Of a stretch of 64,000 nt of DNA, positions 1-64,000 are shown in pieces. The number at the start of each line of letters is the position of its first letter. Position 1 is the first letter of the stretch. The DNA lies in contig JACRPN010000014.1 of the NCBI GenBank assembly GCA_016223145.1, forward strand, positions 62,001-126,000, given 5' to 3'. Made by a program: the position numbers and the translations under genes. Source of the stretch: Armatimonadota bacterium. Its GTDB lineage: Bacteria > Armatimonadota > Fimbriimonadia > Fimbriimonadales > Fimbriimonadaceae. The notes beneath the pieces were generated by a model. It had not been told where the DNA came from. It saw only the letters and a program-made list of their open reading frames with translations, and made no database searches.

Positions 1-1
1 C

Positions 2-2212
2 CCGCTCGATCCCACTTACGCCTTCCCAGCGACCCCGATGCTCGGCACGACCGAAGGATTTCTGCTCGGGCTCTCTCCAACGGCTTCGACCCTTTTCTAT
101 GGGACCTATCTGGGTGGGGACCTTGATGAAGAGGTCTTCGCTCCCTACGTCGACCGATTTGGAGACGTATGGACCGTTGGGTCCTCCGATAGCCTGCGGT
201 TCTATCGCCGAGTTTCCTCCGGTGGTGTGATCTTCAATAGGATCTATCCCACCAGTGGGCCTCCCTACACACTGCTTCCTGCATCGCTCCTCTCCGAGTT
301 CGCCTTCAAGACGGTTGGCGACCAGGGCGTTGGCGACCCGTGGGGCGTCGGCGGCGTTTGGTATGGCTTGAAGGAAAGCCCGTTCACGGGTCCGTCGACC
401 ATTACGGTTCTCGCCTATCAGCGTGATGGCTTCGTCGTGAAGCAGAGACTTGCGCTGCCCACGATTACCACAATGACTTTGGCGCCGTCCTCGATCGCGG
501 GCGGCTTGGGAGCATCCACGACCGGCACGGTCACGTTGAGTGCGCCTGTTCCTGCAGGCGGCCTGGACATGACCGTTGAACTCGACAACGACGCGGCATC
601 GTTCGATCCGAACGTGTCTCAGAAGGTGTTGACGATCTCGCTGCCGGGCGGCGCGACAACGGCGACCTTTACGGTCTACTCGAACCCGGTGGACTTCCCG
701 ACGGGCGTCAATGTGCGCGCAACCCTCATCGGGAACTTCATGATCCGCGTGCTCAACGTGCTGCCGTGGCTCCAAGACCTGACGGTCACCCCGAACCAGG
801 TGGTCGGCGGCAATGGCCTTACGGGCCGGGTCACGCTCTTCCAGAACGCGATCACAGACATCACGATCGACCTCTCGACCGACGCCAGCGGCCTCGTGGA
901 CTTTCCAGGCGGCAACACGGTGACGGTTCCTGCAGGCCTCGATTCCATCACCTTTACGGTCGGAACCCATGGTGTGGAGTTCCAGACCGATGTTCCTGTC
1001 ACGGCGACGCTGCTCGGCGTTGGCAAAACCAATTTCGTGCGGCTCCTGTCGGCGAACCTGCTTCGGATGACGTTCAACCCGACGAAGGTGACCAGCGGCG
1101 CTGCGTCGACAGGAACGGTGTTCTTGGATGGCGAGGCAGGTTCTGCGTTCACTGTGGATCTGTCGATCAACGCCGGAACGGCGGGATATGTGTTAAACCC
1201 GACGACCCTCTCCTTTGCCAAAGGTGAGAAGTCGAAGGACTTCACGCTGACCACGGCCTTTGAGCCCATCAACACGCAGCGCATCGTTACGGCGACGCGT
1301 ACGGCCCAGGGTGGCTACAAGGCAGGCTCGGTGAGCGGCACTCTCTTTGTGGATGGTTCCTCACTGGTTTCGTTTACGCTAGACAAGACCTCTGTCGATC
1401 CTGGCGAAGACGTCAACGGAACCGTCACGGTCAGTGTCCCGGCGAATCCCGGTGGAACGCCGGTGAACATGTCGAGCGACAGTGCGCTTGTCACGGTGGC
1501 CACCCCGGCCGTCGTGCCGCAGGGCGCTACGTCCACGACATTCCCGCTAACGGTTGCGGGCCAGGCTCTGACGAACGACACGACCGTGCACATCACGGCG
1601 CAGCGTGGACCGGTGGTCATCATTCGCGACCTGGTGGTCAAGAAGGCCAACGCGACCATCACGTTCAATCCGGCGACGGTCATTGGCGGCAACCCCAGCA
1701 CGGGCACGCTGTCCCTGACGGCAAATGCCCCGAGCGGCGGAATCGTGTTCAACCTGAGCAGCGGCAACGCCGCGGTGACGGTCCCGGCAACGGTTACCGT
1801 GCCGGAGGGCGCCAACTCGGCCACGTTCGGCGCTACGACGACCTTGGTCTCGGGCACCGTGGCGGTGACGGTGACAGGCACATCGGGCGGCATCACCGCC
1901 CAGGGAGTGCTGGTCGTCCGCGCGATCTCGGTGGCTTCACTCAGGTTCGTGCCGAGCCGCCAGAAGGGTGGCCGATCGGTTCAGCTCATCGTGACGCTCG
2001 ATGCCCCGGCGCCTGCTGGCGGAGCGGTGATTCCGCTGACCTCGTCGAACCCGATCATTGCCAACGTGCCGGCAACCATCACGGTTCCGGCGGGCCTGAC
2101 CTCGGCCGCGAAGACGGTGATCACGAACCGCGTCTCCAGAACCCTGGCAACGCAAGTTCAGGCCGCTTACGGTGACGAGATTGTGTTTGCCGTGCTCACC
2201 GTGACCCGGTAG
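2..2212 (+). CDS. Large repetitive surface/secreted protein, 5' partial
   Basis: The frame is open to the window edge, so the start lies upstream. The first internal ATG is at 38, and the residues before it continue the same style of sequence. The first ~45 residues (GLSPTASTLFYGTYLGG, then a WTVGSS segment) resemble an SBBP beta-propeller repeat. From about residue 145 of the ATG-numbered protein there are about six degenerate Ig-like repeats of 80-100 residues. Each starts with a pattern like L.P..V.GG....G.V.L and contains a TVPAG....F.V strand; repeats 5 and 6 are the most regular. There is no transmembrane anchor or sorting signal at the C-terminus. It is probably a secreted, adhesive or structural cell-surface protein. 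The exact role is unknown. A strong terminator follows. Confidence 0.75.
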   Translation, partial: PLDPTYAFPATPMLGTTEGFLLGLSPTASTLFYGTYLGGDLDEEVFAPYVDRFGDVWTVGSSDSLRFYRRVSSGGVIFNRIYPTSGPPYTLLPASLLSEFAFKTVGDQGVGDPWGVGGVWYGLKESPFTGPSTITVLAYQRDGFVVKQRLALPTITTMTLAPSSIAGGLGASTTGTVTLSAPVPAGGLDMTVELDNDAASFDPNVSQKVLTISLPGGATTATFTVYSNPVDFPTGVNVRATLIGNFMIRVLNVLPWLQDLTVTPNQVVGGNGLTGRVTLFQNAITDITIDLSTDASGLVDFPGGNTVTVPAGLDSITFTVGTHGVEFQTDVPVTATLLGVGKTNFVRLLSANLLRMTFNPTKVTSGAASTGTVFLDGEAGSAFTVDLSINAGTAGYVLNPTTLSFAKGEKSKDFTLTTAFEPINTQRIVTATRTAQGGYKAGSVSGTLFVDGSSLVSFTLDKTSVDPGEDVNGTVTVSVPANPGGTPVNMSSDSALVTVATPAVVPQGATSTTFPLTVAGQALTNDTTVHITAQRGPVVIIRDLVVKKANATITFNPATVIGGNPSTGTLSLTANAPSGGIVFNLSSGNAAVTVPATVTVPEGANSATFGATTTLVSGTVAVTVTGTSGGITAQGVLVVRAISVASLRFVPSRQKGGRSVQLIVTLDAPAPAGGAVIPLTSSNPIIANVPATITVPAGLTSAAKTVITNRVSRTLATQVQAAYGDEIVFAVLTVTR

Positions 2213-2233
2213 CGAGCAGGCAAGGACTCTGCA

Positions 2234-2275
2234 AAAGCCGCCATCCCAACATTGGGATGGCGGCTTTGTTTTTTT
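2234..2275 (+). terminator. Rho-independent terminator
   Basis: A perfect 15-bp stem (arms 2234-2248 and 2253-2267, loop ACAT) is followed by a T-rich run (2269-2275). It lies 21 bases after the stop of the surface-protein gene and ends that transcript. It also insulates the small gene at 2330. Confidence 0.93.
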
Positions 2276-2329
2276 GCGGGCTGGGCCCAATTGCGGCGGA
2301 TCGCGGCACGGGCAAGATAAACTCAACAG

Positions 2330-2539
2330 GTGAACAGCCGGTTGGGATTCTTTTTGATGGGCGTGGCGACAGGCTTCCTGGGCGCCAGTCTCTATCGTCG
2401 CTTGCAAGACGGCGACTTTGATAAGGACGTCGAGAAGATTCGCGGCCGGCTCTCGGATAGCGTCAAAGACCTTGAGGACCGGATCTCCGGCGTGGTGGAT
2501 GTGGTGTCTGGGGCCGTGGATGGGATTTCGAACGCCTGA
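2330..2539 (+). CDS. Small YtxH-like membrane-anchored protein
   Basis: 69 residues from a GTG start. Residues 5-20 form one hydrophobic, glycine-rich helix (GFFLMGVATGFLGASLY). A charged, amphipathic helical tail follows, with repeated DxVxD.I spacing. This layout (short N-terminal membrane helix plus helical tail) is that of YtxH-like general-stress or envelope proteins, but similarity at this length is weak. It lies 24 bases upstream of the lnt-like gene on the same strand and may be co-transcribed with it. Function unknown. Confidence 0.6.
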   Translation: MNSRLGFFLMGVATGFLGASLYRRLQDGDFDKDVEKIRGRLSDSVKDLEDRISGVVDVVSGAVDGISNA

Positions 2540-2563
2540 ACCCGCACTCGCGTCTCTGAAAGT

Positions 2564-3997
2564 GTGAGAAGGGCGCTTACGGCGGCCGCAGGCATCCTCG
2601 TTTCCGCAGTGATCCTGGTTGTTTGCCTTCCTCCAGGCGATTTCGGCATCCTGGGGTGGTGCGCCCTGGTTCCTTTGCTCGTCGCCTTCAGGGGCTCCAG
2701 TTTTGGCAGGGGGTTTCTCGCCTCGTTGGCCGCCTGCATGATCGCCGCTTGGCTTAGCGTGCAGGGCTGGCTCTATCCGGCGGCTCAATGGAAGAGTCAA
2801 GCCGAGCAGATGGCCGGCGAAGCCGCATGGCACTACATGGGGTTCCTCATGATGGCCGCGGTGTATGGAATCATCGTTGGCATCTGGGCAGAGACAAAGC
2901 AGGTGACGCTCGGGAGGGCTGTCTGGTTGGCGTGCCTGGGCCTAGGGCTGGAGTCGCTGGCCGCACTTCAACTGCCGGCCACGCTTGGCCTCACACAATA
3001 TCGCTCAATGGCCATGATGGGGGTGGCGTCAGTCGCAGGGCTCTTCGGTGTGTCTCTCCTCGTGTGGGTAGCGAACCTCCTTCTCGCTTGGGGCATTTCA
3101 GCCAGGCTCTCAGGGGTTCGTACCCGCCAAACCGAGCGGGCTTGGGTGGCCCCGCTTGTCCTGGCACTCTTGGCCTTGTTCACGACCTACCCGTTGCCGG
3201 GCCCAAGGGCCCTCGGGACGTCGGGGAGGACCTTTGCCGCGCTTCAGACAAGGTCGTTTGAGGGCAGCGAACTGATGGACCTGAGCCAGAGTTCGGGGGC
3301 GTGGCTGACGGTTTGGCCCGAGCTCAGCGCGATCGCCGAAGCGCCAGGGGGCCAAACCGGCAGGCTCATAGCCGAACTCCGCCGACGCAATATCCGTGTC
3401 TCCACGAGTTTCGAGGACGACGCGACCCCCAAACGACACAACACGATGTCCGTCTTGGGACCGGCGGGCGAATCGCGCAGGTATTGGAAGCGGAAGCTCT
3501 TTGGAGGCGAGGCTCAAAGCCACCAGCCCGGCGCGGAGCCGGCGGTAGCCAAAGTGGAGGGCCTCGCATTGGGGCTAAACGTGTGCTTTGATTCGTGCTT
3601 CCCGGGGCTGATTCGGGAAACGGCCTCCACAGGGTCGCCGAGGCCGGCCGTGATTCTGCTTCCGAGCATGGGCCCAGAATCGCCCAGCGGCGTCGTTCAG
3701 GCGATGCACGGCGCGTTTACGCCGTTTCGCTCGGCTGAGAACGGCGTCGCATTCGTTCGCGGGGAGACGAGCGCGGCGGCGATGATCACTGATGAGAATG
3801 GCCGAATCTTGGCTTATGCCGAGCCCGGATACCAGGGCGCGATCGTTGGCAATCTGAGCTTGGAACGCAAGAGCACGGCCTACCAGGTCCTCGGAGACTG
3901 GGTCTGGTACTTGGCCATGACGTTTGTCGTGGCGATTCCGGCGAGAACCCGGTGGACTTCGAAAAGGGCAAGATCAGAACGCCAAACGGGAAAATAG
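2564..3997 (+). CDS. lnt: Apolipoprotein N-acyltransferase-like protein
   Basis: 477 residues, GTG start, close to the ~510 of E. coli Lnt. Lnt transfers a third acyl chain to the N-terminal cysteine of outer-membrane lipoproteins in the inner membrane. About six hydrophobic helices fill residues 1-210, followed by a nitrilase-fold domain. The expected catalytic triad is visible as E253 (WPE), K309 (YWKRK, with a following GGE) and C341 (NVCFDSCFP). A final hydrophobic helix is near residue 450. The candidate lipoprotein at 15151-16035 is the kind of substrate it would act on. The domain is divergent, so a related acyltransferase or amidase-type enzyme remains possible. It ends 3 bases from the convergent gpmA. 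Confidence 0.82.
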   Translation: MRRALTAAAGILVSAVILVVCLPPGDFGILGWCALVPLLVAFRGSSFGRGFLASLAACMIAAWLSVQGWLYPAAQWKSQAEQMAGEAAWHYMGFLMMAAVYGIIVGIWAETKQVTLGRAVWLACLGLGLESLAALQLPATLGLTQYRSMAMMGVASVAGLFGVSLLVWVANLLLAWGISARLSGVRTRQTERAWVAPLVLALLALFTTYPLPGPRALGTSGRTFAALQTRSFEGSELMDLSQSSGAWLTVWPELSAIAEAPGGQTGRLIAELRRRNIRVSTSFEDDATPKRHNTMSVLGPAGESRRYWKRKLFGGEAQSHQPGAEPAVAKVEGLALGLNVCFDSCFPGLIRETASTGSPRPAVILLPSMGPESPSGVVQAMHGAFTPFRSAENGVAFVRGETSAAAMITDENGRILAYAEPGYQGAIVGNLSLERKSTAYQVLGDWVWYLAMTFVVAIPARTRWTSKRARSERQTGK

Positions 3998-4000
3998 GGC

Positions 4001-4606
4001 CTACTCCAGGACCCTCTTTGAAAGCACGGACCCCGTCTGGTCGACTTCGTAGAGCAGCGGCAGGCCCGTGGCCAGCTCCAGCTTGACCACTTCCTCTCCG
4101 GTCAGGTCGTCCAGCTTCATCACGATCGAGCGATTCGAGTTTCCGTGGGCGACCACAAGCACGTTCTTGCCCTGCTTGAGGTCCCCGAGAATGCACCGGT
4201 CGAAGAAGGGCAGTGTGCGCTCGGCGGTGTTCTTAAGGGCCTCGCCGTTGGGTGGTGGCACGTCGTAGCTGCGGCGCCAAAGCTGGACTTGGTCTGCCCC
4301 ATACCGCGCGCGAGTTTCGTCTTTGTTCAGGCCCTGAAGGTCGCCATAGTGGCGCTCGTTGAGCGCCTGGTCCCGGATGACGGGCTGGCTCCAGCCGTTC
4401 GCCTCTTGGATGATGGCGAGCGTGCGCTGGGCGCGGGTCAAGGCGCTGGTGTAGCAGACGTCGAACGCGATGCCCTTGATGTGCTCCGCCGCGCGCCGGG
4501 CCTCTGCCTCGCCTTCGGCCGTTAGGGGAACGTCCACCCACCCGGTAAATCGATTCTCCATGTTCCAGAGCGACTGGCCGTGGCGGATGAGACAGAGGTA
4601 TGGCAT
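4001..4606 (-). CDS. gpmA: 2,3-bisphosphoglycerate-dependent phosphoglycerate mutase
   Basis: 201 residues. It interconverts 3- and 2-phosphoglycerate in glycolysis and gluconeogenesis in the cytoplasm. Histidine-phosphatase features are clear: LIRHGQS (H9 is the phosphorylated His), R58 in TSALTRAQRT, E84 in NERHYGDLQGLNK, and H154 in VVAHGNSNR. The NERHYGDL block is diagnostic of GpmA rather than of general histidine phosphatases. It is about 30 residues shorter than E. coli GpmA, mostly in the central and C-terminal regions, like the compact forms seen in many bacteria. ATG start. Confidence 0.95.
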   Translation of the reverse strand: MPYLCLIRHGQSLWNMENRFTGWVDVPLTAEGEAEARRAAEHIKGIAFDVCYTSALTRAQRTLAIIQEANGWSQPVIRDQALNERHYGDLQGLNKDETRARYGADQVQLWRRSYDVPPPNGEALKNTAERTLPFFDRCILGDLKQGKNVLVVAHGNSNRSIVMKLDDLTGEEVVKLELATGLPLLYEVDQTGSVLSKRVLE

Positions 4607-4755
4607 GACTCTCAGCGTACCGCGTCGGGGAGTTGAGCGGTGACGGGGATGGGGGGAGTGAATGAGGGTGAGAAACCCGTGGGGCAGACTCTCAGTCTGC
4701 CCTCGTGCAATGGTGCCCGCGCGTCAGCGAGCCATTGAGCCCAAGAGTCGGGCAA
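4607..4755. repeat. Intergenic palindromes between gpmA and the DinB gene
   Basis: There is a perfect 9-bp inverted repeat, GGGCAGACT and AGTCTGCCC with a 3-base loop, at 4682-4702. A second, looser one pairs CAATGG with CCATTG over about 4707-4737. The first could act as a terminator hairpin for the DinB transcript, but no U-tract follows it on the minus strand. It looks like one of the dispersed palindromes of this genome. Confidence 0.55.
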
Positions 4756-5199
4756 TCAGACCCGCTCACGGAAGAACCCGATGAGGTCGGTCTCGGGAAA
4801 CGGCTGTTCGGGGTTCTTTGCTGCGAGGCCCCGCAGGTGTCCTCGGTGGTATGTGCCGTGGTTGATGACGTGCCTTGCGATCTGCTCCAAGGAGGACACA
4901 TAGGGAACGCCGGCAAGGTTCTGGTAAGCGATCATCTCCCGCAGCGGCCGCTCCATGAGTTGGGCTTGCCACGCCCTGCAATAGAGCTCCAACAAACCGC
5001 CCAAGGGCACGTTTTCCGAGGGTTCCAGGACCTGCACCCCGCACCGTTCGAGCCAGATGCGCTGCGCGAACAGGATGTGCTCCAGGACCTGAGAAGCCTC
5101 AAGCATTTGTTCGCCGAAGCCCTCCAGGGCAAACAGCCACTTCCTATTGGCCCAAAGGTCATAGTCGAAGCCCTCGATCAGCGATTCACGAAACTCCAT
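4756..5199 (-). CDS. DinB-family protein
   Basis: 147 residues. A four-helix-bundle DinB/DUF664-type protein with a likely metal-binding histidine triad: H41 (VLEHI) plus H114 and H118 in NHGTYHRGHL. The NHxxxHRGHL motif is characteristic of the family, whose members include thiol-dependent transferases and DNA-damage-induced proteins. The substrate cannot be told from sequence. It lies 12 bases downstream of the dihydroorotase gene and is probably co-transcribed with it. Confidence 0.85.
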   Translation of the reverse strand: MEFRESLIEGFDYDLWANRKWLFALEGFGEQMLEASQVLEHILFAQRIWLERCGVQVLEPSENVPLGGLLELYCRAWQAQLMERPLREMIAYQNLAGVPYVSSLEQIARHVINHGTYHRGHLRGLAAKNPEQPFPETDLIGFFRERV

Positions 5200-5211
5200 T
5201 TTCCGCCTCTG

Positions 5212-6552
5212 CTACCCATTTCCGGGTTCAAACCGAATCGGCACTCCCCTTGGCTGCCCTATGATATCGCCCTCCCTCATGGCGAACTCGCCGGCGACCA
5301 GCGTGTGCACAGGGAAGCCGCGCAGCCGCTCGCCTTCGTAGGGGCTCCAGCCGCACTTGCTCTTCAGCCATGCTTTGTCGACGACCCGGCGCTGCGAAAG
5401 GTCCACGACCGCGATGTCCGCGTCGGAGCCCTCCTTGAGTTCACCTTTGCCCTGGATTCTGAAGGTCTGGGCTGGGCCGTGGCATAGCAGCTTTAGGACC
5501 TCGGACAGGTCAAGGCAACCGTGGTCGAGAGCCAAGGTCAGAAGGATGGGGAGGAGGGTCTGGACTCCCGGCATTCCGCTTGGGCTCTGAGGATAGGGAA
5601 GCGCCTTTTCCTCGAGCAGGTGGGGGGCATGGTCCGAGCCGGCGGTATCGAAGAAGCCGCGCTTGAGCGCCGCGCGAAGTGCCGCGCGGTGATCTTCGCC
5701 GCGCACCGGCGGGTTCATCTGGACCAAAGACCCCAAACGCTCATAGACCTCCGGCGCCGCGAACCAAAGGTGATGCGGGGTGATCTCGCACGTGGTCTTG
5801 AGGCCCTGCGCCCGCGCCTCGTCGATCAATGGCAGCTCGTCGAGGGTGCTGGTGTGCAGGATGTGCACCGGCCTTCCCGTTTCCGCCGACAGCTTGAGAA
5901 GGCGGTTCGTCGCGATCCGAGCGCATTCCGAGTCGCGCAGGAAAGGATGCTCGGCGGCCGTGGGCTCTTTGCTCATCAGGGCCTTTCGCTCTGTGAGCCT
6001 GGCGTGATCCTCGGAATGGACTGCGACGCGGCGCGAGCCGTGCTGCAGCACCGTTCGGATGGTTGGGTCGTCCGGGACGAGCAAGGAGCCTGTGGAGGCG
6101 CCCATGAAGAGCTTGACGCCGGGCGTTCCAGGAAGCGCCTCAAGCTCGCCTAGGTGTTCAGCGTTCTCTGGCGTCGCTCCCACCCAAAAGGCGTGGTGGC
6201 ACCAGGCCCTGCCCTTTGCGCGCTGCAGCTTGTCCGCGAGAGCCGCTGCGTTGGTGGTCGTGGGAGATGTGTTCGGCATCTCGAAGACGCTGGTGACGCC
6301 GCCGGCGATGGCTGCCCGGGTTCCCGACTCGAGGTCTTCCTTGTACTCGGCACCAGGCTCGCGAAAGTGGACGTGGGAGTCGATGACGCCCGGCATGGCC
6401 GTCAAGCCCGCGACGCTGACGCGTTCGGCAGCCTTTGCCGAAGAGAGGTCTCCAATGGATGCGATCTTTCCGGAATGGACGCCGACGTCCGCCGCAAAGT
6501 GGCCCTGGCGATTCAAAACCATGCCCCGCTCCAGGATCAGATCGAACGTCAC
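5212..6552 (-). CDS. pyrC: Dihydroorotase (amidohydrolase superfamily)
   Basis: 446 residues, GTG start. The likely role is cyclisation of N-carbamoyl-aspartate to dihydroorotate in pyrimidine synthesis. Metal-centre residues are in order: DSHVHFREPG (H60, H62), K147 in GVKLFMGAS (position of the carboxylated lysine), H179 in VAVHSEDH, H233 in HILHTST, and D307 in SDHAPH. C-terminal motifs SGMPGVQTLLP and GSDADIAVVDL fit the class I dihydroorotase/allantoinase group. The lysine ligand is also found in allantoinases, so the substrate assignment is very likely but not proven. No other pyr genes are nearby. Confidence 0.88.
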   Translation of the reverse strand: MTFDLILERGMVLNRQGHFAADVGVHSGKIASIGDLSSAKAAERVSVAGLTAMPGVIDSHVHFREPGAEYKEDLESGTRAAIAGGVTSVFEMPNTSPTTTNAAALADKLQRAKGRAWCHHAFWVGATPENAEHLGELEALPGTPGVKLFMGASTGSLLVPDDPTIRTVLQHGSRRVAVHSEDHARLTERKALMSKEPTAAEHPFLRDSECARIATNRLLKLSAETGRPVHILHTSTLDELPLIDEARAQGLKTTCEITPHHLWFAAPEVYERLGSLVQMNPPVRGEDHRAALRAALKRGFFDTAGSDHAPHLLEEKALPYPQSPSGMPGVQTLLPILLTLALDHGCLDLSEVLKLLCHGPAQTFRIQGKGELKEGSDADIAVVDLSQRRVVDKAWLKSKCGWSPYEGERLRGFPVHTLVAGEFAMREGDIIGQPRGVPIRFEPGNG

Positions 6553-6582
6553 AGCCTGATTCTATCCAGATAGCCGCCGATA

Positions 6583-7422
6583 ATGAGGGCCAGGATGGTG
6601 GGAACCCTCTTTCTCGCGATGCTGCCGTTTCGCCCGGTGGCGTTCTTGGACCAGCCGATCGACGCCGAAGTGCGCAAGGGCATTGAGGTCTACAGGGCCG
6701 GAAAGGGGCTCGACAGGGTTCTGCAGGACGATAAGGCCGTGGTAAGGACGCGCCTGGTTCGCTTGAGCACCGAGGAGCTCGAAAGGGTCGTTTGGCTGTC
6801 TCCATCGCTCGTTTCCAGGTGGCTCGGCTATCTGTGGGCGCAGGAAAAGTGGCCGGATGGAGAGCTGGAGCGTCGGTGGAAGGACCTTCAAGGGAGCCTC
6901 GACGGACGGCTGACGTTTGTTGTTGAACTGGCGAGCTACCCCAGGGACAAGGGGTCGAGGAGCTTGGAGGCGGCCTTTCAGCCGGATTCGACCTGGGAGG
7001 GCTTGGAGTTCCTGCTCACCGCAAACGGGTCGCGGTTGCCGATGGCTCCCGGGCCGAGCGGCCTTCTGGGCCTTAGCAGAGCGCCTCGCGGTGGCGAAGC
7101 GACTCCATGGACACATCGGGCGCTCCGCATCGTGCCGGACATCACCCGGTTTGCCTCGATGAAGGCGCGCGAGCCGATCCGCCTGGGAGGGTTGGCGTGG
7201 GTCGCCCAGACGCTGCTCGCCCCTTGGTTGGAGCCGAGGGCCGGGTCCGGTTGGGCCGAGCCGCTGGCGCCGCTCGGCGAATACGAGAAGGCGTGGTTCT
7301 TGGTCCAGGCGCCTGTGCCCGCGGGAATTCATGGGTACGGTGACTTGCAGGTTCGCGTTCTCAGCAAGCAGTCGGAGCGGTGCGCGAGTTTCGAATTGTT
7401 GGCGAAGGGGCGCAAGAAGTGA
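6583..7422 (+). CDS. Hypothetical secreted protein
   Basis: 279 residues, divergent from pyrC with only 30 bases between the starts. Residues 1-20 are hydrophobic (MVGTLFLAMLPFRPVAFL) and could be a signal peptide. The rest is soluble, rich in Trp, Leu and Arg, with no motif I recognise. The length, the start and the lack of overlap with neighbours support a real gene. Function unknown. Confidence 0.6.
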   Translation: MRARMVGTLFLAMLPFRPVAFLDQPIDAEVRKGIEVYRAGKGLDRVLQDDKAVVRTRLVRLSTEELERVVWLSPSLVSRWLGYLWAQEKWPDGELERRWKDLQGSLDGRLTFVVELASYPRDKGSRSLEAAFQPDSTWEGLEFLLTANGSRLPMAPGPSGLLGLSRAPRGGEATPWTHRALRIVPDITRFASMKAREPIRLGGLAWVAQTLLAPWLEPRAGSGWAEPLAPLGEYEKAWFLVQAPVPAGIHGYGDLQVRVLSKQSERCASFELLAKGRKK

Positions 7423-7425
7423 TCG

Positions 7426-8187
7426 TCAGTCCTGAAGCGAGAACGGCGTAAAGTTGGTGGACCGGTCGTAATAGTCTTCGTTCTCGGCGCGCTTCAGCGA
7501 GTTCACGACGGCATAGGTCACCGGTGTTGACACGATCTCCACACACACCTTGAACACCCAGTTGAACAGGGAAACGGCGAGGAGTTGCTGGGTGGACCAG
7601 AGCCCGTAAAACGCGATCGGATAGAACAGCAGACTGTCGACGAACTGTCCCGCGATTGTCGAACCGATGGTGCGCGACCAGAGGTGCTTGCCCGAGGTCC
7701 AGATTTTCATTTTGGCGAGGATGAAGGAGTTCACGAAGTCGCCGACCCAGAACGCCAGCATGGAGCCCGCCGCGATGCGCCACCCGTTGTCGAAGACGGT
7801 CTTCACCGCCGGATCGATGATCTTGTTGTAGCCCTCGTTGGGGTCTGGCGGGAGGTGGATGACCGCCTGCTGCATGATCACGGCGAACGCCATCGCGCCG
7901 AACCCCGCCCAGATCACCTTGCGCGCCCGAGCATAGCCGTAGACCTCGGTCAGCACGTCGCCGAAGATGTAGCCGATGGGGAAGAAGATGTTGCCCGCTC
8001 CGAAGCTGATGCGGTCCCCGACAAACGGCAGGGCAAAGGGCAAGGTGAAGAAGCTCGTCTTTCCTGGGCCGATCATGTTTGAACAAAGGAGCATCGTCAC
8101 AAAGCCGACCATCACGAGGTCGTAGTACTTATAGTGCCGAACGTTGTGGACGATGCCTTGAGAATCCGCCGAAGTGCCCGTTGCCAT
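7426..8187 (-). CDS. yhhQ: VUT-family (YhhQ-like) queuosine precursor transporter
   Basis: 253 residues with about six membrane helices. The family moves 7-deazaguanine queuosine precursors (preQ0/preQ1) across the inner membrane. Recognisable family blocks are FPIGYIFGDVLTEVYGY, the GSMLAFWVGDFVNSFILAKMK segment, and GSTIAGQFVDSLLF, with conserved acidic and Gln residues in membrane segments. No other queuosine genes lie in the window, so the organism may salvage the precursor. It converges with the hypothetical gene ending at 7422, with 3 bases between them. Confidence 0.9.
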   Translation of the reverse strand: MATGTSADSQGIVHNVRHYKYYDLVMVGFVTMLLCSNMIGPGKTSFFTLPFALPFVGDRISFGAGNIFFPIGYIFGDVLTEVYGYARARKVIWAGFGAMAFAVIMQQAVIHLPPDPNEGYNKIIDPAVKTVFDNGWRIAAGSMLAFWVGDFVNSFILAKMKIWTSGKHLWSRTIGSTIAGQFVDSLLFYPIAFYGLWSTQQLLAVSLFNWVFKVCVEIVSTPVTYAVVNSLKRAENEDYYDRSTNFTPFSLQD

Positions 8188-8306
8188 TGGAATAGGGACG
8201 TAGCGGACCCTCCCCAGGGATCAGAGATTCGCGTGCCGGGATTTCCCAGAAGGCCATCAGGCCCATGCCATTTGGCTGGTGGGGCGTTTGGGTATAGAAT
8301 CGAGAC

Positions 8307-8951
8307 GTGGAAAGCGTTCCTCCTCCGTTTTCGCCGATGCCGCCCCCGAAGCCGAAGAACTCGACGCCGCTGATCTTGGGCATTGTGTTCGGCGTGCTGT
8401 TGCTGGTCTGTGGCGGCGGGGCGTTTGCCCTGTTCTTCTTCGGGCGCACCGCCATCAAAGACACGGGCAAGATGATCGCCTGCGTCGCTTCCTTTGATGC
8501 CGTGCAAAAGGCAGTGATCGCCTACGCCCAGGACCACAACGGCGTGCTGCCGAAGGCCGAAACCTGGCAAGACGATGTGAAGGGCTACTTGAAGCTCGAT
8601 CCGGACTTCAAGGACCTCGAGAATTCCCCCTTTGACTTCCAGGCCGTGACCAAAGACGGCGAGTGGTGCTGCACCATTTCCGCCGAAAAGAAGACGGGAA
8701 TCAGCTTCAACGATGACCTTTCGGGCAAAAAGCTGGCGGAAATCGTCAACCCGTTCGAGACGCCCTTGATCTTTGAGACCGAGAAGGTGGGGCGAAATCT
8801 CCACTCGAAGTACGTCGAGCAGCCTCAGTCAACCGCGCCGAAGTTCTTTGGCACATCCCGAGGCTGGTTCTGGGCGCCCGTACAGGGCGAGGTTCGCGGA
8901 ATGGAGAAGATGGGCGCGGAGATCAAGACCCGCCGCCGCAAGTCCGAATGA
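8307..8951 (+). CDS. Membrane-anchored protein with pilin-like globular module
   Basis: 214 residues, GTG start. A proline-rich N-terminus (residues 5-17) precedes one membrane helix (about 22-46). Residues 68-97 (YAQDHNG.LPKAETWQDDVKGYLK) match a module shared with the two propeller proteins at 17139 and 26272 and seen in type IV pseudopilin-like DUF1559 proteins. The remainder contains a C-C pair (WCCTI). There is no DGH tail. It is probably anchored in the inner membrane with the module outside. Function unknown. Confidence 0.6.
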   Translation: MESVPPPFSPMPPPKPKNSTPLILGIVFGVLLLVCGGGAFALFFFGRTAIKDTGKMIACVASFDAVQKAVIAYAQDHNGVLPKAETWQDDVKGYLKLDPDFKDLENSPFDFQAVTKDGEWCCTISAEKKTGISFNDDLSGKKLAEIVNPFETPLIFETEKVGRNLHSKYVEQPQSTAPKFFGTSRGWFWAPVQGEVRGMEKMGAEIKTRRRKSE

Positions 8952-9004
8952 CCGTTTGAACGATTTGGCACCACCGGAACACCCACGTTTCGGAAGTCCC
9001 GGTG

Positions 9005-9577
9005 ATGGACGGTGATCTGAACCAGGCCCGGCGCGGCGACCGAGAGGCGATGGCGCGAATAGTGGACCGGCATTACGATGCTGTGTTCCGATTCTGCGCG
9101 CGTCGAATCGGTGCCGACCTGGCCGAGGATGCCGCTCAAGAGACCTTCATTTCGGCGCAGAGGAGGCTGAGAAGCTTCCAGGGCGCGAGCTCTCTGAGCA
9201 CGTGGCTATTCGGAATCGCCCACAACCATTGCCGGAATCTTGCCCGCAAGAGGAAAACGGAAATGTTAGGCGCTTGGGTCTCAATCGAAAGGTCTGAAGC
9301 CGCCATCGATCCCAGCCTGAACGGGGCGATGGATCGTGGGGGTGCGAGACCTCAATTGGAGTCTCAGCTCATCGATCGTGAGGCGCTTCGGGTCGCCCTA
9401 TCGAGTCTGAGTGCGGACCACCGCGAGGTGGTTGTGCTTCACGAAGTCGAAGGGCTGACCTATGAAGAGGCAGCAGAAGTGATCGGGATACCGGTAGGAA
9501 CCGTGAAGAGCCGCCTGCACCATGCGTTTCTCAAGCTTCGAGAAGCCCTCTGCTTGCGGGAAGAGGTGACGGCATGA
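9005..9577 (+). CDS. ECF-type RNA polymerase sigma factor
   Basis: 190 residues. Region 2 lies at about residues 19-80 (DRHYDAVFRFC, DAAQETFISA, STWLFGIAHNHCRN). Region 4 lies at about 133-180 (LSADHREVVVLHEVEGLTYEEAAEVIG, GTVKSRLHHA). A GTG is one codon upstream at 9002, but the GGAAG at 8992-8996 is better spaced for the ATG at 9005. The stop overlaps the ATG of the next gene (ATGA), which encodes its probable anti-sigma factor. The pair is probably a signal-responsive transcription switch, autoregulated as is usual for ECF operons. Confidence 0.93.
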   Translation: MDGDLNQARRGDREAMARIVDRHYDAVFRFCARRIGADLAEDAAQETFISAQRRLRSFQGASSLSTWLFGIAHNHCRNLARKRKTEMLGAWVSIERSEAAIDPSLNGAMDRGGARPQLESQLIDREALRVALSSLSADHREVVVLHEVEGLTYEEAAEVIGIPVGTVKSRLHHAFLKLREALCLREEVTA

Positions 9578-11064
9578 GTTTACAAGAAGATCTGAAAGCC
9601 TATGTCGATGGCGAGCTGCCCGCAGAGCGCCACGCCGAAATCGAGGCGGCGGTTGCCTCCGATCCGGGACTTCGCCAGGAGGTTGAGTTCATGAGAGCGC
9701 TAGGATTTGAAATCAAGAGGATGGCGGCCGAGCCCGCGATCGCGGGTAGGGAAGCGGCCCTGAAGGCCGTTAGGGGCAACGCGTTGCCGTGGTGGAATCC
9801 CTATAGCAGGGTCGGCCGACTGGCTTATTCCGGAGCGCTGGCGGGTCTGCTGATCGTGGTCCTTTTCCCGGTCTTTGCACAACCCGAACAAGACGTGATG
9901 ATGCCTGCGTCGGACAGCAGCATGAAATCGGTGATGGCGGGCGCCGACGCAGCGACGGCTTCGCCTCAGGAAGAGTCGGCAGGCTCGAATTACGCACGCG
10001 GACGGACGCCCGCCGACATGCCAAATTCTCCGACGCCTTCCAGGGATATGTCGCTCAATGAGCGCTTCGCCTACCGGACACCCGAAAAGCGATCTCCGGC
10101 CTTTGAAGCTCCAGCCACGATCCCTGGCCCAGAGGGCGCCGGCAAGGCGAAAGCCGATCCCTATGGACTCAGCGGAGCCGCCGGAGGCTTTGGCGGCGGT
10201 GGCGGCGCTGGAGTTGCGGGTGAAGGAAACGCGGAGAAGCTGGGTCGCGACTCTGGGTCCACGGCTAAGGGCGAAGCGGCCGTTACCGCGGACAAGGCTC
10301 CGGGTGCGCCGCCCCAAGCCAACCGTGGCGGAGGCCTGGCAGCCTCCAAGGCCGCACCGACCGGTGGCGCATATTCGGCCCCCCTCCGTATGGTCATTCA
10401 GAGCGCCGACGTGAACGTGCGGGTCAAGAGCGTGGAGAAGGCCGTGCTCGACGCAACCTCGTTGGCCAAGAGCCTCGGCGGCTTCATCGAGAACTCGACG
10501 AACGCCGGCGATGAGAAGAACCCAGAGGCCACCCTGGTTATCCGCGTGCCCAGTTATCAGTTCGACATCGCCCTCAAGAGGCTGACTGACTATGGTGAGC
10601 GAATCGGCCCGCCCGCGATCAGCAGCCAGGACGTGACGCGTCAATACGCCGACCTCTCTGGAAGGCTGAAGGTCCTGCACGCCGAGGAGGAAAGCTACGT
10701 GACGATGCTTCGCGGCGCGAAGAAGATCGGCGAGATTCTGGAGATCAAGGACCGACTCTCGACGGTGCGCCAGGAGATCCAGAGTCTTGAGGAGCAGCGC
10801 ATCGCGGTGAGGGACCAATCGGAGCTCTCGACGGTAACGGTGCACTTCAGCGAAAAGCCCAAGATCGAGGCCGCGGCTGTGCCTGAGGATTGGAGCGGCG
10901 ACGCCTGGGTGGGAGCCGTGAACGGGCTAAAGTCGGTCGGCCGGTTCCTTGGCATGATCGGAATCTTTTTCTTCGTCTACATTCCAATTTGGGCGCCCCC
11001 GGTGGCGCTGTTCTGGGTGCTCTCGAAGAAAGGGCGCCAGGGGCACCCAACGCCCGCAACTTGA
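9574..11064 (+). CDS. Membrane anti-sigma-like protein with DUF4349 domain
   Basis: 496 residues. Residues 1-50 resemble an anti-sigma N-terminus (LKAYVDGELP..R) but lack the HxxxCxxC zinc motif. A membrane helix lies at about 85-105, then a long Pro/Gly/Ala-rich linker (about 110-265). A DUF4349 domain follows (about 270-430) with a coiled-coil stretch (LEIKDRLSTVRQEIQSLEEQ). A hydrophobic helix pair or hairpin lies at about 455-485. Translational coupling to the ECF sigma gene (4-base overlap) supports a sigma-sequestering role. DUF4349 would then sit outside the cytoplasm as a sensor. That role is inference. Confidence 0.8.
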   Translation: MSLQEDLKAYVDGELPAERHAEIEAAVASDPGLRQEVEFMRALGFEIKRMAAEPAIAGREAALKAVRGNALPWWNPYSRVGRLAYSGALAGLLIVVLFPVFAQPEQDVMMPASDSSMKSVMAGADAATASPQEESAGSNYARGRTPADMPNSPTPSRDMSLNERFAYRTPEKRSPAFEAPATIPGPEGAGKAKADPYGLSGAAGGFGGGGGAGVAGEGNAEKLGRDSGSTAKGEAAVTADKAPGAPPQANRGGGLAASKAAPTGGAYSAPLRMVIQSADVNVRVKSVEKAVLDATSLAKSLGGFIENSTNAGDEKNPEATLVIRVPSYQFDIALKRLTDYGERIGPPAISSQDVTRQYADLSGRLKVLHAEEESYVTMLRGAKKIGEILEIKDRLSTVRQEIQSLEEQRIAVRDQSELSTVTVHFSEKPKIEAAAVPEDWSGDAWVGAVNGLKSVGRFLGMIGIFFFVYIPIWAPPVALFWVLSKKGRQGHPTPAT

Positions 11065-11078
11065 TCTGAGCTGCCAAG

Positions 11079-11116
11079 AAAACTCCCTTCGACCCGCGCA
11101 GGTCGGAGGGAGTTTT
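11079..11116 (+). terminator. Terminator of the sigma/anti-sigma operon
   Basis: A 16-bp stem with one G-T pair (arms 11079-11094 and 11101-11116) has its own TTTT at the 3' edge of the stem. It lies 14 bases after the DUF4349 gene stop. Confidence 0.8.
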
Positions 11117-11215
11117 CAGTTTGGACCCCGCCTTGAATAGGTTCGCGCGAATTCAATGCTTGCTAATAGCCGGCATTATTGCCTAAACTGGGTTCACCGG
11201 AAGGGAGGACCTGCC

Positions 11216-11932
11216 TTGCGAAAAGCGGATTACGGTATCGACGCGCCTATCACTCAGCGCAATCTGCTGATTCTGGGAGTCATCTGCTGCGCTCTAGTTG
11301 CCATCCCGAAGGTTGGCGCGTACACGATTTGGCCCGGGGTCGCCTTCATTCTCACCGTGGTCCTGATGTATTGGGGGAGCAAGTCGGGGAAGATGAAGCT
11401 CCGGGACAAGCTCCTGAACGCCATTCCCTGGAAGGGAGACGAGGCCGTGCTCGACGTGGGTTGCGGGCGGGGCTTACTGCTAATCGGCGCGGCAAAGCGT
11501 GCTCCTCATGGGCAAGGCATCGGCATCGACCTTTGGCGCAACGTGGACCTTGCGAACAACTCAGCCGACAAAGCGATGGACAACGCCAGGATCGAGCGCG
11601 TGGCCGACCACGTCAAGTTCCGGGAGGGGGACGCCAGGGAGCTTCCTTGCGCAAATGAGTCGTTCGACGTCGTGCTTTCAAGCTGGGCGATCCATAACAT
11701 TACGGTTTCGACCGGGCGCGCCAAGGCCATTGCGGAGATGGTGCGCGTGCTGAAGCCGGGCGGCCACATCGGCATCCTCGATATCGAGGACACCACCCAA
11801 TATGTCGAGGAGCTGAGGAAGCTCGGCATGCAGAACGTAAAGAGGGGAAGCCCAAGCTTCATCTTCCTGCTGCCGACCTACATGGTGACCGCGGTCAAAC
11901 CCGGCGTGGCCGAAGCGGCGACGGCGGCATGA
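11216..11932 (+). CDS. Class I SAM-dependent methyltransferase with membrane anchor
   Basis: 238 residues from the TTG at 11216, chosen because AAGGGAGG (11201-11208) is well placed. An upstream ATG at 11156 has no ribosome site. Two membrane helices lie near residues 18-55 (LLILGVICCALVAI, WPGVAFILTVVLMYW). The Rossmann methyltransferase domain follows: LDVGCGRGLLLI (motif I), GIDLW, EGDARELPC, FDVVLSSWAIHN, and LKPGGHIGILDI. The family methylates diverse small molecules or lipids. The membrane helices suggest a lipid or quinone-like substrate, but this is inference. Confidence 0.85.
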   Translation: MRKADYGIDAPITQRNLLILGVICCALVAIPKVGAYTIWPGVAFILTVVLMYWGSKSGKMKLRDKLLNAIPWKGDEAVLDVGCGRGLLLIGAAKRAPHGQGIGIDLWRNVDLANNSADKAMDNARIERVADHVKFREGDARELPCANESFDVVLSSWAIHNITVSTGRAKAIAEMVRVLKPGGHIGILDIEDTTQYVEELRKLGMQNVKRGSPSFIFLLPTYMVTAVKPGVAEAATAA

Positions 11933-12041
11933 GGCGAAGCGCGAGTAACAAAAAGGCGAGGCGCGAGTAACGAAAGGCGAAGAGAGCCCCCTCCTTGGTT
12001 TTGCGGAGCGAAACTGAGGAGGGGGTTGGGGGTGGAGACCC
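11933..12041. repeat. Direct repeats plus palindromic element (family B, copy 1)
   Basis: Two near-identical units built on GGCGARGCGCGAGTAAC lie at about 11933-11975. They are followed by a hairpin with arms CCCCCTCCT (11987-11995) and AGGAGGGGG (12017-12025), then a GGTTGGGGGTGGAG...CCCC tail that runs to the proline dehydrogenase stop. The same hairpin-plus-tail design recurs at about 31970 and 38467. It may serve as a bidirectional terminator between the convergent genes. Confidence 0.6.
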
Positions 12042-13040
12042 CTACCGCCTCAACAGCGCCTTGAAGATGAAGAACATATTCGCTGGGCGCTCGGCAAGCC
12101 TGCGCGAAAAGTAGGGGTACCAACTGTCGCCAAAGGGGATGTAGATTCGGACGTTGTAGCCTTCGGACAGATACTTTTCCTGCAGATCGCGCCGGATCCC
12201 GTAGATCATTTGGATCTCCCAGCGGTCCTTCGGAATGCCCTTTTCCGCCGCGTAGGCAGCCAGTTGGCTGAGCAGCCCCTCGTTGTGCGTTCCCATCGCC
12301 GGATAGTTGCCTGCGTCGAGCAGCCGTTTGCCCTGGGCCAGCAGCGCCGCGTCGATTTCGGGCATCTTCTGGATCGCGACTTGTGGCGGCTCCAGATACG
12401 CTCCCTTTACCAGGCGAACGCGCATGTTGTTTCGGATCACCCACTCGACGTCTTCGCTTGTCCGGTGAAGGTAGGACTGGAGCACCGTGCCGGTCCGCTC
12501 GATGTCCTTGTGGACCCGGTCCACCATGTCGACCGTCCGCTGGGTGAATGAGGAATCCTCCATGTCGATGCGCAGAAAGCTCCCGTACTCCAGGGCCACC
12601 TGGGCGACTTCGCGGTAGTGCTTCTCGGCGAGGCCGTCGTCGAGGCCCAGCCCGCACTGGGTGAGCTTGATCGAGACGTTGGCTGTCTCGACGGGAAGCT
12701 CGCGCGAGCCGAACTCGAAGGGGCTCGGGTGCCGAGTGCGCCCGTTTGAAGTGGGTACAGGGCTCTTGAGGCATCGGCTCGCCGCGATGCGGTCGAACAT
12801 CCCGATATAGGCGTCTTTGGCTTTGGCGGCTTCTTCTGCGGAGGTCACCGCTTCGCCTAGGAGGTCAAGGGTGACGAAATAGCCCCGGCTGCAAAGGTCC
12901 TCGGCCGCCGCCATCGCCTCGTCGAGGGTGTCGCCGGCGATGAACCGTTTGACGACCTTTCGGCACAGCCTGGAATGCCTCACAAGCCGCTCGACGAACT
13001 TCCACGAGGCGATCTTGAGGACAACGGCGCGGGAGAGCAT
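12042..13040 (-). CDS. putA: Proline dehydrogenase
   Basis: 332 residues. An FAD enzyme that oxidises proline to pyrroline-5-carboxylate and feeds electrons to quinone. It has the monofunctional length (PRODH domain only), not the large bifunctional PutA. Visible barrel motifs: RIDMEDSS, RVRLVKGAYLEP (flavin site), GTHNEG, QMIYGIRR, and the C-terminal substrate motif IPFGDSWYPYFSRRLAERPAN, whose YxxRRxxERPAN part binds proline. No pyrroline-5-carboxylate dehydrogenase is adjacent. ATG start without an obvious ribosome site. Confidence 0.93.
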   Translation of the reverse strand: MLSRAVVLKIASWKFVERLVRHSRLCRKVVKRFIAGDTLDEAMAAAEDLCSRGYFVTLDLLGEAVTSAEEAAKAKDAYIGMFDRIAASRCLKSPVPTSNGRTRHPSPFEFGSRELPVETANVSIKLTQCGLGLDDGLAEKHYREVAQVALEYGSFLRIDMEDSSFTQRTVDMVDRVHKDIERTGTVLQSYLHRTSEDVEWVIRNNMRVRLVKGAYLEPPQVAIQKMPEIDAALLAQGKRLLDAGNYPAMGTHNEGLLSQLAAYAAEKGIPKDRWEIQMIYGIRRDLQEKYLSEGYNVRIYIPFGDSWYPYFSRRLAERPANMFFIFKALLRR

Positions 13041-13157
13041 GGGGCAGTCACATTGTACTCAGCGGGGCCGTTCTGGGGCAGAACCATGCTTCGATTGTGG
13101 AGGGTCCAAGGCAGATCAGTGTAATCCTGGAAGAGATTGCGCGTACAATGAGCAGTC

Positions 13158-14054
13158 ATGCTTAGGACCTACTTGACGACCACTTTGGCGCTCATCGGGG
13201 CGGGCGCCATCTGGCAGGCTTCGGTTCCCCAAAACCTGGCGGCTAGCGCCAAGGCCCTTCAGGACGCCGCGACGTTCAATGCGACGTTCACTGTAACCCC
13301 CTCGGGCGGGGCCAACAGGGCCTACAAACTCGCCTACGCCAAACCCAATCTCTTCAAGATCGAGAGTCCCGAAGGCTTCGTGCTGTCGGACGGAAAGGAC
13401 CTTTATGACTACAAGAAGGCCACCAACGAATTCACGGTCGTTCCGCTAAGCGATTCCGCGGTTCGCGCGGCTTCCGGTGCGCTGGAGTTTTGGGGCTGGG
13501 CGGCGTTCTTCTCCAAGGAACCGTTCAAAGACGTTCGCGCCCAGGCTGCGGGCCACCGCAAAATCAAGGACAACGAGGTGGACGTGGTTGCGGCGACGTT
13601 CGGGGCGGGCGGCGAGGCGACGATCTTTGTCGATTCGAAGCTCGGGCTGGTGCGCGGATTCATGGCCAAGAACAAAGAGAAAGACCTCTTGGTTATGGCG
13701 AGCGAACTGAAGATAGGCGCCGAGGCTCCTGCGGCGGGAGCGTTTGCGTTCGCTGCGCCGGAAGGCGCCAAGAAGGCTGAGCCGCCAAAGGCCTCGGATG
13801 CAACTTACGCCAAGGTCAAGCCGATCATGGATAAGAGCTGCATGCCCTGCCACGGCGCGGGGATGCGCTCCGGCGGCGTGGATCTCTCGAGTTTCGATGG
13901 GACGCTCCGGTCGGTGAGTCCAGGAAACCCTGACGGCAGCCGCTTAGTGAAAGCCGTCGAGTCGGGAAGAATGCCTCAGGGCCGTCCGAAACTCTCCGAT
14001 GCCGACCTCAAGACGATCCGCGATTGGGTCGCCGACGGCGCGAAGAACAACTAG
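13158..14054 (+). CDS. Secreted protein: LolA/DUF2092-like domain with C-terminal cytochrome c motif
   Basis: 298 residues. The N-terminus (about 1-26) is a signal peptide-like helix ending near SVPQNLA. Residues 30-200 read like a LolA/LppX-type sheet protein (SGGANRAYKLAYAKPNLFKIESP, SDGKDLYDYKK). The last ~85 residues carry a single CMPCH heme-binding motif, then VDLSSFDGTLRSV and a final LSDADLKTIRDWVADGA, typical of planctomycete-style cytochrome c domains. The protein is therefore probably a periplasmic c-type heme protein. The distal Met ligand is likely the one in GRMPQG. Partner unknown. Confidence 0.75.
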   Translation: MLRTYLTTTLALIGAGAIWQASVPQNLAASAKALQDAATFNATFTVTPSGGANRAYKLAYAKPNLFKIESPEGFVLSDGKDLYDYKKATNEFTVVPLSDSAVRAASGALEFWGWAAFFSKEPFKDVRAQAAGHRKIKDNEVDVVAATFGAGGEATIFVDSKLGLVRGFMAKNKEKDLLVMASELKIGAEAPAAGAFAFAAPEGAKKAEPPKASDATYAKVKPIMDKSCMPCHGAGMRSGGVDLSSFDGTLRSVSPGNPDGSRLVKAVESGRMPQGRPKLSDADLKTIRDWVADGAKNN

Positions 14055-14331
14055 GGAGCAGGCATTGGGGCATTGAGGCATTAGGGCACCTTGCCATTGC
14101 TGCAGACCAACGGCGCGGTGTATGGACTGCGGCGATTTGTGGCCGCTCTGAGCCAGCCGATGTGTCGGCGCGTGAGTCCCAGCCGCCCTCACGTTGAGCC
14201 CTTCAAACAATGCGCCCCGCAGATGGATTGGTGTTGATCCCTATCGGGGTCGCCAAAGCTAAACTTGATCGCGACCCCTTCTTCTGACCCCTGCCGGGTT
14301 GCCAAAGAGCTCATCGAGGGCCTCTGAGGTT
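14055..14331. other. Intergenic region without a recognised gene
   Basis: This 277-base gap has short GGCATT tandem words (about 14063-14085), a small hairpin GCGGC/GCCGC around 14130-14148, and two related stretches with GACCCCT or ATCCCT near 14238 and 14295. I see no tRNA, promoter or credible ORF. Confidence 0.5.
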
Positions 14332-15138
14332 TCAATCTGCGGCCGACGCCTCCTTCCATTCCTCGGCAAATGGGGGGTGCTCCATGCAGAGCCTGATGAA
14401 GTCGCACCCGGTGCAGGCGGGCTTCAAGGTAGGGAAGACCTCTGTCCAGTCAGTCGAGAGCAGTGAGGCGCCCAGACCAATCAGGTCCTCGCGGAAGCCG
14501 TCAAGCTCCTCAGGAGACAGGGCGGCGGTGGCCTTTTGAGCGGTCCGGAGCGCAAGGATGCTGGCCACGACGGCGCGATCCGGGTACCTCGAACGTACCA
14601 GAAGCTGATAGCACCCGAGCGCTAGGTCCTCGGCCACCTCGGCCTCTGTCACCTCCGTTCTCCCGGACTTGTAGTCGATGATCTCCAGCGTCCCGTCTGA
14701 AAGCTCGTCGACCCGGTCGATACGCCCAATCAACACGAACGGGCCCAGATCGGCGCGGACCATCCACTCCAAATGCAGGGTCTTGGCCTCGGATGGGGTG
14801 CTCAGCGCTTCCGCGACGTGCTTCTCGACGATCTCCTTGCCGGCGGCGAGCGCCTGAGCTTCTTGCTCCTTGGTCGCGAAGCCCGCGCTGACCCACTCCC
14901 GCTCCACCGCCACCACCGCATCCGAAACGCTCTGAACGCCCTGGTCGCCAGAGTCGTGAAATCTCTCGAGGACCTTGTGTAGGGTCGTCCCAAAGCTGTA
15001 GTAGTGCTTTGCCCGCAGGAAGGGCCTGCCTCGCGGGTCAAGATAGGTCCAGCGATACTTGAGCGGGCACGTCAGGTAGGTCGTGAGCTTGGTGGGGCTG
15101 AGGGAGGGTTTTCTCTCCGATGGCTCCTTTCTGCCCAT
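14332..15138 (-). CDS. PD-(D/E)XK nuclease with Fe-S cluster cysteines (RecB/Cas4/AddB-like)
   Basis: 268 residues. N-terminal SPTKLTTYLTCPLKYRW carries C24. The catalytic core is GRIDRVD (D141) and D155-Y-K157 in LEIIDYKSG. A cysteine trio C242, C245 and C251 closes the protein. One early Cys plus three late ones is the 4Fe-4S layout of AddB/Cas4-type RecB-family nucleases. No cas genes or CRISPR array are nearby, so a role in DNA repair is more likely than adaptation. Standalone, single gene. Confidence 0.88.
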   Translation of the reverse strand: MGRKEPSERKPSLSPTKLTTYLTCPLKYRWTYLDPRGRPFLRAKHYYSFGTTLHKVLERFHDSGDQGVQSVSDAVVAVEREWVSAGFATKEQEAQALAAGKEIVEKHVAEALSTPSEAKTLHLEWMVRADLGPFVLIGRIDRVDELSDGTLEIIDYKSGRTEVTEAEVAEDLALGCYQLLVRSRYPDRAVVASILALRTAQKATAALSPEELDGFREDLIGLGASLLSTDWTEVFPTLKPACTGCDFIRLCMEHPPFAEEWKEASAAD

Positions 15139-15150
15139 GGCAAGCCAAGC

Positions 15151-16035
15151 CTACAGGGTCCAGTCGCCGCGGATGTCGTTTGAAGGGTCGATGCTCACAG
15201 GCACCAAGTAGCTCCCCGTGAGACCGACGATGTAGATGTTCCAGTTGCCGTCCCGGTCCGTGTCGTAGAGCAGGTAGCGGCTTGTCGGGTCCCAAATGGG
15301 ATAAGTGTTGTCTCCAGGCAGATCGGTGATCTGGGTGAGGCCGGTGCCGTCCGGTTTGACGGTCCAAAGTTGCTTGCCCATGATGAATGCGATCAGCGAC
15401 TCGTTGGGCGCAAACACCGGATAGTCGCAGGCAGAGCCGGTGCCGACGAGTTGGTGGATATTCGACCCGTCATCGTTCATCAGGAAGACCTGCTTTCCGC
15501 CCGAACGATCGCTAGCGAACGTGATCTTGTGCGAAAACCGTGACCAATTCGGCTCGGTGTCCTGTGCAGCGCCGGAGGTCAGCGCCGACTTGGCGAGATC
15601 GGCGACCGTGACCGTGTAGATATCGGAGTTGCCGGCCGCGGTGCGCTGGTAGGCGATTTTGAGCCCGTCGTCCGACCAAGCCGGGCACCTGTCGTCGGAG
15701 GCAGGGTCGTTGGTCAGGTTCATTAGGCCCGTGCCGTCCTTGTTAACGAGAAAGATCTCCCAATCGCCGGTCCGGTTGCTCGCGAATGCCAGCTTCTTGC
15801 CGTCTTTGGACCATCGCGGCTCCGTGTCGATTCCGGGGTCGCTGGTAACCTTCAGCACGTCCAGCCCATAGGTGGTCATGTGGTAGATCTCCATGTTCCC
15901 GCTCCGATCGGAGGCAAAGGCGATGCGGCCGTGGAGAACCTCGAACGAGCTTGGAGCGCTGCCTCCGCAACCCACCAAGAGCACGGGCAGGGCCACCAAG
16001 CCACCCAAGACGAACACATTGCGCATAGAGACCAT
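15151..16035 (-). CDS. TolB-like WD40 (PD40) beta-propeller lipoprotein
   Basis: 294 residues from the ATG at 16035, chosen because GAGGAA sits upstream and the signal peptide follows at once. The longer open frame overlaps the divergent mqnD gene. VLGGLVALPVLLVGC is a lipoprotein signal with lipobox LVGC. Six or so PD40 blades follow (IAFASDRSGNMEIY, LAFASNRTGDWEIF, IAYQRTAAGNSDIY, ITFASDRSGGKQVF). It is likely an envelope-anchored propeller that scaffolds proteins or binds ligand. It is not TolB itself, which is larger. Confidence 0.85.
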   Translation of the reverse strand: MVSMRNVFVLGGLVALPVLLVGCGGSAPSSFEVLHGRIAFASDRSGNMEIYHMTTYGLDVLKVTSDPGIDTEPRWSKDGKKLAFASNRTGDWEIFLVNKDGTGLMNLTNDPASDDRCPAWSDDGLKIAYQRTAAGNSDIYTVTVADLAKSALTSGAAQDTEPNWSRFSHKITFASDRSGGKQVFLMNDDGSNIHQLVGTGSACDYPVFAPNESLIAFIMGKQLWTVKPDGTGLTQITDLPGDNTYPIWDPTSRYLLYDTDRDGNWNIYIVGLTGSYLVPVSIDPSNDIRGDWTL

Positions 16036-16132
16036 CGAACTCGTTCCTCGCTTCATTATGAAGGAACCTAACCAAGGGAGACGGCGTCGGCGAACCCACG
16101 ATCCACAACCCTCCAGGTACCCTTTATCCCTT

Positions 16133-17032
16133 ATGACGATCCGTTTGGGGCATTCGCCCGACTCTGACGACGCCTTCATGTTCTGGGGCCTGGCAAATGG
16201 CCAGGTGCAGTCTGAGTATCAGTTCGAGCACATTTTGAGGGACATCCAGACCCTGAACGAGTGGGCGATGGAGGGCAGGCTCGAATCGAGCGCGGTGAGC
16301 GTCCATGCGTTCGCTTATGTGGCCGACAAATACGCGCTCTTGAGGCATGGCGGGTCGTTCGGCGAGCAATATGGGCCGATGGTGGTTTCCAGCGAGCCGC
16401 TGGCCCCTGCAGACCTCAAAGACCTTGTGATCGCTGTTCCCGGAACTCTGACCAGCGCATTTCTGGAGCTTAACCTCTTCTACCGGGACCACTTCGAGAT
16501 CGGTGCGCCGACCTGCAAGTCCATTGAGATGCCCAAGGAGGATCTGGAAGGGGTCTGCACGGGCGGGCTGAGGTACGCGGTCGTGCCGTTCGACGAGATC
16601 ATCCCGAGCATTCAGCGGGGCGATTTCAAAGCGGGATTGATCATCCACGAGGGCCAGCTCACCTACGCCAAGGAGGGTTTACACCTCGTCGCCGACATGG
16701 GCAAGTGGTGGAACGCAAAGACGGGTTTGCCGCTGCCACTGGGAGTCAACGTGGTCCGAAAGGACCTTGGCAAGGACGCGGTTGTCGAAGTCAGCCGCTG
16801 CATGCGCGAGAGCATCGATGCCGGCTTGAAGGGAAGGAGCCAGGCCCTGGACTATGCGCTCCAATTCGCCAGAGGGATGGACACCCAAACGAGCGACACG
16901 TTTGTGGGAATGTACGTGAACGACCGTACCCGAGATATGGGTGACGAAGGCGTGCGCGCGATCAAGCTGCTGTTGGAAGAGGGCGGTAAGGCGGGGTTGA
17001 TTCCGGCGGTCGGCGTTGAAGTGGTGGATTGA
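16133..17032 (+). CDS. mqnD: 1,4-dihydroxy-6-naphthoate synthase (futalosine menaquinone pathway)
   Basis: 299 residues from the ATG at 16133; upstream in-frame sequence overlaps the divergent lipoprotein gene and does not look conserved. MqnD turns cyclic dehypoxanthine futalosine into 1,4-dihydroxy-6-naphthoate. Substrate-binding-protein fold; family signatures are LGHSPDSDDAFMFWGLANG at the N-terminus, SAVSVHAFAYV, and the YGPMVVSS segment. MqnC, the preceding step, is encoded at 33155-34354, so the route is supported by two genes. Confidence 0.9.
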   Translation: MTIRLGHSPDSDDAFMFWGLANGQVQSEYQFEHILRDIQTLNEWAMEGRLESSAVSVHAFAYVADKYALLRHGGSFGEQYGPMVVSSEPLAPADLKDLVIAVPGTLTSAFLELNLFYRDHFEIGAPTCKSIEMPKEDLEGVCTGGLRYAVVPFDEIIPSIQRGDFKAGLIIHEGQLTYAKEGLHLVADMGKWWNAKTGLPLPLGVNVVRKDLGKDAVVEVSRCMRESIDAGLKGRSQALDYALQFARGMDTQTSDTFVGMYVNDRTRDMGDEGVRAIKLLLEEGGKAGLIPAVGVEVVD

Positions 17033-17138
17033 GGCTGCGGTTCACTTTTGAGCCACAGAAGTGAATTGGACCGAATGAATGGCATCGTTTCAGGGTCTAT
17101 CAGTTTAGGACGCGCTGCGGCGCGTCAGGGGGAATGTC

Positions 17139-18590
17139 TTGAACTGGCTGAGCATAGTGGCGCTTGCGTTGGCGCCTTTCCAGAGTCTTGGCGGAGACCC
17201 TGCCAAGGACTTCATCCTCGTGGGCGAAAAGGCGTATGGGATGATTCTGCCCGTCAAGGTCTGCGGCGCAGGCGTATCTTCGGCCTCATGGTCTCCCGAT
17301 GGGACCTATGTGTTGCTTGAGCGACAAGAACTCTCGGCCGGCCCTGATCAGATCAAGCGTATGCTCTTGGAGGCTGCTTCCGGCGGCGTCAAAGGTCCGC
17401 CTCCGATGGAAACGACCCTGACGGCCTGGAATCGGAAGACAGGGAAGAGCGTGGACCTGTTCCGTCGTACAGGTCCCGTGGAGGTTCGAAGCGCTTCATG
17501 GGTTCAGGGCACCAGCGTTGCCCTTGCCTGGATCTCGGAGACACAGGTCATGCCGTCCGGTAGCCCAGAACCCGTCACTTCTGTGATGGCTGTTATCGAA
17601 TTGGATGCCCGAGTTGGTACATCTCGGGTCTTGGCAACCGAGACCGGACCCGATCCAGGTTTGGATCTTTCAGTCTCGCCAAGGGCTGGAATGGCTGTTA
17701 TCGTGAGGCACAAGATACAGACTATCGCCGGGAAGCCTCAAAACCAAATGAGCCTACAACCCTACCGGCCCGGGTTGCCCCTTCCAACGCCGATCGAGTT
17801 GCCACCCAACGCTTTTTATTACGGATGGTCGGATGACGGATTTGGGGTCCGGTATGCGCAGATGCAGCCTCGGCAATCGAGTGATAGTGAGCGCATTGCC
17901 CCCAAACACTACGTCGTCGATTTGCGTACCGGGCAAACGCGGGAAATACAGGCGGCACCAGGAAACGACATCCAACTTCCGAGAAACTACGCTGTGGATG
18001 ATTTGAAGATTGTTCCCGTGTTCTGGCCGAGGATGGGAGCACAGCGAGCCTTGCGACCGGTCTTCCTCCTTGGCAAGGACGATCGCAGTCCATTGGAGGA
18101 AGGTGACCCTCCTACGCCAGCGGACAAGAACGCCAAGTCAGCTGCCAAGCCGGCTCCAGGCGCACTGATCACCGCAGAGGCCGAGTATGCCGAGCTCTGC
18201 CCGACCAAGGACGGGGTGCTCTATATCACGCGCGGCGTGGCGCTGTTCCGACCGATCTTGGAAGTGCCGAAGGAAATGTACCTTCAGGCTAAGGCCGCTG
18301 CCGAGCGCGCGCAGGCGATGAGCCAAGCCAAGCAAGTGGCGCTTGGACTCATCATGTACTCGGCCGACCACGACGACACGCTCCCCAGCAACGCCGGAAA
18401 TTGGCAGGGCGACGTCGCGCCTTACTTGAAGAACGACAGCCTCTTCAGCGGCTTCAACTACACCTTCCAGGGCGGCGACGTGACCAAGATCGACAGACCG
18501 GCGGAGACAGAGCTTGGTTACATCACCGTTCCTGGGGGCCGCGCCGTGGCCTATTGCGACGGGCACGTCAGGTACATCCCTGACAAGTAG
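17139..18590 (+). CDS. Beta-propeller protein with pseudopilin-like C-terminal module
   Basis: 483 residues, TTG start behind a GGGGGA stretch; the ATG at 17134 is out of frame. Residues 1-20 are a signal-like helix. Residues 30-370 are an irregular propeller (SWSPDGTYVLLE, DDGFGVRYA). The last ~100 residues carry a module (about 18325-18440: AKQVALGLIMYSADHDDTLP, NWQGDVAPYLKN) and a DGH tail (VAYCDGHVRYIPDK) like those of DUF1559 pseudopilins, but without the pilin membrane helix. It is a paralogue of the protein at 26272-27753: same order of domains, and the opening FILVGEKAYG matches FIVAGSKAYG. Function unknown. Confidence 0.75.
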   Translation: MNWLSIVALALAPFQSLGGDPAKDFILVGEKAYGMILPVKVCGAGVSSASWSPDGTYVLLERQELSAGPDQIKRMLLEAASGGVKGPPPMETTLTAWNRKTGKSVDLFRRTGPVEVRSASWVQGTSVALAWISETQVMPSGSPEPVTSVMAVIELDARVGTSRVLATETGPDPGLDLSVSPRAGMAVIVRHKIQTIAGKPQNQMSLQPYRPGLPLPTPIELPPNAFYYGWSDDGFGVRYAQMQPRQSSDSERIAPKHYVVDLRTGQTREIQAAPGNDIQLPRNYAVDDLKIVPVFWPRMGAQRALRPVFLLGKDDRSPLEEGDPPTPADKNAKSAAKPAPGALITAEAEYAELCPTKDGVLYITRGVALFRPILEVPKEMYLQAKAAAERAQAMSQAKQVALGLIMYSADHDDTLPSNAGNWQGDVAPYLKNDSLFSGFNYTFQGGDVTKIDRPAETELGYITVPGGRAVAYCDGHVRYIPDK

Positions 18591-18736
18591 CCATTGGGCC
18601 GCGTGAAGAGGTCGAGGGGTGAAGGGTGTTTTGGGAAGTGAAGAGATGAAGAGATGAAGCGATGAAGAGTGATGGGATGACGGGATGAGGGGAGGGAATT
18701 GCGGAGAGGATTGGGCCCCGCGGGTAGGATGGGCGA
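18591..18736. repeat. GATGAAG-type low-complexity element, copy 1
   Basis: A purine-rich stretch (about 18604-18712) of variants of GTGAAGAGATGAAG and GATGACGGGATGAGG, with almost no pyrimidine runs. The same vocabulary recurs at about 31863-31920, 38524-38560 and 63827-63875. No gene is supported here. Confidence 0.65.
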
Positions 18737-19771
18737 ATGATCCTGCAAGGAACCCTCCTCCTCAAGGCCGCGCTCCTTAGCGCCGCACTCCTGATCGCTC
18801 AGCAGGGCCTCGGGCCAGACGCCGCCACCCCGTCTACGGCGGCCAAGCGATTTCTATCGAGCCTCGATGAACCCTTAAGGGCCAAGGCCCTATTCACCTA
18901 TGATTCGGCGGCCAGGACAACCTGGCAGTACACGCCTGGCGAGCGGCAAGGCATCTCCTGGAAGGACTTGAGCGACCGCCAAAAGGAGTTTGCACGGGGT
19001 TTGCTCCGCATCGCTCTTTCCGCCAGCGGGCTGAAGAGGGAAGCAGCCGTGAGGACCCTCGAAGGCGTGCTGCGCTCCCTGGAGGGCCCGCACCGCGACC
19101 CCGCGTACTACCTCTTCGCGATTTTCGGAACACCTTCCGAGAGGGGTGTGTGGGCTTGGCGCTATGAAGGACACCACATGTCCCTTCACTTCGCCTACAA
19201 GGACGGCAAGGTCGTTAGCACGACGCCGCAGTTCTTTGGCGCCAACCCGGCAGAGGTCCAGTCTGGAGCGCACAAGGGCATGCGTGCGCTGGCGGCAGAA
19301 GAAGACCTGGCTTGGGACCTCCTCCGATCGCTCTCGGAGCCCCAGAAGAAGCTCGCAGTCCTCGCCGCCAAGGCGCCCGCCGAAATTGCCACTTCCAACA
19401 CCCGTAAGGCAGCAATCCAGGAGGACCTGGGTCTCGCCTATGCCGACATGACGCCTGATCAGCGCGCCAAACTCAAGGCATTGGTCTCGACCTATGCCGA
19501 AGTGCAGATCGAAGAGGGATCCAAGCGTCGATTGGCTGCTATAGACAAGGCGGGCTGGGGCAAAGTCAAGTTTGCCTGGCTAGGGAGCACCGTCAAGGGC
19601 CAAGGCTGGTACTACCGAGTCCAGGGGTCTACGTTCCTCATCGAGTGCGACGACACGCAAAACAGCGCGAACCACATCCACTCGGTTTGGCGCGATTTCA
19701 ATGGCGACTTCGGGCCGGATGAACTGGAGCACCATTACGCGACGGCGGAGCACCACAAGCACCAGCATTGA
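18737..19771 (+). CDS. DUF3500 domain protein, secreted
   Basis: 344 residues, ATG start, N-terminal signal-like helix (about 5-22). The DUF3500 family core is recognisable: WQYTPGERQGISWKDLSDRQ near the start, HHMSLHF centrally, and a C-terminal block YRVQGSTFLIECDD, NSANHIHSVWRDFNGDFGPDELEHHY. The final HHKHQH tail is a natural histidine-rich end. The family is widespread in environmental bacteria and has no assigned biochemical function that I know of. Single gene. Confidence 0.85.
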   Translation: MILQGTLLLKAALLSAALLIAQQGLGPDAATPSTAAKRFLSSLDEPLRAKALFTYDSAARTTWQYTPGERQGISWKDLSDRQKEFARGLLRIALSASGLKREAAVRTLEGVLRSLEGPHRDPAYYLFAIFGTPSERGVWAWRYEGHHMSLHFAYKDGKVVSTTPQFFGANPAEVQSGAHKGMRALAAEEDLAWDLLRSLSEPQKKLAVLAAKAPAEIATSNTRKAAIQEDLGLAYADMTPDQRAKLKALVSTYAEVQIEEGSKRRLAAIDKAGWGKVKFAWLGSTVKGQGWYYRVQGSTFLIECDDTQNSANHIHSVWRDFNGDFGPDELEHHYATAEHHKHQH

Positions 19772-19885
19772 CCCTTGCGGCTTGCCAGGAAGCTGTCGGT
19801 CGTGGTTCATTGGAGCAGAAGTTGAGAATGCCACCCCTGCAATGAGCTAACATGAGTTCAGCCTACGATTCGAAGGGAGCCAACC

Positions 19886-20128
19886 TTGGCCGATCCACAC
19901 GATCTTGAAGCAACCAGGATAGCCCGAAAGCAGTTCGTTCGGCACCATATTGACGTGACCCAATGCGATATTCGGTCCAGTCATGGTGTGGTTTACGTTC
20001 GGGGAGTGCTCAAGGCCTATGGTGGCGCCCCGTACAGCGATCTGAAGATCGAGGCAGAGCGGGTTGCGAGAATCCTCAAGCAAAAGCCGGGAATCCGGGA
20101 CGTGGTTCTCGACGCACTCTATAAGTGA
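19886..20128 (+). CDS. BON-domain-like small protein
   Basis: 80 residues from a TTG start; GAAGGGAG (19872-19879) is well placed before it. The sequence has the alpha-beta-beta-alpha rhythm of a BON domain (ITQCDIRSSHGVVYVRGVL followed by IEAERVARILKQKPGIRDVV). BON domains often bind phospholipid or mediate envelope contacts, but there is no signal peptide here, so this is probably cytoplasmic. Convergent with folC. Confidence 0.65.
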   Translation: MADPHDLEATRIARKQFVRHHIDVTQCDIRSSHGVVYVRGVLKAYGGAPYSDLKIEAERVARILKQKPGIRDVVLDALYK

Positions 20129-20135
20129 GTGCCCG

Positions 20136-21563
20136 TTATTCAGCGAGCAACGACCCAACTTCTCCCAGGAGATAGAAGCTTCCTGCTATTAAGAGGGGAG
20201 CACCGTTATCCTTTGCATGCTCGAGCGCGGCATGAAGGGCTTCCTTTACAGTCTGGTGCGTTGTCGTCGGGACCCCTACTTTGTCCAAGGCGGCTGCGAC
20301 TTTATCCGGTTCCTGGGCGCGGTGGAAGTCGATCGGAGAGACGTGGGCCGACTCCACCACGGGTTGGAGCGCCCGATAGAAGGGAAGTGGGTCGTGGCCG
20401 TCGACCATCCCGGTCAGGAGCACGGCGCTTTGCTGCGGGAAGGCGCGCTGCATGTTGCGCACGAGCACTTTGGCCGCTTCGGTGTTGTGCGCGCCGTCCA
20501 GGACCACCTCCACACCGTTGATCAGGCGCCTTTCGAACCTGCCAGGCAGCTTGGCGCGCTGCGCGCCGAGACGCATCGCTTCGTCGCTGACCTCGATGGC
20601 TGCGGCCTCGATGGCGGCCACGGCCAGGGCGAGGTTGTGCGGTTGTGAAATGCCCGCCATGCCGGGGGTCAAGCCTTCCCGCTTGCCCACGGACGTCTCG
20701 ATGGACCAAGATCCATCGGGGCCGGGCATCGGGCGGATCTCCTGCCCGAAGCACCAGATCGGGGCCGACCTTTCGGCCGCGATCTTCTCGATCTCGACCA
20801 GCCCCGGCTCCGGAATCGCGCCGCAAATCACCGGGACGCCTTGCTTGACGATTCCCGCCTTCTCGCGAGCGACCTCCACGTGGGTGGTGCCGAGGTATTG
20901 CGTGTGGTCGAGGCCGATGCTGACGATGATGCTGGCCGCGGGAGTGACGACGTTCGTGGCATCGAGCCGCCCGCCCATGCCGACCTCGAGCGCGACGAAG
21001 TCGCAGGCTTGCCGCTGCCAGTAGAGGAAGCCCATCGCCGTTTCGAACTCGAATTTGGACACCCCGCCGTCATATTCCGGGGTGGCCATGCTCTCGGCGA
21101 TAGGCATGAGGGTTTCGACGGCCGAAGCGTAGTCTTCTTCCGAGATCAGATCACGGCCGAACTGGATGCGCTCGCGGGGTTCATAGACGTAGGGGCTGTA
21201 GTAGCCTCCGACGCGGTACCCGGCTTCGTGGAGGATGCTCTGGATGTACTGCGTGACCGAGCCCTTGCCGTTGGTGCCGGCGACGTGGAAGAAGCGGGGA
21301 AATGAAGTCTGAGGTCCGAGGTCTGAGGTCTGAGGGCCCCGTGAATCGTGTTCGAGGAAGGCTGGTCCGCTCTCGCCCCTGTCGGCCACTGGACCCTGCC
21401 CTGAGCTTTCCGGAGCACTCCTCGGACCTCGGACCTCGGACCTCGGACCTATGGCCTCCCCCAATCCCGCTCTTCGTACCAGCTCCTCAATCCGGTCCAA
21501 CCCCATGCGCCAGCCTTTGGCCTGCAGTGAGAGGACGTAAGCCACGGCTTCAGGGTAGGTCAT
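20136..21563 (-). CDS. folC: Folylpolyglutamate synthase/dihydrofolate synthase with repeat-derived insert
   Basis: 475 residues from the ATG at 21563; a GTG nine codons upstream is less convincing. FolC adds glutamate to folates and to dihydropteroate. Mur-ligase features are FHVAGTNGKGSVTQ (ATP P-loop, about residues 92-105), YYSPYVYEPRERIQ, GLDHTQYLG (metal and nucleotide contacts), and VLDGAHNTEA. Between the N-terminal helix and the P-loop lies an insert of about 50 residues, repetitive and rich in Gly, Pro, Arg and Ser (GPRSEVRGPRS, RGPQTSDLGPQTS), matching the palindromic element at 21303-21452. Otherwise intact. Possible operon with the three small genes upstream. Confidence 0.92.
   Translation of the reverse strand: MTYPEAVAYVLSLQAKGWRMGLDRIEELVRRAGLGEAIGPRSEVRGPRSAPESSGQGPVADRGESGPAFLEHDSRGPQTSDLGPQTSFPRFFHVAGTNGKGSVTQYIQSILHEAGYRVGGYYSPYVYEPRERIQFGRDLISEEDYASAVETLMPIAESMATPEYDGGVSKFEFETAMGFLYWQRQACDFVALEVGMGGRLDATNVVTPAASIIVSIGLDHTQYLGTTHVEVAREKAGIVKQGVPVICGAIPEPGLVEIEKIAAERSAPIWCFGQEIRPMPGPDGSWSIETSVGKREGLTPGMAGISQPHNLALAVAAIEAAAIEVSDEAMRLGAQRAKLPGRFERRLINGVEVVLDGAHNTEAAKVLVRNMQRAFPQQSAVLLTGMVDGHDPLPFYRALQPVVESAHVSPIDFHRAQEPDKVAAALDKVGVPTTTHQTVKEALHAALEHAKDNGAPLLIAGSFYLLGEVGSLLAE
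21303..21452. repeat. Palindromic repeat element inserted in frame in folC
   Basis: The outer arms are tandem variants of GAGGTCYGAGGTC (21307-21334) and CCTCGGACCTCGGA (21421-21450). They are complementary apart from G-T pairs. The unit is about 150 bases (50 codons), keeps the folC frame open, and lies just before the P-loop. Its repetitive wording is unlike the surrounding coding sequence. Confidence 0.8.
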
Positions 21564-21617
21564 CGCTGGATTATGTTGACACGTCGGCACTCCGTCATGG
21601 GCGGCGGGAGAGCCTGC

Positions 21618-22043
21618 TCACGGCGCATCACCAAGGTCCCGCAACCCGAGTGGGTCCAAGGGATCTATGGGCCGGGTGATGAGCCCATCCGGGACAGATT
21701 CCCATGCCATCGCGACCGCCTCCTCCGTGCCGTCGCACAGAACCACGATGTCGGACCGCGAATATTGCTCCCGCGCCTCAGAAACGAGGTCGGCCCTGTC
21801 GAGGAGGGTGATCGTTGGGTCTTGCAGCCCTCTCGCATCTTGGGAAGAGGCCCACAAGCTCGCATGGGCTGAAACGACCCATTTCAGCGCCTCGAAGGCC
21901 CCGGCCAAGAGACGGCGCTCGATGGCATCTTGAATGCAGATGACAATGGACCGAGCCGGATCGTCCGAATTAGTGCAGAGGTGTGACCGACTGCTGGGCG
22001 GGAGAGGAGCGTCGCTGATTGACTTTTGGGGGCCTGTGCGCAT
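21618..22043 (-). CDS. Hypothetical protein, receiver-like fold possible
   Basis: 141 residues, ATG start. After a serine/proline-rich N-terminus, the order of strands and helices resembles a degenerate receiver domain (SIVICIQDAIERRLLAGAF, PTITLLDRADL, DIVVLCDGTEEAVAMAW). The phosphoacceptor pocket is not clear. It lies in line with folC and two other minus-strand genes. Moderate confidence that it is expressed; function unknown. Confidence 0.45.
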   Translation of the reverse strand: MRTGPQKSISDAPLPPSSRSHLCTNSDDPARSIVICIQDAIERRLLAGAFEALKWVVSAHASLWASSQDARGLQDPTITLLDRADLVSEAREQYSRSDIVVLCDGTEEAVAMAWESVPDGLITRPIDPLDPLGLRDLGDAP

Positions 22044-22054
22044 GGGGCAAATGC

Positions 22055-22531
22055 CTAGCGGGATTGACCTGTTGACTTTGGGATATCAGCGCAAGGAAGT
22101 TCCAGCGGATCGAGAGGTTTCATGCCCCGCAGCAGGAAGTAGTTGGGAAAAAGTACTGCTACACCCAAGAAGCAATAGAGCACCACGAATACAGTTGCCG
22201 ACCGGTCGACCGCTTGTTTGTGTTCCCAGAGGTCAAGAGCTTCTCGGAACGCGCTGATCGACATACCGATAGTGATCATCACACAGACGATTTGGAATGC
22301 CCTGTCGCCGAAGTGTCGGCGGAAGACTTTCAACGGAGGTTCACGCAAGGCTGCTTGTTGAGTGAAGACGAGAGCGAACAGCAACATGATGGCGCTCGTC
22401 GCCCCAGCCAGCGCAGCCACAGTCAGGGCGAGAACTTGCGCCACTGAGATTGCGATAACAAAGCGCGAAGCGGGCCTCACGCTGCCCTCGTCTCCTGCCG
22501 TTCGTATTGCCGTCTCGCTTGGAGGCATCAT
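22055..22531 (-). CDS. Hypothetical membrane protein
   Basis: 158 residues, ATG-ATG start. Three or four hydrophobic helices (about 23-44, 46-60, 78-94, 112-135) are separated by charged loops. It is followed 11 bases later by the next minus-strand gene. No family recognised. Confidence 0.55.
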   Translation of the reverse strand: MMPPSETAIRTAGDEGSVRPASRFVIAISVAQVLALTVAALAGATSAIMLLFALVFTQQAALREPPLKVFRRHFGDRAFQIVCVMITIGMSISAFREALDLWEHKQAVDRSATVFVVLYCFLGVAVLFPNYFLLRGMKPLDPLELPCADIPKSTGQSR

Positions 22532-22532
22532 C

Positions 22533-22811
22533 CTACACCTCTTCTTTCACGTAGCCTGCCTTCGAATCCTCCTGCACCACAGAGACCTTCTCCTCAAACT
22601 CGTCCGGCGTTAGGAGAACCACCTTGCCATCTTGCCAGACGGCGAGTTTGGTACCAGTCTTTCGTGTGTCCTCTGCAGCCCGTTTTGCCGCGCGAACCAG
22701 CGCTGCTGCAACTTCGTCCGCCTCCTCGTCGGAAAGGCCGCAATACTCCAATGGGCGCCCCATAACGACTATCGATCTCACGCTCTGTTTCGACTCAGCG
22801 TCGGCACCCAT
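22533..22811 (-). CDS. Small hypothetical protein
   Basis: 92 residues from the ATG at 22811; an in-frame TTG at 22838 would add nine residues. It is acidic, Ala/Glu-rich helical in the middle (EEADEVAAALVRAAKRAAED), then a short sheet (KLAVWQDGKVVLLTPDEFEEKV). One base separates it from the membrane-protein gene downstream, consistent with an operon. Function unknown. Confidence 0.5.
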   Translation of the reverse strand: MGADAESKQSVRSIVVMGRPLEYCGLSDEEADEVAAALVRAAKRAAEDTRKTGTKLAVWQDGKVVLLTPDEFEEKVSVVQEDSKAGYVKEEV

Positions 22812-22883
22812 GGCTTCTTGGCGGCTCTGCTTGGACAATGCTCGGTTGGCCCAATGACGCGGAGTTTAGCGCACTATTGAGAG

Positions 22884-23096
22884 TTATACTGCGATCCTCA
22901 GAGCTTGGGCGCGAGGTGGCGGCACTTGCCAACCATTGGCGACTGCTGTCTCTATCCAAAGCGTAATCGCCTCCCGGATTCGCACTTCGGCCTCCTCAAC
23001 TGTAGGCGCATCGCTGAAACAGCCCGGAAGGTCGGGTACGGAAGCCATCCAGCCTGAATCGTCCGGTTCGATTATAACAACATACTTTTCCTTCAC
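22884..23096 (-). CDS. hicB: HicB-family antitoxin
   Basis: 70 residues, GTG start. Classic partial RNase H-like HicB: YVVIIEPDDSGWMASVPDLPGCFSDAPTVEEAEVRIREAI. No C-terminal DNA-binding domain is present, as in short HicBs. The start overlaps the hicA stop by four bases (GTGA), giving translational coupling. It neutralises the HicA mRNA interferase. Confidence 0.92.
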   Translation of the reverse strand: MKEKYVVIIEPDDSGWMASVPDLPGCFSDAPTVEEAEVRIREAITLWIETAVANGWQVPPPRAQALRIAV

Positions 23097-23281
23097 TTTA
23101 GTCCTGCCTGTTTGAGGAGCTTGCTCAGCATTCCCTTCCCAACTTGCTCGCTGCCTTGGTGGCCCGAAAGGACGATAATGCCGTGCTTCTTGCCGTGGAC
23201 GAAGATTCGATGGCTGCCCGACTGACGGTCAAGCTTCCAGCCATCCTTCACAAGGCGGTCTTCGAGCTCGCGCCAAGTCAC
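23093..23281 (-). CDS. hicA: HicA-family toxin (mRNA interferase)
   Basis: 62 residues, GTG start. A dsRBD-like fold with the family motif SGSHRIFVHGKK, whose His is the catalytic residue, and a C-terminal GKGMLSKLLKQAG helix. It lies upstream of hicB in the usual toxin-first order. Likely a type II stress or plasmid-style stabilisation module. Both genes appear intact. Confidence 0.92.
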   Translation of the reverse strand: MTWRELEDRLVKDGWKLDRQSGSHRIFVHGKKHGIIVLSGHQGSEQVGKGMLSKLLKQAGLK

Positions 23282-23307
23282 AAGACTATTCTACAGCAGA
23301 TTCTGGT

Positions 23308-24390
23308 CTACACCCCCACAGGCACCAGACCCGACTCCTTGATCCGCCGCACCGCTTCGGCGAAGCGCTCGCCGTCTTTGTCGCCGAGGAGCGTTAGCGA
23401 CATGCGGATGTAGCCCTCGCCTTCGCTGCCGTAGCCCGTGCCTGGGATCGCCACGATGTGCGCTCGCTTGAGGAGCTCGGCGGCGAACTCGGCCGAAGTC
23501 ATGTCATCGCGGGGAATCCGCGCCCAGACGTAGAACGTCGCCTTGGGCTTCGTGACCTTCCAGCCCAGCGCGTTCAGGCCGTCGCAAAGCAGGTCGCGTC
23601 GGCGCTCGAAGATGCGCAGCGTCTCGTCGATCTTCAAGTTGTTCAGACCGTAGGCGCCCGCTTCGGCGATCGCCGGAAACGCCTTGCTGTCCAGGTTCGA
23701 TTTCAGCGCGGAAAGGTTCGCGATGGCGTCCTTATTGCCGAGCGCGAAGCCGAGGCGCCAGCCGGTCATGTTGAAGGTCTTGCTCAGCGAATGGAACTCG
23801 ATGGACACGTCTTTCGCGCCGGGCACTTGCAGCACCGTCGGGCAGCGGTAGCCGTCGTAGGTCACCGCGGCATAGGCCATGTCGTTGACCAGCAGGATGT
23901 CGTGCTCGCGGCAGAAGCGCACGCAGTCCTCATAAAAGCTCAGCGGGGCGGTGGCGCCGGTGGGGTTGTGCGGGTAGCAGACGTAGAAGAGCTTCGCCTT
24001 TCGCGCCACGTCCGTCGGGATGTCCTCGAGCACCGGCAGGAAGCCGTTCTCGGCGCGGAGCGGGGTCTCGTGGACCTCGCCGCCTGCCATGAGCGTGTTC
24101 ACCTTGTAGACGGTGTAGCCGGGGTTGGGGACGATGCTCAGGTCGCCGGGCTCGATGTAGGTCCATGCCAGATGCGCTAGACCCTCCTTGCTTCCGATGA
24201 GCTGCAAGATCTCGGTCTTAGCGTCCACATCGACGCCGAATTCGCGTTTGTACCAGCCCGCCGCCGCTTCGAGAAAGCTGTTCCAGCCTCGCGGGGTTTC
24301 GTCGTAGCGGTGGGTTTTGGGGTCGCGGGCGGAGCGGTTGAGCGCCTCATCGGGAGGATGGCTGACAGCAGGACCTTTGGCCAGTGACGC
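23308..24390 (-). pseudogene. 5'-truncated LL-diaminopimelate aminotransferase-like gene
   Basis: A class I/II PLP aminotransferase frame. Visible: THRYDETPRGW, IGSKEGLAHL, NPGYTVYKV, CYPHNPTGA, NDMAYAAVTYDG, and the PLP lysine in HSLSKTFNMTGWRLGFALGN. The frame is open from the TGA at 24391-24393, but the only usable start is a GTG at 24228, inside the conserved region. The expected first ~40 residues, including the usual GxPD segment, are absent. Homology seems to begin near 24350, and a divergent gene starts at 24442. Probably a decayed or truncated copy; a product starting at 24228 would be 306 residues. Confidence 0.72.
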
Positions 24391-24441
24391 TCAGAGGTCT
24401 GCGTATATCCTCTCAGCGGCCCGTGTTGGCCTGGAGAAAGC

Positions 24442-26184
24442 ATGAATTGGCGTCGTATCGCGGCCATCGCCGCACCCCTGTGCGTTTGCCAAACGTTGGC
24501 AATATCACCCAGGCTCGCACCGTCCGTTGATCCGGACGCGCCAGCAGGGTATCTGAGACTACTGCGCGAAGCGCGATCGCTCTCTTCAGGCAAGCAGTTC
24601 CAGGAAGCGGAAAAACTCTTGGAAACGGCGGTCGCCATCAATCCTGTGAATGGCGAAGCGTGGGTGCTGTTGGGCCGGAACCGCTACGACCTCAAGCAAT
24701 GGGAGCGTTCCATTGCCGCATACAGGCAAGCGATTGACTTGGGGCAAGGGTATGCCTGGTCGTCGGCCTATGACATCTGTTGCTGCTACGCGCTATGGGG
24801 CAAGAAGGGCGAGGCGCTCAAGTGGCTGGATAAGGCAATGCGATTGGGTTGGAGAGACCTTTCTCACCTATCCTCCGACACCGACCTTGCCTCGCTGCGA
24901 AAGGAGCCGAGCTTCATCGCGTGGGCCGCAGCAAAGGACGTTTCGAAAATGTCGCGTGACGAGGCGTTTCGATACGATCTATGGCTTCTCGATCGCGAAC
25001 TTCGGCGGAAACACTACTCTCCCTATCGGCTTCACTTGTCTGCCGAGTTTGAGGCTTACGTCAAACGGCTGCACGCCGACATCCCAAAGCTGAACCGCGA
25101 CCAGATTCTGGCCTCGTTTATGAAGCTTGCCGCGATGTGCGGCGACGGGCATACGAACGCACGGCCTCCCCACGACCAGCTTTCGATGACCCCGTTGCAG
25201 TTCTACTGGTTTGAGGACGGCATGGTGGTGACGGCAGCGGGGAAGGGTCTCGCAGAGTTTGCCGGTGCCAAGCTCGTCACCGTTGCAGGAAAGGACTGGA
25301 AGACCGTCGTTGAGCGGTCCGAACCCTACATCAGCCGTGATAATGCCATGGGCGTCCGATCGATGCTCCCGCGTCTTCTCTCGTATCCGGGATTTCTACA
25401 CGGAATTGGGGTTACGCCTTCCGCCGATCAAGTGGAATATGGGCTTGAGCTGAAAGATGGCAGCCGCAAGACGGCCGTTGTAAAGGCCGAACCCATGCCA
25501 TCCATGAAGGAGTGGACGATGGCTCGCTCCGAATCCTCGAACCCCGAGCCGCTCACGATGAAGAACCGCTCGAAACCGTTTTGGTTCGAGTATCTGCCTG
25601 AGAGAAAACTGGTGTTCTTTCAATACAACGCCGTGCGAAACAGTTCTGGAGAAACGACCCAGCAGTTCGGCAGGCGGTTGGAGGCTTTCGTGGCTGAGCA
25701 TGAGGTCGAGACCTTGGTCATCGACATCCGCTGGAACGGTGGCGGCAACACCTTTCTGAACATTCCACTGGAAGCATCGATTCTCCGAATGGCCAAAATC
25801 AACAAGCCGGGGCACCTCTTTGTGATCACTGGCCGTGAGACCTTCTCAGCGTGCCAGAACTTCGCGACAGATCTCGACATGCGCACAGACGCGATCTTCG
25901 TTGGCGAACCGACGGGCTCCAAACCCAACTTCATCGGCGAAACGGTGATGTTGACTCTGCCTTACTCGAGGATGGCTGTGAGCATCAGCGATCTGTACTG
26001 GGGCCGCGGCTGGCCGATGGACTACCGAATCTGGATCGCTCCGGAGCTGTATGCGCCGCCAACGTTCGCGCTGTTCAAGGACAACCGTGATCCTGCCATG
26101 GAGGCTGTGCTGGCCTATCTGGATGCCCAACGGGAATCGGGAACGTTGCCATCAAGGCCGCTTGAGCCCGCCACGGCTCGATAA
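24442..26184 (+). CDS. TPR protein with S41-type (tail-specific) protease domain
   Basis: 580 residues, ATG with GGAG upstream. Signal-like N-terminus (1-21), then two to three TPR-like helices (about 35-130: EAEKLLETAVAINPVNGEAWVLLGRNRY). An S41-like domain follows with the CGDGHTNARPP segment and TLVIDIRWNGGGNT. A candidate nucleophile is the Ser in TGRETFSACQNFATDL (about 469). Probably periplasmic. The lysine of classic CtpA proteases is not obvious, so activity is uncertain. Confidence 0.82.
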   Translation: MNWRRIAAIAAPLCVCQTLAISPRLAPSVDPDAPAGYLRLLREARSLSSGKQFQEAEKLLETAVAINPVNGEAWVLLGRNRYDLKQWERSIAAYRQAIDLGQGYAWSSAYDICCCYALWGKKGEALKWLDKAMRLGWRDLSHLSSDTDLASLRKEPSFIAWAAAKDVSKMSRDEAFRYDLWLLDRELRRKHYSPYRLHLSAEFEAYVKRLHADIPKLNRDQILASFMKLAAMCGDGHTNARPPHDQLSMTPLQFYWFEDGMVVTAAGKGLAEFAGAKLVTVAGKDWKTVVERSEPYISRDNAMGVRSMLPRLLSYPGFLHGIGVTPSADQVEYGLELKDGSRKTAVVKAEPMPSMKEWTMARSESSNPEPLTMKNRSKPFWFEYLPERKLVFFQYNAVRNSSGETTQQFGRRLEAFVAEHEVETLVIDIRWNGGGNTFLNIPLEASILRMAKINKPGHLFVITGRETFSACQNFATDLDMRTDAIFVGEPTGSKPNFIGETVMLTLPYSRMAVSISDLYWGRGWPMDYRIWIAPELYAPPTFALFKDNRDPAMEAVLAYLDAQRESGTLPSRPLEPATAR

Positions 26185-26271
26185 ACGCGCTTTCTTTGCA
26201 GGCCAGCCGTGGCGCTCAGGAGGATTGCCGTCAAAGGGTGGCCTTTCGTCCATAGACCTTGGGAAGATGGG

Positions 26272-27753
26272 TCACCTTCGGCTTGCCCAACGTCGCAGAA
26301 GAGCAGCCTCCGCTTCGCCCTTATTGGGTTGAAACTCGACGTGCCCGTCCACGAACGCCACCACCCGGCCACCGGTGACGGCAACGTAGCCCAGCTCGGT
26401 CTTTGCAGGGTCTTGGACGTCGGTCAGCAGTCCGCCGCCAAAGGTGTAGTTGAAGCCCTCATAGACGCTGCGGTTCTTCAGGTAGGGGTCAATGCAATCC
26501 TGCCAGTTCTCGTCGTTGGGGACGGCTCGGTCGTCATAGTCGGTGGCGTACATGATCATGCCGAGCGCTACCTGCTTGGCGCGGTCCATGGCGTCGGCAC
26601 GTTCCACCTTCTCGTACTCCGCGCCGTCAATGTCGATCAGCTCGCGCATCATGGCCATGCCGCGAGTGATGTAGACCACGGCGTCTTGGTTGGGGCTGAT
26701 GGCGGCGTATTCGGCTTCCCTCGTCACCAGAAGCGCAGGGGTCTTGCCTTTGGTGTCCTTGGTAATTGGTCCTAGCTTGGCGGGTACCAGTACGGCTTCG
26801 CGTTGCTGCCCCGGGTCTGCGCGGCCAAACGATGGTCTAAAGCACAGGTCCTTGGTCAATTGCCCTGGCTCAAGGTCTCTATCGAAATCCACGAACGCTT
26901 CGCGTTTCAGCCGGCCGTTCAAAAGGTCTCCCGGGTTTGGATAGGGAGAAATGACCCCGGTCATAACTTCAAGGACGCTGTACTCAGTGGTTCGCTTGCC
27001 TAGTGCGTCCTTGACCGCCCGGGCCAGCACCAGACTTGCCCCATTTGGGGACCATCCGATCGCGATTCGGTCTTTGGGAGGAACAATTGGAACAAGCGGT
27101 TTGCCTGGCTGGTAAAGGCGATAGACTTCCGTGGCGTCCGCTCCCGTACCGTCCATCCCCATCAAGAGCGCATATGCTTGCGCGGGAGATACCCAGAAGT
27201 TCATCGATCCTTCGCCATCCGCAGAAGCCAACACCCGCTTCGTGCTAGTCTTGGCATCGAGCTCCAAGATGGATTGCCTCGGGCGAAATGTCCTCGTACC
27301 GGGAACTTGCACCGTCTCTACGATGGAAACCAGCGCCACTGTAGTGCCTGGAACCCACCTGAGTAAGAAGACACGCGTCGGCCGCGGATCAAACCGGAGC
27401 ACTTCCGTCATCCGATCCAGGCTCCGATTCCAGAAGAGCAGGGCGCCTATGGAAGGCGAAGGCGGGTTGGGATGGCCCTCGGCGATACCCCGCAGCATCT
27501 CGTTTTTCGTGGTGCGTGATTCGTGACGTTCCAAGAGCAGATAGTTGCCATCACTCGACCACTGCGCTTGAACCACAGTCGGCGCGCAGACGAACTTCAC
27601 AGAACCAAAGAAGCCATAGGCTTTGCTTCCTGCCACGATGAACTTCGATGGAGCGTAGCCGTACTCTTGAGCGGCCTTGGCAATGCCGATGGTCGCCACG
27701 AGGAGGGCAAGGGAAGCAAGGGCGAGACTGCGGAAGCGGGTTCGCTGCCTCAT
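26272..27753 (-). CDS. Beta-propeller protein with pseudopilin-like C-terminal module (paralogue)
   Basis: 493 residues, ATG start, signal peptide about 1-27. Same domain order as the protein at 17139-18590: opening FIVAGSKAYG, propeller with WSSDGNYLLLERH, then the shared module (KQVALGMIMYATDYDD, NWQDCIDPYLKN, GFNYTFGGG) and tail VAFVDGHVEFQPNK. It has about 17 extra C-terminal residues. Two such copies ten kilobases apart suggest duplication within a lineage-specific family. Function unknown. Confidence 0.75.
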   Translation of the reverse strand: MRQRTRFRSLALASLALLVATIGIAKAAQEYGYAPSKFIVAGSKAYGFFGSVKFVCAPTVVQAQWSSDGNYLLLERHESRTTKNEMLRGIAEGHPNPPSPSIGALLFWNRSLDRMTEVLRFDPRPTRVFLLRWVPGTTVALVSIVETVQVPGTRTFRPRQSILELDAKTSTKRVLASADGEGSMNFWVSPAQAYALLMGMDGTGADATEVYRLYQPGKPLVPIVPPKDRIAIGWSPNGASLVLARAVKDALGKRTTEYSVLEVMTGVISPYPNPGDLLNGRLKREAFVDFDRDLEPGQLTKDLCFRPSFGRADPGQQREAVLVPAKLGPITKDTKGKTPALLVTREAEYAAISPNQDAVVYITRGMAMMRELIDIDGAEYEKVERADAMDRAKQVALGMIMYATDYDDRAVPNDENWQDCIDPYLKNRSVYEGFNYTFGGGLLTDVQDPAKTELGYVAVTGGRVVAFVDGHVEFQPNKGEAEAALLRRWASRR

Positions 27754-28356
27754 ACCGGCATTATACGACTCTGCGATGTCAGGTGGGCCAGCTCATTCGT
27801 CACAGCACACGTTCAGGACTTCGACATTGCGGCCGGCTCACCTTGAGTAACCAAGGCGAGACGCCTGGGCTACAACGGCATGTGCAACCCCCTCACCCGG
27901 TTCGCTCCGCTCACCGTCCTCTCCCCGCCCGGGCGAGGTGGAGGTTGCCGGCTCTGTCGGAGTCTCGCCCTCCACCCTTCCACCCCTCCACCCTTCCACA
28001 CTCTCCACACTTTCCGCTCCGCTAACCGTCCTCTCCCCGTCGGGGCGAGGTGGAGGTTGCCGGCTCGGTCGGAGTCTCGCCCTCCACCCTTCCACCCCTC
28101 CACCCTTCCACACTTCCACACTCTCCACACTCTCCGCTCCGCTCACCGTCCTCCCCCCGTCGGGGCGAGGTGGAGGTTGCCGGCTCGGTCGGAGTCTCGC
28201 CCTCCGCCCTTCCACCCGTCCACCCTTCCACACTCTCCGCTCCGCTCACCGTCCTCCCCCCGTCGGGGCGAGGTGGGGACACATTGTGCGAGGTGGCCTT
28301 ATAGCAGAAGAGCCCAGGCGAGACGCCTGGGCTCTTCTGGACTTGCCTGACTCAGT
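27754..28356. repeat. Imperfect tandem repeat array flanked by palindromes
   Basis: Three to four imperfect units of 103-120 bases start at about 27933, 28045, 28165 and 28268. Each has a GGGCGAGGTGGAGG core and a pyrimidine-rich CCTTCCACCC stretch. Copies of a GGCG-AGA-CGCC palindrome bracket the array: a partial one at 27851-27871 and a perfect 15-bp-arm one at 28306-28338. The second lies just downstream of the pyrophosphatase stop and could end its transcript. Frames are open on both strands only because of the repetition, so I do not call a gene. Confidence 0.75.
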
Positions 28357-31300
28357 CTATGCTTCGTTTTCGGTCTCAGGCTCTTCTTCGACCGTCAGCC
28401 TCTTCCTAGGCTTTGGAGCCTCGATGGCAGAGGGGGCGGCGTCCGTTCCAGCAACCGAGCTGAGCGCGGTGCTCATCGACGATCGCTTCGACCACCAGAT
28501 CGAGAACGAGAGCGCGGCCAAGCAGATCACAAGAGCGATGGTCAGCACCGTGTTGCTCATCGGCTGGATCAGCTTCGGAGCAAGCAGCAGCGAGACCAGG
28601 TTCATGACCTTGATCAGCGGGTTCAGCGCGGGACCGGCGGTGTCCTTGAACGGATCGCCGACGGTGTCGCAGACGACACCGGCTTTGTGGGCTTCCGAGC
28701 CCTTACCGCCGTACATGCCGTCCTCGATCAGCTTCTTGGCGTTGTCCCAAATGCCGCCCGAGTTCGCGAGCAGCACGGCCATGAGCTGGCCGCTGAGGAT
28801 CGCGCCGGCGAGGAATCCGCCCAGGGCCTGGGCGCCCGCCAGATTGTAGGCGACGCCGTTGATCATCACAGGCTCTTTGCCGATCGAGAATCCGAAGGCG
28901 ACCGCAAGTGGCAGCGCGATGGCCAGGATTCCCGGGCCGAGAAGCTCCTTCTGGGCCGCTTCGGTCACGATGGCCACACACTTGCCGTAGTCCGGCTTAC
29001 TCGTGCCCTTCATGATTCCGGGGTCGGCCTTGAACTGACGTCGAACCTCATTGATCAGGTCGAACGAAGCGCGTCCGACAGCGTTAATGGCAAAGGCGCT
29101 GAACAGGAACGGGGCCGCGCCACCGATGAGGAGGCCGAGGAAGATCTCTGGGACTTCCAGCCTTAGTCCGGTCGTGGTGAGCTGAGCCGATTCGATGTAC
29201 GAGTGGAACAGCGCGACGGCCGCGACGACCGCTGTGGCGATCGCAAAGCCTTTCGTAAGAGCCTTCGTTGTGTTGCCGGCCGCATCGAGCCGCTGAACGG
29301 CTTTCGCGCCAACAGGGTTGTCGTGGCCGGCTCCCGACATCTCGAACACGCCCTGGGCGTTGTCCGAGATCGGTCCGAAGGTGTCCATCGCCAGGATGTA
29401 GCCGGTTGTGGTCAAGAGTCCAAGACCGACCAGCGCGATGCCGTAGAAGCTCAGAATCGGGCTTCCAAAGACCGCGGGACTGAAGATATAAAGGGGCACC
29501 AGCAGCGCGATGACGATCGCAAACACGCTGAACACGCTGGATTCGGCCGCAAGGGCGAATCCCTGGATGATCATCGGCGCTGGACCGGCTGACGACACGC
29601 CGGCGACTTCTTTCACCGGTCTGCCGTGCAGTGACACGTAGTAGTCGGTCAATCGCTCGATGGCGAACGCCATGAAGATGCCGAAGATGATCGCGATGAC
29701 GAACAGCCACCAGCCGACGGGCACGTGCTGCTCGATGCCCAAGCTCACCGAGGCTTGCGGGGGCATGGGGGCGTTTATGTCGGTGGCCTGCTTCGCGGCC
29801 ATCTCCTTCACTTCCGAGACCGGCCTCTTGTAGAAGCTGGGCAGGCCCTGAGCCATGAGCTTTCGCTCCGGCGCCGAGACGTTTCCGGAGACGATCGCCG
29901 CCACGTCGCCATTGGCGTTGGCATAGAGCGTGACGGGCTCGCTGCCAAGCTCTTTGACCTCTACGCCTCCGACAGACTTGACGCGCTTCATCTGCTCGTC
30001 GTAGTCCTTCTGGCTGATCGGGCCAATCCAAATCTCGTCCTCCCTGGCGGGCTGGGCCGGCTGGTTGGGCTGAGACACTGGAGTGGTCTTGTAGTGGATG
30101 TTGAACGTCTTGAGCTGATTCTCCGGATTGCCGAAGAACTCGCCGACGGAGATGAACTCCGGCTCAGTTGCGGGCTGGGTTGGATCAGCCGGCTTGCGCA
30201 TCGCGTAACCGAGTACCGGGTTATTCTTGTCGGTGAAGTCGATCTTGGTGTAGCCGTCAAGTTTGACCGGCTGCTGAGCGTTGTCGGGAAGAGGCTGCAG
30301 GGCCGCGCGAAGCAGGGAGATCGCCTCGGTTTCCTGCATGCCAAAGGCCTTTGAGAAGTACCGCTTGTCCTTCTTGACGTCGTCGTCGGCGATCGCGCTG
30401 GAGGCCTTTCCGGTCTCTCTGGCAATCATCGCCTTGACGTCGTTGAGGAGCGCCTCGTCGCGCTTGTTCATCTCGGTCTGAACGTCTTCGACCTTGACTT
30501 CCCAAGGCTCGACCTTCTTATGCTGTTCGTCAGAGGCCTTCGCCGCAAGCTCTGTTTGGACCTTGCGCATGTTGTCGAAGTTCTCTTTGCGAATCTGCTC
30601 GAGCGAGACCACTTTGGTGGTCTGGATGGGGTTGTTCATGCCGCCCATCATCACGAAGGCGAGCACGGCGGTCCCGATGGCCGCGAAGACGGCGGACCAG
30701 GCAAACCCTCTTCGAATCGGGGTGAGCGCATCGGTATCCACGTCGTCGCTGCCCTTGACCATCAAGATGCCGATAATCGACGCGAGAATGCCCACGCCAC
30801 GAGCCATAAGCGCAAAGATGACCAGTCGCATCCAGGTGGCCTGGTCGAAGATCACCGCCGTGGCAGCGCCCAGCACGATGGCCGCGACGAGGGTCACTTC
30901 ATAGGATTCAAAAACGTCTGCCGCCATACCGGCGCAGTCGCCGACGTTGTCGCCGACGTTGTCGGCGATGGTCGCGGCGTTGCGCGGGTCGTCTTCAGGG
31001 ATGCCGGCCTCAACCTTGCCCACAAGGTCCGCTCCGACGTCGGCCGCCTTCGTATAGATGCCGCCGCCAACACGCATAAAGAGCGCAGCGAGCGAGCCTC
31101 CAAATCCGAAGCCGACCAGTAGCTGCATCGCGCCGTTGCCTGCGATCAAGAAGATCGCGGTCGCGCCGATCAGGCCCATGCCTACCGTAAGGAGTCCGGC
31201 CACAGCGCCCGCGCGGAACGCCACTTCAAGCGAGCGTCGCGGGCTGGTGAGTGCCGCCGCCGCCGAGCGCATATTCGCGGCAACGGCCATGATCATGCCT

Positions 31301-31788
31301 GCGAATCCAGCGATGTAGGAGGCCGCAACGCCGCCAACAAAACAGATTGCCAACGAGATCGCCGTCTGAGCGCCCTTGTTCCAGAAGAACATGGCGAGCA
31401 GGATCGAAAGCACGATGATGAAGGGCACCATCGTCTTGATTTGGCGTCTCAGATAGGCGAGGGCGCCATCGCGAATCGCCGCGCCCACTTCCTGCATCTT
31501 CTCATTGCCAGTGCTTTGGGAAAGCACCCACTTGCCGATCATCCATGCGGCGATGAGCGAGATGAATCCAAAGGCAAGTGAAATCCCAAGGTACACATAG
31601 TCGCCCTTGGAGAACTTGAGCTGGACGTCCTCGCCGCCCGAGCCAAAGGCTAAGCCCGGCAGCGCCGAGCACAGGGCGGTAAGTAATAGGAGGATCAAGG
31701 CGCGGCTTCGCGCTCGCGCCGAGTGGAGGGTCGTTTGAAACATCGCTTGCACCAACCTTAGCTGTGTTCCCACGCTTCCATGCGCCAT
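28357..31788 (-). CDS. hppA: Membrane-bound proton-translocating pyrophosphatase with ~300-residue insert
   Basis: 1143 residues; family members are usually 660-800. It couples pyrophosphate hydrolysis to cation export across the inner membrane. Catalytic motifs are intact: DVGADLVGKVEAGIPEDDPRN (about 250-270), DNVGDNVGD (277-284), GPISDNAQGVFEM (805-817) and DTVGDPFKDTAGPALNPL near the C-terminus. K842 in GNTTKALTKG marks the K+-independent, proton-pumping type. Residues ~385-688 (coordinates 29725-30636) are an extra hydrophilic segment. The start could instead be the ATG at 31743, which has an AAGG about 12 bases upstream. Confidence 0.93.
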   Translation of the reverse strand: MAHGSVGTQLRLVQAMFQTTLHSARARSRALILLLLTALCSALPGLAFGSGGEDVQLKFSKGDYVYLGISLAFGFISLIAAWMIGKWVLSQSTGNEKMQEVGAAIRDGALAYLRRQIKTMVPFIIVLSILLAMFFWNKGAQTAISLAICFVGGVAASYIAGFAGMIMAVAANMRSAAAALTSPRRSLEVAFRAGAVAGLLTVGMGLIGATAIFLIAGNGAMQLLVGFGFGGSLAALFMRVGGGIYTKAADVGADLVGKVEAGIPEDDPRNAATIADNVGDNVGDCAGMAADVFESYEVTLVAAIVLGAATAVIFDQATWMRLVIFALMARGVGILASIIGILMVKGSDDVDTDALTPIRRGFAWSAVFAAIGTAVLAFVMMGGMNNPIQTTKVVSLEQIRKENFDNMRKVQTELAAKASDEQHKKVEPWEVKVEDVQTEMNKRDEALLNDVKAMIARETGKASSAIADDDVKKDKRYFSKAFGMQETEAISLLRAALQPLPDNAQQPVKLDGYTKIDFTDKNNPVLGYAMRKPADPTQPATEPEFISVGEFFGNPENQLKTFNIHYKTTPVSQPNQPAQPAREDEIWIGPISQKDYDEQMKRVKSVGGVEVKELGSEPVTLYANANGDVAAIVSGNVSAPERKLMAQGLPSFYKRPVSEVKEMAAKQATDINAPMPPQASVSLGIEQHVPVGWWLFVIAIIFGIFMAFAIERLTDYYVSLHGRPVKEVAGVSSAGPAPMIIQGFALAAESSVFSVFAIVIALLVPLYIFSPAVFGSPILSFYGIALVGLGLLTTTGYILAMDTFGPISDNAQGVFEMSGAGHDNPVGAKAVQRLDAAGNTTKALTKGFAIATAVVAAVALFHSYIESAQLTTTGLRLEVPEIFLGLLIGGAAPFLFSAFAINAVGRASFDLINEVRRQFKADPGIMKGTSKPDYGKCVAIVTEAAQKELLGPGILAIALPLAVAFGFSIGKEPVMINGVAYNLAGAQALGGFLAGAILSGQLMAVLLANSGGIWDNAKKLIEDGMYGGKGSEAHKAGVVCDTVGDPFKDTAGPALNPLIKVMNLVSLLLAPKLIQPMSNTVLTIALVICLAALSFSIWWSKRSSMSTALSSVAGTDAAPSAIEAPKPRKRLTVEEEPETENEA

Positions 31789-32278
31789 TCCGGCATTTGG
31801 CCGTGATGTCTTAAGACACCGTAGGATACCTGAACCGGAGTCGCTCTAGGTTCCCAGGCGCTAGGGGACGAGCGGAGGAAGAGATGAAGAGATCAGGGGA
31901 AGAGGGGATGAAGGGACAGGGGCCTTCACCTGCTCAGGGCAGGCATTTCCACAGTGGAGAGATGGTGCTGCCCCTTTCTGCTGATCCGGAGGAGGAAGAG
32001 GTTTGGGTTGGAGGCCCCGGGGGACGTCGGTTGCTGGATTTCGCAACCTGGAGCTGCTAGGGATGTCTCGCAAAGCCGTCATGGCGCGATGGACCCCAAA
32101 GGGCTAACCCCTCCCTCGTTCTCGTTCGCAAATGAGTACGGGGCCGGAAAGAAGACAACAGCAACTACAGGGTGTCCTTGACTCCAATCCAGGGCCGCTC
32201 CTTCACCCGCTGCGATAGTGCTCAGCCGAACCGAGCACCACGTGAAGGCTCAAATGTGAACCCACCCGCAACAAAAAA
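31789..32278. repeat. Gene-free region with repeat copies
   Basis: This 490-base gap contains a GATGAAG-type stretch (about 31863-31920). It also holds a family-B element (about 31970-32025) with a CCCCTTTCTGCTGA...GGAGGAGGAAGAGG hairpin and a GTTGGAGGCCCCGG tail. The remainder (32030-32278) shows no gene, RNA or clear promoter. Confidence 0.55.
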
Positions 32279-33073
32279 CTACACCAGCATCGCTTGGGGC
32301 CACGTGCAGGCCGACTTTGTGGGCCATTTTCCGGACTCGACCAGGTCGGTGATGTTCGTGGTCACGACCGTGTAGCTCTCCACGCTTCCGTCGGCGGCGT
32401 AGTGGGTGCGCACGGCGTCCAGCTCCCAACGATAGCCGCCTTCAGGTTCTCGGAACCGATATTGGAAGCTGCTAAACTCGCGCCCCGCCTTCGCGTGGCT
32501 CTCCATTCCGGCGATCACGATTGGCAAATCCTCTGGATGCATCAGATCCAACACTTGGATCTTCCCAGACGTGAAATCCTCATCACTCCAGCCCTTGGCG
32601 CCGGCGGAGCCGAAGGCGAAGAGGATCCGGAACGGAGGCTGTCCCTCAACCCTGTAGACGGCCATCGGCATCGTCTCCATCAGGTTCGAAAGGTAGCTGA
32701 CCTTCACCTGCTGGCTCGCACCAAACTCATTCCGCTTGCTGGAGTCGCTGCTGCGAAGCGCGAGGCCCACGCCCGCCTTTGCCTGCTCGAATAGGCGTTC
32801 ATATCGGTGCCTCTCAGCAGCCTCGTAAAGCACCAGAGCCTTCAAGTCTTCGAAGGCGATTTCCTGCCCCATCGGCTCGCCGGCCAAGGCGCGCAAAGAG
32901 CCTTCCCTTATGGAGGGGTGGAACACCTGGTCGAGATTCCTCCAATGCTCGGCGACGCCGGCGGCAGTCATTCCCAAAGTCGAGGCGATCTCCTCATCGC
33001 TCTTGCCAAGAGCGCCCATTGAGAGGACCTTCGCCATTCCGGGACCAATCTGGTTTTGAAAGAGCACGCTCAT
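32279..33073 (-). CDS. HTH (LuxR-like) and PAS domain regulator
   Basis: 264 residues from the ATG at 33073. About residues 10-50 are helix-turn-helix-like (GKSDEEIASTLGMTAAGVAEHWRNLDQV). A helical linker follows. From about 140 there is a PAS_3 fold domain (YRVEGQPPFRILFAFG, GKIQVLDLMHPEDLP, FQYRFREPEGGYRWELDA, VVTTNITDL). The domain order is DNA-binding first, sensor second. No histidine kinase domain. It could be a stand-alone one-component regulator; the target is unknown. Confidence 0.7.
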   Translation of the reverse strand: MSVLFQNQIGPGMAKVLSMGALGKSDEEIASTLGMTAAGVAEHWRNLDQVFHPSIREGSLRALAGEPMGQEIAFEDLKALVLYEAAERHRYERLFEQAKAGVGLALRSSDSSKRNEFGASQQVKVSYLSNLMETMPMAVYRVEGQPPFRILFAFGSAGAKGWSDEDFTSGKIQVLDLMHPEDLPIVIAGMESHAKAGREFSSFQYRFREPEGGYRWELDAVRTHYAADGSVESYTVVTTNITDLVESGKWPTKSACTWPQAMLV

Positions 33074-33154
33074 CGCTTTACATATTCTACGAGCGATAGC
33101 GAGCAATCGAACCGCAGTTTTTGCGACACTTCGACTTTCGTTAGCCGATTAGGC

Positions 33155-34354
33155 TCACCCAATCAGTTCGTAACGAGTGTTTCGACGTCTTGGCTCGAAT
33201 CCGGCGCCACGAATGAGTTTTTCGAACTCTCTGGCGGTGATGATGAACTTATTTCCCTTGGCCGAAACCACGTTTTCTTCGATCATGATGGATCCGAAGT
33301 CGTTTGCTCCGTAGCGGAGCCCTATCTGAGCGACCTTTGGCCCTTGGGTCAGAATCGAAAGCTGGATATTGACAAAGTTATCCAGAAAGATACGCGATAC
33401 CGCTAAGGTGCGAAGGTAATCCCAGGATGAGGCCTTTTGGGAGATGGGTAGTTGCGTGTCTTCGGGTTGGAAGCTCCAAGTCACGAACGCCCGAAATGGG
33501 GCACATTCGTCTTGAAGGTCCCGTATCCTGGTGAGGTGCTCGACCCGATCTTGAAGCGTTTCCACGTGCCCAAACATCATGCTTGCCGTGCTCTTGAGGC
33601 CAAGGGAAGTCGCGGTACGCATGCACTCCAGCCACTCGTCGGTCGTGTCCTTATAAGGCGCGATGATCTTCCGCACACGGTCTACTAGGATCTCGCCGCC
33701 GGCGCCAGGTATGGAGTGAAGCCCTGCAGCCTTCAAGCGAGTAAGGCAGTCTTTCAGGGTGAGCTTTGAAATGTGAGAGATGTAGATGGCTTCTGCGGGA
33801 GAGAGCGCATGGAGGATGACCTCGGGGTAAGCCGCCTTGATCTTGCGAAAAATGTCTTCGTACCAGTCAATCTTGAGCTTGGGGTTCAGTCCGCCCTGGA
33901 AGAGGATTTCGACGGACTCGGCCGGGGATGAGGACGGCAAAGGTGGTGAGGATGGTGAGAGTTGTGAGGGTTGTGAGATAGGCTCGGATCCACTCTCACC
34001 ACTCTCACGCATTTCCCTAGCCGTTTCCACCGTGTGCCTGACCTTGTCAAGGATCTCGTCCTCGGTGAGCGTGTAGCCTTCCGCGTGATTGGGGACTCTA
34101 TAGAACGCGCAGAACTTGCAGCGCACCCAACACACGTTGGTGTAGTTCAGGATTCGGCCGACGACATAGGTCACGACCGGATCGGGAGCTAGCTGTTGGC
34201 GGCGCAGGGTGGCCAGGGCAGAGAGGGACAGCGGATCGGCGTTTTCTAGAAGAAAGAGGGCATCTTCTGGAGAAATCCTGCCGCCGCCCTGAACGATCCC
34301 GCCGATAGCATCGAGCCGCTGGGAGTCCGTCTTACCTGACAAAACTGTCGTCAT
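33155..34354 (-). CDS. mqnC: Cyclic dehypoxanthine futalosine synthase (radical SAM), with insert
   Basis: 399 residues. A radical-SAM enzyme of the futalosine menaquinone route. The cluster motif CWVRCKFC holds C75, C79 and C82; the N-terminus VTYVVGRILNYTNVC and later ILFQGGLNP, LHALSPAEA and LHSIPGAGGEIL are typical of MqnC. Residues about 116-146 (33917-34009) are a Ser/Pro/Glu low-complexity insert replacing a short loop, encoded by a palindromic repeat. The rest is intact and the barrel core is unaffected. The partner step mqnD is at 16133-17032. Confidence 0.93.
   Translation of the reverse strand: MTTVLSGKTDSQRLDAIGGIVQGGGRISPEDALFLLENADPLSLSALATLRRQQLAPDPVVTYVVGRILNYTNVCWVRCKFCAFYRVPNHAEGYTLTEDEILDKVRHTVETAREMRESGESGSEPISQPSQLSPSSPPLPSSSPAESVEILFQGGLNPKLKIDWYEDIFRKIKAAYPEVILHALSPAEAIYISHISKLTLKDCLTRLKAAGLHSIPGAGGEILVDRVRKIIAPYKDTTDEWLECMRTATSLGLKSTASMMFGHVETLQDRVEHLTRIRDLQDECAPFRAFVTWSFQPEDTQLPISQKASSWDYLRTLAVSRIFLDNFVNIQLSILTQGPKVAQIGLRYGANDFGSIMIEENVVSAKGNKFIITAREFEKLIRGAGFEPRRRNTRYELIG
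33917..34009. repeat. Palindromic repeat element inserted in frame in mqnC
   Basis: On the plus strand, GGTGAGGATGGTGAGAGTTG-type words (about 33940-33978) face CTCTCACCACTCTCAC (about 33995-34010), which is complementary to them. The segment is about 93 bases (31 codons). It replaces a short loop in the MqnC family and stays in frame. Its style matches the elements seen in folC and in the 48062 gene, but the words differ. Confidence 0.7.
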
Positions 34355-34378
34355 TAACAGACTATTCTACCGACGGCC

Positions 34379-34828
34379 TCACGATGGTGTTTCACGCGCA
34401 CACGGATTGGTGATCCGGATGAACCCCGTGAACCGTGAAAAGTCCCTGTCTGCCGAGTAGATTTCGTCCACGCCGTGGCAAAGGCATAGCGCCACGATGC
34501 GCGCATCGTGCACCTTTCCGCCCCGAACGTCGCCTCCCCACAAGACCTTCTGGAGGACCGGGAAGTAGTTGCCCGTCTCCGACAGGAGGACGGTCTGGGG
34601 GCACCTTAGCAGCTCCAGGATGGCGCCGATGGCCACGCTTGGCTCCGTCGGGTCTGCAAATAGGCGCGGGTTCGTCATGATCGAGTAGAACTCATGGAGC
34701 ACTTGGTAGGGAAGCGCCCAAGGCTCGCCTCCTTCGAGGACCCGTCTGAGCGTGCTCAGCGCTTCGGTGTGGAACGGCATGTCGCCGCGGTGGGCGTATA
34801 CGAGAATGTTCGTGTCAAGAGCGATCAC
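34379..34828 (-). CDS. vapC: VapC-type PIN-domain toxin
   Basis: 149 residues, GTG start. PIN nuclease core: IALDTNILVYAHR (first Asp), a central Glu in LHEFYSIM, D-A-R in KVHDARIVALCL, and SADRDFSRF. The product probably cleaves RNA. The start shares one base with the antitoxin stop (TAGTG), so the two are translated together. Confidence 0.92.
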   Translation of the reverse strand: MIALDTNILVYAHRGDMPFHTEALSTLRRVLEGGEPWALPYQVLHEFYSIMTNPRLFADPTEPSVAIGAILELLRCPQTVLLSETGNYFPVLQKVLWGGDVRGGKVHDARIVALCLCHGVDEIYSADRDFSRFTGFIRITNPCARETPS

Positions 34829-35076
34829 TACTCGCGGTCTCCGTAGCAGAGCGCCCGAATCTGCTCCCAGTTGGAGAAGTCCACACCGGGCTGAATTCCC
34901 GGCTTACCCTTGAAGGTGAAGGCGCCAGGATTGAACTTGAACGCCCCCTTGTGCGAAGGTGAGATTTCGGCGGCAAGGGCCCGCGTAATAAGTTGAGCCA
35001 GCGTCACGCCTTCGTCGAGCGCCTTCTTCTTGGCCGCCCGAAACAGGAGGTCGGGAATTTGTATGGTCGTCTTCAT
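34828..35076 (-). CDS. vapB: VapB-like antitoxin
   Basis: 82 residues from the ATG at 35076; the ten upstream residues of the longer frame come from the operator. The N-terminus MKTTIQIPDLLFRAAKKKA is a ribbon-helix-helix DNA-binding domain. The C-terminal half (FKFNPGAFTFKGKP..WEQIRALCYG) should be the toxin-binding part. Autorepression through the palindrome at 35085-35112 is expected. Confidence 0.88.
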   Translation of the reverse strand: MKTTIQIPDLLFRAAKKKALDEGVTLAQLITRALAAEISPSHKGAFKFNPGAFTFKGKPGIQPGVDFSNWEQIRALCYGDRE

Positions 35077-35084
35077 GCCGTACA

Positions 35085-35112
35085 GCCATATTCTACCATA
35101 TGGCAATATGGC
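35085..35112. promoter_or_regulatory. Probable vapBC operator
   Basis: An inverted repeat GCCATATT / AATATGGC (35085-35092 and 35105-35112) has a nested perfect palindrome CCATATGG at 35096-35103. It lies 8 bases upstream of the vapB start, where RHH antitoxins usually bind their own promoter. Confidence 0.75.
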
Positions 35113-35121
35113 TGCCCGCGG

Positions 35122-35757
35122 CTAGAACCCTACTTTGTACCGAATGATGCGCGTCGAATGAACGACCTGCTTGCCACAGCTCAGGCAAGCCATCACCCGC
35201 ATCCCACGGTGTTGGGGTGAGATGGCAGCCTCGGTGAAGCCGCTCGAGGCTTCGCAATGCTCGCAATTGCCTGCAGAGCCTTCGCGAGACGTCTGGGCGC
35301 GGAAGGACTCCCTGTTCAGTCTCCCAAGCGCGCCAACGAAATCCTCGGCTTCCCTTGCCTCCTTGAGCATCCCGACGAACTCAGACACCTGGAATGACAC
35401 TGGGGGCGAATAGTCCGAGAACTCCGGATCGTCCTCGGTGGGAGCCGTATCGGTCGCCTGATACCACGTGATGCGATCCACTGGGCTGACCTCGACCACA
35501 AACCGGAATTCCGGGAACCTGGCGTTCAGGACATTAGCCCACTGCTCCGCCAACACGGGCTCGCCCGCAAGCGCATCGTCCGGGTCGTGGAAGGGGTGGT
35601 CGTGGTGCACGAAGTGCTGATACTCCCAAAGCTCCATGCTTCCAACCCGGGAGATCTCTCGCGCAATATGGATCGGGATATCCTTTGCCGGCAAATTGAA
35701 CACCAGCCCTTCATACTCGTGCGGATCAAGGTCTTCCGAACTGAAGCGAATATCCAC
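35122..35757 (-). CDS. Hypothetical protein with C-terminal zinc-ribbon cysteines
   Basis: 211 residues, GTG start. The first ~140 residues are acidic and aromatic-rich (HFVHHDHPFHDPDD) without a motif I recognise. The C-terminus has two CxxC pairs, CEHC and CLSCGK, about 26 residues apart, consistent with a structural zinc site. Function unknown. Confidence 0.6.
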   Translation of the reverse strand: MDIRFSSEDLDPHEYEGLVFNLPAKDIPIHIAREISRVGSMELWEYQHFVHHDHPFHDPDDALAGEPVLAEQWANVLNARFPEFRFVVEVSPVDRITWYQATDTAPTEDDPEFSDYSPPVSFQVSEFVGMLKEAREAEDFVGALGRLNRESFRAQTSREGSAGNCEHCEASSGFTEAAISPQHRGMRVMACLSCGKQVVHSTRIIRYKVGF

Positions 35758-35829
35758 GGCCCGATGAGATTACCGCCTGATGCAAGCTGATACATCCTGA
35801 TACATGCCCTGTGGTACCTTCGCTTCAGC

Positions 35830-36945
35830 TTGAAGCCCGGCATCACTCTTGCCACCATCGTCCGCAACGAGGCGCGTTGCCTTGAGCGCTGCCTGAGTTC
35901 CTTGAGTGGGCTTGCCACCGACGTCGTCCTCGTCGATACCGGCTCCACCGACGGCACCCAAGAAATTGGCAGAGCCAACGGCGCCCGGATCATCGAGATC
36001 GAATGGCCAAATGCCTTCGACGCCGCCCGAAACGTCGCGCTCGATGCCGTCGAGACCGAGTGGACCCTGTGGCTCGACGCGGACGAGTGGCTTGTGGAGG
36101 GTGCGGTGGACGCCATCAAACGGGCGATCCTGAACGACCTGGCGTTTGGATTCACACTCATCCGTCGAGACCTTCTACCCGACGGAGCCCACGGCGAGCA
36201 AAGCCTGTTTCGTTTATGGCGGACCCATCCGGAGGTTCGGTTTGCCGGGGTCATCCACGAACACCTGCCGGACGAGGCGCTGATGGCCGCCTATCCGGGC
36301 CAGAAGCTGATGAACACCGACATCCCGTTTTGGCACGACGGCTTTCGGCAGGAGGTTTCCGAAGCCAAGCTAAGGCGGAACCTGCCCTTGCTGGAGCGCG
36401 AGGTTGAGCTTCGGCCCGGGCAGTATTACTACCGCATCGAGCTGGCGAACACCCTTGTCAAGCTGGGGGACCCGAGGGGGCAGATCCTCCTGGACGAGCT
36501 TGCCGACGAACTCGTTAGCCTCCAGCATCTCGACGAGCCGCCTTCCAATACCTTGGACCAGTTTCTGGCCTCCTATCTCACCGGTCTGCCCGATGTGGAG
36601 CTTCGAAGCAGACGGGCCGACGTCCTCATCCTTCTGTGCAAGGGTTGGTTCCCTAGGAGCCCCTGGGCGCTCAGCGTCGCCGCTCAAACTGAGATCCGAC
36701 GTGGCAACCTCCATGGGGCCCTTTCCACCCTTCAGGACCTTGAACGCCTTGCAGCGTCGGGGAAATACGACCGCTCCACGACGGTTCATCCGATGCTGCT
36801 GGGTGAGGCGCTTTACACCAACCTCGCGCTTGTGGCGCACCAGCTCGGGCGGGTCGATCTTGCGAGACTGAACTACGAAAGGCTCCTAAAGCTCGACCCC
36901 CAGAACCCGTTGGCACGAGAAAACCTGGCGACGCTCAGACGATGA
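35830..36945 (+). CDS. Glycosyltransferase family 2 with TPR-like C-terminus
   Basis: 371 residues, TTG start. GT-A fold: ITLATIVRNEARCLERCL (start), VVLVDTGSTDGTQ (nucleotide binding), LWLDADEWL (DxD-type metal site), and WHDGF. The C-terminal ~130 residues are helical repeats ending in a canonical TPR (LARLNYERLLKLDPQNPLARENLATLRR). It probably transfers a sugar onto a surface polymer or peptide. It overlaps the convergent acylphosphatase gene by about 11 bases. Confidence 0.88.
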   Translation: MKPGITLATIVRNEARCLERCLSSLSGLATDVVLVDTGSTDGTQEIGRANGARIIEIEWPNAFDAARNVALDAVETEWTLWLDADEWLVEGAVDAIKRAILNDLAFGFTLIRRDLLPDGAHGEQSLFRLWRTHPEVRFAGVIHEHLPDEALMAAYPGQKLMNTDIPFWHDGFRQEVSEAKLRRNLPLLEREVELRPGQYYYRIELANTLVKLGDPRGQILLDELADELVSLQHLDEPPSNTLDQFLASYLTGLPDVELRSRRADVLILLCKGWFPRSPWALSVAAQTEIRRGNLHGALSTLQDLERLAASGKYDRSTTVHPMLLGEALYTNLALVAHQLGRVDLARLNYERLLKLDPQNPLARENLATLRR

Positions 36946-37210
36946 AGCTGATGCGGAATCCGTCGTATTCCGGGGCGGGATCGTAGTCCTCGTCCGAAAC
37001 GGAGTCCACCCTTCCTGGGCCGAAAAGGAGCTGCTCGCGGAAGAGGTCCAGAACCACGGGATCGGGATGCTGCGCGATGACTTCGACCCACTCGTCGAGC
37101 CGGTTCCACACTTCGCCAAGCACCTCGTATTGGTCCGCACAGCGTAGGGTGTAGTCGCGGAATCCCACTCCTTGCACTCTCCCGCTCACAACCATTCGCC
37201 GCGTGGGCAT
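36935..37210 (-). CDS. acyP: Acylphosphatase
   Basis: 91 residues from the ATG at 37210; the longer frame adds eight residues. The active-site motif VSGRVQGVGFRDYTL (catalytic Arg) and the substrate-water Asn in EVWNRLDEWVEVIA are conserved. It hydrolyses acyl phosphates such as carbamoyl phosphate in the cytoplasm. The C-terminal third is acidic. Confidence 0.88.
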   Translation of the reverse strand: MPTRRMVVSGRVQGVGFRDYTLRCADQYEVLGEVWNRLDEWVEVIAQHPDPVVLDLFREQLLFGPGRVDSVSDEDYDPAPEYDGFRISFIV

Positions 37211-37595
37211 ACCTGGAGTATATACCGGGTTCAAGCGTCCTTGGTGATCCGTGAGCCAGCCTCGCCCTCTCTCAGTCCGCCCCCATCTTCTTTCTTAGTT
37301 GCCCCGCTTCCCCCCAAAACGGGGACAGAAGAGAGTAGCCGGGGGTCGAGCGAAGCGACCCCCTGGACCAGGCGCAACCCGAAGCCGCAATCCGGGCGGC
37401 CGCCACCCCGCCCCAGTCCTCCATGACCTCAGCGGGGTCAGAAGGCAGTAGCCAGGGGTTGAGCGAAGCGACACCTCTGGACTAGGCGCAACCCAACCCC
37501 CGCACCCCGCAAGGGGTGCCACAAGGCCCATCGCACTCGCAACGTCGCCCTTCGCCGGCGTCCAAGCCCAAACCTCTGTCGTACAATGCAGGATC
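37211..37595. repeat. Two intergenic copies of the AGCGAAGCGA repeat
   Basis: Copy one is about 37309-37430 and copy two about 37430-37525. Both have a leading CCCC..GGGG hairpin with GACAGAAG or GTCAGAAGG, then GTAGCC, GGGG, a GAGCGAAGCGA core, CCCC/CCTCTGG, and GGCGCAACCC. The second ends in GCACCCCGCAAGGGGTGCCA, another hairpin. A third copy is embedded in the gene at 48062-49231. No gene is evident here. Confidence 0.75.
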
Positions 37596-38459
37596 ATGCT
37601 CGAAGAGACCCAGCGTGCCGATGCCAGCCAGCTTGCAGAATCGTATCGCCGTGAGGGCTTCGTGATTGTCCGAGGTCTTCTCTCGAAACGGGAGGTGCAG
37701 GAATACCTGGCCCACTTCATGGCGCTCAGGGAATCGGGCTTTGACCCCGGTGAGAACAGCGAAACCCGGCTGCTCTCGGACGATCCGCTTCGCCTGTGGC
37801 CAAGATTCATGCACCCGCACCGGCGTGATCCCAAGAGCCTGAGCCTGCTCCTCGACCCGCGAATCCGAGCAGTGCTCCGATCGGTTCTCGGTGAGGACGC
37901 GCTGGCCGCGCAGACCATGTTCTATTTCAAGCCGCCCGGCTCGAGGGGCCACGCGCTGCATCAAGATCAGTACTTCCTGAGGGTGGATCCAGGAACCTGC
38001 CACGCGTGCTGGGTTGCTCTCGATCCGGCGGATGAGGACAACGGCGGCATGCGCGTGGTCCCCGGCATGGGCGACTTGCCGCTGATGTGCGTCAAGCAGG
38101 CGGACCCTTCCCAAAGCTGGTCCCAAATCACCATCCCTCTGCCCGACGATGCAAAAGCCGTCGAGCTTCAACTCAATGCCGGCGATGCCCTCTTCTTCAA
38201 CGGCTGGACCCCGCACGGCAGCTCGACCAACACCAGCGCCGATCGCTTCCGCCGCAGCTTCATTGCTCACTACGTCCCGAGTTCAGCTCGCCAGGTTTCG
38301 GCGTGGTACCAGCCGCTGCTGAATTTCGAGGGCAGGGAAGTCACCCGCGAAGTAAGCCCCCAAGGCGGTCCATGCGGCGTGTGGACCGAGGACGACGGAA
38401 AGCTCTCACTCTCCATGATCGACCCTGACTTCGAACAGCCCAAAAAGGAGCACGAGTAA
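37596..38459 (+). CDS. Phytanoyl-CoA dioxygenase (PhyH) family protein
   Basis: 287 residues. An Fe(II)/2-oxoglutarate oxygenase fold: YRREGFVIVRGLLS at the start, HQDQYFLR (metal His about 122 and Asp about 124), GGMRVVPGM, and the second metal His in GWTPHGSSTN (about 207) with the 2-oxoglutarate-binding Arg in FRRSF. Substrate unknown; the family hydroxylates fatty acids or small metabolites. Stand-alone, between two repeat blocks. Confidence 0.88.
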   Translation: MLEETQRADASQLAESYRREGFVIVRGLLSKREVQEYLAHFMALRESGFDPGENSETRLLSDDPLRLWPRFMHPHRRDPKSLSLLLDPRIRAVLRSVLGEDALAAQTMFYFKPPGSRGHALHQDQYFLRVDPGTCHACWVALDPADEDNGGMRVVPGMGDLPLMCVKQADPSQSWSQITIPLPDDAKAVELQLNAGDALFFNGWTPHGSSTNTSADRFRRSFIAHYVPSSARQVSAWYQPLLNFEGREVTREVSPQGGPCGVWTEDDGKLSLSMIDPDFEQPKKEHE

Positions 38460-38671
38460 AGCTCCGCCCCTTTCTCCTGCACTGGAGGAGGAAAGGGTTG
38501 GGGATGGAGGTTCCGGAGGCTGAGCGATGAAGGGATGATGAGATGAAGGGATGATGAGACCGAAACACCGTCTGCCAGATCATTGCGAGCCACTTCATCC
38601 TGGCTGATGAGGTCCTACCCTTCATCCCCTAATCCCGTCACTTCATCATCTCCTCGGCCATACCCCCCAGC
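38460..38671. repeat. Family-B hairpin and GATGAAG palindrome
   Basis: The family-B element occupies about 38467-38516 (CCCCTTTCTCCTGCA..GGAGGAGGAAAGGG, then GGATGGAGGTTCCGG). It is followed by GATGAAGGGATGATGAGATG-type words (about 38524-38560). Partly complementary CCTTCATCCC and CTTCATCATCTCC words lie at about 38622-38653, so this copy makes a long imperfect palindrome between the convergent PhyH and murJ genes. Confidence 0.65.
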
Positions 38672-40318
38672 CTATGCGCCCCGCTTCCTATTGAGCTTCG
38701 CCAGGGTCCGGTCCAGGTACGCCGTCTCGGGCATGGCCAGCCTGCGCGTGATGCCGTAATACACCCAGACGCCACTTAGCCCAAACACAAACAGCCGCAC
38801 CAAAGACAGCGCGTTGTGGCCGAGGCCTTCGCCTCGAGGCACTACAAGAGCGCCCATCCATAGGACCAAGCCCATCGCCAACCCCGCCCCCGAACTCTTG
38901 AAGAACGTGGCCGTGATCCCCTTAAGGTCGAATTCCTCGATTCGTCGGTTAAGGACTCCGAGAAGCATCACAGCAAGCAGAATCGCACTGACGGAGCTCG
39001 CCAAGGGCAGTGAGAGGTAGCTCAAGGAGGTCAACCGGAGACCAAAGCAAAGCCCCAAAAACACTGCGGTCGTGGCCGTTCCGATGGCGATCGGCGTCAC
39101 CGTGTTCTGGATCGCGAAGAACCCGCGCATCAGTACCGGATGCAGGCACCAGGCGAACACGCCGACCCCAAAGAGCTGAAGGCAGGAGGCCACCACCGCG
39201 GTGTCCGATGCGCCGAACCGCTTTCCGTATTGAAAAAGAACCGCGACGATGTCGGGTGACTGGACGATCATCAGAGCCGAGACCGGGACCGAGATGTAGA
39301 TCACGGTGCGCAGCGTTGAGGCGAGTTGCGACGCATACTTGTCCATCTCCTTCTGCGCAAAGTGCATGCTGAGCGTGGGGAAGACCGCGATGGCCAGCGA
39401 TTGTCCGAACACTGCGAGCGGTGCCTGCATCAGCTTGTTCGAGAGGTCCATCGCCGTTGCCGTGCCTTTGCCATAGTAACTGCTGAAAGCCTGCATGATC
39501 AGCCCATAAACCCCCGGAAGCGAGAGCCCAAGGATGACCGGAAGCATCAGCTTCATCACCTTCTTCACGCCTGGGTGGCTGAGGTCGAGTGAGGGTCTGA
39601 ACTCTGGGTTCACGGCGCGAAGGGCGACCAGCGGCACCAGAAAGCTCCCGATCGTCGCTCCGATCAGCGCGCCCCACGACATGCCCACCACGCCAGGGGT
39701 CACGAACTGGCTGATCACCAGCGCGCCAAAGATGATTCCCAGGTTGTAGACGTTGGGCCCCAGCCCTGGAACGGTGAAGCGCTGATGCGAATAGAGCGCC
39801 CCAAACATGAGTCCACCAATGAAGAACGCGAACTGGGCGGGCAGTACGATCCGGCTCATCGTGGCGATCAGCTCACGAACCGGATCGGCGTCCGAGCCAG
39901 GTGCCACCGCGTAGGTGAGCGGGTAGGCGAAGACCCACGCGAAGACGACAAACCCGATCACGATCACCGACATGAGCGTGGTCACGACCGAGAACACCTT
40001 CCAGGCCTCATCTTTCCGGTCGGTGTGCAGGTATTCGCTGAAGACCGGTATGAACGCCGAGCTAAGCGCACCTCCTGCAACCAGAAAAAACAGCAGGTCG
40101 GGAATGGAATAGGACCAGCGGTAGGCGTCGGTGAACTCGTTGCGCCCGAAGCTCCAGACCATCACCTGGTCACGCAGCACCCCCAAAATCCGGGAAAGGA
40201 GGAGGCTCGCTGCCATGATCAGGCTGGCGCGCGCGACGGTCGGTGCTTGCTGCGTGGACACTGGAGGTGGTTGTACCTCCCTATCAACGGACTCTGGAGG
40301 GACCAGCCGAGGCCACAT
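38672..40318 (-). CDS. murJ: Lipid II flippase MurJ
   Basis: 548 residues. An inner-membrane MOP-superfamily transporter that flips lipid II for peptidoglycan synthesis. About 14 hydrophobic helices. Early family blocks SRILGVLRDQVMVWSFG, DAYRWSYSIPDLL and GGALSSAFIPVFSEY are diagnostic, with charged cavity residues (Arg/Asp) in the first helices. The N-terminal ~28 residues are hydrophilic and the true start may lie a little downstream. Confidence 0.93.
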   Translation of the reverse strand: MWPRLVPPESVDREVQPPPVSTQQAPTVARASLIMAASLLLSRILGVLRDQVMVWSFGRNEFTDAYRWSYSIPDLLFFLVAGGALSSAFIPVFSEYLHTDRKDEAWKVFSVVTTLMSVIVIGFVVFAWVFAYPLTYAVAPGSDADPVRELIATMSRIVLPAQFAFFIGGLMFGALYSHQRFTVPGLGPNVYNLGIIFGALVISQFVTPGVVGMSWGALIGATIGSFLVPLVALRAVNPEFRPSLDLSHPGVKKVMKLMLPVILGLSLPGVYGLIMQAFSSYYGKGTATAMDLSNKLMQAPLAVFGQSLAIAVFPTLSMHFAQKEMDKYASQLASTLRTVIYISVPVSALMIVQSPDIVAVLFQYGKRFGASDTAVVASCLQLFGVGVFAWCLHPVLMRGFFAIQNTVTPIAIGTATTAVFLGLCFGLRLTSLSYLSLPLASSVSAILLAVMLLGVLNRRIEEFDLKGITATFFKSSGAGLAMGLVLWMGALVVPRGEGLGHNALSLVRLFVFGLSGVWVYYGITRRLAMPETAYLDRTLAKLNRKRGA

Positions 40319-40412
40319 TCAAGCAATCGGGTCGATTATTCGCGCCCAGTGGGAACAGATTGGGTGAGCCGGCAATCTTAACAGTTCAGTAAGGATTGTC
40401 GGAGACCCAAAC

Positions 40413-41261
40413 ATGAAAAAACTCACCGTCGCTCTACTCGCCGCCGCCGCCGTTGGCGCCAACGCCCAGCTCTATGGAGTGGGCCCTGCAAACAACGGCA
40501 CCGCCGCCTACCACTTCAGCGTGATCAACACCTTGAACGGTGCCGCTACGCAGCAGTTCACTTTTTCTGTCCCGAACACTACCGCAGTCAACTTCCTGAC
40601 CTATGTCCCACAAACGAACAGGTTCTTGGCCGTCGGCGTGGTCAGCGCGTTCTCTTCGGTGCTCGTCGAGATCGACGCAGGCGCGCAGACCGCGACGACC
40701 GTCTCGCACGGTATCCCCAACGCCTATTTCGAGGGCTTGGAATACATGAGCTCCCTGGGGGGCGTCGTCGTCTCGCACGGTCCAGGTGGGTTCTTTACTG
40801 GCTCGATCGCACTTCTGAATCCGATCACCTATGGCCTCATTAGCACTGGCGCGGTCCCTGGCGCCAGCGATTCAGACATCATTTTCGACGACGGGACGGG
40901 CGCGGTGAACACCATCGACGCGAACAACCCGAACTCGAACGGCTGGCAGCGCAACATCATCAACAACCCGTTCGGTGCGATGAGCGTCACCGGGATCGCC
41001 AACAACACGTTCAACCCGGCGGGCGGCGAACCCGACCTTGCCTGGAAGGCGAACGAGAGCCGCTTGTTCCTCTCCCAACTGACCCAGCTCAGCACCGTCG
41101 GCGCGCTCAATGCGATCTCGGGTGTTGGAGCTTACGGGACCAGCTCACTCGGTACGCCGATCGAAGTCACGGGAATCGCCGCCGTCCCGGAGCCTGCTAC
41201 GATGGCCGTTCTTGGACTCGGTGCCCTCGCCGCAATCCGAAAGCGTCGCCAGAGCAAGTAG
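40413..41261 (+). CDS. PEP-CTERM sorting-signal exoprotein
   Basis: 282 residues. Signal peptide 1-18 ending NAQ. The central part is a simple beta-rich secreted domain with no recognised fold. The C-terminus VPEPATMAVLGLGALAAIRKRR is a textbook PEP-CTERM: the PEP motif, a hydrophobic helix and a basic cluster. This implies an exosortase and exopolysaccharide locus elsewhere in the genome. A strong terminator follows. Confidence 0.92.
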   Translation: MKKLTVALLAAAAVGANAQLYGVGPANNGTAAYHFSVINTLNGAATQQFTFSVPNTTAVNFLTYVPQTNRFLAVGVVSAFSSVLVEIDAGAQTATTVSHGIPNAYFEGLEYMSSLGGVVVSHGPGGFFTGSIALLNPITYGLISTGAVPGASDSDIIFDDGTGAVNTIDANNPNSNGWQRNIINNPFGAMSVTGIANNTFNPAGGEPDLAWKANESRLFLSQLTQLSTVGALNAISGVGAYGTSSLGTPIEVTGIAAVPEPATMAVLGLGALAAIRKRRQSK

Positions 41262-41283
41262 TTCACCGACTCGGAAAGAGGCG

Positions 41284-41331
41284 CAAATCCCCAAAAACGG
41301 TCCCGCATGGAGGACCGTTTTAAGGGATTTG
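41284..41331 (+). terminator. Hairpin terminator after the PEP-CTERM gene
   Basis: 20-base arms (41284-41303 and 41312-41331) with one mismatched pair and an 8-base loop. It lies 22 bases after the stop. No long U-run follows, but the stem itself contains TTTT. Confidence 0.8.
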
Positions 41332-41645
41332 CCCCTTATAGAGGCTGAATCGAGCTGATGACACCTAACCCCACCGCCCACGCGGTGAGACGGTCGCTGC
41401 ACAATGTTGACCTAGTGGCCAATCCGTGAGGCACGCGTGGCAATCACCAGCATCGCACCGTTGTCGCCCGTGTCGAAGCGCATCGTTCCAACCATGCCGA
41501 GAAGCGTGCAGTTCCGCGGGTCAGAATGGTCACATAGACTTCGGGCTGCGGAGATGTAACGAAGACTTTCGTCGCTCTTCGCATGAGCACTTGACAAGAA
41601 GACCTGAAGGTAGTATTATCCGTTTACGATGGGGGACGCGAGCGG
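41332..41645. other. Gene-poor stretch upstream of the Rrf2 regulator
   Basis: It contains only the promoter described separately and a 61-codon minus-strand open frame (41412-41597) with no recognisable family. That frame is more likely a remnant or chance. The base composition is mixed and I see no RNA gene. Confidence 0.45.
41591..41619 (+). promoter_or_regulatory. Sigma-70-type promoter of the respiratory island
   Basis: TTGACA (41591-41596), 17-base spacer, TATTAT (41614-41619). It lies 26 bases before the TTG start of the Rrf2 gene. A perfect -35, optimal spacing and a good -10 make it the clearest promoter in the window. Confidence 0.85.
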
Positions 41646-42167
41646 GTGTTGAGCCAAACTACCGGGTACGCAATCTCGGCGCTCGGGTGCCTTGCCGGGA
41701 TCGAGGGGCGGACTCGGCTCGTTCGTGATGTTGCCGACTGCGCCGGCCTCGCCCTGCCGTATCTGAGCAAGATCATCCTCACGCTTTCCCGCAAGGGGGT
41801 TGTCGCGACCCGGAAGGGGATTGGCGGTGGCGTTCGGCTTGCCTGCGATCCACACTCCGTGAGCCTCTACGAAGTTTGCGTACTGATGGACGATCCCGTT
41901 ATTCAGATGCGGTGCTTGATGGGGACGGCGCCCTGCTCTGCGCAGCGCAATTGCCCTTGCCACGAGTTCTGGGCGAAGCATCGCGAGCGCCTCTTCGAGT
42001 TCCTCATGCGCACGACGCTGGCTGACATCGCGCGATTCGAAGCGAAGCGTTGCAGCACGGCCCGTTTGCAAGCCAAAGACAATGCGTCTGAGGGTCTGGT
42101 CCAGTCACTCATGGCAACGGCCGGCCCTGTGATTCCCGCCGAGCGGTCAAGGAGGCCGCGCCGATGA
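41646..42167 (+). CDS. Rrf2-family transcriptional regulator
   Basis: 173 residues, TTG start. Winged helix-turn-helix at about 10-65 ([35 protein letters not shown]). A cysteine cluster [17 protein letters not shown] near residues 88-105 is in the place where IscR/NsrR-type Rrf2 proteins hold an Fe-S cluster. It probably senses redox state, oxygen or nitric oxide and controls its own operon. The stop overlaps the next gene by four bases (ATGA). Confidence 0.9.
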
Positions 42168-43084
42168 AAAAACATACGACAGCCTTGCTGGACGGCGCCG
42201 ATAGGAGCGACGTCCTGCAGATGGATCTCAAGACCGGGTTCGACCCCGGGCGCCGCCAAGCGATCACGCGGCTTGCGAGCGCAGCCATGGCCGGGCTTGC
42301 CGCGCCGAGCCTACTGGCTAGGGAAGGCCCAGGTCCCGCGCTCGACGCGATCCAGATTCCCGCCCTGCCCGAGCCGCGCCACGATGAGGACTCGCTAATC
42401 ACCATGATGCGGGACCTCCAGCGCGCCCTGAAGAAGCCGGAAACGCAAAGACGCTGGGTGATGGTCATTGACCTGCGAAAGTGTGTGGGCTGTCACGCAT
42501 GCACCGTCGGATGCATCGCAGAAAACAAGTTGCCGCCCGGCGTCGTGTATCGGCCGGTATCCGAAGAAGAGGCGGGCGTTTACCCGAACGTCAAGAGGCG
42601 CTTCGTTCCTCGCCTGTGCAACCACTGCGACAGACCGCCGTGCGTCAAGCCTTGCCCGGTCAAGGCGACGTGGAAAGCAAAAGACGGCCTCGTACACATT
42701 GACTACGCCAAGTGCATCGGGTGCGGCAAGTGCGTCGAGGCGTGCCCGTATGGTGCTCGCACCCTCGATATGGGCGCGAACTGGACCGACGGCACGCCGC
42801 AGAACCAAGCCTACGAGAAGGCGGCGAACTACGAGTACGGCAAGAAGTGGCCGCGAACTGCCGACGCTTCGCCCGTCTTTAAGGCCCGCAAGTGCACCTT
42901 CTGTATGCACCGCCACCGCCAAGGGATGCTTCCGATGTGCGTTTCGACTTGCATCGGCCGAGCGACCTACTTCGGCGACGCGAACGACCCTGAGAGCCTC
43001 GTCGCGAAGCTCGTTTCGCAGCCGAATCTCATGCGCCTGAAGGAGAATCTGGGGACCAAGCCGCGCGTGTATTACATCACGTGA
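42164..43084 (+). CDS. Four-cluster ferredoxin subunit of a molybdoenzyme (TtrB-like)
   Basis: 306 residues. A Tat-like signal ([19 protein letters not shown], about 26-45) precedes 16 cysteines in four clusters: [48 protein letters not shown]. It passes electrons to the catalytic subunit downstream. Similarity to TtrB/PhsB/DmsB electron-transfer subunits is evident. Coupled by ATGA overlap to the regulator. Confidence 0.9.
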
Positions 43085-43145
43085 ACCGGAATCCCCTGCC
43101 AGACCTTCAGTGAACCCGCCACCCTACGACCCAAAGGAAAGAGCA

Positions 43146-46100
43146 ATGCCCTCACGCAACGAAACGAAGAGAACTCGAACTCAGGAACAGGAATCCCGGA
43201 ACGGCATGACCAGGCGCGACGTGCTCCAGTCGTCGGCCCTGCTCGGCGCGACCGGACTGCCCCTCAAGTGGGCGCGCCTCGCCGAAACCACGCAGACGGG
43301 CGCCGCCGAATACGATCTCTCCAAGCCTGAGAACATCATCAACACGGTTTGCCTGCAGTGCAACACCGGGTGCGGCATCAAGGTCAAGCTCGTGAATGGA
43401 GTCGCGGTCAAGATTGACGGCAATCCGCTCGCGCCGACGACGATGGTTCCCCACCTTCCGGCGAATACGTCGCCGTTCGTAATGGCAGGCATTGACGGCG
43501 CCATCTGCCCAAAAGGACAAGCGGGCCTTCAAAGCGTCTACGACCCGTACCGCATCCGCAAGGTGCTCAAACGCGCCGGCAAGCGCGGCGAGAACAAGTG
43601 GGTCTCGATCCCATTCGACCAGGCGGTGAAGGAAATCGTCGAGGGAGGATCGCTTTTCTCGAAGGTGCCTGGCGAGGAGAACCGGACCGTGGAGGGCCTC
43701 AAGGACATTTGCAGGCTCCGCGATCCAAAGGTCGCCGCCGCGATGGACAAGTCGCTCGCCGAGTTGAAAAACGTCATCAAAGACGTTCGCAAAAAGAAGC
43801 TCCCAGAGTCCGCGCTTGTGGACGCGATCGCTGCATTCAAAGCTAAGCACAAAGACCACTTGGATGCGCTGATTGACCCGGATCATCCCGATCTCGGCCC
43901 CAAGAACAATCAACTGGTGTTTGCATGGGGCCGCATGAAAGCGGGCCGAGGAGAATTCGCTCGCAGGTTCGTGACGGACGCCTTCGGCTCGGTCAACGCG
44001 CACGGGCACACGACGGTGTGCCAAGGGAGCCTGTACTTCACCGGTAAGGCGATGAGCGAGCAATGGGACTACGACGAGAAATCCAAAGAGGTCAAATGGA
44101 CCGGGGGAGACAAGTTCTATTGGCAGGCGGATACCGGCAACGCCGAGTTCATCCTCTTCGTCGGAGCCTCGCCCTTCGAGGGCAACTACGGCCCGCCGGC
44201 GCGAACGCCGCGCCTGACGAACAACCTCGCAGCAGGAAAGCTGAAGATCGCCGTAGCCGATCCGAGGTTTTCGAAGACGGCGTCGAAGGCGTGGAAATGG
44301 CTGCCGATCAAGCCCGGCTTCGAGGCTGCCCTCGGCCTGGCGATGATTCGCTGGATCATCGAGAACAACCGCTTCGACGCGCGTTTCCTCCAAAACGCGA
44401 ACAAGGCCGCCGCGAAAGCGGACGGCGAGCCCACTTGGTGCAACGCCACGTGGCTTGTGAAGCTCAACGAGAAGGGCGAGCCAGACAAGTTCCTCCGGTC
44501 TCATGAGATCGGCGTCGCGCCTATCGAGTCGCGCAAGGCGGAAGACGGAACGGAGTATCCATACGAGCGCTTCGTCGTGCTGTCGGGCGGAAAGCCGCTC
44601 GCGGTGGACCCGAACGATGCAACGCTAGCGGTCGAGGGCGACCTCAACGTGAACACGACGGTCAAGCTCGTGGACGGCAAGGAAGTCCGTGTCAAGTCCT
44701 CCTTCCAACTGCTGGCCGAGGCGGCGAATGAGCGGACGATTGAGGAATGGGCTGAAATGGCCGGACTCCAGACGAAAGACATCGTCGAGATAGCCCTGGA
44801 GTTCGCGAGCCATGGTAAGAAAGCGGTCGCCGACATTCATCGAGGAGTCAGCCAGCACACGAACGGCTTTTACAACTGCTTCGTGTTCAACAGCCTCAAC
44901 ATGCTCCTTGGCAACTACGACTGGAAGGGTGGATACGTGAAGGCGTCCGCCTGGAATGTCACTGGTGACAGCAAGGGCAAACCGATTGAAGGCAAGCCGT
45001 TCTTCTTTCCGAAGTTGCACCCGAACAAAGCCAAGGCGTTCGGCCTGAGCAGCATTCGGCACGACGCGAAATACGAAGAAACAACCCTATTCTCCGGCTA
45101 CCCCGCGAAGCGGCCGTTCTATCCGCTTTCCTCGGACGTGTACCAGGAGATCGTCCCGAGCATCGCGGATCAGTACCCATACCCTGTTAAGTGCCTGATC
45201 TTGTACATGGGGTCACCTGTATACTCCCTGCCCGCCGGAGACAAGCTGGTGGCGGCCCTGCAGGACGTAGAGAGACTCCCCCTCTACATCGCTAGCGACA
45301 TCATCGTAGGCGACTCCTCGATGTACGCCGACTACATCTTCCCGGACCTGACCTATCTGGAGCGTTGGGAGTTCCACGGCAGCCACCCCTCGTTCACGAA
45401 CAAGCAGCAGCCGGTGCGCCAGCCCGCCATCGCACCCATCCCAGAGACCGTTACGGTATTCGGAGAGAAGATGCCGATCTCGATGGAGTCCATGCTGATG
45501 GCCTTCAGCGAAGGGCTGGGGCTGGCCGGGTTTGGAAAAGAAGGCATGGGCACGGGCATGGACCTGGCCAAGCCGGAGGACTTCTACCTGAGGATGGTCG
45601 CCAACGTTGCGGCAGGCGACAAGGCAGGGGAGGCGGTGCCGGATGCGGACGACCGCGAGATGGAGCTGTTCCTTGCTTCCAGGCGGCACCTTCCAAAGTC
45701 GGTGTTCGATCCCGACCGGTGGAAGGCTGCGGTTGGCGACGCTTGGTGGCGTAAGGTCGTCTTCGTCCTGAACCGGGGAGGCCGCTACGAGGACTACGAC
45801 AAGGGCTACGACGGCGCTCAGGTCAAGCACAAGTACGCCAAGCTCCTGAACATGTATTCGGAGAAGGCCGCCGGCGTCAAGAACGCCATGAGCGGCAAAG
45901 CGTTTAGCGGGGTACCGCGGTTCATTGCGCCCTACCTAGACATTGCAGGCAGCCCAGTACAGGACGACAAGTACGACCTCAAGCTGACCACGCACCGCGA
46001 CATCACCATGACGAAGTCACGCACGATCGCCGACTACTGGCTCACCGCGGTGAAGCCGACCAACGTCCTGCTGATCAATAAGGCTGATGCGACGCAACGC

Positions 46101-46451
46101 GGCTTCAAGGACGGAGACTTGGTGAAGGTGATCTCGGCCTCGAACCCATCTGGCGTCTGGGATCTCGGCCACGGGAATAGGCGGCCCCTCAAAATCAAGG
46201 TGAAGACGGTTCAGGGCATGAGGCCCGGAACCGTCTCGTTTGCGCTCGGTTACGGCCACTGGGCCTATGGCGCATCGGACGTGACGGTTGACGGCAAGGT
46301 GATCAAGGGTGAGGAGAGGCGTGCCGCAGGCACGCACCTCAACGCCGCCATGCGCGTGGACCCGGTGCTCAAGAACACCTCGCTCGCCGATCCGGTCGGT
46401 GCAAGCGTGGCTTTTTACGACACCAACATCAAACTGATCAAAGCAACCTAA
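43146..46451 (+). CDS. Molybdopterin oxidoreductase catalytic subunit, TtrA-like
   Basis: 1101 residues from the ATG at 43146, chosen for AAAGGAAAGAG just upstream; a GTG at 43110 opens earlier. Tat motif TRRDVLQ (about 22-28). 4Fe-4S cysteines C69, C72, C76, C121. Likely molybdenum-coordinating C292 in HTTVCQGS. The blocks LKRAGKRGENKW, EIVEGGSLF, ADYIFPDLTYLERWEF and ALGYGHWAYGA match the tetrathionate reductase TtrA family from memory. Tetrathionate, arsenate, selenate or another oxyanion is possible; the substrate is not determined. Periplasmic. There is no NrfD-like anchor gene beside it. Confidence 0.88.
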   Translation: MPSRNETKRTRTQEQESRNGMTRRDVLQSSALLGATGLPLKWARLAETTQTGAAEYDLSKPENIINTVCLQCNTGCGIKVKLVNGVAVKIDGNPLAPTTMVPHLPANTSPFVMAGIDGAICPKGQAGLQSVYDPYRIRKVLKRAGKRGENKWVSIPFDQAVKEIVEGGSLFSKVPGEENRTVEGLKDICRLRDPKVAAAMDKSLAELKNVIKDVRKKKLPESALVDAIAAFKAKHKDHLDALIDPDHPDLGPKNNQLVFAWGRMKAGRGEFARRFVTDAFGSVNAHGHTTVCQGSLYFTGKAMSEQWDYDEKSKEVKWTGGDKFYWQADTGNAEFILFVGASPFEGNYGPPARTPRLTNNLAAGKLKIAVADPRFSKTASKAWKWLPIKPGFEAALGLAMIRWIIENNRFDARFLQNANKAAAKADGEPTWCNATWLVKLNEKGEPDKFLRSHEIGVAPIESRKAEDGTEYPYERFVVLSGGKPLAVDPNDATLAVEGDLNVNTTVKLVDGKEVRVKSSFQLLAEAANERTIEEWAEMAGLQTKDIVEIALEFASHGKKAVADIHRGVSQHTNGFYNCFVFNSLNMLLGNYDWKGGYVKASAWNVTGDSKGKPIEGKPFFFPKLHPNKAKAFGLSSIRHDAKYEETTLFSGYPAKRPFYPLSSDVYQEIVPSIADQYPYPVKCLILYMGSPVYSLPAGDKLVAALQDVERLPLYIASDIIVGDSSMYADYIFPDLTYLERWEFHGSHPSFTNKQQPVRQPAIAPIPETVTVFGEKMPISMESMLMAFSEGLGLAGFGKEGMGTGMDLAKPEDFYLRMVANVAAGDKAGEAVPDADDREMELFLASRRHLPKSVFDPDRWKAAVGDAWWRKVVFVLNRGGRYEDYDKGYDGAQVKHKYAKLLNMYSEKAAGVKNAMSGKAFSGVPRFIAPYLDIAGSPVQDDKYDLKLTTHRDITMTKSRTIADYWLTAVKPTNVLLINKADATQRGFKDGDLVKVISASNPSGVWDLGHGNRRPLKIKVKTVQGMRPGTVSFALGYGHWAYGASDVTVDGKVIKGEERRAAGTHLNAAMRVDPVLKNTSLADPVGASVAFYDTNIKLIKAT

Positions 46452-46479
46452 CGACTCGACGGAACGAGGAAACGACCCA

Positions 46480-47544
46480 ATGACACGTAAACACAAACCC
46501 TCATCAGCACTTCGACTGGCTGTGATCGCTTTCTCGATCACAGCAGCAGTTGCGACGTACAGCCAAGCCGCCGCCCAAGGCGGCAAAGATCCCGGGCAGA
46601 TCTCCGGATACGCGTTTGGTGACATCTACAGCGCAAACAAACACCACAACAGCGCCATCCAGGGAATGAACGGCTTTTGGTTCAGGCGGATCTACTTGAC
46701 ATACGACAAGAAGATGGACGCAGGTTTCGCCGCCCGATTTCGTCTCGAGGCGAACAGCCCTGGCGATTTCACGAGCTCTACGACGATGCAGCCCTTCATC
46801 AAGGACATGTACTTGCAGCGATCGCAGGGCGATCAGAAGTTCTACTTGGGCTTGATTCCGACGCCGACGTGGGACAACATTGACAGCACGCTCGCTTATC
46901 GGCACATCGAGAAGTCCCCGCTCGACCTATTCAAGATGGGCGAAGCTCGCGACCAGGGAATCTCCGTTAAGGGGCCGCTCGACAAGGAAAAGAAAACAAC
47001 CTACTGGCTAATGGTAGGCAACGGCAGCGGCACCAAGGGCAAGACCGAAAAGGGCAACGCCATCTACTTCCAACTCGCGCACAAGCTCACCAAGGACCTG
47101 ACCATCGAGGGTTACGTTGATCGCTGGGACAAAACGGGCCACACGGACTGGCGCACTGCGTATCTCAACTTGATGTACGTGACGCCGCAGTCCAAGGCTG
47201 GGCTCCTGTTTGCAGATCAGCGCAGGCAAAACGCGACGGGTCCAGATACCAAACTGCAGGTCACGTCGCTCTACGTGGATACCAAGGTTTCGGATAACGC
47301 CCGCCCGTTCTTCCGCGTGGATTTCGTCAACAATCCCGTCCCAGGCGCGGACAAGATCTCCTACTTGGCGCTCTCCAAGGACGCGAAGCCGACGTTCTAC
47401 ATGGCGGGATTGGAGTACAAGCTCTCCGAGGACGTCAAGATCATTCCGAACATCGAATACGTGACCTATCGCGATTCGACCACTTCGAGCACGCCGAAGA
47501 ACAACGTATTCTTCCGGGTGACGTTCTTCTTCGCATTCAAGTAG
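46480..47544 (+). CDS. Outer-membrane porin-like beta-barrel
   Basis: 354 residues. Signal peptide 1-33 (ending AAAQ). Alternating-hydrophobic strands, an opening ISGYAFGDIYSA, FRRIYLTYDKKM, and a final FFRVTFFFAFK with an aromatic-rich last strand (C-terminal beta-signal). Resembles phosphate-selective or FmdC-type porins. It is in the same operon direction 28 bases after the reductase, so it may admit the reductase's substrate to the periplasm. Confidence 0.85.
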   Translation: MTRKHKPSSALRLAVIAFSITAAVATYSQAAAQGGKDPGQISGYAFGDIYSANKHHNSAIQGMNGFWFRRIYLTYDKKMDAGFAARFRLEANSPGDFTSSTTMQPFIKDMYLQRSQGDQKFYLGLIPTPTWDNIDSTLAYRHIEKSPLDLFKMGEARDQGISVKGPLDKEKKTTYWLMVGNGSGTKGKTEKGNAIYFQLAHKLTKDLTIEGYVDRWDKTGHTDWRTAYLNLMYVTPQSKAGLLFADQRRQNATGPDTKLQVTSLYVDTKVSDNARPFFRVDFVNNPVPGADKISYLALSKDAKPTFYMAGLEYKLSEDVKIIPNIEYVTYRDSTTSSTPKNNVFFRVTFFFAFK

Positions 47545-47610
47545 GAAGTCGGTGGATGCCAGGCGACGCGCCCGGCATCCAACCCTCTTTCAACGGACTC
47601 GGAGTTGGCC

Positions 47611-47922
47611 ATGACGAAGTTCCCCAAACACTTTTCAAAATTCCTCGAGGACTACCCCGACCTCGGGCAAGCCTACATGTCCATTAGCGACGCGGTTTCG
47701 GCAGCGGGCCCGTTGGATCGCAAGACGAGCTGCTTGGTCAAACTTGGAATGGCGGTCGGATCGGCTCAAGAAGGCGCCACCCACTCGCAAGTGCGGAAGG
47801 CACTTGAGGCCGGGGCGACGCCCGACGAGTTGCGCCATGCCGTGCTCTTGGCTGTAACGACACTTGGCTTTCCGAGCATGATGCGCGGCCTGGCCTGGGT
47901 CGAAGACGTTCTGGCGAAGTAA
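47611..47922 (+). CDS. Carboxymuconolactone decarboxylase-like protein lacking catalytic cysteines
   Basis: 103 residues from the ATG at 47611, with GGAG six bases upstream. AhpD/CMD-fold: LDRKTSCLVKLGMAVGSAQEGATHSQVRKALEAGATPDELRHAVLL. The usual CxxC of AhpD-type peroxidase members is replaced by EGATHS, so it is more like the gamma-CMD subgroup. It ends the respiratory island. Role unknown; in other genomes such small CMD proteins accompany redox operons. Confidence 0.85.
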   Translation: MTKFPKHFSKFLEDYPDLGQAYMSISDAVSAAGPLDRKTSCLVKLGMAVGSAQEGATHSQVRKALEAGATPDELRHAVLLAVTTLGFPSMMRGLAWVEDVLAK

Positions 47923-48061
47923 GCCCGGACCCGTCCGGCGGGTGTCCATCCTCCTTCTGAGCCTGATCTTGGGTGTTAGTTGACTTGTGTAGCTGGAGGA
48001 CTTCTCCTCCGGCCTCTCCCTCGCGGCCTGGCAACTGCCGGGAACTGCTGAGATTCTTCCC

Positions 48062-49231
48062 CTACCGCTCCAACAGCGTCCACTTTTCCCTTTTCGCCCG
48101 GTCCCATTCGGCGACGAAGGACCACCAGTTGCGCAGCTTCTTGCCCTTATAGGTCAGGCCGTGGTTCAGGCCGGGGATCGCTTGCATCCAGTAGATGCGC
48201 CACTTGATCGGCTCGCGGCCCCAGCGGTCGGCGCTCATCATCTGGGTCTTGCCGCCGCCGTCGGGCTTCCAGTCCTCGATGTCGGTCTCGACGGTGCGCG
48301 GGTTGGTCCAATCGTAGTCGCTCTCGCTGTTGGGCGCGTAGTGGGTCCATCCGCAGTGGGCGGGCTTGGTGACGATCTTGTGCGAGATGTCGCTGCCGAC
48401 GAAGTTGCCCCAGAAGAGCAGCTCGGGCCACTTCTCGGGCGGGGCGGTGTCTCGGCCGTCGATGTGGTTGATCAGGTGCTCGAGCTGGTGCATGTGGTTT
48501 TCGAGCATCTCGCCCAGCTCGCGGCCGTAGTTGAAGTGGAAGACGGTGTAGGTCTTGCTGAAGACGGGCAGGTCGGTCTCGTCGCGGTCCGAGTTGCTGA
48601 CGTCGCCGGTGGGGCTGGACATGTTGGATTCCCAGAGCCCGTTCTTGCCGTGGTAGCCCCACATCCAGATTTGCTTTACGCCCTTCTTTTCGACCCAGGT
48701 TTTGGCGTCAATGCGCTTCATAACGGCGTTGTAGTCGAGCAGGGGCTCATCTTCGCTCCTCTCTGGATTCCTGAGAAACGACCCCGCAGGGGTCAAAGAA
48801 AGTAGCCCGGGGTTGAGCGAAGCGACACCCCGGGTCCGCGAGCGCCCCAAGTCCTGCACCCCGGAGGGGTGCCAGAGATCTGCTGCTGCGCCTATCTGCC
48901 CCTTCTTGGCGCGGATGGGAATGCCCTCTTTGATGACCATCTCCCCGACGACCTCGTACTTCAGGGCGGGCTTGCTCGGGAGCTTGTAGCCCCGGAAGCG
49001 CGAGCCCTCCTCCAGCGCGGCGCAGGCTTCTTTGGTCAGGCGGTCGGTCTTGGCCTTCAGGCCGGCGTAGCCTCCGCCCGCGCGGACCGAGGCGTTGTAG
49101 GCCTCCTCGGTGGCGACGGTCTTATCAATCTGGTCGCCGACGACGGGGTAGTAGCCCACAACGAAGATCTTGATGGTCTGGGTCTGCTGAAGGGCCAGGG
49201 CCAATATCGCGGCGGTGAGAGAAAGTACCAT
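48062..49231 (-). CDS. Secreted protein of unknown function with repeat-derived insert
   Basis: 389 residues. Signal-like helix 1-16. Conserved-looking core: WMWGYHGKNGLWESNMSSP, VFHFNYGRELGEMLENHMHQLEHLINHIDG, WGNFVGS, HCGWTHYAPNSESDYDW. Such WGYHG/ESNM sequences appear, from memory, in actinobacteria and proteobacteria without function. Residues ~115-159 (48755-48889) are unlike the core and match the AGCGAAGCGA repeat. Histidine-rich, so a metal site is conceivable. It lies 14 bases after another minus-strand gene. Confidence 0.8.
   Translation of the reverse strand: MVLSLTAAILALALQQTQTIKIFVVGYYPVVGDQIDKTVATEEAYNASVRAGGGYAGLKAKTDRLTKEACAALEEGSRFRGYKLPSKPALKYEVVGEMVIKEGIPIRAKKGQIGAAADLWHPSGVQDLGRSRTRGVASLNPGLLSLTPAGSFLRNPERSEDEPLLDYNAVMKRIDAKTWVEKKGVKQIWMWGYHGKNGLWESNMSSPTGDVSNSDRDETDLPVFSKTYTVFHFNYGRELGEMLENHMHQLEHLINHIDGRDTAPPEKWPELLFWGNFVGSDISHKIVTKPAHCGWTHYAPNSESDYDWTNPRTVETDIEDWKPDGGGKTQMMSADRWGREPIKWRIYWMQAIPGLNHGLTYKGKKLRNWWSFVAEWDRAKREKWTLLER
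48755..48889. repeat. AGCGAAGCGA repeat inserted in frame in a secreted protein
   Basis: About 100 bases (48782-48880) align with the intergenic copy at 37430-37520. They share a GACC..GGGGTCA hairpin, GTAGCC, a GGGGTTGAGCGAAGCGACACC block, and a terminal GCACCCC..GGGGTGCCA hairpin. The element is read in frame as about 45 codons. Confidence 0.85.
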
Positions 49232-49245
49232 AGCAATCGAAATCT

Positions 49246-49812
49246 CTATTGGTATCGAAGCAACTGGAGCATGATGTGCTTGTACTGGCGCACATTTGGC
49301 CGCAACGGATCTGGCGGCTCAAGACCTTCATCGCGGACCCGAGAAACCGTCGCGCAAAGTACGTACTTTCCCGGTTGTTCCGGCCCCATCATGAACGAGA
49401 AACCGGTCTTAACTGCTCCATCGGGGGGGCTTTGGTGCAGGTTTGCCGGAAAGGACGCCTCACCGCTAGGACCCCACCTCTCCCAACCCAAAGGGATCAT
49501 AACCCTGGGGTTTGCTTTCCGGTAGTCCAGATACAGGACAGCGAGCGAGTCCTTGGGGTCGTGCATCTCAACCGGCGGCGTGATGACCTCTGCTATGAGC
49601 ATTCCCTTTGGGATCACTATGCGGAACCTGACCTTCTTGTCAACCGAGGCTATTTGCTTTTCGATCGTCGTGTCATCGCGCGCCCAAACAGGGTCAAAAG
49701 CCAGTTGGGGCTTGCGGGCCTCGCTGTTGGGGACGGGAGCCCTAGCCTGCCAACTCACCCCGATCACAAGGCCCACAACTAACGAAACGATCGCTACGAT
49801 GACGGTCCGCAT
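49246..49812 (-). CDS. Hypothetical membrane-anchored protein
   Basis: 188 residues from the ATG at 49812; the longer frame adds ten. One N-terminal membrane helix (about 3-22: VIVAIVSLVVGLVIGVSW). The rest is a soluble sheet-like domain outside the cytoplasm. It lies 14 bases upstream of the secreted protein, probably co-transcribed. No family recognised. Confidence 0.6.
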   Translation of the reverse strand: MRTVIVAIVSLVVGLVIGVSWQARAPVPNSEARKPQLAFDPVWARDDTTIEKQIASVDKKVRFRIVIPKGMLIAEVITPPVEMHDPKDSLAVLYLDYRKANPRVMIPLGWERWGPSGEASFPANLHQSPPDGAVKTGFSFMMGPEQPGKYVLCATVSRVRDEGLEPPDPLRPNVRQYKHIMLQLLRYQ

Positions 49813-49840
49813 TGGCCTAAAACAAGGATAGCAGGTTCCC

Positions 49841-49979
49841 ATGCCTCAGGAGCCTTTCGCCGGGGCACGGGCACTCAAGGGCGCTCTGCTCCTGAGGCTT
49901 TGTCCGGGCGCTCGGCTTAGCCTCAGGACCAAAGGCTCAGGATTGCCCGGGGGACTCGGCCCGAGGGTCCTGAGGCATT
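49841..49979. repeat. Structured element with alternating CCTCAGG and CCTGAGG heptamers
   Basis: Outer 11-base arms (ATGCCTCAGGA, 49841-49851; TCCTGAGGCAT, 49969-49979) enclose inner pairs GCTCCTGAGGCT (49888-49899) and AGCCTCAGGACC (49919-49930). A partial GGCTCAGGATT (49934-49944) lies between them. The whole can fold as nested or cruciform hairpins. It lies upstream of the 49246 gene on its 5' side and could be a leader structure or a mobile palindrome. Confidence 0.65.
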
Positions 49980-50014
49980 GCGAATCATGTAGGTTTGGGT
50001 GCAGGCACCGAAAA

Positions 50015-50449
50015 TCACTGACCGCGCGAGGACCCACCCGAAGGGGGGCCGCCTGGCAACGAATCGTTCGGCTGAACGCGCTTGCTCTTTAGAATCGCGC
50101 CATCAGGACAAAGCACTCCAAGCGCCATCGCCGCAAGAATCCAATTGTATGAAGGAAGTCCTTGCCAGCTAAGCTCTCGACCCAACTCGGTGAGCCAACC
50201 AGACACTGGAAACCAACCGAGGAACATGGGCAGAAAGCAGAAGACGGCGGGCATCAGCGCCTTCCATCCGCTGAATGGTGGACGCATGATGAACGCCAGG
50301 ACGACCATCATGCCAGCGGTAAGCGCCAAGACGTATGTCAGCAGGAATGAAAACACGACCGCGTTTGCTGAACCGATACCAGGTACGGCGAATGCGCCTG
50401 CCAGAACGCACACTCCAATTCCAATTGCGGCATAAGCGATGCGCACCAT
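50015..50449 (-). CDS. Hypothetical membrane protein
   Basis: 144 residues, ATG start. Four hydrophobic helices (about 4-24, 30-52, 63-82, 100-115) and a basic, Gly/Pro-rich cytoplasmic tail (SKRVQPNDSLPGGPPSGG). No recognised family; stand-alone. Confidence 0.55.
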   Translation of the reverse strand: MVRIAYAAIGIGVCVLAGAFAVPGIGSANAVVFSFLLTYVLALTAGMMVVLAFIMRPPFSGWKALMPAVFCFLPMFLGWFPVSGWLTELGRELSWQGLPSYNWILAAMALGVLCPDGAILKSKRVQPNDSLPGGPPSGGSSRGQ

Positions 50450-50556
50450 CGATCCAGTATACGACGAAAGATCGACGGGAAAATGGTACTAACCCCAGCA
50501 GACAGCCGTCGTACTGCGAGGGGGACTTGACTTGGAAGGAGGGCCACGCGTCGGTA

Positions 50557-51501
50557 TTATTTGGCAGATTGCATCTGGACCACCGCATCGTGCGACCTGC
50601 TCCAATAATCAGCCTCTTTAGGCAGGTTGTGGGACTTCGCAAACGCCGCGAGGTCGGAAAAGTAACCGGGGAGATCCACATCTCGAGCGAACGCGACCTT
50701 CTGAACGCACTCCGGGCAGCACCACATAGGCGCGAGGTCCACCGCAAGCCTGCTCTTGGAGGCGTTCATCAAGCATTCGTACGCGATGCAGTGCTCGATC
50801 CCGAACATATGCCCCGTCTCATGCGCCGCCACCTTGAAGAGACGCCGGCGAAACTCCTCCGATCCGGGGTCACCGTAGCGGTGCAGCGACCACACGCCGA
50901 TCCGCTCGCTTAGGCTCGCCAGGCCGAACACGAAGTTCCAATCCTCGCCAGGGAACAGGTCTGTCGCTGTGATCGCCAGGACGGCGAGCGCATCTTTGGG
51001 CCGCCTTGGCTCGAGCACCTCGTCCAGGACATACGTGGCGTTGAACTGCTCCACCCCGCCGTGATTGCGTCGAGCAGACATTGGGATCAGGTCGTCGGAG
51101 ATCGGATCGAGCACCTTGGCCGGCGCGGAAAAGGTTACGGCGAGGAGCTCGGCAGTTTCGGCGACCAGCTGCCGGCTGCGCGCATCGAGCGCGCCGATGG
51201 GCTGGACGTAGAGGGTGGTGTAGTCGCTTTTCCTATAGGAGTCGCGGTACTTGGCGAAGGACTGGCCCGGCACTCCGCTGCTTGGGGCCACCTCGTCGCG
51301 GGAAGGGGACATCGCCAAATGAAGCGGCTCGAGGGCCTTCGTGATCGCGTTGGGCGCGGGGGCGCACATCATGGGCCGGACGACAAGAAAGAGCGCCACC
51401 AGCAAGCCTGAGCCAGCTACTGCCCTGATCCTTGATCTTCGTGTCTTAGAGCTCGTGGACCCCTTGATGGAGCCGCTCCTTCCCCCAAAAGGGATATGCA
51501 T
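50557..51501 (-). CDS. Archaemetzincin-like zinc metalloprotease, membrane-anchored
   Basis: 314 residues. A basic N-terminus with one membrane helix (about 27-45). The catalytic motif HETGHMFGIEHC is at 227-238 (H227, E228, H231, H237). It is followed by the archaemetzincin second-site pattern C238, C243, M245 and a CPEC pair (C262, C265). The extra four Cys bind a structural zinc in the AMZ family. Extracytoplasmic location is inferred from the anchor. It lies 54 bases downstream of trxA. Confidence 0.9.
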   Translation of the reverse strand: MHIPFGGRSGSIKGSTSSKTRRSRIRAVAGSGLLVALFLVVRPMMCAPAPNAITKALEPLHLAMSPSRDEVAPSSGVPGQSFAKYRDSYRKSDYTTLYVQPIGALDARSRQLVAETAELLAVTFSAPAKVLDPISDDLIPMSARRNHGGVEQFNATYVLDEVLEPRRPKDALAVLAITATDLFPGEDWNFVFGLASLSERIGVWSLHRYGDPGSEEFRRRLFKVAAHETGHMFGIEHCIAYECLMNASKSRLAVDLAPMWCCPECVQKVAFARDVDLPGYFSDLAAFAKSHNLPKEADYWSRSHDAVVQMQSAK

Positions 51502-51555
51502 GAGTCCCGTTTTGCGAAACGAGCCTGCAAACCCGGTCGCGAAGAGCCCGCACCC

Positions 51556-51879
51556 CTACATATGCGGCGTCAGGAGCTCGATGATCTTCTGCTTGGGAGC
51601 GCCACCGATCATCTGCCCAACCTTTTGCCCGCCCTTGAACACCAGCAAAGTGGGGATGCTCATCACGTTGAACTTCATGGCCAAGTCGCCTTCGCGGTCC
51701 ACGTCGACCTTGTAGACCTTGACCTTGCCGGCGTACTCCTGCGCGATCTGCTCGATCGAAGGAGCGATGGCTCGGCAAGGGCCACACCACTCTGCCCAAA
51801 AATCAACGAGCACGGGGACGTCGGACTGGAGGACTTTCTCCTCGAATTCAGAGGTTGCGAGAGCGAGATCTGCTGCCAT
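51556..51879 (-). CDS. trxA: Thioredoxin
   Basis: 107 residues, canonical length. Active site WCGPC at 31-35, cis-Pro in MSIPTLLVF, and DFWAEW. Cytoplasmic disulfide reductase that donates electrons to reductases and repair enzymes. No signal peptide. It is upstream of the archaemetzincin gene. Confidence 0.97.
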   Translation of the reverse strand: MAADLALATSEFEEKVLQSDVPVLVDFWAEWCGPCRAIAPSIEQIAQEYAGKVKVYKVDVDREGDLAMKFNVMSIPTLLVFKGGQKVGQMIGGAPKQKIIELLTPHM

Positions 51880-52080
51880 AGTTGATGTGTCCTGGTTCAG
51901 GACGAGCCTGAGTCTGGTATACCTTACTACGCCCGAAGGGGGCGGGATGATTCAACGCACCGCGAGCTTGGCCGCAGGTCGGGCCTTGCTTGGCCGAAAC
52001 GGCGCGCAGAGGCGTGACCTTTTGAGTCTCGTTCCCGTCCAAAGTAACGAATAGCGCACCTTTTAGGAGGAATCAGAGTT

Positions 52081-52980
52081 TTGAATTACCGGTTAGCAAT
52101 CCTGGCAACGTTGGCGGTCGGCGCAATCTTGGCCGCTCCGGCAACGGTTTCGGCTCAAAAGCGGTCAAAGGCCACGGCAAAGAAGGTCGTCAAAAAGGCT
52201 CCTGCCAAAGCGGCGGCCGCCCGTGACGAGAACGGCCTGGTCGGCGTTCATCTGTTTGATCCCGCCACCGTCGTGCTGAACAAGTTTGGTTCGCCCAATG
52301 AGATCGAGGCCGTGGGCATTTCCAGCGGGTCGGTCGGACCCGTGGGCCCCTCGGGCGGCCAAGGCATCGGCGGCCCGGCTTCGCCCCAGGGCGCAGGTCC
52401 AGGCGTGCCTCCCGGCATGGGTATTCCCGGCGCGGGCGGTGGTGGCGGAGGCGGTTCTGCAGGCGCCATTGGTGTGACCTCTCCCTCCAACGATTTTGGG
52501 TTCGGCAGCACCCTGTTCATGCAGGATGGCCCGGGCAAAGGCATTCCGAGGCCTAGCGCCAGTGGCCCTGGCGGCACGATCCAGGGTGGCCCTCCGGGAC
52601 CTGGAGCCTCCGGCGGCGGCCCTGGCCGAGCGATCGGTGGCGGTTCCGGCAGCTCCACGTCGACCAACTTCACCCGCTGGATCTACAACCGGCCCAACAG
52701 CAAGTACGCGTTCATCGTCAACAAGCAGGGCCGCGTCGTGCAGATCGAAGCGATCGGAATCAAGGACGCTGCAGTGCGCACGAACCGAGGCACCAGCTTC
52801 GGCGCTCCGTTCGCCAGTTTGGTGAAGGCCTACGGCAACCCTGATGGCTATGACATCGCCGGCGATTCGTTCGTCGTCCGATTCCTGCAAAAGAACAAAG
52901 TGGCTTTCCGCCTCTCTCGGCTCGATGAAAAGAAGGGCCATGTGGTGACCGGGGTTGTGGTCGCCGGCGGAAAGGACTAA
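52081..52980 (+). CDS. Glycine/proline-rich secreted protein
   Basis: 299 residues, TTG start with AGGAGG (52065-52070) upstream. Signal peptide 1-25. A basic Lys/Ala stretch (27-47) and a first folded block (GLVGVHLFDPATVVLNKFGSPNEIEAV) come next. A ~110-residue Gly/Pro/Ser linker is followed by a second block (FTRWIYNRPNSKYAFIVNKQGRVVQIEAIG, SLVKAYGNPDGYDIAGDSFVVRF). The two blocks share a [KA]xGxP pattern and could be related halves. It ends 9 bases before dnaG, so it is probably the first gene of that operon. Confidence 0.65.
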   Translation: MNYRLAILATLAVGAILAAPATVSAQKRSKATAKKVVKKAPAKAAAARDENGLVGVHLFDPATVVLNKFGSPNEIEAVGISSGSVGPVGPSGGQGIGGPASPQGAGPGVPPGMGIPGAGGGGGGGSAGAIGVTSPSNDFGFGSTLFMQDGPGKGIPRPSASGPGGTIQGGPPGPGASGGGPGRAIGGGSGSSTSTNFTRWIYNRPNSKYAFIVNKQGRVVQIEAIGIKDAAVRTNRGTSFGAPFASLVKAYGNPDGYDIAGDSFVVRFLQKNKVAFRLSRLDEKKGHVVTGVVVAGGKD

Positions 52981-52989
52981 ACTCTTGGA

Positions 52990-54777
52990 GTGTCCGACGA
53001 GCGCGACGAAATCAAAGCCAGGATAAGCATCGTCGACCTCGTCGGACAATCCATAGCGCTCAAACGCAGCGGCAAATATTGGAAGGGCCTCTGTCCGTTT
53101 CATCCGGACAAGAACCCTTCCTTTGATGTTTCTGAGACCACCGGCTATTACCGTTGCCGGGCCTGCGGCGAGAACGGCGACATCTTCACATGGGTCATGA
53201 AGACCCAAAACGTCGAATTCCCCGAGGCCCTGAAGATCCTCGCCGAGAGGGCCGGAGTCACGCTGAAGAGGATCGGCACTCGGGAAGACAAGTCCCAGCG
53301 CGAGGTCCGTAAGGCGATCATGGAGGAGGCCAGGGCCTTTTTCACAGCTCAGCTTTCCCAGTCGGAGACTGCGCGAGCCTATCTCGAGAAGCGAGGTCTG
53401 GACGAGGCGGTGGCCAAGACGTGGGAGCTTGGGTATGCCGCCGACATCGACGTAGCCCTGACCACCCACCTGAAGAAGAAGGGCCTCCCTCTTCAAGAGG
53501 CCAAGTCCCTGTTCCTCGCCGAAGAAGACTCCTCTGGAGGGTTCTTCGACAAGTTTCGAGGGCGCTTGATGTTCCCGATCCGCGACGAGCGGGGTGAACT
53601 GGTCGCGTTCGGCGGGAGGCTCCTGGGTGATGGGGTCCCCAAATACATCAACAGCGGCGACACGCCTATCTTCAGAAAGAGCCGCGTTCTCTATGGCCTC
53701 TACCAGTCCAAGGACCTCGTCGCGAAGTCCGGCCGAGCCGTGTTGGTGGAGGGGTATCTCGACGTCATCGCCTGCCACTGCGCGGGGGTCAAGACCGCCG
53801 TCGCCTCGCTGGGCACGTCGCTGACCGAAGATCACGCCAAGCTCCTAAAGCGCTGGGCGAGCGAGGTCGTCGTGTTCTACGATGGCGACGCCGCCGGCAA
53901 GAAGGCCGCCGAAAGGGCGCTTTCGGTCCTCAATGAGGCAGGGAACAGGGTGCGGGTGGCGCTCTTGCCTACGGGTCAGGACCCGGACACGCTGCTTCGG
54001 AGCCTCGGCGCGGACGCCGTCCAGAAAGCGGTCGATCAAGGGCTGAGCCCCCTGGAGTTCCGGCTGGCGATGCTTGAAGCGACCCTCAAGCCCGATCAAG
54101 AGGATTTCTGGACCGGGGTGGTGGGCGCTTTGGCCGAATGCGACGCGATGCCGGCGGTTGACGCCCAGGTGGCGCGTCTGGTGCACAAGTACCACCAGGG
54201 CCGGTCGCACGAGATCGAGGAAGCCAAACTCCGGGCGGACGTGCGTCGCGCCAGGTCGTCGCTGCATCGCGACAGAAGGAGGGCGGAACCTGCGGTGCCG
54301 CGAGCTTTCGTTCCCGATCCGATCAGCGCGAGGGCCTACGTGGTCTTCCACGCGGTGCTTCACGAGCCATTGCGCGCGGAGGCCTGGCCCGCCATACTCG
54401 AAGAGGGCCTGATGGACAGCGAGGCCGCAGAGCAGCTTGCACTGGCGCTACGCGGAAAGTGGGGTGAAAAGCCTCCGGTAGGTGCGGCGGCGAGCTGGAT
54501 TGGGGGCATCGAGGACGAGACGCTTAGGGAGCTCTTCTCCCGCGCCGAGGACCCGAGGTACTCCGCGAGTTCCGAATCGCTGGCGGCGTGCGTCAGTCTC
54601 CTTAGATCCGACCGCCAGCGTCGGGACGCCGAACAGCTAAGCGCGATCAAAGGCGAAGGGGCCGATCTGGCAGCCATAGCGGAGCGGCTGAAAGCGGCTG
54701 CCGTAGAGAACCCCTTCTGGCACTTCGACAAGGACCCCCCGGAGAAGGGGTCTGGCGGCGACGCAGGGTTCCTGTAG
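52990..54777 (+). CDS. dnaG: DNA primase
   Basis: 595 residues, GTG start. Makes RNA primers for replication. CHC2 zinc ribbon near the N-terminus ([22 protein letters not shown]). Toprim centre [10 protein letters not shown] and [18 protein letters not shown]. The C-terminal helicase-interaction domain is present but diverged. Followed directly by rpoD in the classical macromolecular-synthesis order. Confidence 0.95.
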
Positions 54778-54926
54778 AGCGCATGGCGATGGGCGAGCAA
54801 GGGGGGTCCCTCTTGGGCCTGGGGATGGCGTGCACGCCATCCCGGCAAAACTCCTTGGAGAATCGCCAAACGTGTGTTAGAGTAAAAGTTGCAACGGCGC
54901 GGTACTTGAGGGGAGGCCGCGAACGG

Positions 54927-55928
54927 GTGCCTGGTACGAAGGTCATGATTTTTGGGGAGTGCACATCGCCGTATCGTGAGGCGGCTGAGGGTTCCTCCGG
55001 TTATTCCGTGGAGGAAGCAGAGGGCCACAGACCTCTTGCCGACGCGATGGCGGGTCCTTCCTCGTGGGCGGGCGCATCGCCCGTCGGCAGGTCGCGACAG
55101 ATCGAAGTCGACGACTCCTTGCAACTCTGGATGCAGACGATCTGCCAGATTCCTTTGCTCACCGCTGAACAAGAGTTCGAACTGACTCACCGCGCCAGGC
55201 TGGGGTGTCGCCAGGCTAGAAAGTCGATGATCGAAGCTAATCTGCGGCTCGTGGTCAGCATAGCCAAGCGCTTCACAGGGCGGGGGCTCTCTCTCCAGGA
55301 CCTGATTCAGGAGGGGAATCTGGGCCTCATTCGCGCGGTTGAAAAGTACGACCCCTCAAAGGGCTTTCGCTTTTCGACCTATGCCACCTGGTGGATCCGT
55401 CAATCCATGTCGCGGGCGATCGGCGACCAAGCCAGGACCATCCGCGTGCCCATCCATGCGCTGGAGTGGGTCTCAAGGCTGCAGAAGACCGCCAACTGCC
55501 TTCAGCAGAGCCTCGGCCGAACGCCCACGGAAGCTGAAATCGCCGAAGCAGCCGGAATGTCGGCTGAGAAGGTCGCAGAAGTCCTACGTGCCGCCAGCGA
55601 GCCGCTTTCGCTGGACGCTCCAGTTGGCGAAACCGAGGACTCGATGCTCTCAGAGTTCGTCGTCGACATGAAGGAGGCCCCGGTCGATCTTGCCGTGAGG
55701 AATCTGATCCGGCGGCGCGTCGTCGAGATTCTGGGCACCCTCGGCGAGCGTGAGCGCGACGTGATCCTCATGCGCTTCGGGCTCTTCGACGGGCGGCCCT
55801 ACACCCTTGAAGAGGTCGCCGCCTGTTTCCAGGTCACTCGTGAGCGAATTCGCCAGATCGAACAGAAGACGCTCAAGAAGCTCAAGCATCCGACCCGGGC
55901 CAAGAAGCTCCTGGAAGCCCTCGAGTGA
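54927..55928 (+). CDS. rpoD: RNA polymerase sigma factor, primary (RpoD/SigA) type
   Basis: 333 residues from a GTG at 54927 after GAGGGGAGG (54908-54916); an ATG at 54945 is an alternative and the longest open frame begins at 54783. Regions: 1.2/2.1 ([13 protein letters not shown]), 2.3-2.4 ([36 protein letters not shown]), 3 (LSLDAPVG), 4.2 ([28 protein letters not shown]). Short N-terminus with no long region 1.1. The location after dnaG supports a housekeeping or closely related group 1/2 sigma. Confidence 0.92.
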
Positions 55929-56073
55929 CCCTTTTTTCGGGCCGCACCGGGCATAACCGCAACGCCAGAGATTCGGATAATCCTCCAGATTCGTCAGAAC
56001 CATCAAAGGAATCCGCCGCTCGGGCGAGAAACCCCATGAACGCGTGCCAAGTCGCGTAAGATAGGAAACACCT

Positions 56074-56865
56074 GTGTCAACCTACGACGTCATCATTCCC
56101 GCGGGGGGCCGCCTCGACGAAGAGTTCTCAAAGGTCGTGGCGACCAACAGCAAGGCGCTCATTCGCTTCGACGGCAGGACGGTGCTGGAACGCACGATAA
56201 CCGCCTTTCGGGAGTCCGGTGCGGTGCGGCGTATCGTGGTGGTCGGTTCGACCGAGGTCTGCGAAAGCGCCGAGGGGGCATCTGCGGACGAATGCCTCCG
56301 TGAAGGCGCCACGGGCCCTGAAAACATCTTCCGCGGTCTTGACTACTTGGTCGAAGACGGTTCGGTCTCCGATCGCGTTTTGATCTGCACCTGCGACCTG
56401 CCGTTCATCGACGCCGATGTCGTCAAGCTGTTCCTTTCGCTCTGCAACGAGAACAAGGACTTCTGCGTGCCGCTGATCGCCGAGCCCGACTACAGTGAGG
56501 CCTATCCGCAGGCCGAAGCCACGTTTGTCGGCCTTCGCGACGGGGTGTTCACGACGGGCTGCCTCTACAACGTCCGGCCAGAAGCGCTGCGCAAGGCCAT
56601 CCACCACATCGACCGGCTGTTTGTGAACCGCAAGAGCAAGATCGGCATGGCGCGCGTGCTTGGGATGCGGTTTGTACTGCTCCTGCTGATGAAGCGCCTA
56701 ACGATCCGCGACGTCGAGGACAAGGTGCACGAGCTTCTGGGTTGCACGGGCCAGGCCGTCGCGGATAGCCCGCCGGAACTGGCCTACGATGTGGACTATC
56801 TCGAGGACTACCATTACGCGATGCAGACCTTCCGCACCATGCGCAAAACGCCCAGCATGCACTGA
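56074..56865 (+). CDS. MobA-like nucleotidyltransferase family protein
   Basis: 263 residues, GTG start. An NTP-transferase fold: VIIPAGGRLDEEF at the start (nucleotide loop, though the usual GGxSxRMG is altered to PAGGRLDEEF), KALIRFDGRTVLERTI, and CTCDLPFIDADVV (Asp for metal). In the MobA/MocA/IspD/GlmU superfamily, but without the family-specific residues for a substrate. It could serve cofactor or sugar nucleotide synthesis. Confidence 0.75.
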   Translation: MSTYDVIIPAGGRLDEEFSKVVATNSKALIRFDGRTVLERTITAFRESGAVRRIVVVGSTEVCESAEGASADECLREGATGPENIFRGLDYLVEDGSVSDRVLICTCDLPFIDADVVKLFLSLCNENKDFCVPLIAEPDYSEAYPQAEATFVGLRDGVFTTGCLYNVRPEALRKAIHHIDRLFVNRKSKIGMARVLGMRFVLLLLMKRLTIRDVEDKVHELLGCTGQAVADSPPELAYDVDYLEDYHYAMQTFRTMRKTPSMH

Positions 56866-56875
56866 AGTCAGGAAT

Positions 56876-57778
56876 CTAATTCGAGGCCGAATCGCGGAGA
56901 ATTGTCGGCACCATTGGCACACTGTCCTTGAGCAGCCGCTCAAGCGCCTTGTCCTTCGGGAACAGCGTCAATCCGAACCTGGCCGTCGCTTCCATTCCAT
57001 CGAGGTCGCCCAAGTCTCTCTGGCAGAGCGCGAGCCAACGGAACGCGTCGTCGAGCGCCAACTCGTCCTCTTCGTCGAGTCGCTTTGGGTTCAGTGTTCC
57101 GATGCGGACGGCCTCCTTCATCGTCGCCGCGCCAGCCTCCAGGTCGTGCTTCTTGACGATCTGAAGCTCGCCAAGCTGAACTCGGATGGTCAGCGCCTTG
57201 GGGTTCTCGTAAAGACCTCTCCGAAGGAAGGCCTCGGCCTCGCGGAGGGCGTGAGCACTGCGGTCTCGCGCCATGATCGAACCGCCCACCACCCATGCCG
57301 GCGTGAATTGAGGGTCGATCAATGTGAGCAGACGAAACAGCGGCAGCGTGGTCTTGGGGTCGTTGTGGTGGTGTGAGGACATGTCCTCAAAGGCCGTGGT
57401 GGCCCTTTCGATGTCGCCGAACACGCCGCGAAAATCTCGTTCAGCCGATGGGATCACGGTCGCCGTCGTGCCATCGATACAGAGACCGTCGTCGTCGTGG
57501 TCGGCATTGTGCGCGGCCTCCTCGCCCGTCCTCATCTCGGCGTCAGTGAGTTTGCGCATCTCGACACCGTTGTGAAGGTAGAGGTCCGTTCTCAGCCAGA
57601 GCCAGGAGGTGAAACTGGTCCGAAACTGTCCGAGCAACGAGGCGCCAGCTTGCTCCTCGTTCACCTGGCGCGATTCCGTCTTGACGACGGGGTGGATGAC
57701 GGGCTCGAAGGTGGAAACCCAGCCTCCGATGCTCGCGGTGGCGGCGAACAGGACCATTGCGAGGGCGAATGTTTTCAT
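56876..57778 (-). CDS. TPR-like protein, secreted or membrane-anchored
   Basis: 300 residues, N-terminal signal/anchor (1-20). Residues ~150-300 are helical repeats (LFRLLTLIDPQFTPAWVVGGSIM, AEAFLRRGLYENPKALTIRVQLGEL, AFRWLALCQRDLGDLDGMEATARFGLTLFP). It begins 1 base after the permease stop, so it is the third gene of the ABC operon and could be a partner of the exporter. Confidence 0.7.
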   Translation of the reverse strand: MKTFALAMVLFAATASIGGWVSTFEPVIHPVVKTESRQVNEEQAGASLLGQFRTSFTSWLWLRTDLYLHNGVEMRKLTDAEMRTGEEAAHNADHDDDGLCIDGTTATVIPSAERDFRGVFGDIERATTAFEDMSSHHHNDPKTTLPLFRLLTLIDPQFTPAWVVGGSIMARDRSAHALREAEAFLRRGLYENPKALTIRVQLGELQIVKKHDLEAGAATMKEAVRIGTLNPKRLDEEDELALDDAFRWLALCQRDLGDLDGMEATARFGLTLFPKDKALERLLKDSVPMVPTILRDSASN

Positions 57779-57779
57779 G

Positions 57780-58556
57780 TCACAAGCCCTGCTTCCTGAA
57801 CTTGAGCCAGGCGAAACCGAGCATACAGCTTGAGTAGATCGCCATGTAGGCGGCGAGCGCGAGCATCACCCACATGGGCGCCGCCTGCCAGCCCACATAC
57901 GCCACCCGGCCGCCCAGGTCGAAGAGGCTAAACTGCGGCAGCATCGCGTTCAGCAGCTTGTAGCCCACCTGCCCTTGTGAACCCGAATTCGCATAGGCCA
58001 TCTGCAGCGCCCGCGTGACCGTGCTGGACCCCAGAGCCAGAATCAGGGTCACCGTCACCGAAGCTTGTTGGGTCATGAAGGTGCTGATCATGAGGCCCAC
58101 CGCGCACAACATCGCGAGCCCCATCAGCTTGGCGAGCACGAACTGCGCCATGATCGCTTCCCAGCCCACGCCAAAGGTGGCCAGCGCGACGCCGGTTAGG
58201 AGCGCCAACACAAGGAACGCCACCCAGGACACCAGGACAGCGCCGAAGAACTTGCCGACGAGGAAATCGAACCGGGAAATGGGCCGGGCCAGTAGCGGAT
58301 ACAGGGTTCGGTTGCGCACTTCGTCTGGGATCACGCGGCAGGCCACGATCACCGTCAGGAAGGTGGAGAACAGGCTGAGCACGGAGACGGCGAGGTCCTT
58401 TGCGAAGATCTCCAGCCCGCTGAAACCGAAGATGCCGAGTAAGCCGGCAAACGCCACTACCAGGCCACCGAGGATCGCCACAACCCACAGGTCCTTGCGG
58501 CGAACAGACTCCAAGACCACGCCCCAAGCGATACCACCCCAAACCCCCGGCTTCAT
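57780..58556 (-). CDS. ABC-2-type transporter permease
   Basis: 258 residues, about six membrane helices. N-terminus WGVVLESVRRKDLWVVAILGG is typical of ABC-2 permeases of the NatB/ABC-export class (ARPISRFDFLVGKFFGAVLVS). ATG overlaps the ATPase stop by four bases. Substrate unknown. Confidence 0.87.
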   Translation of the reverse strand: MKPGVWGGIAWGVVLESVRRKDLWVVAILGGLVVAFAGLLGIFGFSGLEIFAKDLAVSVLSLFSTFLTVIVACRVIPDEVRNRTLYPLLARPISRFDFLVGKFFGAVLVSWVAFLVLALLTGVALATFGVGWEAIMAQFVLAKLMGLAMLCAVGLMISTFMTQQASVTVTLILALGSSTVTRALQMAYANSGSQGQVGYKLLNAMLPQFSLFDLGGRVAYVGWQAAPMWVMLALAAYMAIYSSCMLGFAWLKFRKQGL

Positions 58557-59464
58557 GCGGCCCTCCGAATCGTGTCGATAAAGTAGTCCTCCAAAGATCC
58601 CTCCGAAGCCTCGACGTCCACGATTGTCGCACCGGATGCCGCAAGGCGCTGAAGCCCTTGAAGGAACGCGTCCTTGGTGGCAAAAGACGCCTCCCAGGGT
58701 CCATCCGGGCTGCGCGACGGCTCAGCGCAGAGCCCTGACAAGTCGCAGGTTCCCAGGTAGGCGATCCTGAACGCCTGTAGCTCCTCCCTAAGGTCACCGA
58801 TCTGGCGCTCTTCGATCAACTGTCCTTGATGGATCACCAGGATCCGCGCGCAGAGGCTCTCCACCTCCGCCAATTCGTGGCTGGAGAAGAACAGCGTGCA
58901 GCCCTGCCTCTGCTTCTCCAAGAGGACTTCGCGCAACTCCTTGCGGCCGATGGGGTCGAGGCCACTGGTCACCTCGTCGAGGATCAAGACGTCAGGGCTG
59001 CCCAAAAGGGCCTGCGCGATGCCGACGCGCTGGAGCATCCCCTTAGAAAGGGTGCGGTTGTGCTTCTTGAGCGCGCCTCCAAGCCCCAGCGAGGTCAGAA
59101 GCCGCTCCGCCTCGGACTTCAACGGGTTCCCCTTCAGACCCTGAAGCCGCCCATACAGGCAGAGCGTTTCCAGCGGTGTGAGAAACGGATAGTACATCGC
59201 GACTTCGGGCAAATAGCCCACGCGCCCCTTGGCCGCCAGACTGCCGGCAGGTTCGCCATGGATGGAACATGTGCCGGACTCGGGCGCGACAAACCCCATC
59301 AGCGCCTTGATCGTGGAGCTTTTGCCGGCGCCGTTGGGACCAAGGAAGCCCACGATCTCGCCGGGCTGGACCTCAAACGACAGCCCTTGAACGGCGTGAA
59401 CGGACGCACCGTTCTTGGCGCGATATCGCACGTGAAGGTCGGAAACAGAAATCGCGGCAGGCAT
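58553..59464 (-). CDS. ABC transporter ATP-binding protein
   Basis: 303 residues from the ATG at 59464; a frame-open extension of eight residues is unlikely. Walker A GPNGAGKSS, Q-loop region VGYLPEVAMYY, signature LSKGMLQRVGIAQ, Walker B VLILDEVTSGLDP, and switch His (SSHELAE). The C-terminal domain resembles CcmA-type ATPases. Pairs with the ABC-2 permease and the TPR protein downstream. Confidence 0.93.
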   Translation of the reverse strand: MPAAISVSDLHVRYRAKNGASVHAVQGLSFEVQPGEIVGFLGPNGAGKSSTIKALMGFVAPESGTCSIHGEPAGSLAAKGRVGYLPEVAMYYPFLTPLETLCLYGRLQGLKGNPLKSEAERLLTSLGLGGALKKHNRTLSKGMLQRVGIAQALLGSPDVLILDEVTSGLDPIGRKELREVLLEKQRQGCTLFFSSHELAEVESLCARILVIHQGQLIEERQIGDLREELQAFRIAYLGTCDLSGLCAEPSRSPDGPWEASFATKDAFLQGLQRLAASGATIVDVEASEGSLEDYFIDTIRRAA

Positions 59465-59508
59465 GGCCTGGTAAAAGTATCGGCACACTGGCCCGATGCC
59501 GCAGGGCG

Positions 59509-60594
59509 CTAACCGAGGAACTCGGCGATCAAGCGGTGGAAATGGTGGGTTCCATCCTCGCGTGTGGGCGAGTATCGGCCCCGGTCATACAGCCGCGAAC
59601 GGAGACCTTTTTGCACCAACTCGACGATCGCCTCGTCCTCGCGCTCGACGCGGTCCAGATCGCCACCGGCGCCCTGTCCCAGACGATCCGGCCGCCAGAC
59701 GTAGGGGATGAACGTCACCTTGGTCAGGTCCGGTGCGATCGGGCGGACGACGTTTACAGAGAGCCCCCAAGGATAGAAGTTGAACATCAGGTTGGGGAAG
59801 AACCAGAAATAGTAGGCCGACACGTTCCTGCCCAGGTCCGGGGAGCCCGGGGGAAGCTCGAAGCAATCCTCGCCGTCCTTGCCGATCCCAAGCTGCAGGG
59901 TGCCATACCGAAATCGCTCGACCTCGTACTGGCTGTAGTCAAGAGCGGCGTTCAGGGCAGGGTGGATGTAGGGAATGTGGAAGCCTTCGAGGTAGTTGTC
60001 GCAATAGAGCGCCCAATGTCCGCGAACCAGGTACTCCCGCCCCCGGGCGGGGTCATGGACGAACTCCTTGATCGGGAGCCAGCCCACCCGCGAGAGCATC
60101 GGCTCGAACCAGTTCTCAAAGGAATCTGCCGGCTGGATCGAGGTGAAGAGCATGTTGCCCCAGGACTTCAGCTCGGTGCTTGCCAGGTCATCCTTGGCGC
60201 AAGGGAAGCCTTCACAGCCCTCAAATTCGGGCATGGACTGAAAGGCGCCGTCGAGGCCGAACTTGCGCCCATGGTATCGGCACCGCAGGCTCGCCCGCTC
60301 CACGCCCGCGCCCTCGACCACAAGGTTGCCCCGGTGCGTACACACGTTTGAGAGGCAATGAAGCTGGTCCTTGGTGTCGCGTGTGAGCACGAGCGGCTCG
60401 TCGAGGCACCCTTCGAGCAGCGTGAACGGCTGCACGGAGCCTGGCGATTTCAGGCTGGAGTTGTCGCCGATCCACTGCCAGCTCCGCGCGAAGATGCGGT
60501 CCTTGCTGTCTTCGTAAGCGGCGGGGTCCGTGTACCACCGCGCGGGCGGCGTCCAGGCTTTGCGGATGTCGGCGTCGATCTCGAAGTGGGCCAC
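59509..60594 (-). CDS. Rieske [2Fe-2S] aromatic ring-hydroxylating dioxygenase alpha subunit
   Basis: 361 residues from the GTG at 60594; the longer frame overlaps the divergent tricorn gene. Rieske motif CTHRGN plus CRYHGRKF. Mononuclear iron site in DNYLEGFHIPYIHP (His/His, with Asp downstream) and the conserved YWFFPNLM-like FWFFPNLMFNFYP block. No reductase, ferredoxin or beta-subunit gene is next to it, so its electron donor must be encoded elsewhere. Substrate unknown; choline/carnitine-type monooxygenases share this layout. Confidence 0.88.
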   Translation of the reverse strand: MAHFEIDADIRKAWTPPARWYTDPAAYEDSKDRIFARSWQWIGDNSSLKSPGSVQPFTLLEGCLDEPLVLTRDTKDQLHCLSNVCTHRGNLVVEGAGVERASLRCRYHGRKFGLDGAFQSMPEFEGCEGFPCAKDDLASTELKSWGNMLFTSIQPADSFENWFEPMLSRVGWLPIKEFVHDPARGREYLVRGHWALYCDNYLEGFHIPYIHPALNAALDYSQYEVERFRYGTLQLGIGKDGEDCFELPPGSPDLGRNVSAYYFWFFPNLMFNFYPWGLSVNVVRPIAPDLTKVTFIPYVWRPDRLGQGAGGDLDRVEREDEAIVELVQKGLRSRLYDRGRYSPTREDGTHHFHRLIAEFLG

Positions 60595-60652
60595 AAGCCC
60601 ATTATGAAGACAGGAATTTGGGCGCCGCCTGACGAACTGATGGCGCAACACC

Positions 60653-63600
60653 ATGTTGGCAGCCCTCGTCTTCTCGTCCGTCGTTCTGGCTCCACAAACA
60701 GCGAGCCCATTCATGCGCGATCCCGACCTGTATGGCGGCGAGGCCGTGTTCACGTGTGAAGGCGATCTCTGGCTGGGGAGCCTGCACCACAAGACCGCCG
60801 AGCGGCTCACACGTCACGAGGGCCGCGAATACGCCGCTAAGTTCTCGCCGGAGGGTTCGAGGATCGCCTTTTCAGCCCAATACGACGGCGCCGATGAGGT
60901 CTATGTGATGCCTGTGTCGGGTGGAGCCCCAAGACGCCTGACCTACCGGAACTCCCTTGCCGAACCGCTGGGATGGTCGCCTGACGGAAACTCGGTGCTG
61001 GTGCGGGTGCGCGGGGTGCTCGCCGGCTTTGAGCTCTACAAGGTCCCAGCAGAGGGCGGCGTGCTTGAGAAGCTCCCGATCGAATTCGCCGCGCACGCGT
61101 CGTTCGGGAATGAGGGACAGTTGGCGTTCACCCGCTTCAACCGTTCGGCAAACGCGTGGTTCCACTACACTGGCGGGCTGCAGAACGGCATCTGGGTGGG
61201 CGACCTCAAGACGAAGAGCTTCAAGGAGGTCTATCGGGGCCATGGGACCGCCGAGTACCCGGTGATCGCCCGCAACCGCGTCTGGTTTGTCGAGGAGGCC
61301 AAGGGCAAATTCAGCCTCAAATCGGCGCTTCTCAACGGCAGGGAACCGCTCAAGCTGGTGGAGGATTCACCGATGGAGATTCGGGCGCTGCAGACCGACG
61401 GCTCCCGCCTGATTTACGAGCGGGGAAGGGGCATAGAGATCGCGAACCCCGAGACCGGGAAGCTGGAGTGGGTCCGGTTTGACCTGAAGTCGGACCTAAT
61501 GCACACCCGCCCATACCGTGTTCCGGCGAGCCAAGTGGTGGAGGCGCCGAGCCTTGGGCCCACCGGAAAGCGGGTGTTTGCAGCCTCTCGTGGCCAGATC
61601 ATTTCGCTCCCTGCCGGCGAGGGCGAAGCCAAAGTACTGGTAGCGAAGTCTGGCGTGCGCTATGGACTGCCTGCCCTTTCGCCAGATTCGAGGTCGTTGG
61701 CATACGTCGGAGATGAGACCGGCGAGCAGCAACTCTACGTCGCCGGAGCTGACGGCTCGAACCCGAAGCAGCTCACCAAAGACCTGAGCCGTCAGATTCG
61801 CAGCCTCCGCTGGTCGCCCGATTCCAAGTGGATCGCGCTCACCGACAGCGAAACGCGGCTCCGTCTGATTGCTGCAGATGGGAGCACTGATACGACTGTC
61901 GCCCTGGGTGAAAGCTGGGACGGCCCGGAGTTCGACTTCTCGCCGGATTCCAAATGGATCGCCGTCCAGGAGCTGGACACGTTCACCTACTTCCACCGCG
62001 TGGTTCTCTACGAGATCGCGACAGGCAAGAGGAGTCCGGTGATCCAGGGGCTTTCGGACGACTTTTCGCCGTCTTTCAGCGCCGACGGCAAGTGGCTGGC
62101 ATTTCTATCAAAGCGGGTCTTTACGCCTCGGTGGGACGGCATCCAGAACCTGATGGCCACGGTGCTGACAGTTAGGCCCATCGTCGTCGCACTAAGAAAC
62201 GATACGCCCAGCCCATTCGCGCCTAAAAACGAAGAGGAGGAGGCGGCCGCAGAAAAGAAGGACCCGCCCAAGGAGGACCCCTTCCGCGTCGATTTCGAGG
62301 GCATCGCTCAGCGCTGGTTCGAGGTGCCCACACCCGCGGGAGCCTATTCCAGGGCGTCTTTCGCCGGAGACCGGCTTTGCTTCTTGAGTGTAGAAGAGAG
62401 TGGTTCGACCCTGGCTTACTACGACCTCAAGGCCAAGGCGTTTGGCTCGCTCGGCGCGACATCCGCCTACAAGGTCTCGTCAGACGGCAAGAAGCTGCTG
62501 GTCGGCAGCGGCGCGAACCTGCAGGTCATCGATGCTACGGCCAAGAATGTGGACCCAAGCTCGGGCAAAGTGGGTTTCGGGGGCCTTCAGCTTACGATTG
62601 ACCCCGTTGCCGAGTGGCGTCAGATCTTCTGGGACGCCTGGCGTCTCTGCCGTGACTATTTCTACGTGAAGAACATGCACGGCGCGGACTGGCCGGAGGT
62701 CGGCAAGAAGTACGCGCAATATCTTCCCAGCGTCCGCTCGCGCGATGAGCTCGACGAGTTGATCCGGTGGCTGCAGGCCGAGCTTGGCATCTCCCATTCC
62801 TTCCTTAGGACCGGTGACCGGAGGAGCCTGTACCGCGCCAACGCAGCGGGCTTTCTTGGGGTCGACCTGGAGCCCGATCCCTCCGGGTTCTATCGGATCG
62901 CCAAGGTGCTTTCCGGCGATGCGTTTCGTGAGGCGGACCGGTCCCCCTTGCTGGGTCCGGGCCTCGATGTGAAGCCCGGCAGCTTCCTGATTGAAGTGTC
63001 GGGAATCCCGGCGCGGGTTGGGACGGATTGGCAGGCGGGGCTCGTCGGCAGGGTTGGACAGATCGTGAGCGTGAAGGTGAACTCCGAGCCGAAGGCGGAA
63101 GGCGCGAAGGTTTACTACGTCAAGCCGATGGAGACCGAGCAGGACTTGCGCGTCCTGAGCTGGGAGCAGGCCAACCGGGAGTATGTCGACAAGGCCTCTG
63201 GCGGCAAACTCGGCTACATCCACCTCTCCTCGATGATCGCCCGAGACGTGGCCGACTTCGCCAAACAGTACTACGGCCAACGCAGCAAAGAGAGCATTGT
63301 GCTCGACATCCGCTACAACACGGGAGGAAACGTGTCCGACCTCATCGCCACCGTGCTCAAGCAGAAGCCGGTCGTGCTCTGGAACCAGCGAAACGCCCCA
63401 TCCTTCTGGACCCGTCAGCAGGATTTCTTCCCAGGGCCGATCGCGTGCCTCGTCAACGAGTTCAATTACTCCGACGGCGAGGAGTTCCCGTACCAGTTCC
63501 GAAAGCTGGGGCTGGGCGCCATCATAGGACGTCGGACTCGGGGAGGGGAAGTTGGCTCCGATCCTGGCTGGCCGCTCGTCGATGGAGGACGGATCAGTGT

Positions 63601-63817
63601 GCCGAATTACGGCGCCTGGACCCCAGACGAGGGATGGATCATCGAGAGCAAGGGCGTCGAGCCCGATATCGACGTGCCGAGCGACCCGAACGCCTTCGCA
63701 AGAGGGCAAGACCCACAGCTCGACCGCGCGATCGCGGAGCTGCTTGCCCAGCTCAAGAAGAACCCTGCCAGACGCCCCATACAGCCTCCCGATCCGGTGA
63801 AGATCCCGCCGGGGTAG
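60653..63817 (+). CDS. Tricorn-type S41 protease, signal-bearing
   Basis: 1054 residues. Hydrophobic N-terminus 1-17, so probably exported. Seven-blade then six-blade PD40 propellers (about 30-330 and 330-580: VFTCEGDLWLGSLHHK, LGWSPDGNSVLVR, ALSPDSRSLAYV, SPDSKWIAVQ). An acidic Glu-rich linker (about 530-545), a C1 domain, a PDZ (about 738-790), and the catalytic C2 domain follow. Likely catalytic residues: His in GISHSF (about 715), Ser in NYSDGEEF (about 940), Glu in ESKGVEPDI (about 1000). Processes peptides from proteasome or other proteases in archaea; in bacteria it is a large periplasmic peptidase. Confidence 0.92.
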   Translation: MLAALVFSSVVLAPQTASPFMRDPDLYGGEAVFTCEGDLWLGSLHHKTAERLTRHEGREYAAKFSPEGSRIAFSAQYDGADEVYVMPVSGGAPRRLTYRNSLAEPLGWSPDGNSVLVRVRGVLAGFELYKVPAEGGVLEKLPIEFAAHASFGNEGQLAFTRFNRSANAWFHYTGGLQNGIWVGDLKTKSFKEVYRGHGTAEYPVIARNRVWFVEEAKGKFSLKSALLNGREPLKLVEDSPMEIRALQTDGSRLIYERGRGIEIANPETGKLEWVRFDLKSDLMHTRPYRVPASQVVEAPSLGPTGKRVFAASRGQIISLPAGEGEAKVLVAKSGVRYGLPALSPDSRSLAYVGDETGEQQLYVAGADGSNPKQLTKDLSRQIRSLRWSPDSKWIALTDSETRLRLIAADGSTDTTVALGESWDGPEFDFSPDSKWIAVQELDTFTYFHRVVLYEIATGKRSPVIQGLSDDFSPSFSADGKWLAFLSKRVFTPRWDGIQNLMATVLTVRPIVVALRNDTPSPFAPKNEEEEAAAEKKDPPKEDPFRVDFEGIAQRWFEVPTPAGAYSRASFAGDRLCFLSVEESGSTLAYYDLKAKAFGSLGATSAYKVSSDGKKLLVGSGANLQVIDATAKNVDPSSGKVGFGGLQLTIDPVAEWRQIFWDAWRLCRDYFYVKNMHGADWPEVGKKYAQYLPSVRSRDELDELIRWLQAELGISHSFLRTGDRRSLYRANAAGFLGVDLEPDPSGFYRIAKVLSGDAFREADRSPLLGPGLDVKPGSFLIEVSGIPARVGTDWQAGLVGRVGQIVSVKVNSEPKAEGAKVYYVKPMETEQDLRVLSWEQANREYVDKASGGKLGYIHLSSMIARDVADFAKQYYGQRSKESIVLDIRYNTGGNVSDLIATVLKQKPVVLWNQRNAPSFWTRQQDFFPGPIACLVNEFNYSDGEEFPYQFRKLGLGAIIGRRTRGGEVGSDPGWPLVDGGRISVPNYGAWTPDEGWIIESKGVEPDIDVPSDPNAFARGQDPQLDRAIAELLAQLKKNPARRPIQPPDPVKIPPG

Positions 63818-64000
63818 GGGGGCATTGAAGAGATGAGGTGATGGTGGGATAAAGAGATGATGGGAGGGAGGGCTGAGGACCACTCCCCGCCCAGGAGAGG
63901 GTCTGTGAGCGCTAGCGAACCAATAATCCCGATGAAGTCGGGACTGGGTGAAGGCTTCCTTTGCGCCTTTGCGGGAGATCCCTAGGGATGGGCCGTCTAT
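63818..64000. repeat. GATGAAG-type element, copy 4, and short hairpins
   Basis: GAAGAGATGAGGTGATGGTGG-type words lie at about 63827-63875. They are followed by mixed sequence with a GTGAGCGCTAGCGAAC block and a TCCCGATGAAGTCGGGA hairpin near 63928-63944. No gene visible up to the window end. Confidence 0.5.

Follow-up and report, generated by a model that had tools for sequence, protein, structure and literature searches.

The gene pair described here probably encodes, as judged from sequence comparison and with a confidence that we put at about 70%, an autoregulated ECF sigma factor and its zinc-less class I anti-sigma factor, with DUF4349 acting as the sensor and an envelope regulon under the control of the pair. 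The membrane protein would thus probably hold a transcription factor inactive. A conserved promoter-like motif ahead of the ECF gene, together with the likely regulon that shares it, went unseen in the first-pass annotation and gives the best clue to function.

The window is the whole 64,000-nt stretch of contig JACRPN010000014.1 from an Armatimonadota bacterium, and all positions follow its numbering. Loci and genomes of the comparison set are labelled L### and G###, and the source genome of the window is called its own genome. The features of the pair are as follows.

8955..8985, + strand: promoter-like motif TTTGAAC-N17-ACACCCA, 5' of the ECF gene (pattern match at 8957)
9002..9577, + strand: ECF sigma factor gene, starting at GTG 9002 or ATG 9005; Sigma70_r2 and r4_2 over the Pfam cut-off
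9574..9777, + strand: putative zinc-less class I anti-sigma-like domain, residues 1-68; zf-HC2 just under the cut-off, no metal ligands, three model helices
9808..9876, + strand: predicted first membrane helix, residues 79-101; hydrophobic by eye
9877..10386, + strand: Ala/Gly/Pro-rich disordered linker, residues 102-271, presumably extracytoplasmic; pLDDT <50 over nearly all of it
10387..11019, + strand: DUF4349 match (PF14257, E = 1.2e-47), residues 272-482, including a helical hairpin at 355-417
10900..11040, + strand: C-terminal membrane helix of the model, residues 443-489, with P471, W473 and P475 inside

The gene pair and its membrane protein

The ECF protein (191 aa) contains Sigma70_r2 at residues 21-85 and Sigma70_r4_2 at 126-179, both over the cut-off, and no other Pfam domain. 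It matches SigW (5wuq; E = 3.2e-20) and E. coli sigma-E (1or7; E = 4.9e-18) in phmmer searches. Its ORF (9002/9005-9577) overlaps by 4 nt with the ORF 9574-11064 (+ strand), which encodes a protein of 496 aa with the order anti-sigma-like N-terminus, membrane helix, disordered linker of ~170 aa, DUF4349 and C-terminal membrane helix. The coordinates and features that the first-pass annotation had given for this ORF were confirmed by the ORF check and by Pfam. As for class I anti-sigma factors, the gene is encoded beside an ECF gene, and the same is found in relatives. Just 5' of the ECF gene lies the gene of a membrane-anchored protein (8307-8951) for which the Pfam search gave no match; a look-alike, judged by eye, is present in L001 (6770-7480), about 2 kb 3' of the anti-sigma gene.

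The resemblance of the N-terminus to anti-sigma helices, claimed earlier from the sequence, goes with profile matches below the cut-off. In the window protein zf-HC2 is matched at residues 4-28 (E = 0.004 with the whole protein, 0.00025 with residues 1-79), and the NCBIfam 'anti-sigma factor' NF052375 weakly (27.9 bits; cut-off 100). Among 15 aligned N-termini (alignment A3), zf-HC2 is matched in 14 and RseA_N in five with E up to 1 (best E = 1.5e-5 and 1.2e-4, respectively). D12 and L33 are invariant in all 15, and the invariant columns of 14 aligned family members include D12, L33, G58, W440, P471, W473 and P475. Class I anti-sigma factors have a cytoplasmic bundle of three helices and a fourth helix; the AlphaFold2 model of the N-terminus has helices at 3-11 and 17-29 and one long helix at 31-68 (pLDDT 50-83). 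The N-terminal profile gave no significant match to solved structures, those of anti-sigma factors included.

The first 70 residues of the window protein contain neither the HxxxCxxC motif that marks the zinc subtype nor a CxxC. The motif, reported missing in the first-pass annotation, is absent from all 37 anti-sigma proteins examined in the window's family (20 loci, window included, and 17 further ones). A zinc-less N-terminus is ordinary, because about 44% of class I anti-sigma domains are zinc-less according to section 6 of PMC7406223, where HxxxCxxC is given for only ~48% of the membrane-bound class I proteins. Section 7 of the same paper describes anti-sigma helix 1 (D11 in RseA) as contacting sigma4 and helix 4 as contacting sigma2, and the invariant D12 would be compatible with such a helix 1 contact.

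DUF4349 scores well over its cut-off in the window protein (162.4 bits against 27.7). In the AlphaFold2 model of the whole 496-aa protein, built from an alignment of two rows (window and L001), mean pLDDT is 60.9, with disorder over most of 101-272 and a folded DUF4349. Modelled alone, residues 266-432 (167 residues) reach a mean pLDDT of 91.4, and the predicted core fold is b-a-b-b-a-b, then a hairpin of helices and one final strand. The conserved W440 directly precedes the C-terminal membrane helix, and the topology is probably one with both termini in the cytoplasm. A sequence search of solved structures with DUF4349 gave no significant match. The hairpin resembles many coiled-coil hairpins in solved structures (Foldseek, VIA-align 2) and the head has weak ACT/ferredoxin-like matches (NikR, SerB; best Foldseek E listed 0.087), with no confident structural relative among the solved structures compared. 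For the other proteins mentioned below, signal peptides, lipoboxes and membrane helices were assigned by eye or with simple patterns.

DUF4349 behind ECF genes in the phylum

DUF4349 occurs in several phyla, and 119 of the 201 genomes from the window's phylum have a match. Among the matches listed, an ECF gene lies directly 5' on the same strand in 60 of 150 DUF4349 loci (59 of the 112 in the first set and one of the 38 further loci). The ECF profile used here was built from phmmer matches of the window's ECF protein in the loci. The first set comprises 112 distinct loci, leaving out L004, which the DUF4349 profile missed, and the duplicate L001, which shares one contig with L040 and was counted once with it. 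L004 itself (own genome, C14:158068) is a 308-aa protein with a weak DUF4349-like match of 24 bits, below the cut-off. Coupling is found in 57 of the 60 loci that were chosen for a long frame (the exceptions are L044, L045 and L047); L030 also has a long frame yet is uncoupled. Most of the shorter DUF4349 proteins (~300 aa) count as lipoproteins under a simple lipobox pattern and, except for L025 and L182, are uncoupled. About 12 uncoupled loci lie at contig edges, where coupling cannot be judged (e.g. L013, L016, L028, L102, L179-L181 and L185-L187). The search for the same fusion behind ECF genes elsewhere, proposed in the first-pass annotation, is thus strongly positive, and its suggestion that DUF4349 is a candidate sensor stands because of this recurrence.

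The coupled proteins differ in their N-termini. Among the 20 coupled loci of the window's family, 18 have an LKAYxDGEL-like helix, L052 is divergent, and in L041 the ECF end and the start of the membrane protein are out of register. HxxxCxxC is kept in 24 coupled loci by a simple rule (23 and L182), all of them outside the window's family, and in the own genome HxxxCxxC domains adjoin at least two other ECF genes (C22, C5). The N-terminus is short or odd in the other 16 coupled loci, one of which (L081) is partly masked. The coupled DUF4349 proteins of L070, L076, L078, L080, L083-L091, L093 and L094 make up a third class, in which a short N-terminus (typically SPLDEVLENIPQE followed by GLEQRC) replaces the anti-sigma helix bundle. 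Scanning the other anti-sigma classes for dyads provides leads only, because the scanned region includes coding sequence.

A tree was built from 117 DUF4349 domains, and the coupled ones do not form one group in it. A single clade of coupled domains is rejected with all rows included (p = 0.0007; 59/117 rows), and is compatible with the data after removal of contig-edge, long-branch and plasmid-record rows and L081 (p = 0.148; 55/100 rows).

G201, G099 and G222 each possess an orthologous ECF gene (56-63% identity), behind which a zinc-less domain and a membrane helix are encoded. The DUF4349-like part of these three anti-sigma proteins is shortened or degenerate by eye, and in G222 (L240) DUF4349 falls below the Pfam cut-off; the full domain is therefore not essential. 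A tandem order of ECF gene, anti-sigma-DUF4349 gene and second DUF4349 gene was observed at L223/L246 (G204) and L231/L243 (G219), and the second DUF4349 protein in G204 has a lipobox.

These orthologues bear on a different reading, in which the anti-sigma factor is real, but DUF4349 is structural or anchoring and the signal is read elsewhere, either by the linker as protease bait or by a partner protein. We consider this unlikely. It would fit the long disordered linker, the retention of ECF, zinc-less domain and helix in G099, G201 and G222 beside a reduced DUF4349-like part, and the serpin lipoprotein gene found behind a motif match in G222 (L278). However, DUF4349 is retained in the Pfam-found coupled loci of many families (that of G222 being below the cut-off), and it also occurs in lipoproteins that share the promoter-like motif.

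A promoter-like motif and its likely regulon

The loci of the window's family share the consensus TTTGAAC-N17-ACACTCA 5' of the ECF gene. Scored as GAAC-N18-CAC, the motif is present in 17 of 19 loci (other spacers 0-5; letter shuffles mean 0.44, largest 2) and absent from L035 and L048. The window's own locus, scored separately since its fetched stretch was too short for this count, makes it 18 of 20. The further loci all have the motif (17/17; TGAAC in 15 of these; other spacers 0-3), which brings the total for the family to 35 of 37 loci. Sixteen of the 17 further loci come from genomes outside the first search, G099 having been inside it; those of G201 and G099 come from genomes picked for motif matches, and the other fifteen do not. 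The counts include near-copies (L238 is close to L038, and there are several in the first set). As background, 307 other ORFs from loci of the family were scored, and 7 of them have the motif upstream (other spacers 2-6); in other families it is found in 4 of 36 loci. This conservation suggests that the motif may be recognized by the ECF protein itself, that is, autoregulation. Another suspected promoter, GGAAC-N15-GTC at 8976, was dropped as unconserved.

Genome-wide pattern counts are less distinctive. With one mismatch allowed, the window holds 4 matches against 4.7 expected, which is the chance level. The strict pattern has 98 matches in 41 family genomes against 42 for the reversed control, an uneven excess (14 against 1 in G201, control level in many genomes), and a looser pattern over five genomes has 18 against 13. 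In the own genome the strict pattern is no commoner than the control (2 vs 3; 3 vs 3 for the looser form). Near-identical motif-like sites occur several times per genome in G111, G128 and G206 and look like repeats rather than promoters.

Forty motif sites were chosen by hand from 12 genomes, mainly those rich in matches. Where an ORF starts within 60 nt, its product has, at most of the sites, the look of an exported or lipidated protein, as judged by eye. Pfam searches with ten N-terminal pieces behind sites gave ARPP-1, VIT and serpin over the cut-off, and DUF2330 and DUF4140 below it; DUF2330 and DUF4139 genes were then located by whole-genome search. The motif lies 5' of standalone DUF4349 genes in 12 of 30 loci (other spacers 0-3), under a rule that misses the site of L244, seen separately. 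It also precedes 8 of 11 ARPP-1 genes (other spacers 0-2) and 10 of 30 DUF4139 genes (other spacers 0-1; loci for 30 of the 47 matches listed); the ORF rule behind these two counts mis-framed L340 and L341, both of which carry the site (as L285 and L264). For DUF2330 the association is weak (5/28 rows, of which L397 and L403 are one gene; other spacers up to 4, at spacer 20). The tests for ARPP-1, DUF4139 and DUF2330 are partly circular, because these genes were chosen for their presence behind motif matches, and the Fisher tests on the motif counts treat related rows as independent (DUF4349 input 14/33).

The own genome has the motif in front of its ECF gene and also of DUF2330, DUF4139 and ARPP-1 genes. 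The site lies 19 nt before the start of the DUF2330 gene and ~110 nt before the ATG of the DUF4139 gene, and takes the form GGGAAC at the ARPP-1 gene. No motif was found upstream of the own DUF4349 lipoprotein gene (L003) or its genus counterparts L105 and L106. The case for a regulon in the own genome depends on site position and on relatives, not on pattern counts. Taken together, ARPP-1, DUF4139 and perhaps DUF2330 proteins are probably co-regulated exported proteins, for which a function is unassigned. The serpin gene of L278 has a lipobox and starts within 30 nt of its motif match, and protease inhibitors may belong to the regulon. A conserved exported-looking protein with NLTWEDTGRYK, then VGPNISDMTIQV, was observed behind the motif in three genomes (L268, L280 and L286), and the piece tested has no Pfam match.

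The motif might instead belong to a different sigma factor that controls this operon along with other genes, the ECF/anti-sigma pair being merely one of its targets. The own genome has 26 sigma region-2 matches, and other ECF proteins among them could read the motif; strict matches are also found in genomes such as G111, which has 2 DUF4349 matches, and the gene that was examined there encodes a lipoprotein. However, several of the strict matches in G111 are repeats, and no other gene has the motif as constantly as this ECF gene (35/37), as autoregulation predicts. Moreover, G201 and G099 have no DUF4349 fusion by Pfam and still possess the orthologous ECF gene with the motif upstream. We regard control by another sigma factor as improbable.

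Proposed switch and relation to known systems

The sequences themselves show the gene pair and its conservation, the lack of zinc, the predicted fold and the recurring motif; sigma binding, the reading of the motif by this sigma factor, release by proteolysis and the kind of signal are our inferences. In the proposed autoregulated switch, the zinc-less N-terminal helical domain would keep the sigma factor bound in the cytoplasm, while DUF4349 would read a signal outside the cytoplasmic membrane. DUF4349 would consist of a ferredoxin/ACT-like head with a coiled-coil hairpin, and the second membrane helix would anchor it again. Release would most likely result either from a cut within the long linker or close to it, or from an altered assembly of DUF4349. 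The freed sigma factor would then transcribe its own operon from TTTGAAC-N17-ACACTCA and activate a limited number of genes whose products are exported, namely ARPP-1, DUF4139 and, in many relatives, standalone DUF4349 lipoproteins; genes for VIT-domain and DUF2330 proteins are perhaps switched on as well. That the N-terminus does not bind the sigma factor, the two genes being mere neighbours and the product simply a membrane DUF4349 protein, is hardly credible: family scores do fall below the cut-off and the metal site is absent, but ECF coupling recurs in many families with small gaps or overlaps between the genes, and the lipoprotein forms, which have no cytoplasmic N-terminus, are uncoupled.

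A feedback between like domains is suggested by the free DUF4349 lipoproteins, since they carry the motif in relatives. Quite tentatively, the DUF4349 lipoproteins of the regulon might pair with the DUF4349 of the anti-sigma factor via their hairpins and set the switch by titration, and the DUF4349, ARPP-1, DUF4139 and VIT proteins could form one envelope-defence system. Independently of such a feedback, with DUF4349 placed on an anti-sigma factor beside the motif and the probably co-regulated proteins, several domains (DUF4349, ARPP-1, DUF4139 and perhaps DUF2330) become a single testable envelope-response system.

We know of no function for DUF4349. Our literature search found no source that joins DUF4349 with anti-sigma factors, as far as the consulted parts of the papers go (Table S1 of PMC7406223 might list such fusions), and the consulted parts of papers naming DUF4349 contain no tie to sigma factors. 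ARPP-1, DUF4139, DUF4140 and DUF2330 were never named together with DUF4349 in the literature searched. Both zinc-less anti-sigma factors and fusions to sensor domains are kinds already known; new here is the promoter-like motif 5' of the ECF gene, which is shared with standalone DUF4349, ARPP-1 and DUF4139 genes.

On the plasmid NZ_LR134459 of the actinobacterium Tsukamurella (L120 1632-3208), a sigma-70 gene overlaps a membrane DUF4349 gene by 4 nt, as in the window. The Tsukamurella protein differs in its short cytoplasmic N-terminus, in which inspection by eye shows no LKAYxDGEL helix. In the five further plasmid records that match DUF4349, the ECF profile finds no same-strand ECF gene within the fetched stretch.

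The window protein is similar in plan to zinc-less class I anti-sigma factors of the RseA/RskA type, with which it shares a helical cytoplasmic domain (as predicted here), an Asp in helix 1 (D11 of RseA, as given in section 7 of PMC7406223; D12 here), the membrane helix that follows and the position of its gene directly 3' of the ECF gene. Unlike them, it possesses an outer DUF4349 and a second, C-terminal membrane helix, and none of the solved anti-sigma domains is matched significantly by its N-terminal profile. The DUF4349 lipoproteins (L003) have the same outside domain and a C-terminal hydrophobic helix, but carry a lipobox in place of the cytoplasmic anti-sigma domain and have no ECF gene upstream. 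The HxxxCxxC-DUF4349 fusions in other families of the phylum share with the window the order of ECF gene, anti-sigma domain, helix, linker and DUF4349, and differ in that they keep the zinc motif (24 loci, none of them in the window's family).

Follow-up and report, generated by a model that had tools for sequence, protein, structure and literature searches.

The segment at positions 48780-48874 of the window (i.e., the whole 64,000-nucleotide stretch of DNA that was analyzed) can be assigned, with a probability of about 0.86, to a non-autonomous REP-like mobile element, namely the solo form of inverted terminal repeats that lie around genes for an IS200-like HUH tyrosine transposase (TnpA-Y1). 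This reading builds on the direct observation of a repeat family with covarying hairpins and dispersed copies, of empty sites in relatives, and of tnpA genes flanked by the repeat. The link to a transposase did not form part of the earlier note on this DNA, which had reported a repeat shared between intergenic sequence and a coding gene.

Three copies of the repeat were found within the 64-kb window, all of them on the + strand:

37308-37405, + strand: intergenic copy 1, degenerate (R1 genome search, 40 bits, E 3.3e-5)
37425-37521, + strand: intergenic copy 2, in tandem with copy 1 (R1 genome search, 96 bits)
48780-48874, + strand: genic copy of the three-hairpin repeat (BLAST; covariance model R1, 103 bits; folds as single-stranded DNA, z -2.5)

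A 33-base core pattern matched exactly these three copies, with none expected from 100 shuffles. When the host genome (G000; 3.87 Mb in 23 contigs, 97% complete) was searched by BLAST with the 95-base query from the gene, 24 places were returned at E <= 10, and the best non-self match elsewhere in the genome showed 80% identity across the full 95 bases (E = 8.9e-18). The alignment between genic and intergenic copies claimed in the earlier note is therefore far above chance. A covariance model (R1), built from 13 copies and used at a threshold of E <= 0.01, identified 33 copies in the host genome. Among the 30 copies scored for gene context, only that at 48780-48874 was genic, having same-frame coding-like sequence on both sides. 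Some copies form tandem pairs, e.g., 37308-37521, and most are distant from any tnpA. Given that copies of the host genome are only ~73-88% identical in their BLAST matches, there is no clear sign that the family has recently been active there, and it may be inactive.

The covariance-model search detected the repeat in 12 of 61 genomes including the host, i.e., in 11 of 60 relatives (labelled here by G numbers), with copy numbers of 44 in G036, 42 in G015, 16 each in G014 and G016, and two in G024. Inverted pairs ~20 bases apart, as in REP doublets, were common among the relatives' copies, an example being G016:C9:121443-121531(+)/121548-121638(-).

The repeat unit is ~96 bp long and consists, in order, of a first hairpin (H1), a GTAG tag, a second hairpin (H2), a spacer and a third hairpin (H3). 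Its 5' part comprises H1, GACCCC(AAC)GGGGTC, and a short AGAAGAGA-like linker that leads to GTAG; in the middle are H2, CCAGGGGTT(GAGCGAAGCGA)AACCCCTGG, and a variable spacer of ~22 bases; and the 3' end is formed by H3, GCACCCC(GCAA)GGGGTGCCA. The genic copy contains the following parts:

48780-48794, + strand: hairpin H1, GACCCC GCA GGGGTC (DNA fold; compensatory changes in the family)
48802-48805, + strand: GTAG tetranucleotide at the foot of H2 (sequence; TAGCC in 11 of 13 and 75 of 104 copies)
48806-48834, + strand: hairpin H2 with the GAGCGAAGCGA loop core (DNA fold; covariation)
48856-48872, + strand: hairpin H3, GCACCCC GGA GGGGTGC (DNA fold; covariation)

The genic copy thus has all three features named in the earlier note: a leading hairpin, the GAGCGAAGCGA core and a terminal GCACCCC..GGGGTGC hairpin. 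Amongst the 13 core copies, the tag was read as GTAGCC in eight and as GTRGCC in ten, with TAGCC being retained in the wider set in the proportion listed above. Folding of three copies as single-stranded DNA yielded H1, H2 and H3, with z-scores of -2.5 to -3.7. Across 104 aligned copies, the majority of them from relatives, 95% of the cells formed pairs and 20 of the 23 pairs displayed changes on both sides; shuffled alignments gave 12.4 such pairs and slid ones no more than 13. Compensatory cells numbered 287, against 83 in shuffles. Although this alignment was fitted to the covariance model, which favors pairing, the strength of the compensatory signal goes beyond what such fitting explains, and the three hairpins of the family do covary.

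The gene that carries the third copy runs on the opposite strand:

48062-49231, - strand: host gene of 389 codons, encoding an exported-looking hypothetical protein that carries the insert (ORF list)
48755-48898, - strand: 144-bp (48-codon) insert, residues 112-159 (protein and DNA alignments to seven orthologues and four distant homologues)

Searches against Pfam with the host protein and against NCBIfam with the protein minus its insert matched no family. Orthologues with 68-81% identity were found in seven relatives from seven genera, and each match broke at one spot, covering approximately residues 5-112 and 156-388; among the named records with the closest homologues are Chthonomonas sp. 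UBA2362 and one bin of Fimbriimonadaceae, by which the host would be placed in that family, within Armatimonadota. By both protein and DNA alignments the insert was absent from all seven orthologues, and it was likewise absent from four more distant homologues in bins labelled Planctomycetota, Lentisphaerae and others. The insertion site was therefore formerly empty, which bears out the proposal that the element can land in a gene. The extra segment itself was also confirmed, although its size is 48 codons rather than the ~45 first estimated, and the element makes up 95 of its 144 bases. The ~24 further bases on each side fall outside the repeat consensus and may represent local linker variation or drifted ends of the element. 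No target-site duplication was seen at the ends of the insert, and no fixed target motif was found for the repeat.

The reading frame of the host gene contains no stop or frameshift across its 389 codons. It stayed open because the net length is 144 bp and the antisense frame of the element is free of stops, and this was not automatic, since antisense frame 0, which is that used in the gene, is open in only eight of 30 repeat copies. Codon scores were 0.29 and 0.34 in the flanks versus -0.14 in the element. While the earlier claim that the element landed in the gene stands, that of its translation is more guarded: the intact frame and the coding-like codon use on either side suggest that the insert is translated. 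It sits within a linker whose length varies among orthologues. In a structure prediction for the host protein, mean pLDDT was 48.7, too low for a fold search, so that the model was used solely for the low confidence of residues 111-161, which scored lowest (pLDDT 23-32). A codon-score screen of the 104 copies, nearly all of which are from relatives, revealed no genic copy; the score was trained on the window and is poorly calibrated in those genomes, making this a weak screen.

Within the host genome there were 12 matches to Y1_Tnp. One such HUH gene, at G000:C5:206433-206876, lies between copies of the repeat, two upstream (+) and one downstream (-), the nearest lying no more than ~20 bp away. 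Convergent copies with H3 facing the gene likewise enclose tnpA at three loci of G036 and in G033 and G035, as well as a Y1 gene of G016 that looks decayed. The transposase of the C5 locus scored 65.7 bits against the IS200/IS605 model NF033573 (cut-off 55) and 78.5 bits against PF01797. All four bracketed transposases that were scanned pass the IS200/IS605 NCBIfam model, whereas none of the four reaches the model for REP-associated transposases (RAYT), NF047646 (24.4 bits or no match; cut-off 80). The bracketed transposases retain the HUH (DHVH at the C5 locus), WQ and Y-x3-Q motifs, and their core is homologous to PDB 2fyx, 2xm3 and 2a6m. When compared with Table 1 of PMC6006769, their motifs fit subclass 1.2 and not class 2: DH[IV]H, WQ, Y-x3-Q-x2-HH and a length of ~148 aa were all found, with RH in place of HH in the G000 gene, this assignment being by published signatures. 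Neither G014 (16 copies) nor G024 (two copies) had a Y1_Tnp match, which suggests that the transposase has been lost or lies in a missing part of the genome. At G013:C31:49500-52500, repeat copies bracket ~550 bases without a recognizable HUH gene; this interior possibly holds tnpA remains or other cargo.

It is unlikely, in our judgment, that the element truly inserted but left behind a gene that has lost its function or is poorly expressed, with the insert absent from any working protein. The insert does have the lowest confidence in a weak structure model, and three stable hairpins could hinder translation; however, the 389 codons are uninterrupted, coding scores on either side resemble those of the training genes, and the insert occupies a linker that tolerates different lengths among orthologues. 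We consider it very unlikely that the repeats have no link to a transposase and instead represent structured RNAs or regulatory hairpins (terminators or attenuators) that multiplied by recombination. Such an origin would suit G+C-rich, mostly intergenic hairpins whose pairs covary, but an Rfam search produced no relevant family, and the repeats bracket tnpA as inverted pairs in several genera, with a similar layout in another phylum. Neither this bracketing nor the copy inside a gene is predicted by a terminator family, and both therefore count against such a role.

An assembly artefact seems more improbable again. The insert is known from one genome, assembled in 23 contigs at 97% completeness; a 95-bp repeat, however, is shorter than ordinary reads, and both flanks belong to one gene, whereas misjoining at a repeat would exchange the flanks and not place the repeat inside a single gene. 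Hardly credible at all is a lineage-specific coding expansion from which the intergenic copies were derived. The intact frame and a net length that is a multiple of three would agree with such an expansion, but the codon score falls sharply from the flanks into the element, copies occur in relatives where the host gene was not found, e.g., G036 and G015, and the orthologues hold no trace of the insert.

For the preferred reading, a mobile REP-like element served by TnpA-Y1, we infer the action of the transposase, the single-strand route, the chemistry and the strand by analogy with TnpA-IS200 and TnpA-REP. As in those systems, the transposase would bind hairpin H2 in single-stranded form, with the TAG-type tag at the base of the hairpin as a guide, such that tag and H2 together would form the recognition unit. 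It would then cut and rejoin single-stranded DNA, thereby copying or moving the element to new places. One copy has landed inside the gene at 48062-49231, and 48 residues of foreign origin would have been added to a variable linker loop of the protein.

Inverted repeats at such tnpA genes proved to be widespread. A search by alignment identified subclass 1.2-like tnpA genes in 83 of the 291 Armatimonadota genomes sampled, and a flanking inverted repeat scored well above shuffles at 24 of the 28 phylum-wide tnpA loci tested; none of 1000 random window placements reached 34, while positive loci scored at least 47. Despite divergent sequence, many of these repeats share the layout of the element: two hairpins separated by 7-12 bases and nTAGC (or a close variant), then a spacer and a last hairpin. 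At the hairpin feet TAG was present in 18 of 30 cases (shuffle mean 8) and AGC in 27 of the 30; it may thus be AGC, not GTAG, that stays constant. Repeat types cluster on the transposase tree (values as low arose in 2-3 of 500 shuffles), the pattern predicted for transposases that each retain a repeat of their own. A second repeat family (AGGCCC..GGGCC - AGCGAAGGGC..GCCCTGG), with an AGCGAAGGGC core, flanks a subclass 1.2-like tnpA at G000:C5:138328-139134 and has 12 matches across the host genome. Both homologues found on Bacteroidota plasmids also have flanking inverted repeats. That of Persicobacter reads CACCCCAAAGGGGTG-ACACTTAT-TAG-CGATGGGTGTTAACCCATCG-spacer-AACCCTGAAGGGGTT, a complete three-hairpin arrangement; related sequence was detected nine times on the plasmid that carries it and once on another replicon (~10 copies). 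The Bernardetia locus is flanked by inverted repeats in which the three-hairpin layout is less clear. On balance, these data favor the view that, in both Armatimonadota and Bacteroidota, subclass 1.2 TnpA-Y1 transposases constitute a mobile system in its own right, in which inverted H1-(n)TAG-H2-H3 units bracket each gene and solo units spread, occasionally in frame into proteins.

This system shares features with several known ones. The transposase core is homologous to that of IS200/IS605, with HUH and a catalytic tyrosine. IS200/IS605 ends carry small subterminal hairpins, whereas the ends here are long inverted copies of one ~96-bp three-hairpin unit. GTAG REP elements together with RAYT/TnpA-REP constitute REPtrons (PMC3733652, PMC2817692). 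As in GTAG REPs, a GTAG-type tag lies at the foot of an imperfect hairpin (GT[AG]G, 0-2 nt 5' of the hairpin) and some copies are inside genes (also reported in PMC3733652); as in REPtrons, inverted copies surround an HUH tyrosine transposase gene and others are dispersed, in tandem or in inverted pairs. Unlike GTAG REPs, which are single palindromes of 20-40 bp, the unit has ~96 bp and three covarying hairpins, and copies number tens, not hundreds; unlike the class 2 RAYT of REPtrons (Y-x3-NP), the transposase is IS200-like class 1 with Y-x3-Q and fails the NCBIfam RAYT model.

Di Nocera and colleagues (PMC3733652) reported tyrosine transposases that lie between terminal inverted repeats (TIRs), copies of which are also dispersed. 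As in these TIRtrons/TIRYT, long inverted repeats bracket a tyrosine transposase gene here and a dispersed repeat family accompanies it. Known TIRYTs, however, belong to subclasses 2.1, 2.2 and 2.5 (PMC6006769), whereas the present transposases have subclass 1.2 signatures. The possible common TIR motif GGGGWSAS was counted in only 17 of 104 copies, against a shuffle mean of 4.2. Subclass 1.2 TnpA-Y1 is listed with "no" REP, as generally without typical terminal structures and as occurring mainly in Cyanobacteria and Bacteroidetes (PMC6006769). Length, the DH[IV]H, WQ and Y-x3-Q-x2-HH motifs and low copy number agree with that subclass; in contrast to its published members, inverted hairpin repeats flank most loci, and do so in Armatimonadota. 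Rickettsia palindromic elements, as cited in PMC3733652, are palindromic repeats lying in frame within coding genes. By description, they resemble the present element in being inserted in frame in an ORF with empty orthologues. Their host is different, and in the present family one of 30 scored copies is genic.

Intragenic REPs, including clusters that code for tens of residues, have already been described by Di Nocera and colleagues (PMC3733652), and the gene insertion is accordingly a new case of a known phenomenon. In the open-access literature we found no description of subclass 1.2 transposases paired with three-hairpin inverted repeats, though an earlier one is possible, and no report for Armatimonadota of a REP-like element adding residues to a protein. 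With its eleven empty-site homologues, the present gene offers a clean case for this phylum. Moreover, an orphan transposase subclass gains a likely DNA partner, by which its function becomes testable, and the long ends with their three hairpins could represent an intermediate form linking the ends of insertion sequences to short REPs.

Some further repeats were noted in passing. Class 2 RAYT-like genes (Y-x3-NP) on host contigs C13, C9 and C10 (loci L100, L101 and L102, respectively) have flanking inverted repeats of their own. At 27889-27903 (-), the window contains a copy of another dispersed repeat, GAACCGGGTGAGGGG, with 73 exact copies in the genome and none for the reversed control; GAGCGGAGCGA, in front of it, is similar to the core of the repeat studied here but seems to belong to a different family. 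Finally, at 2150-2250 of locus L019, a tandem GAGGTCC run is located close to where an apparently nrdR-like coding region ends.
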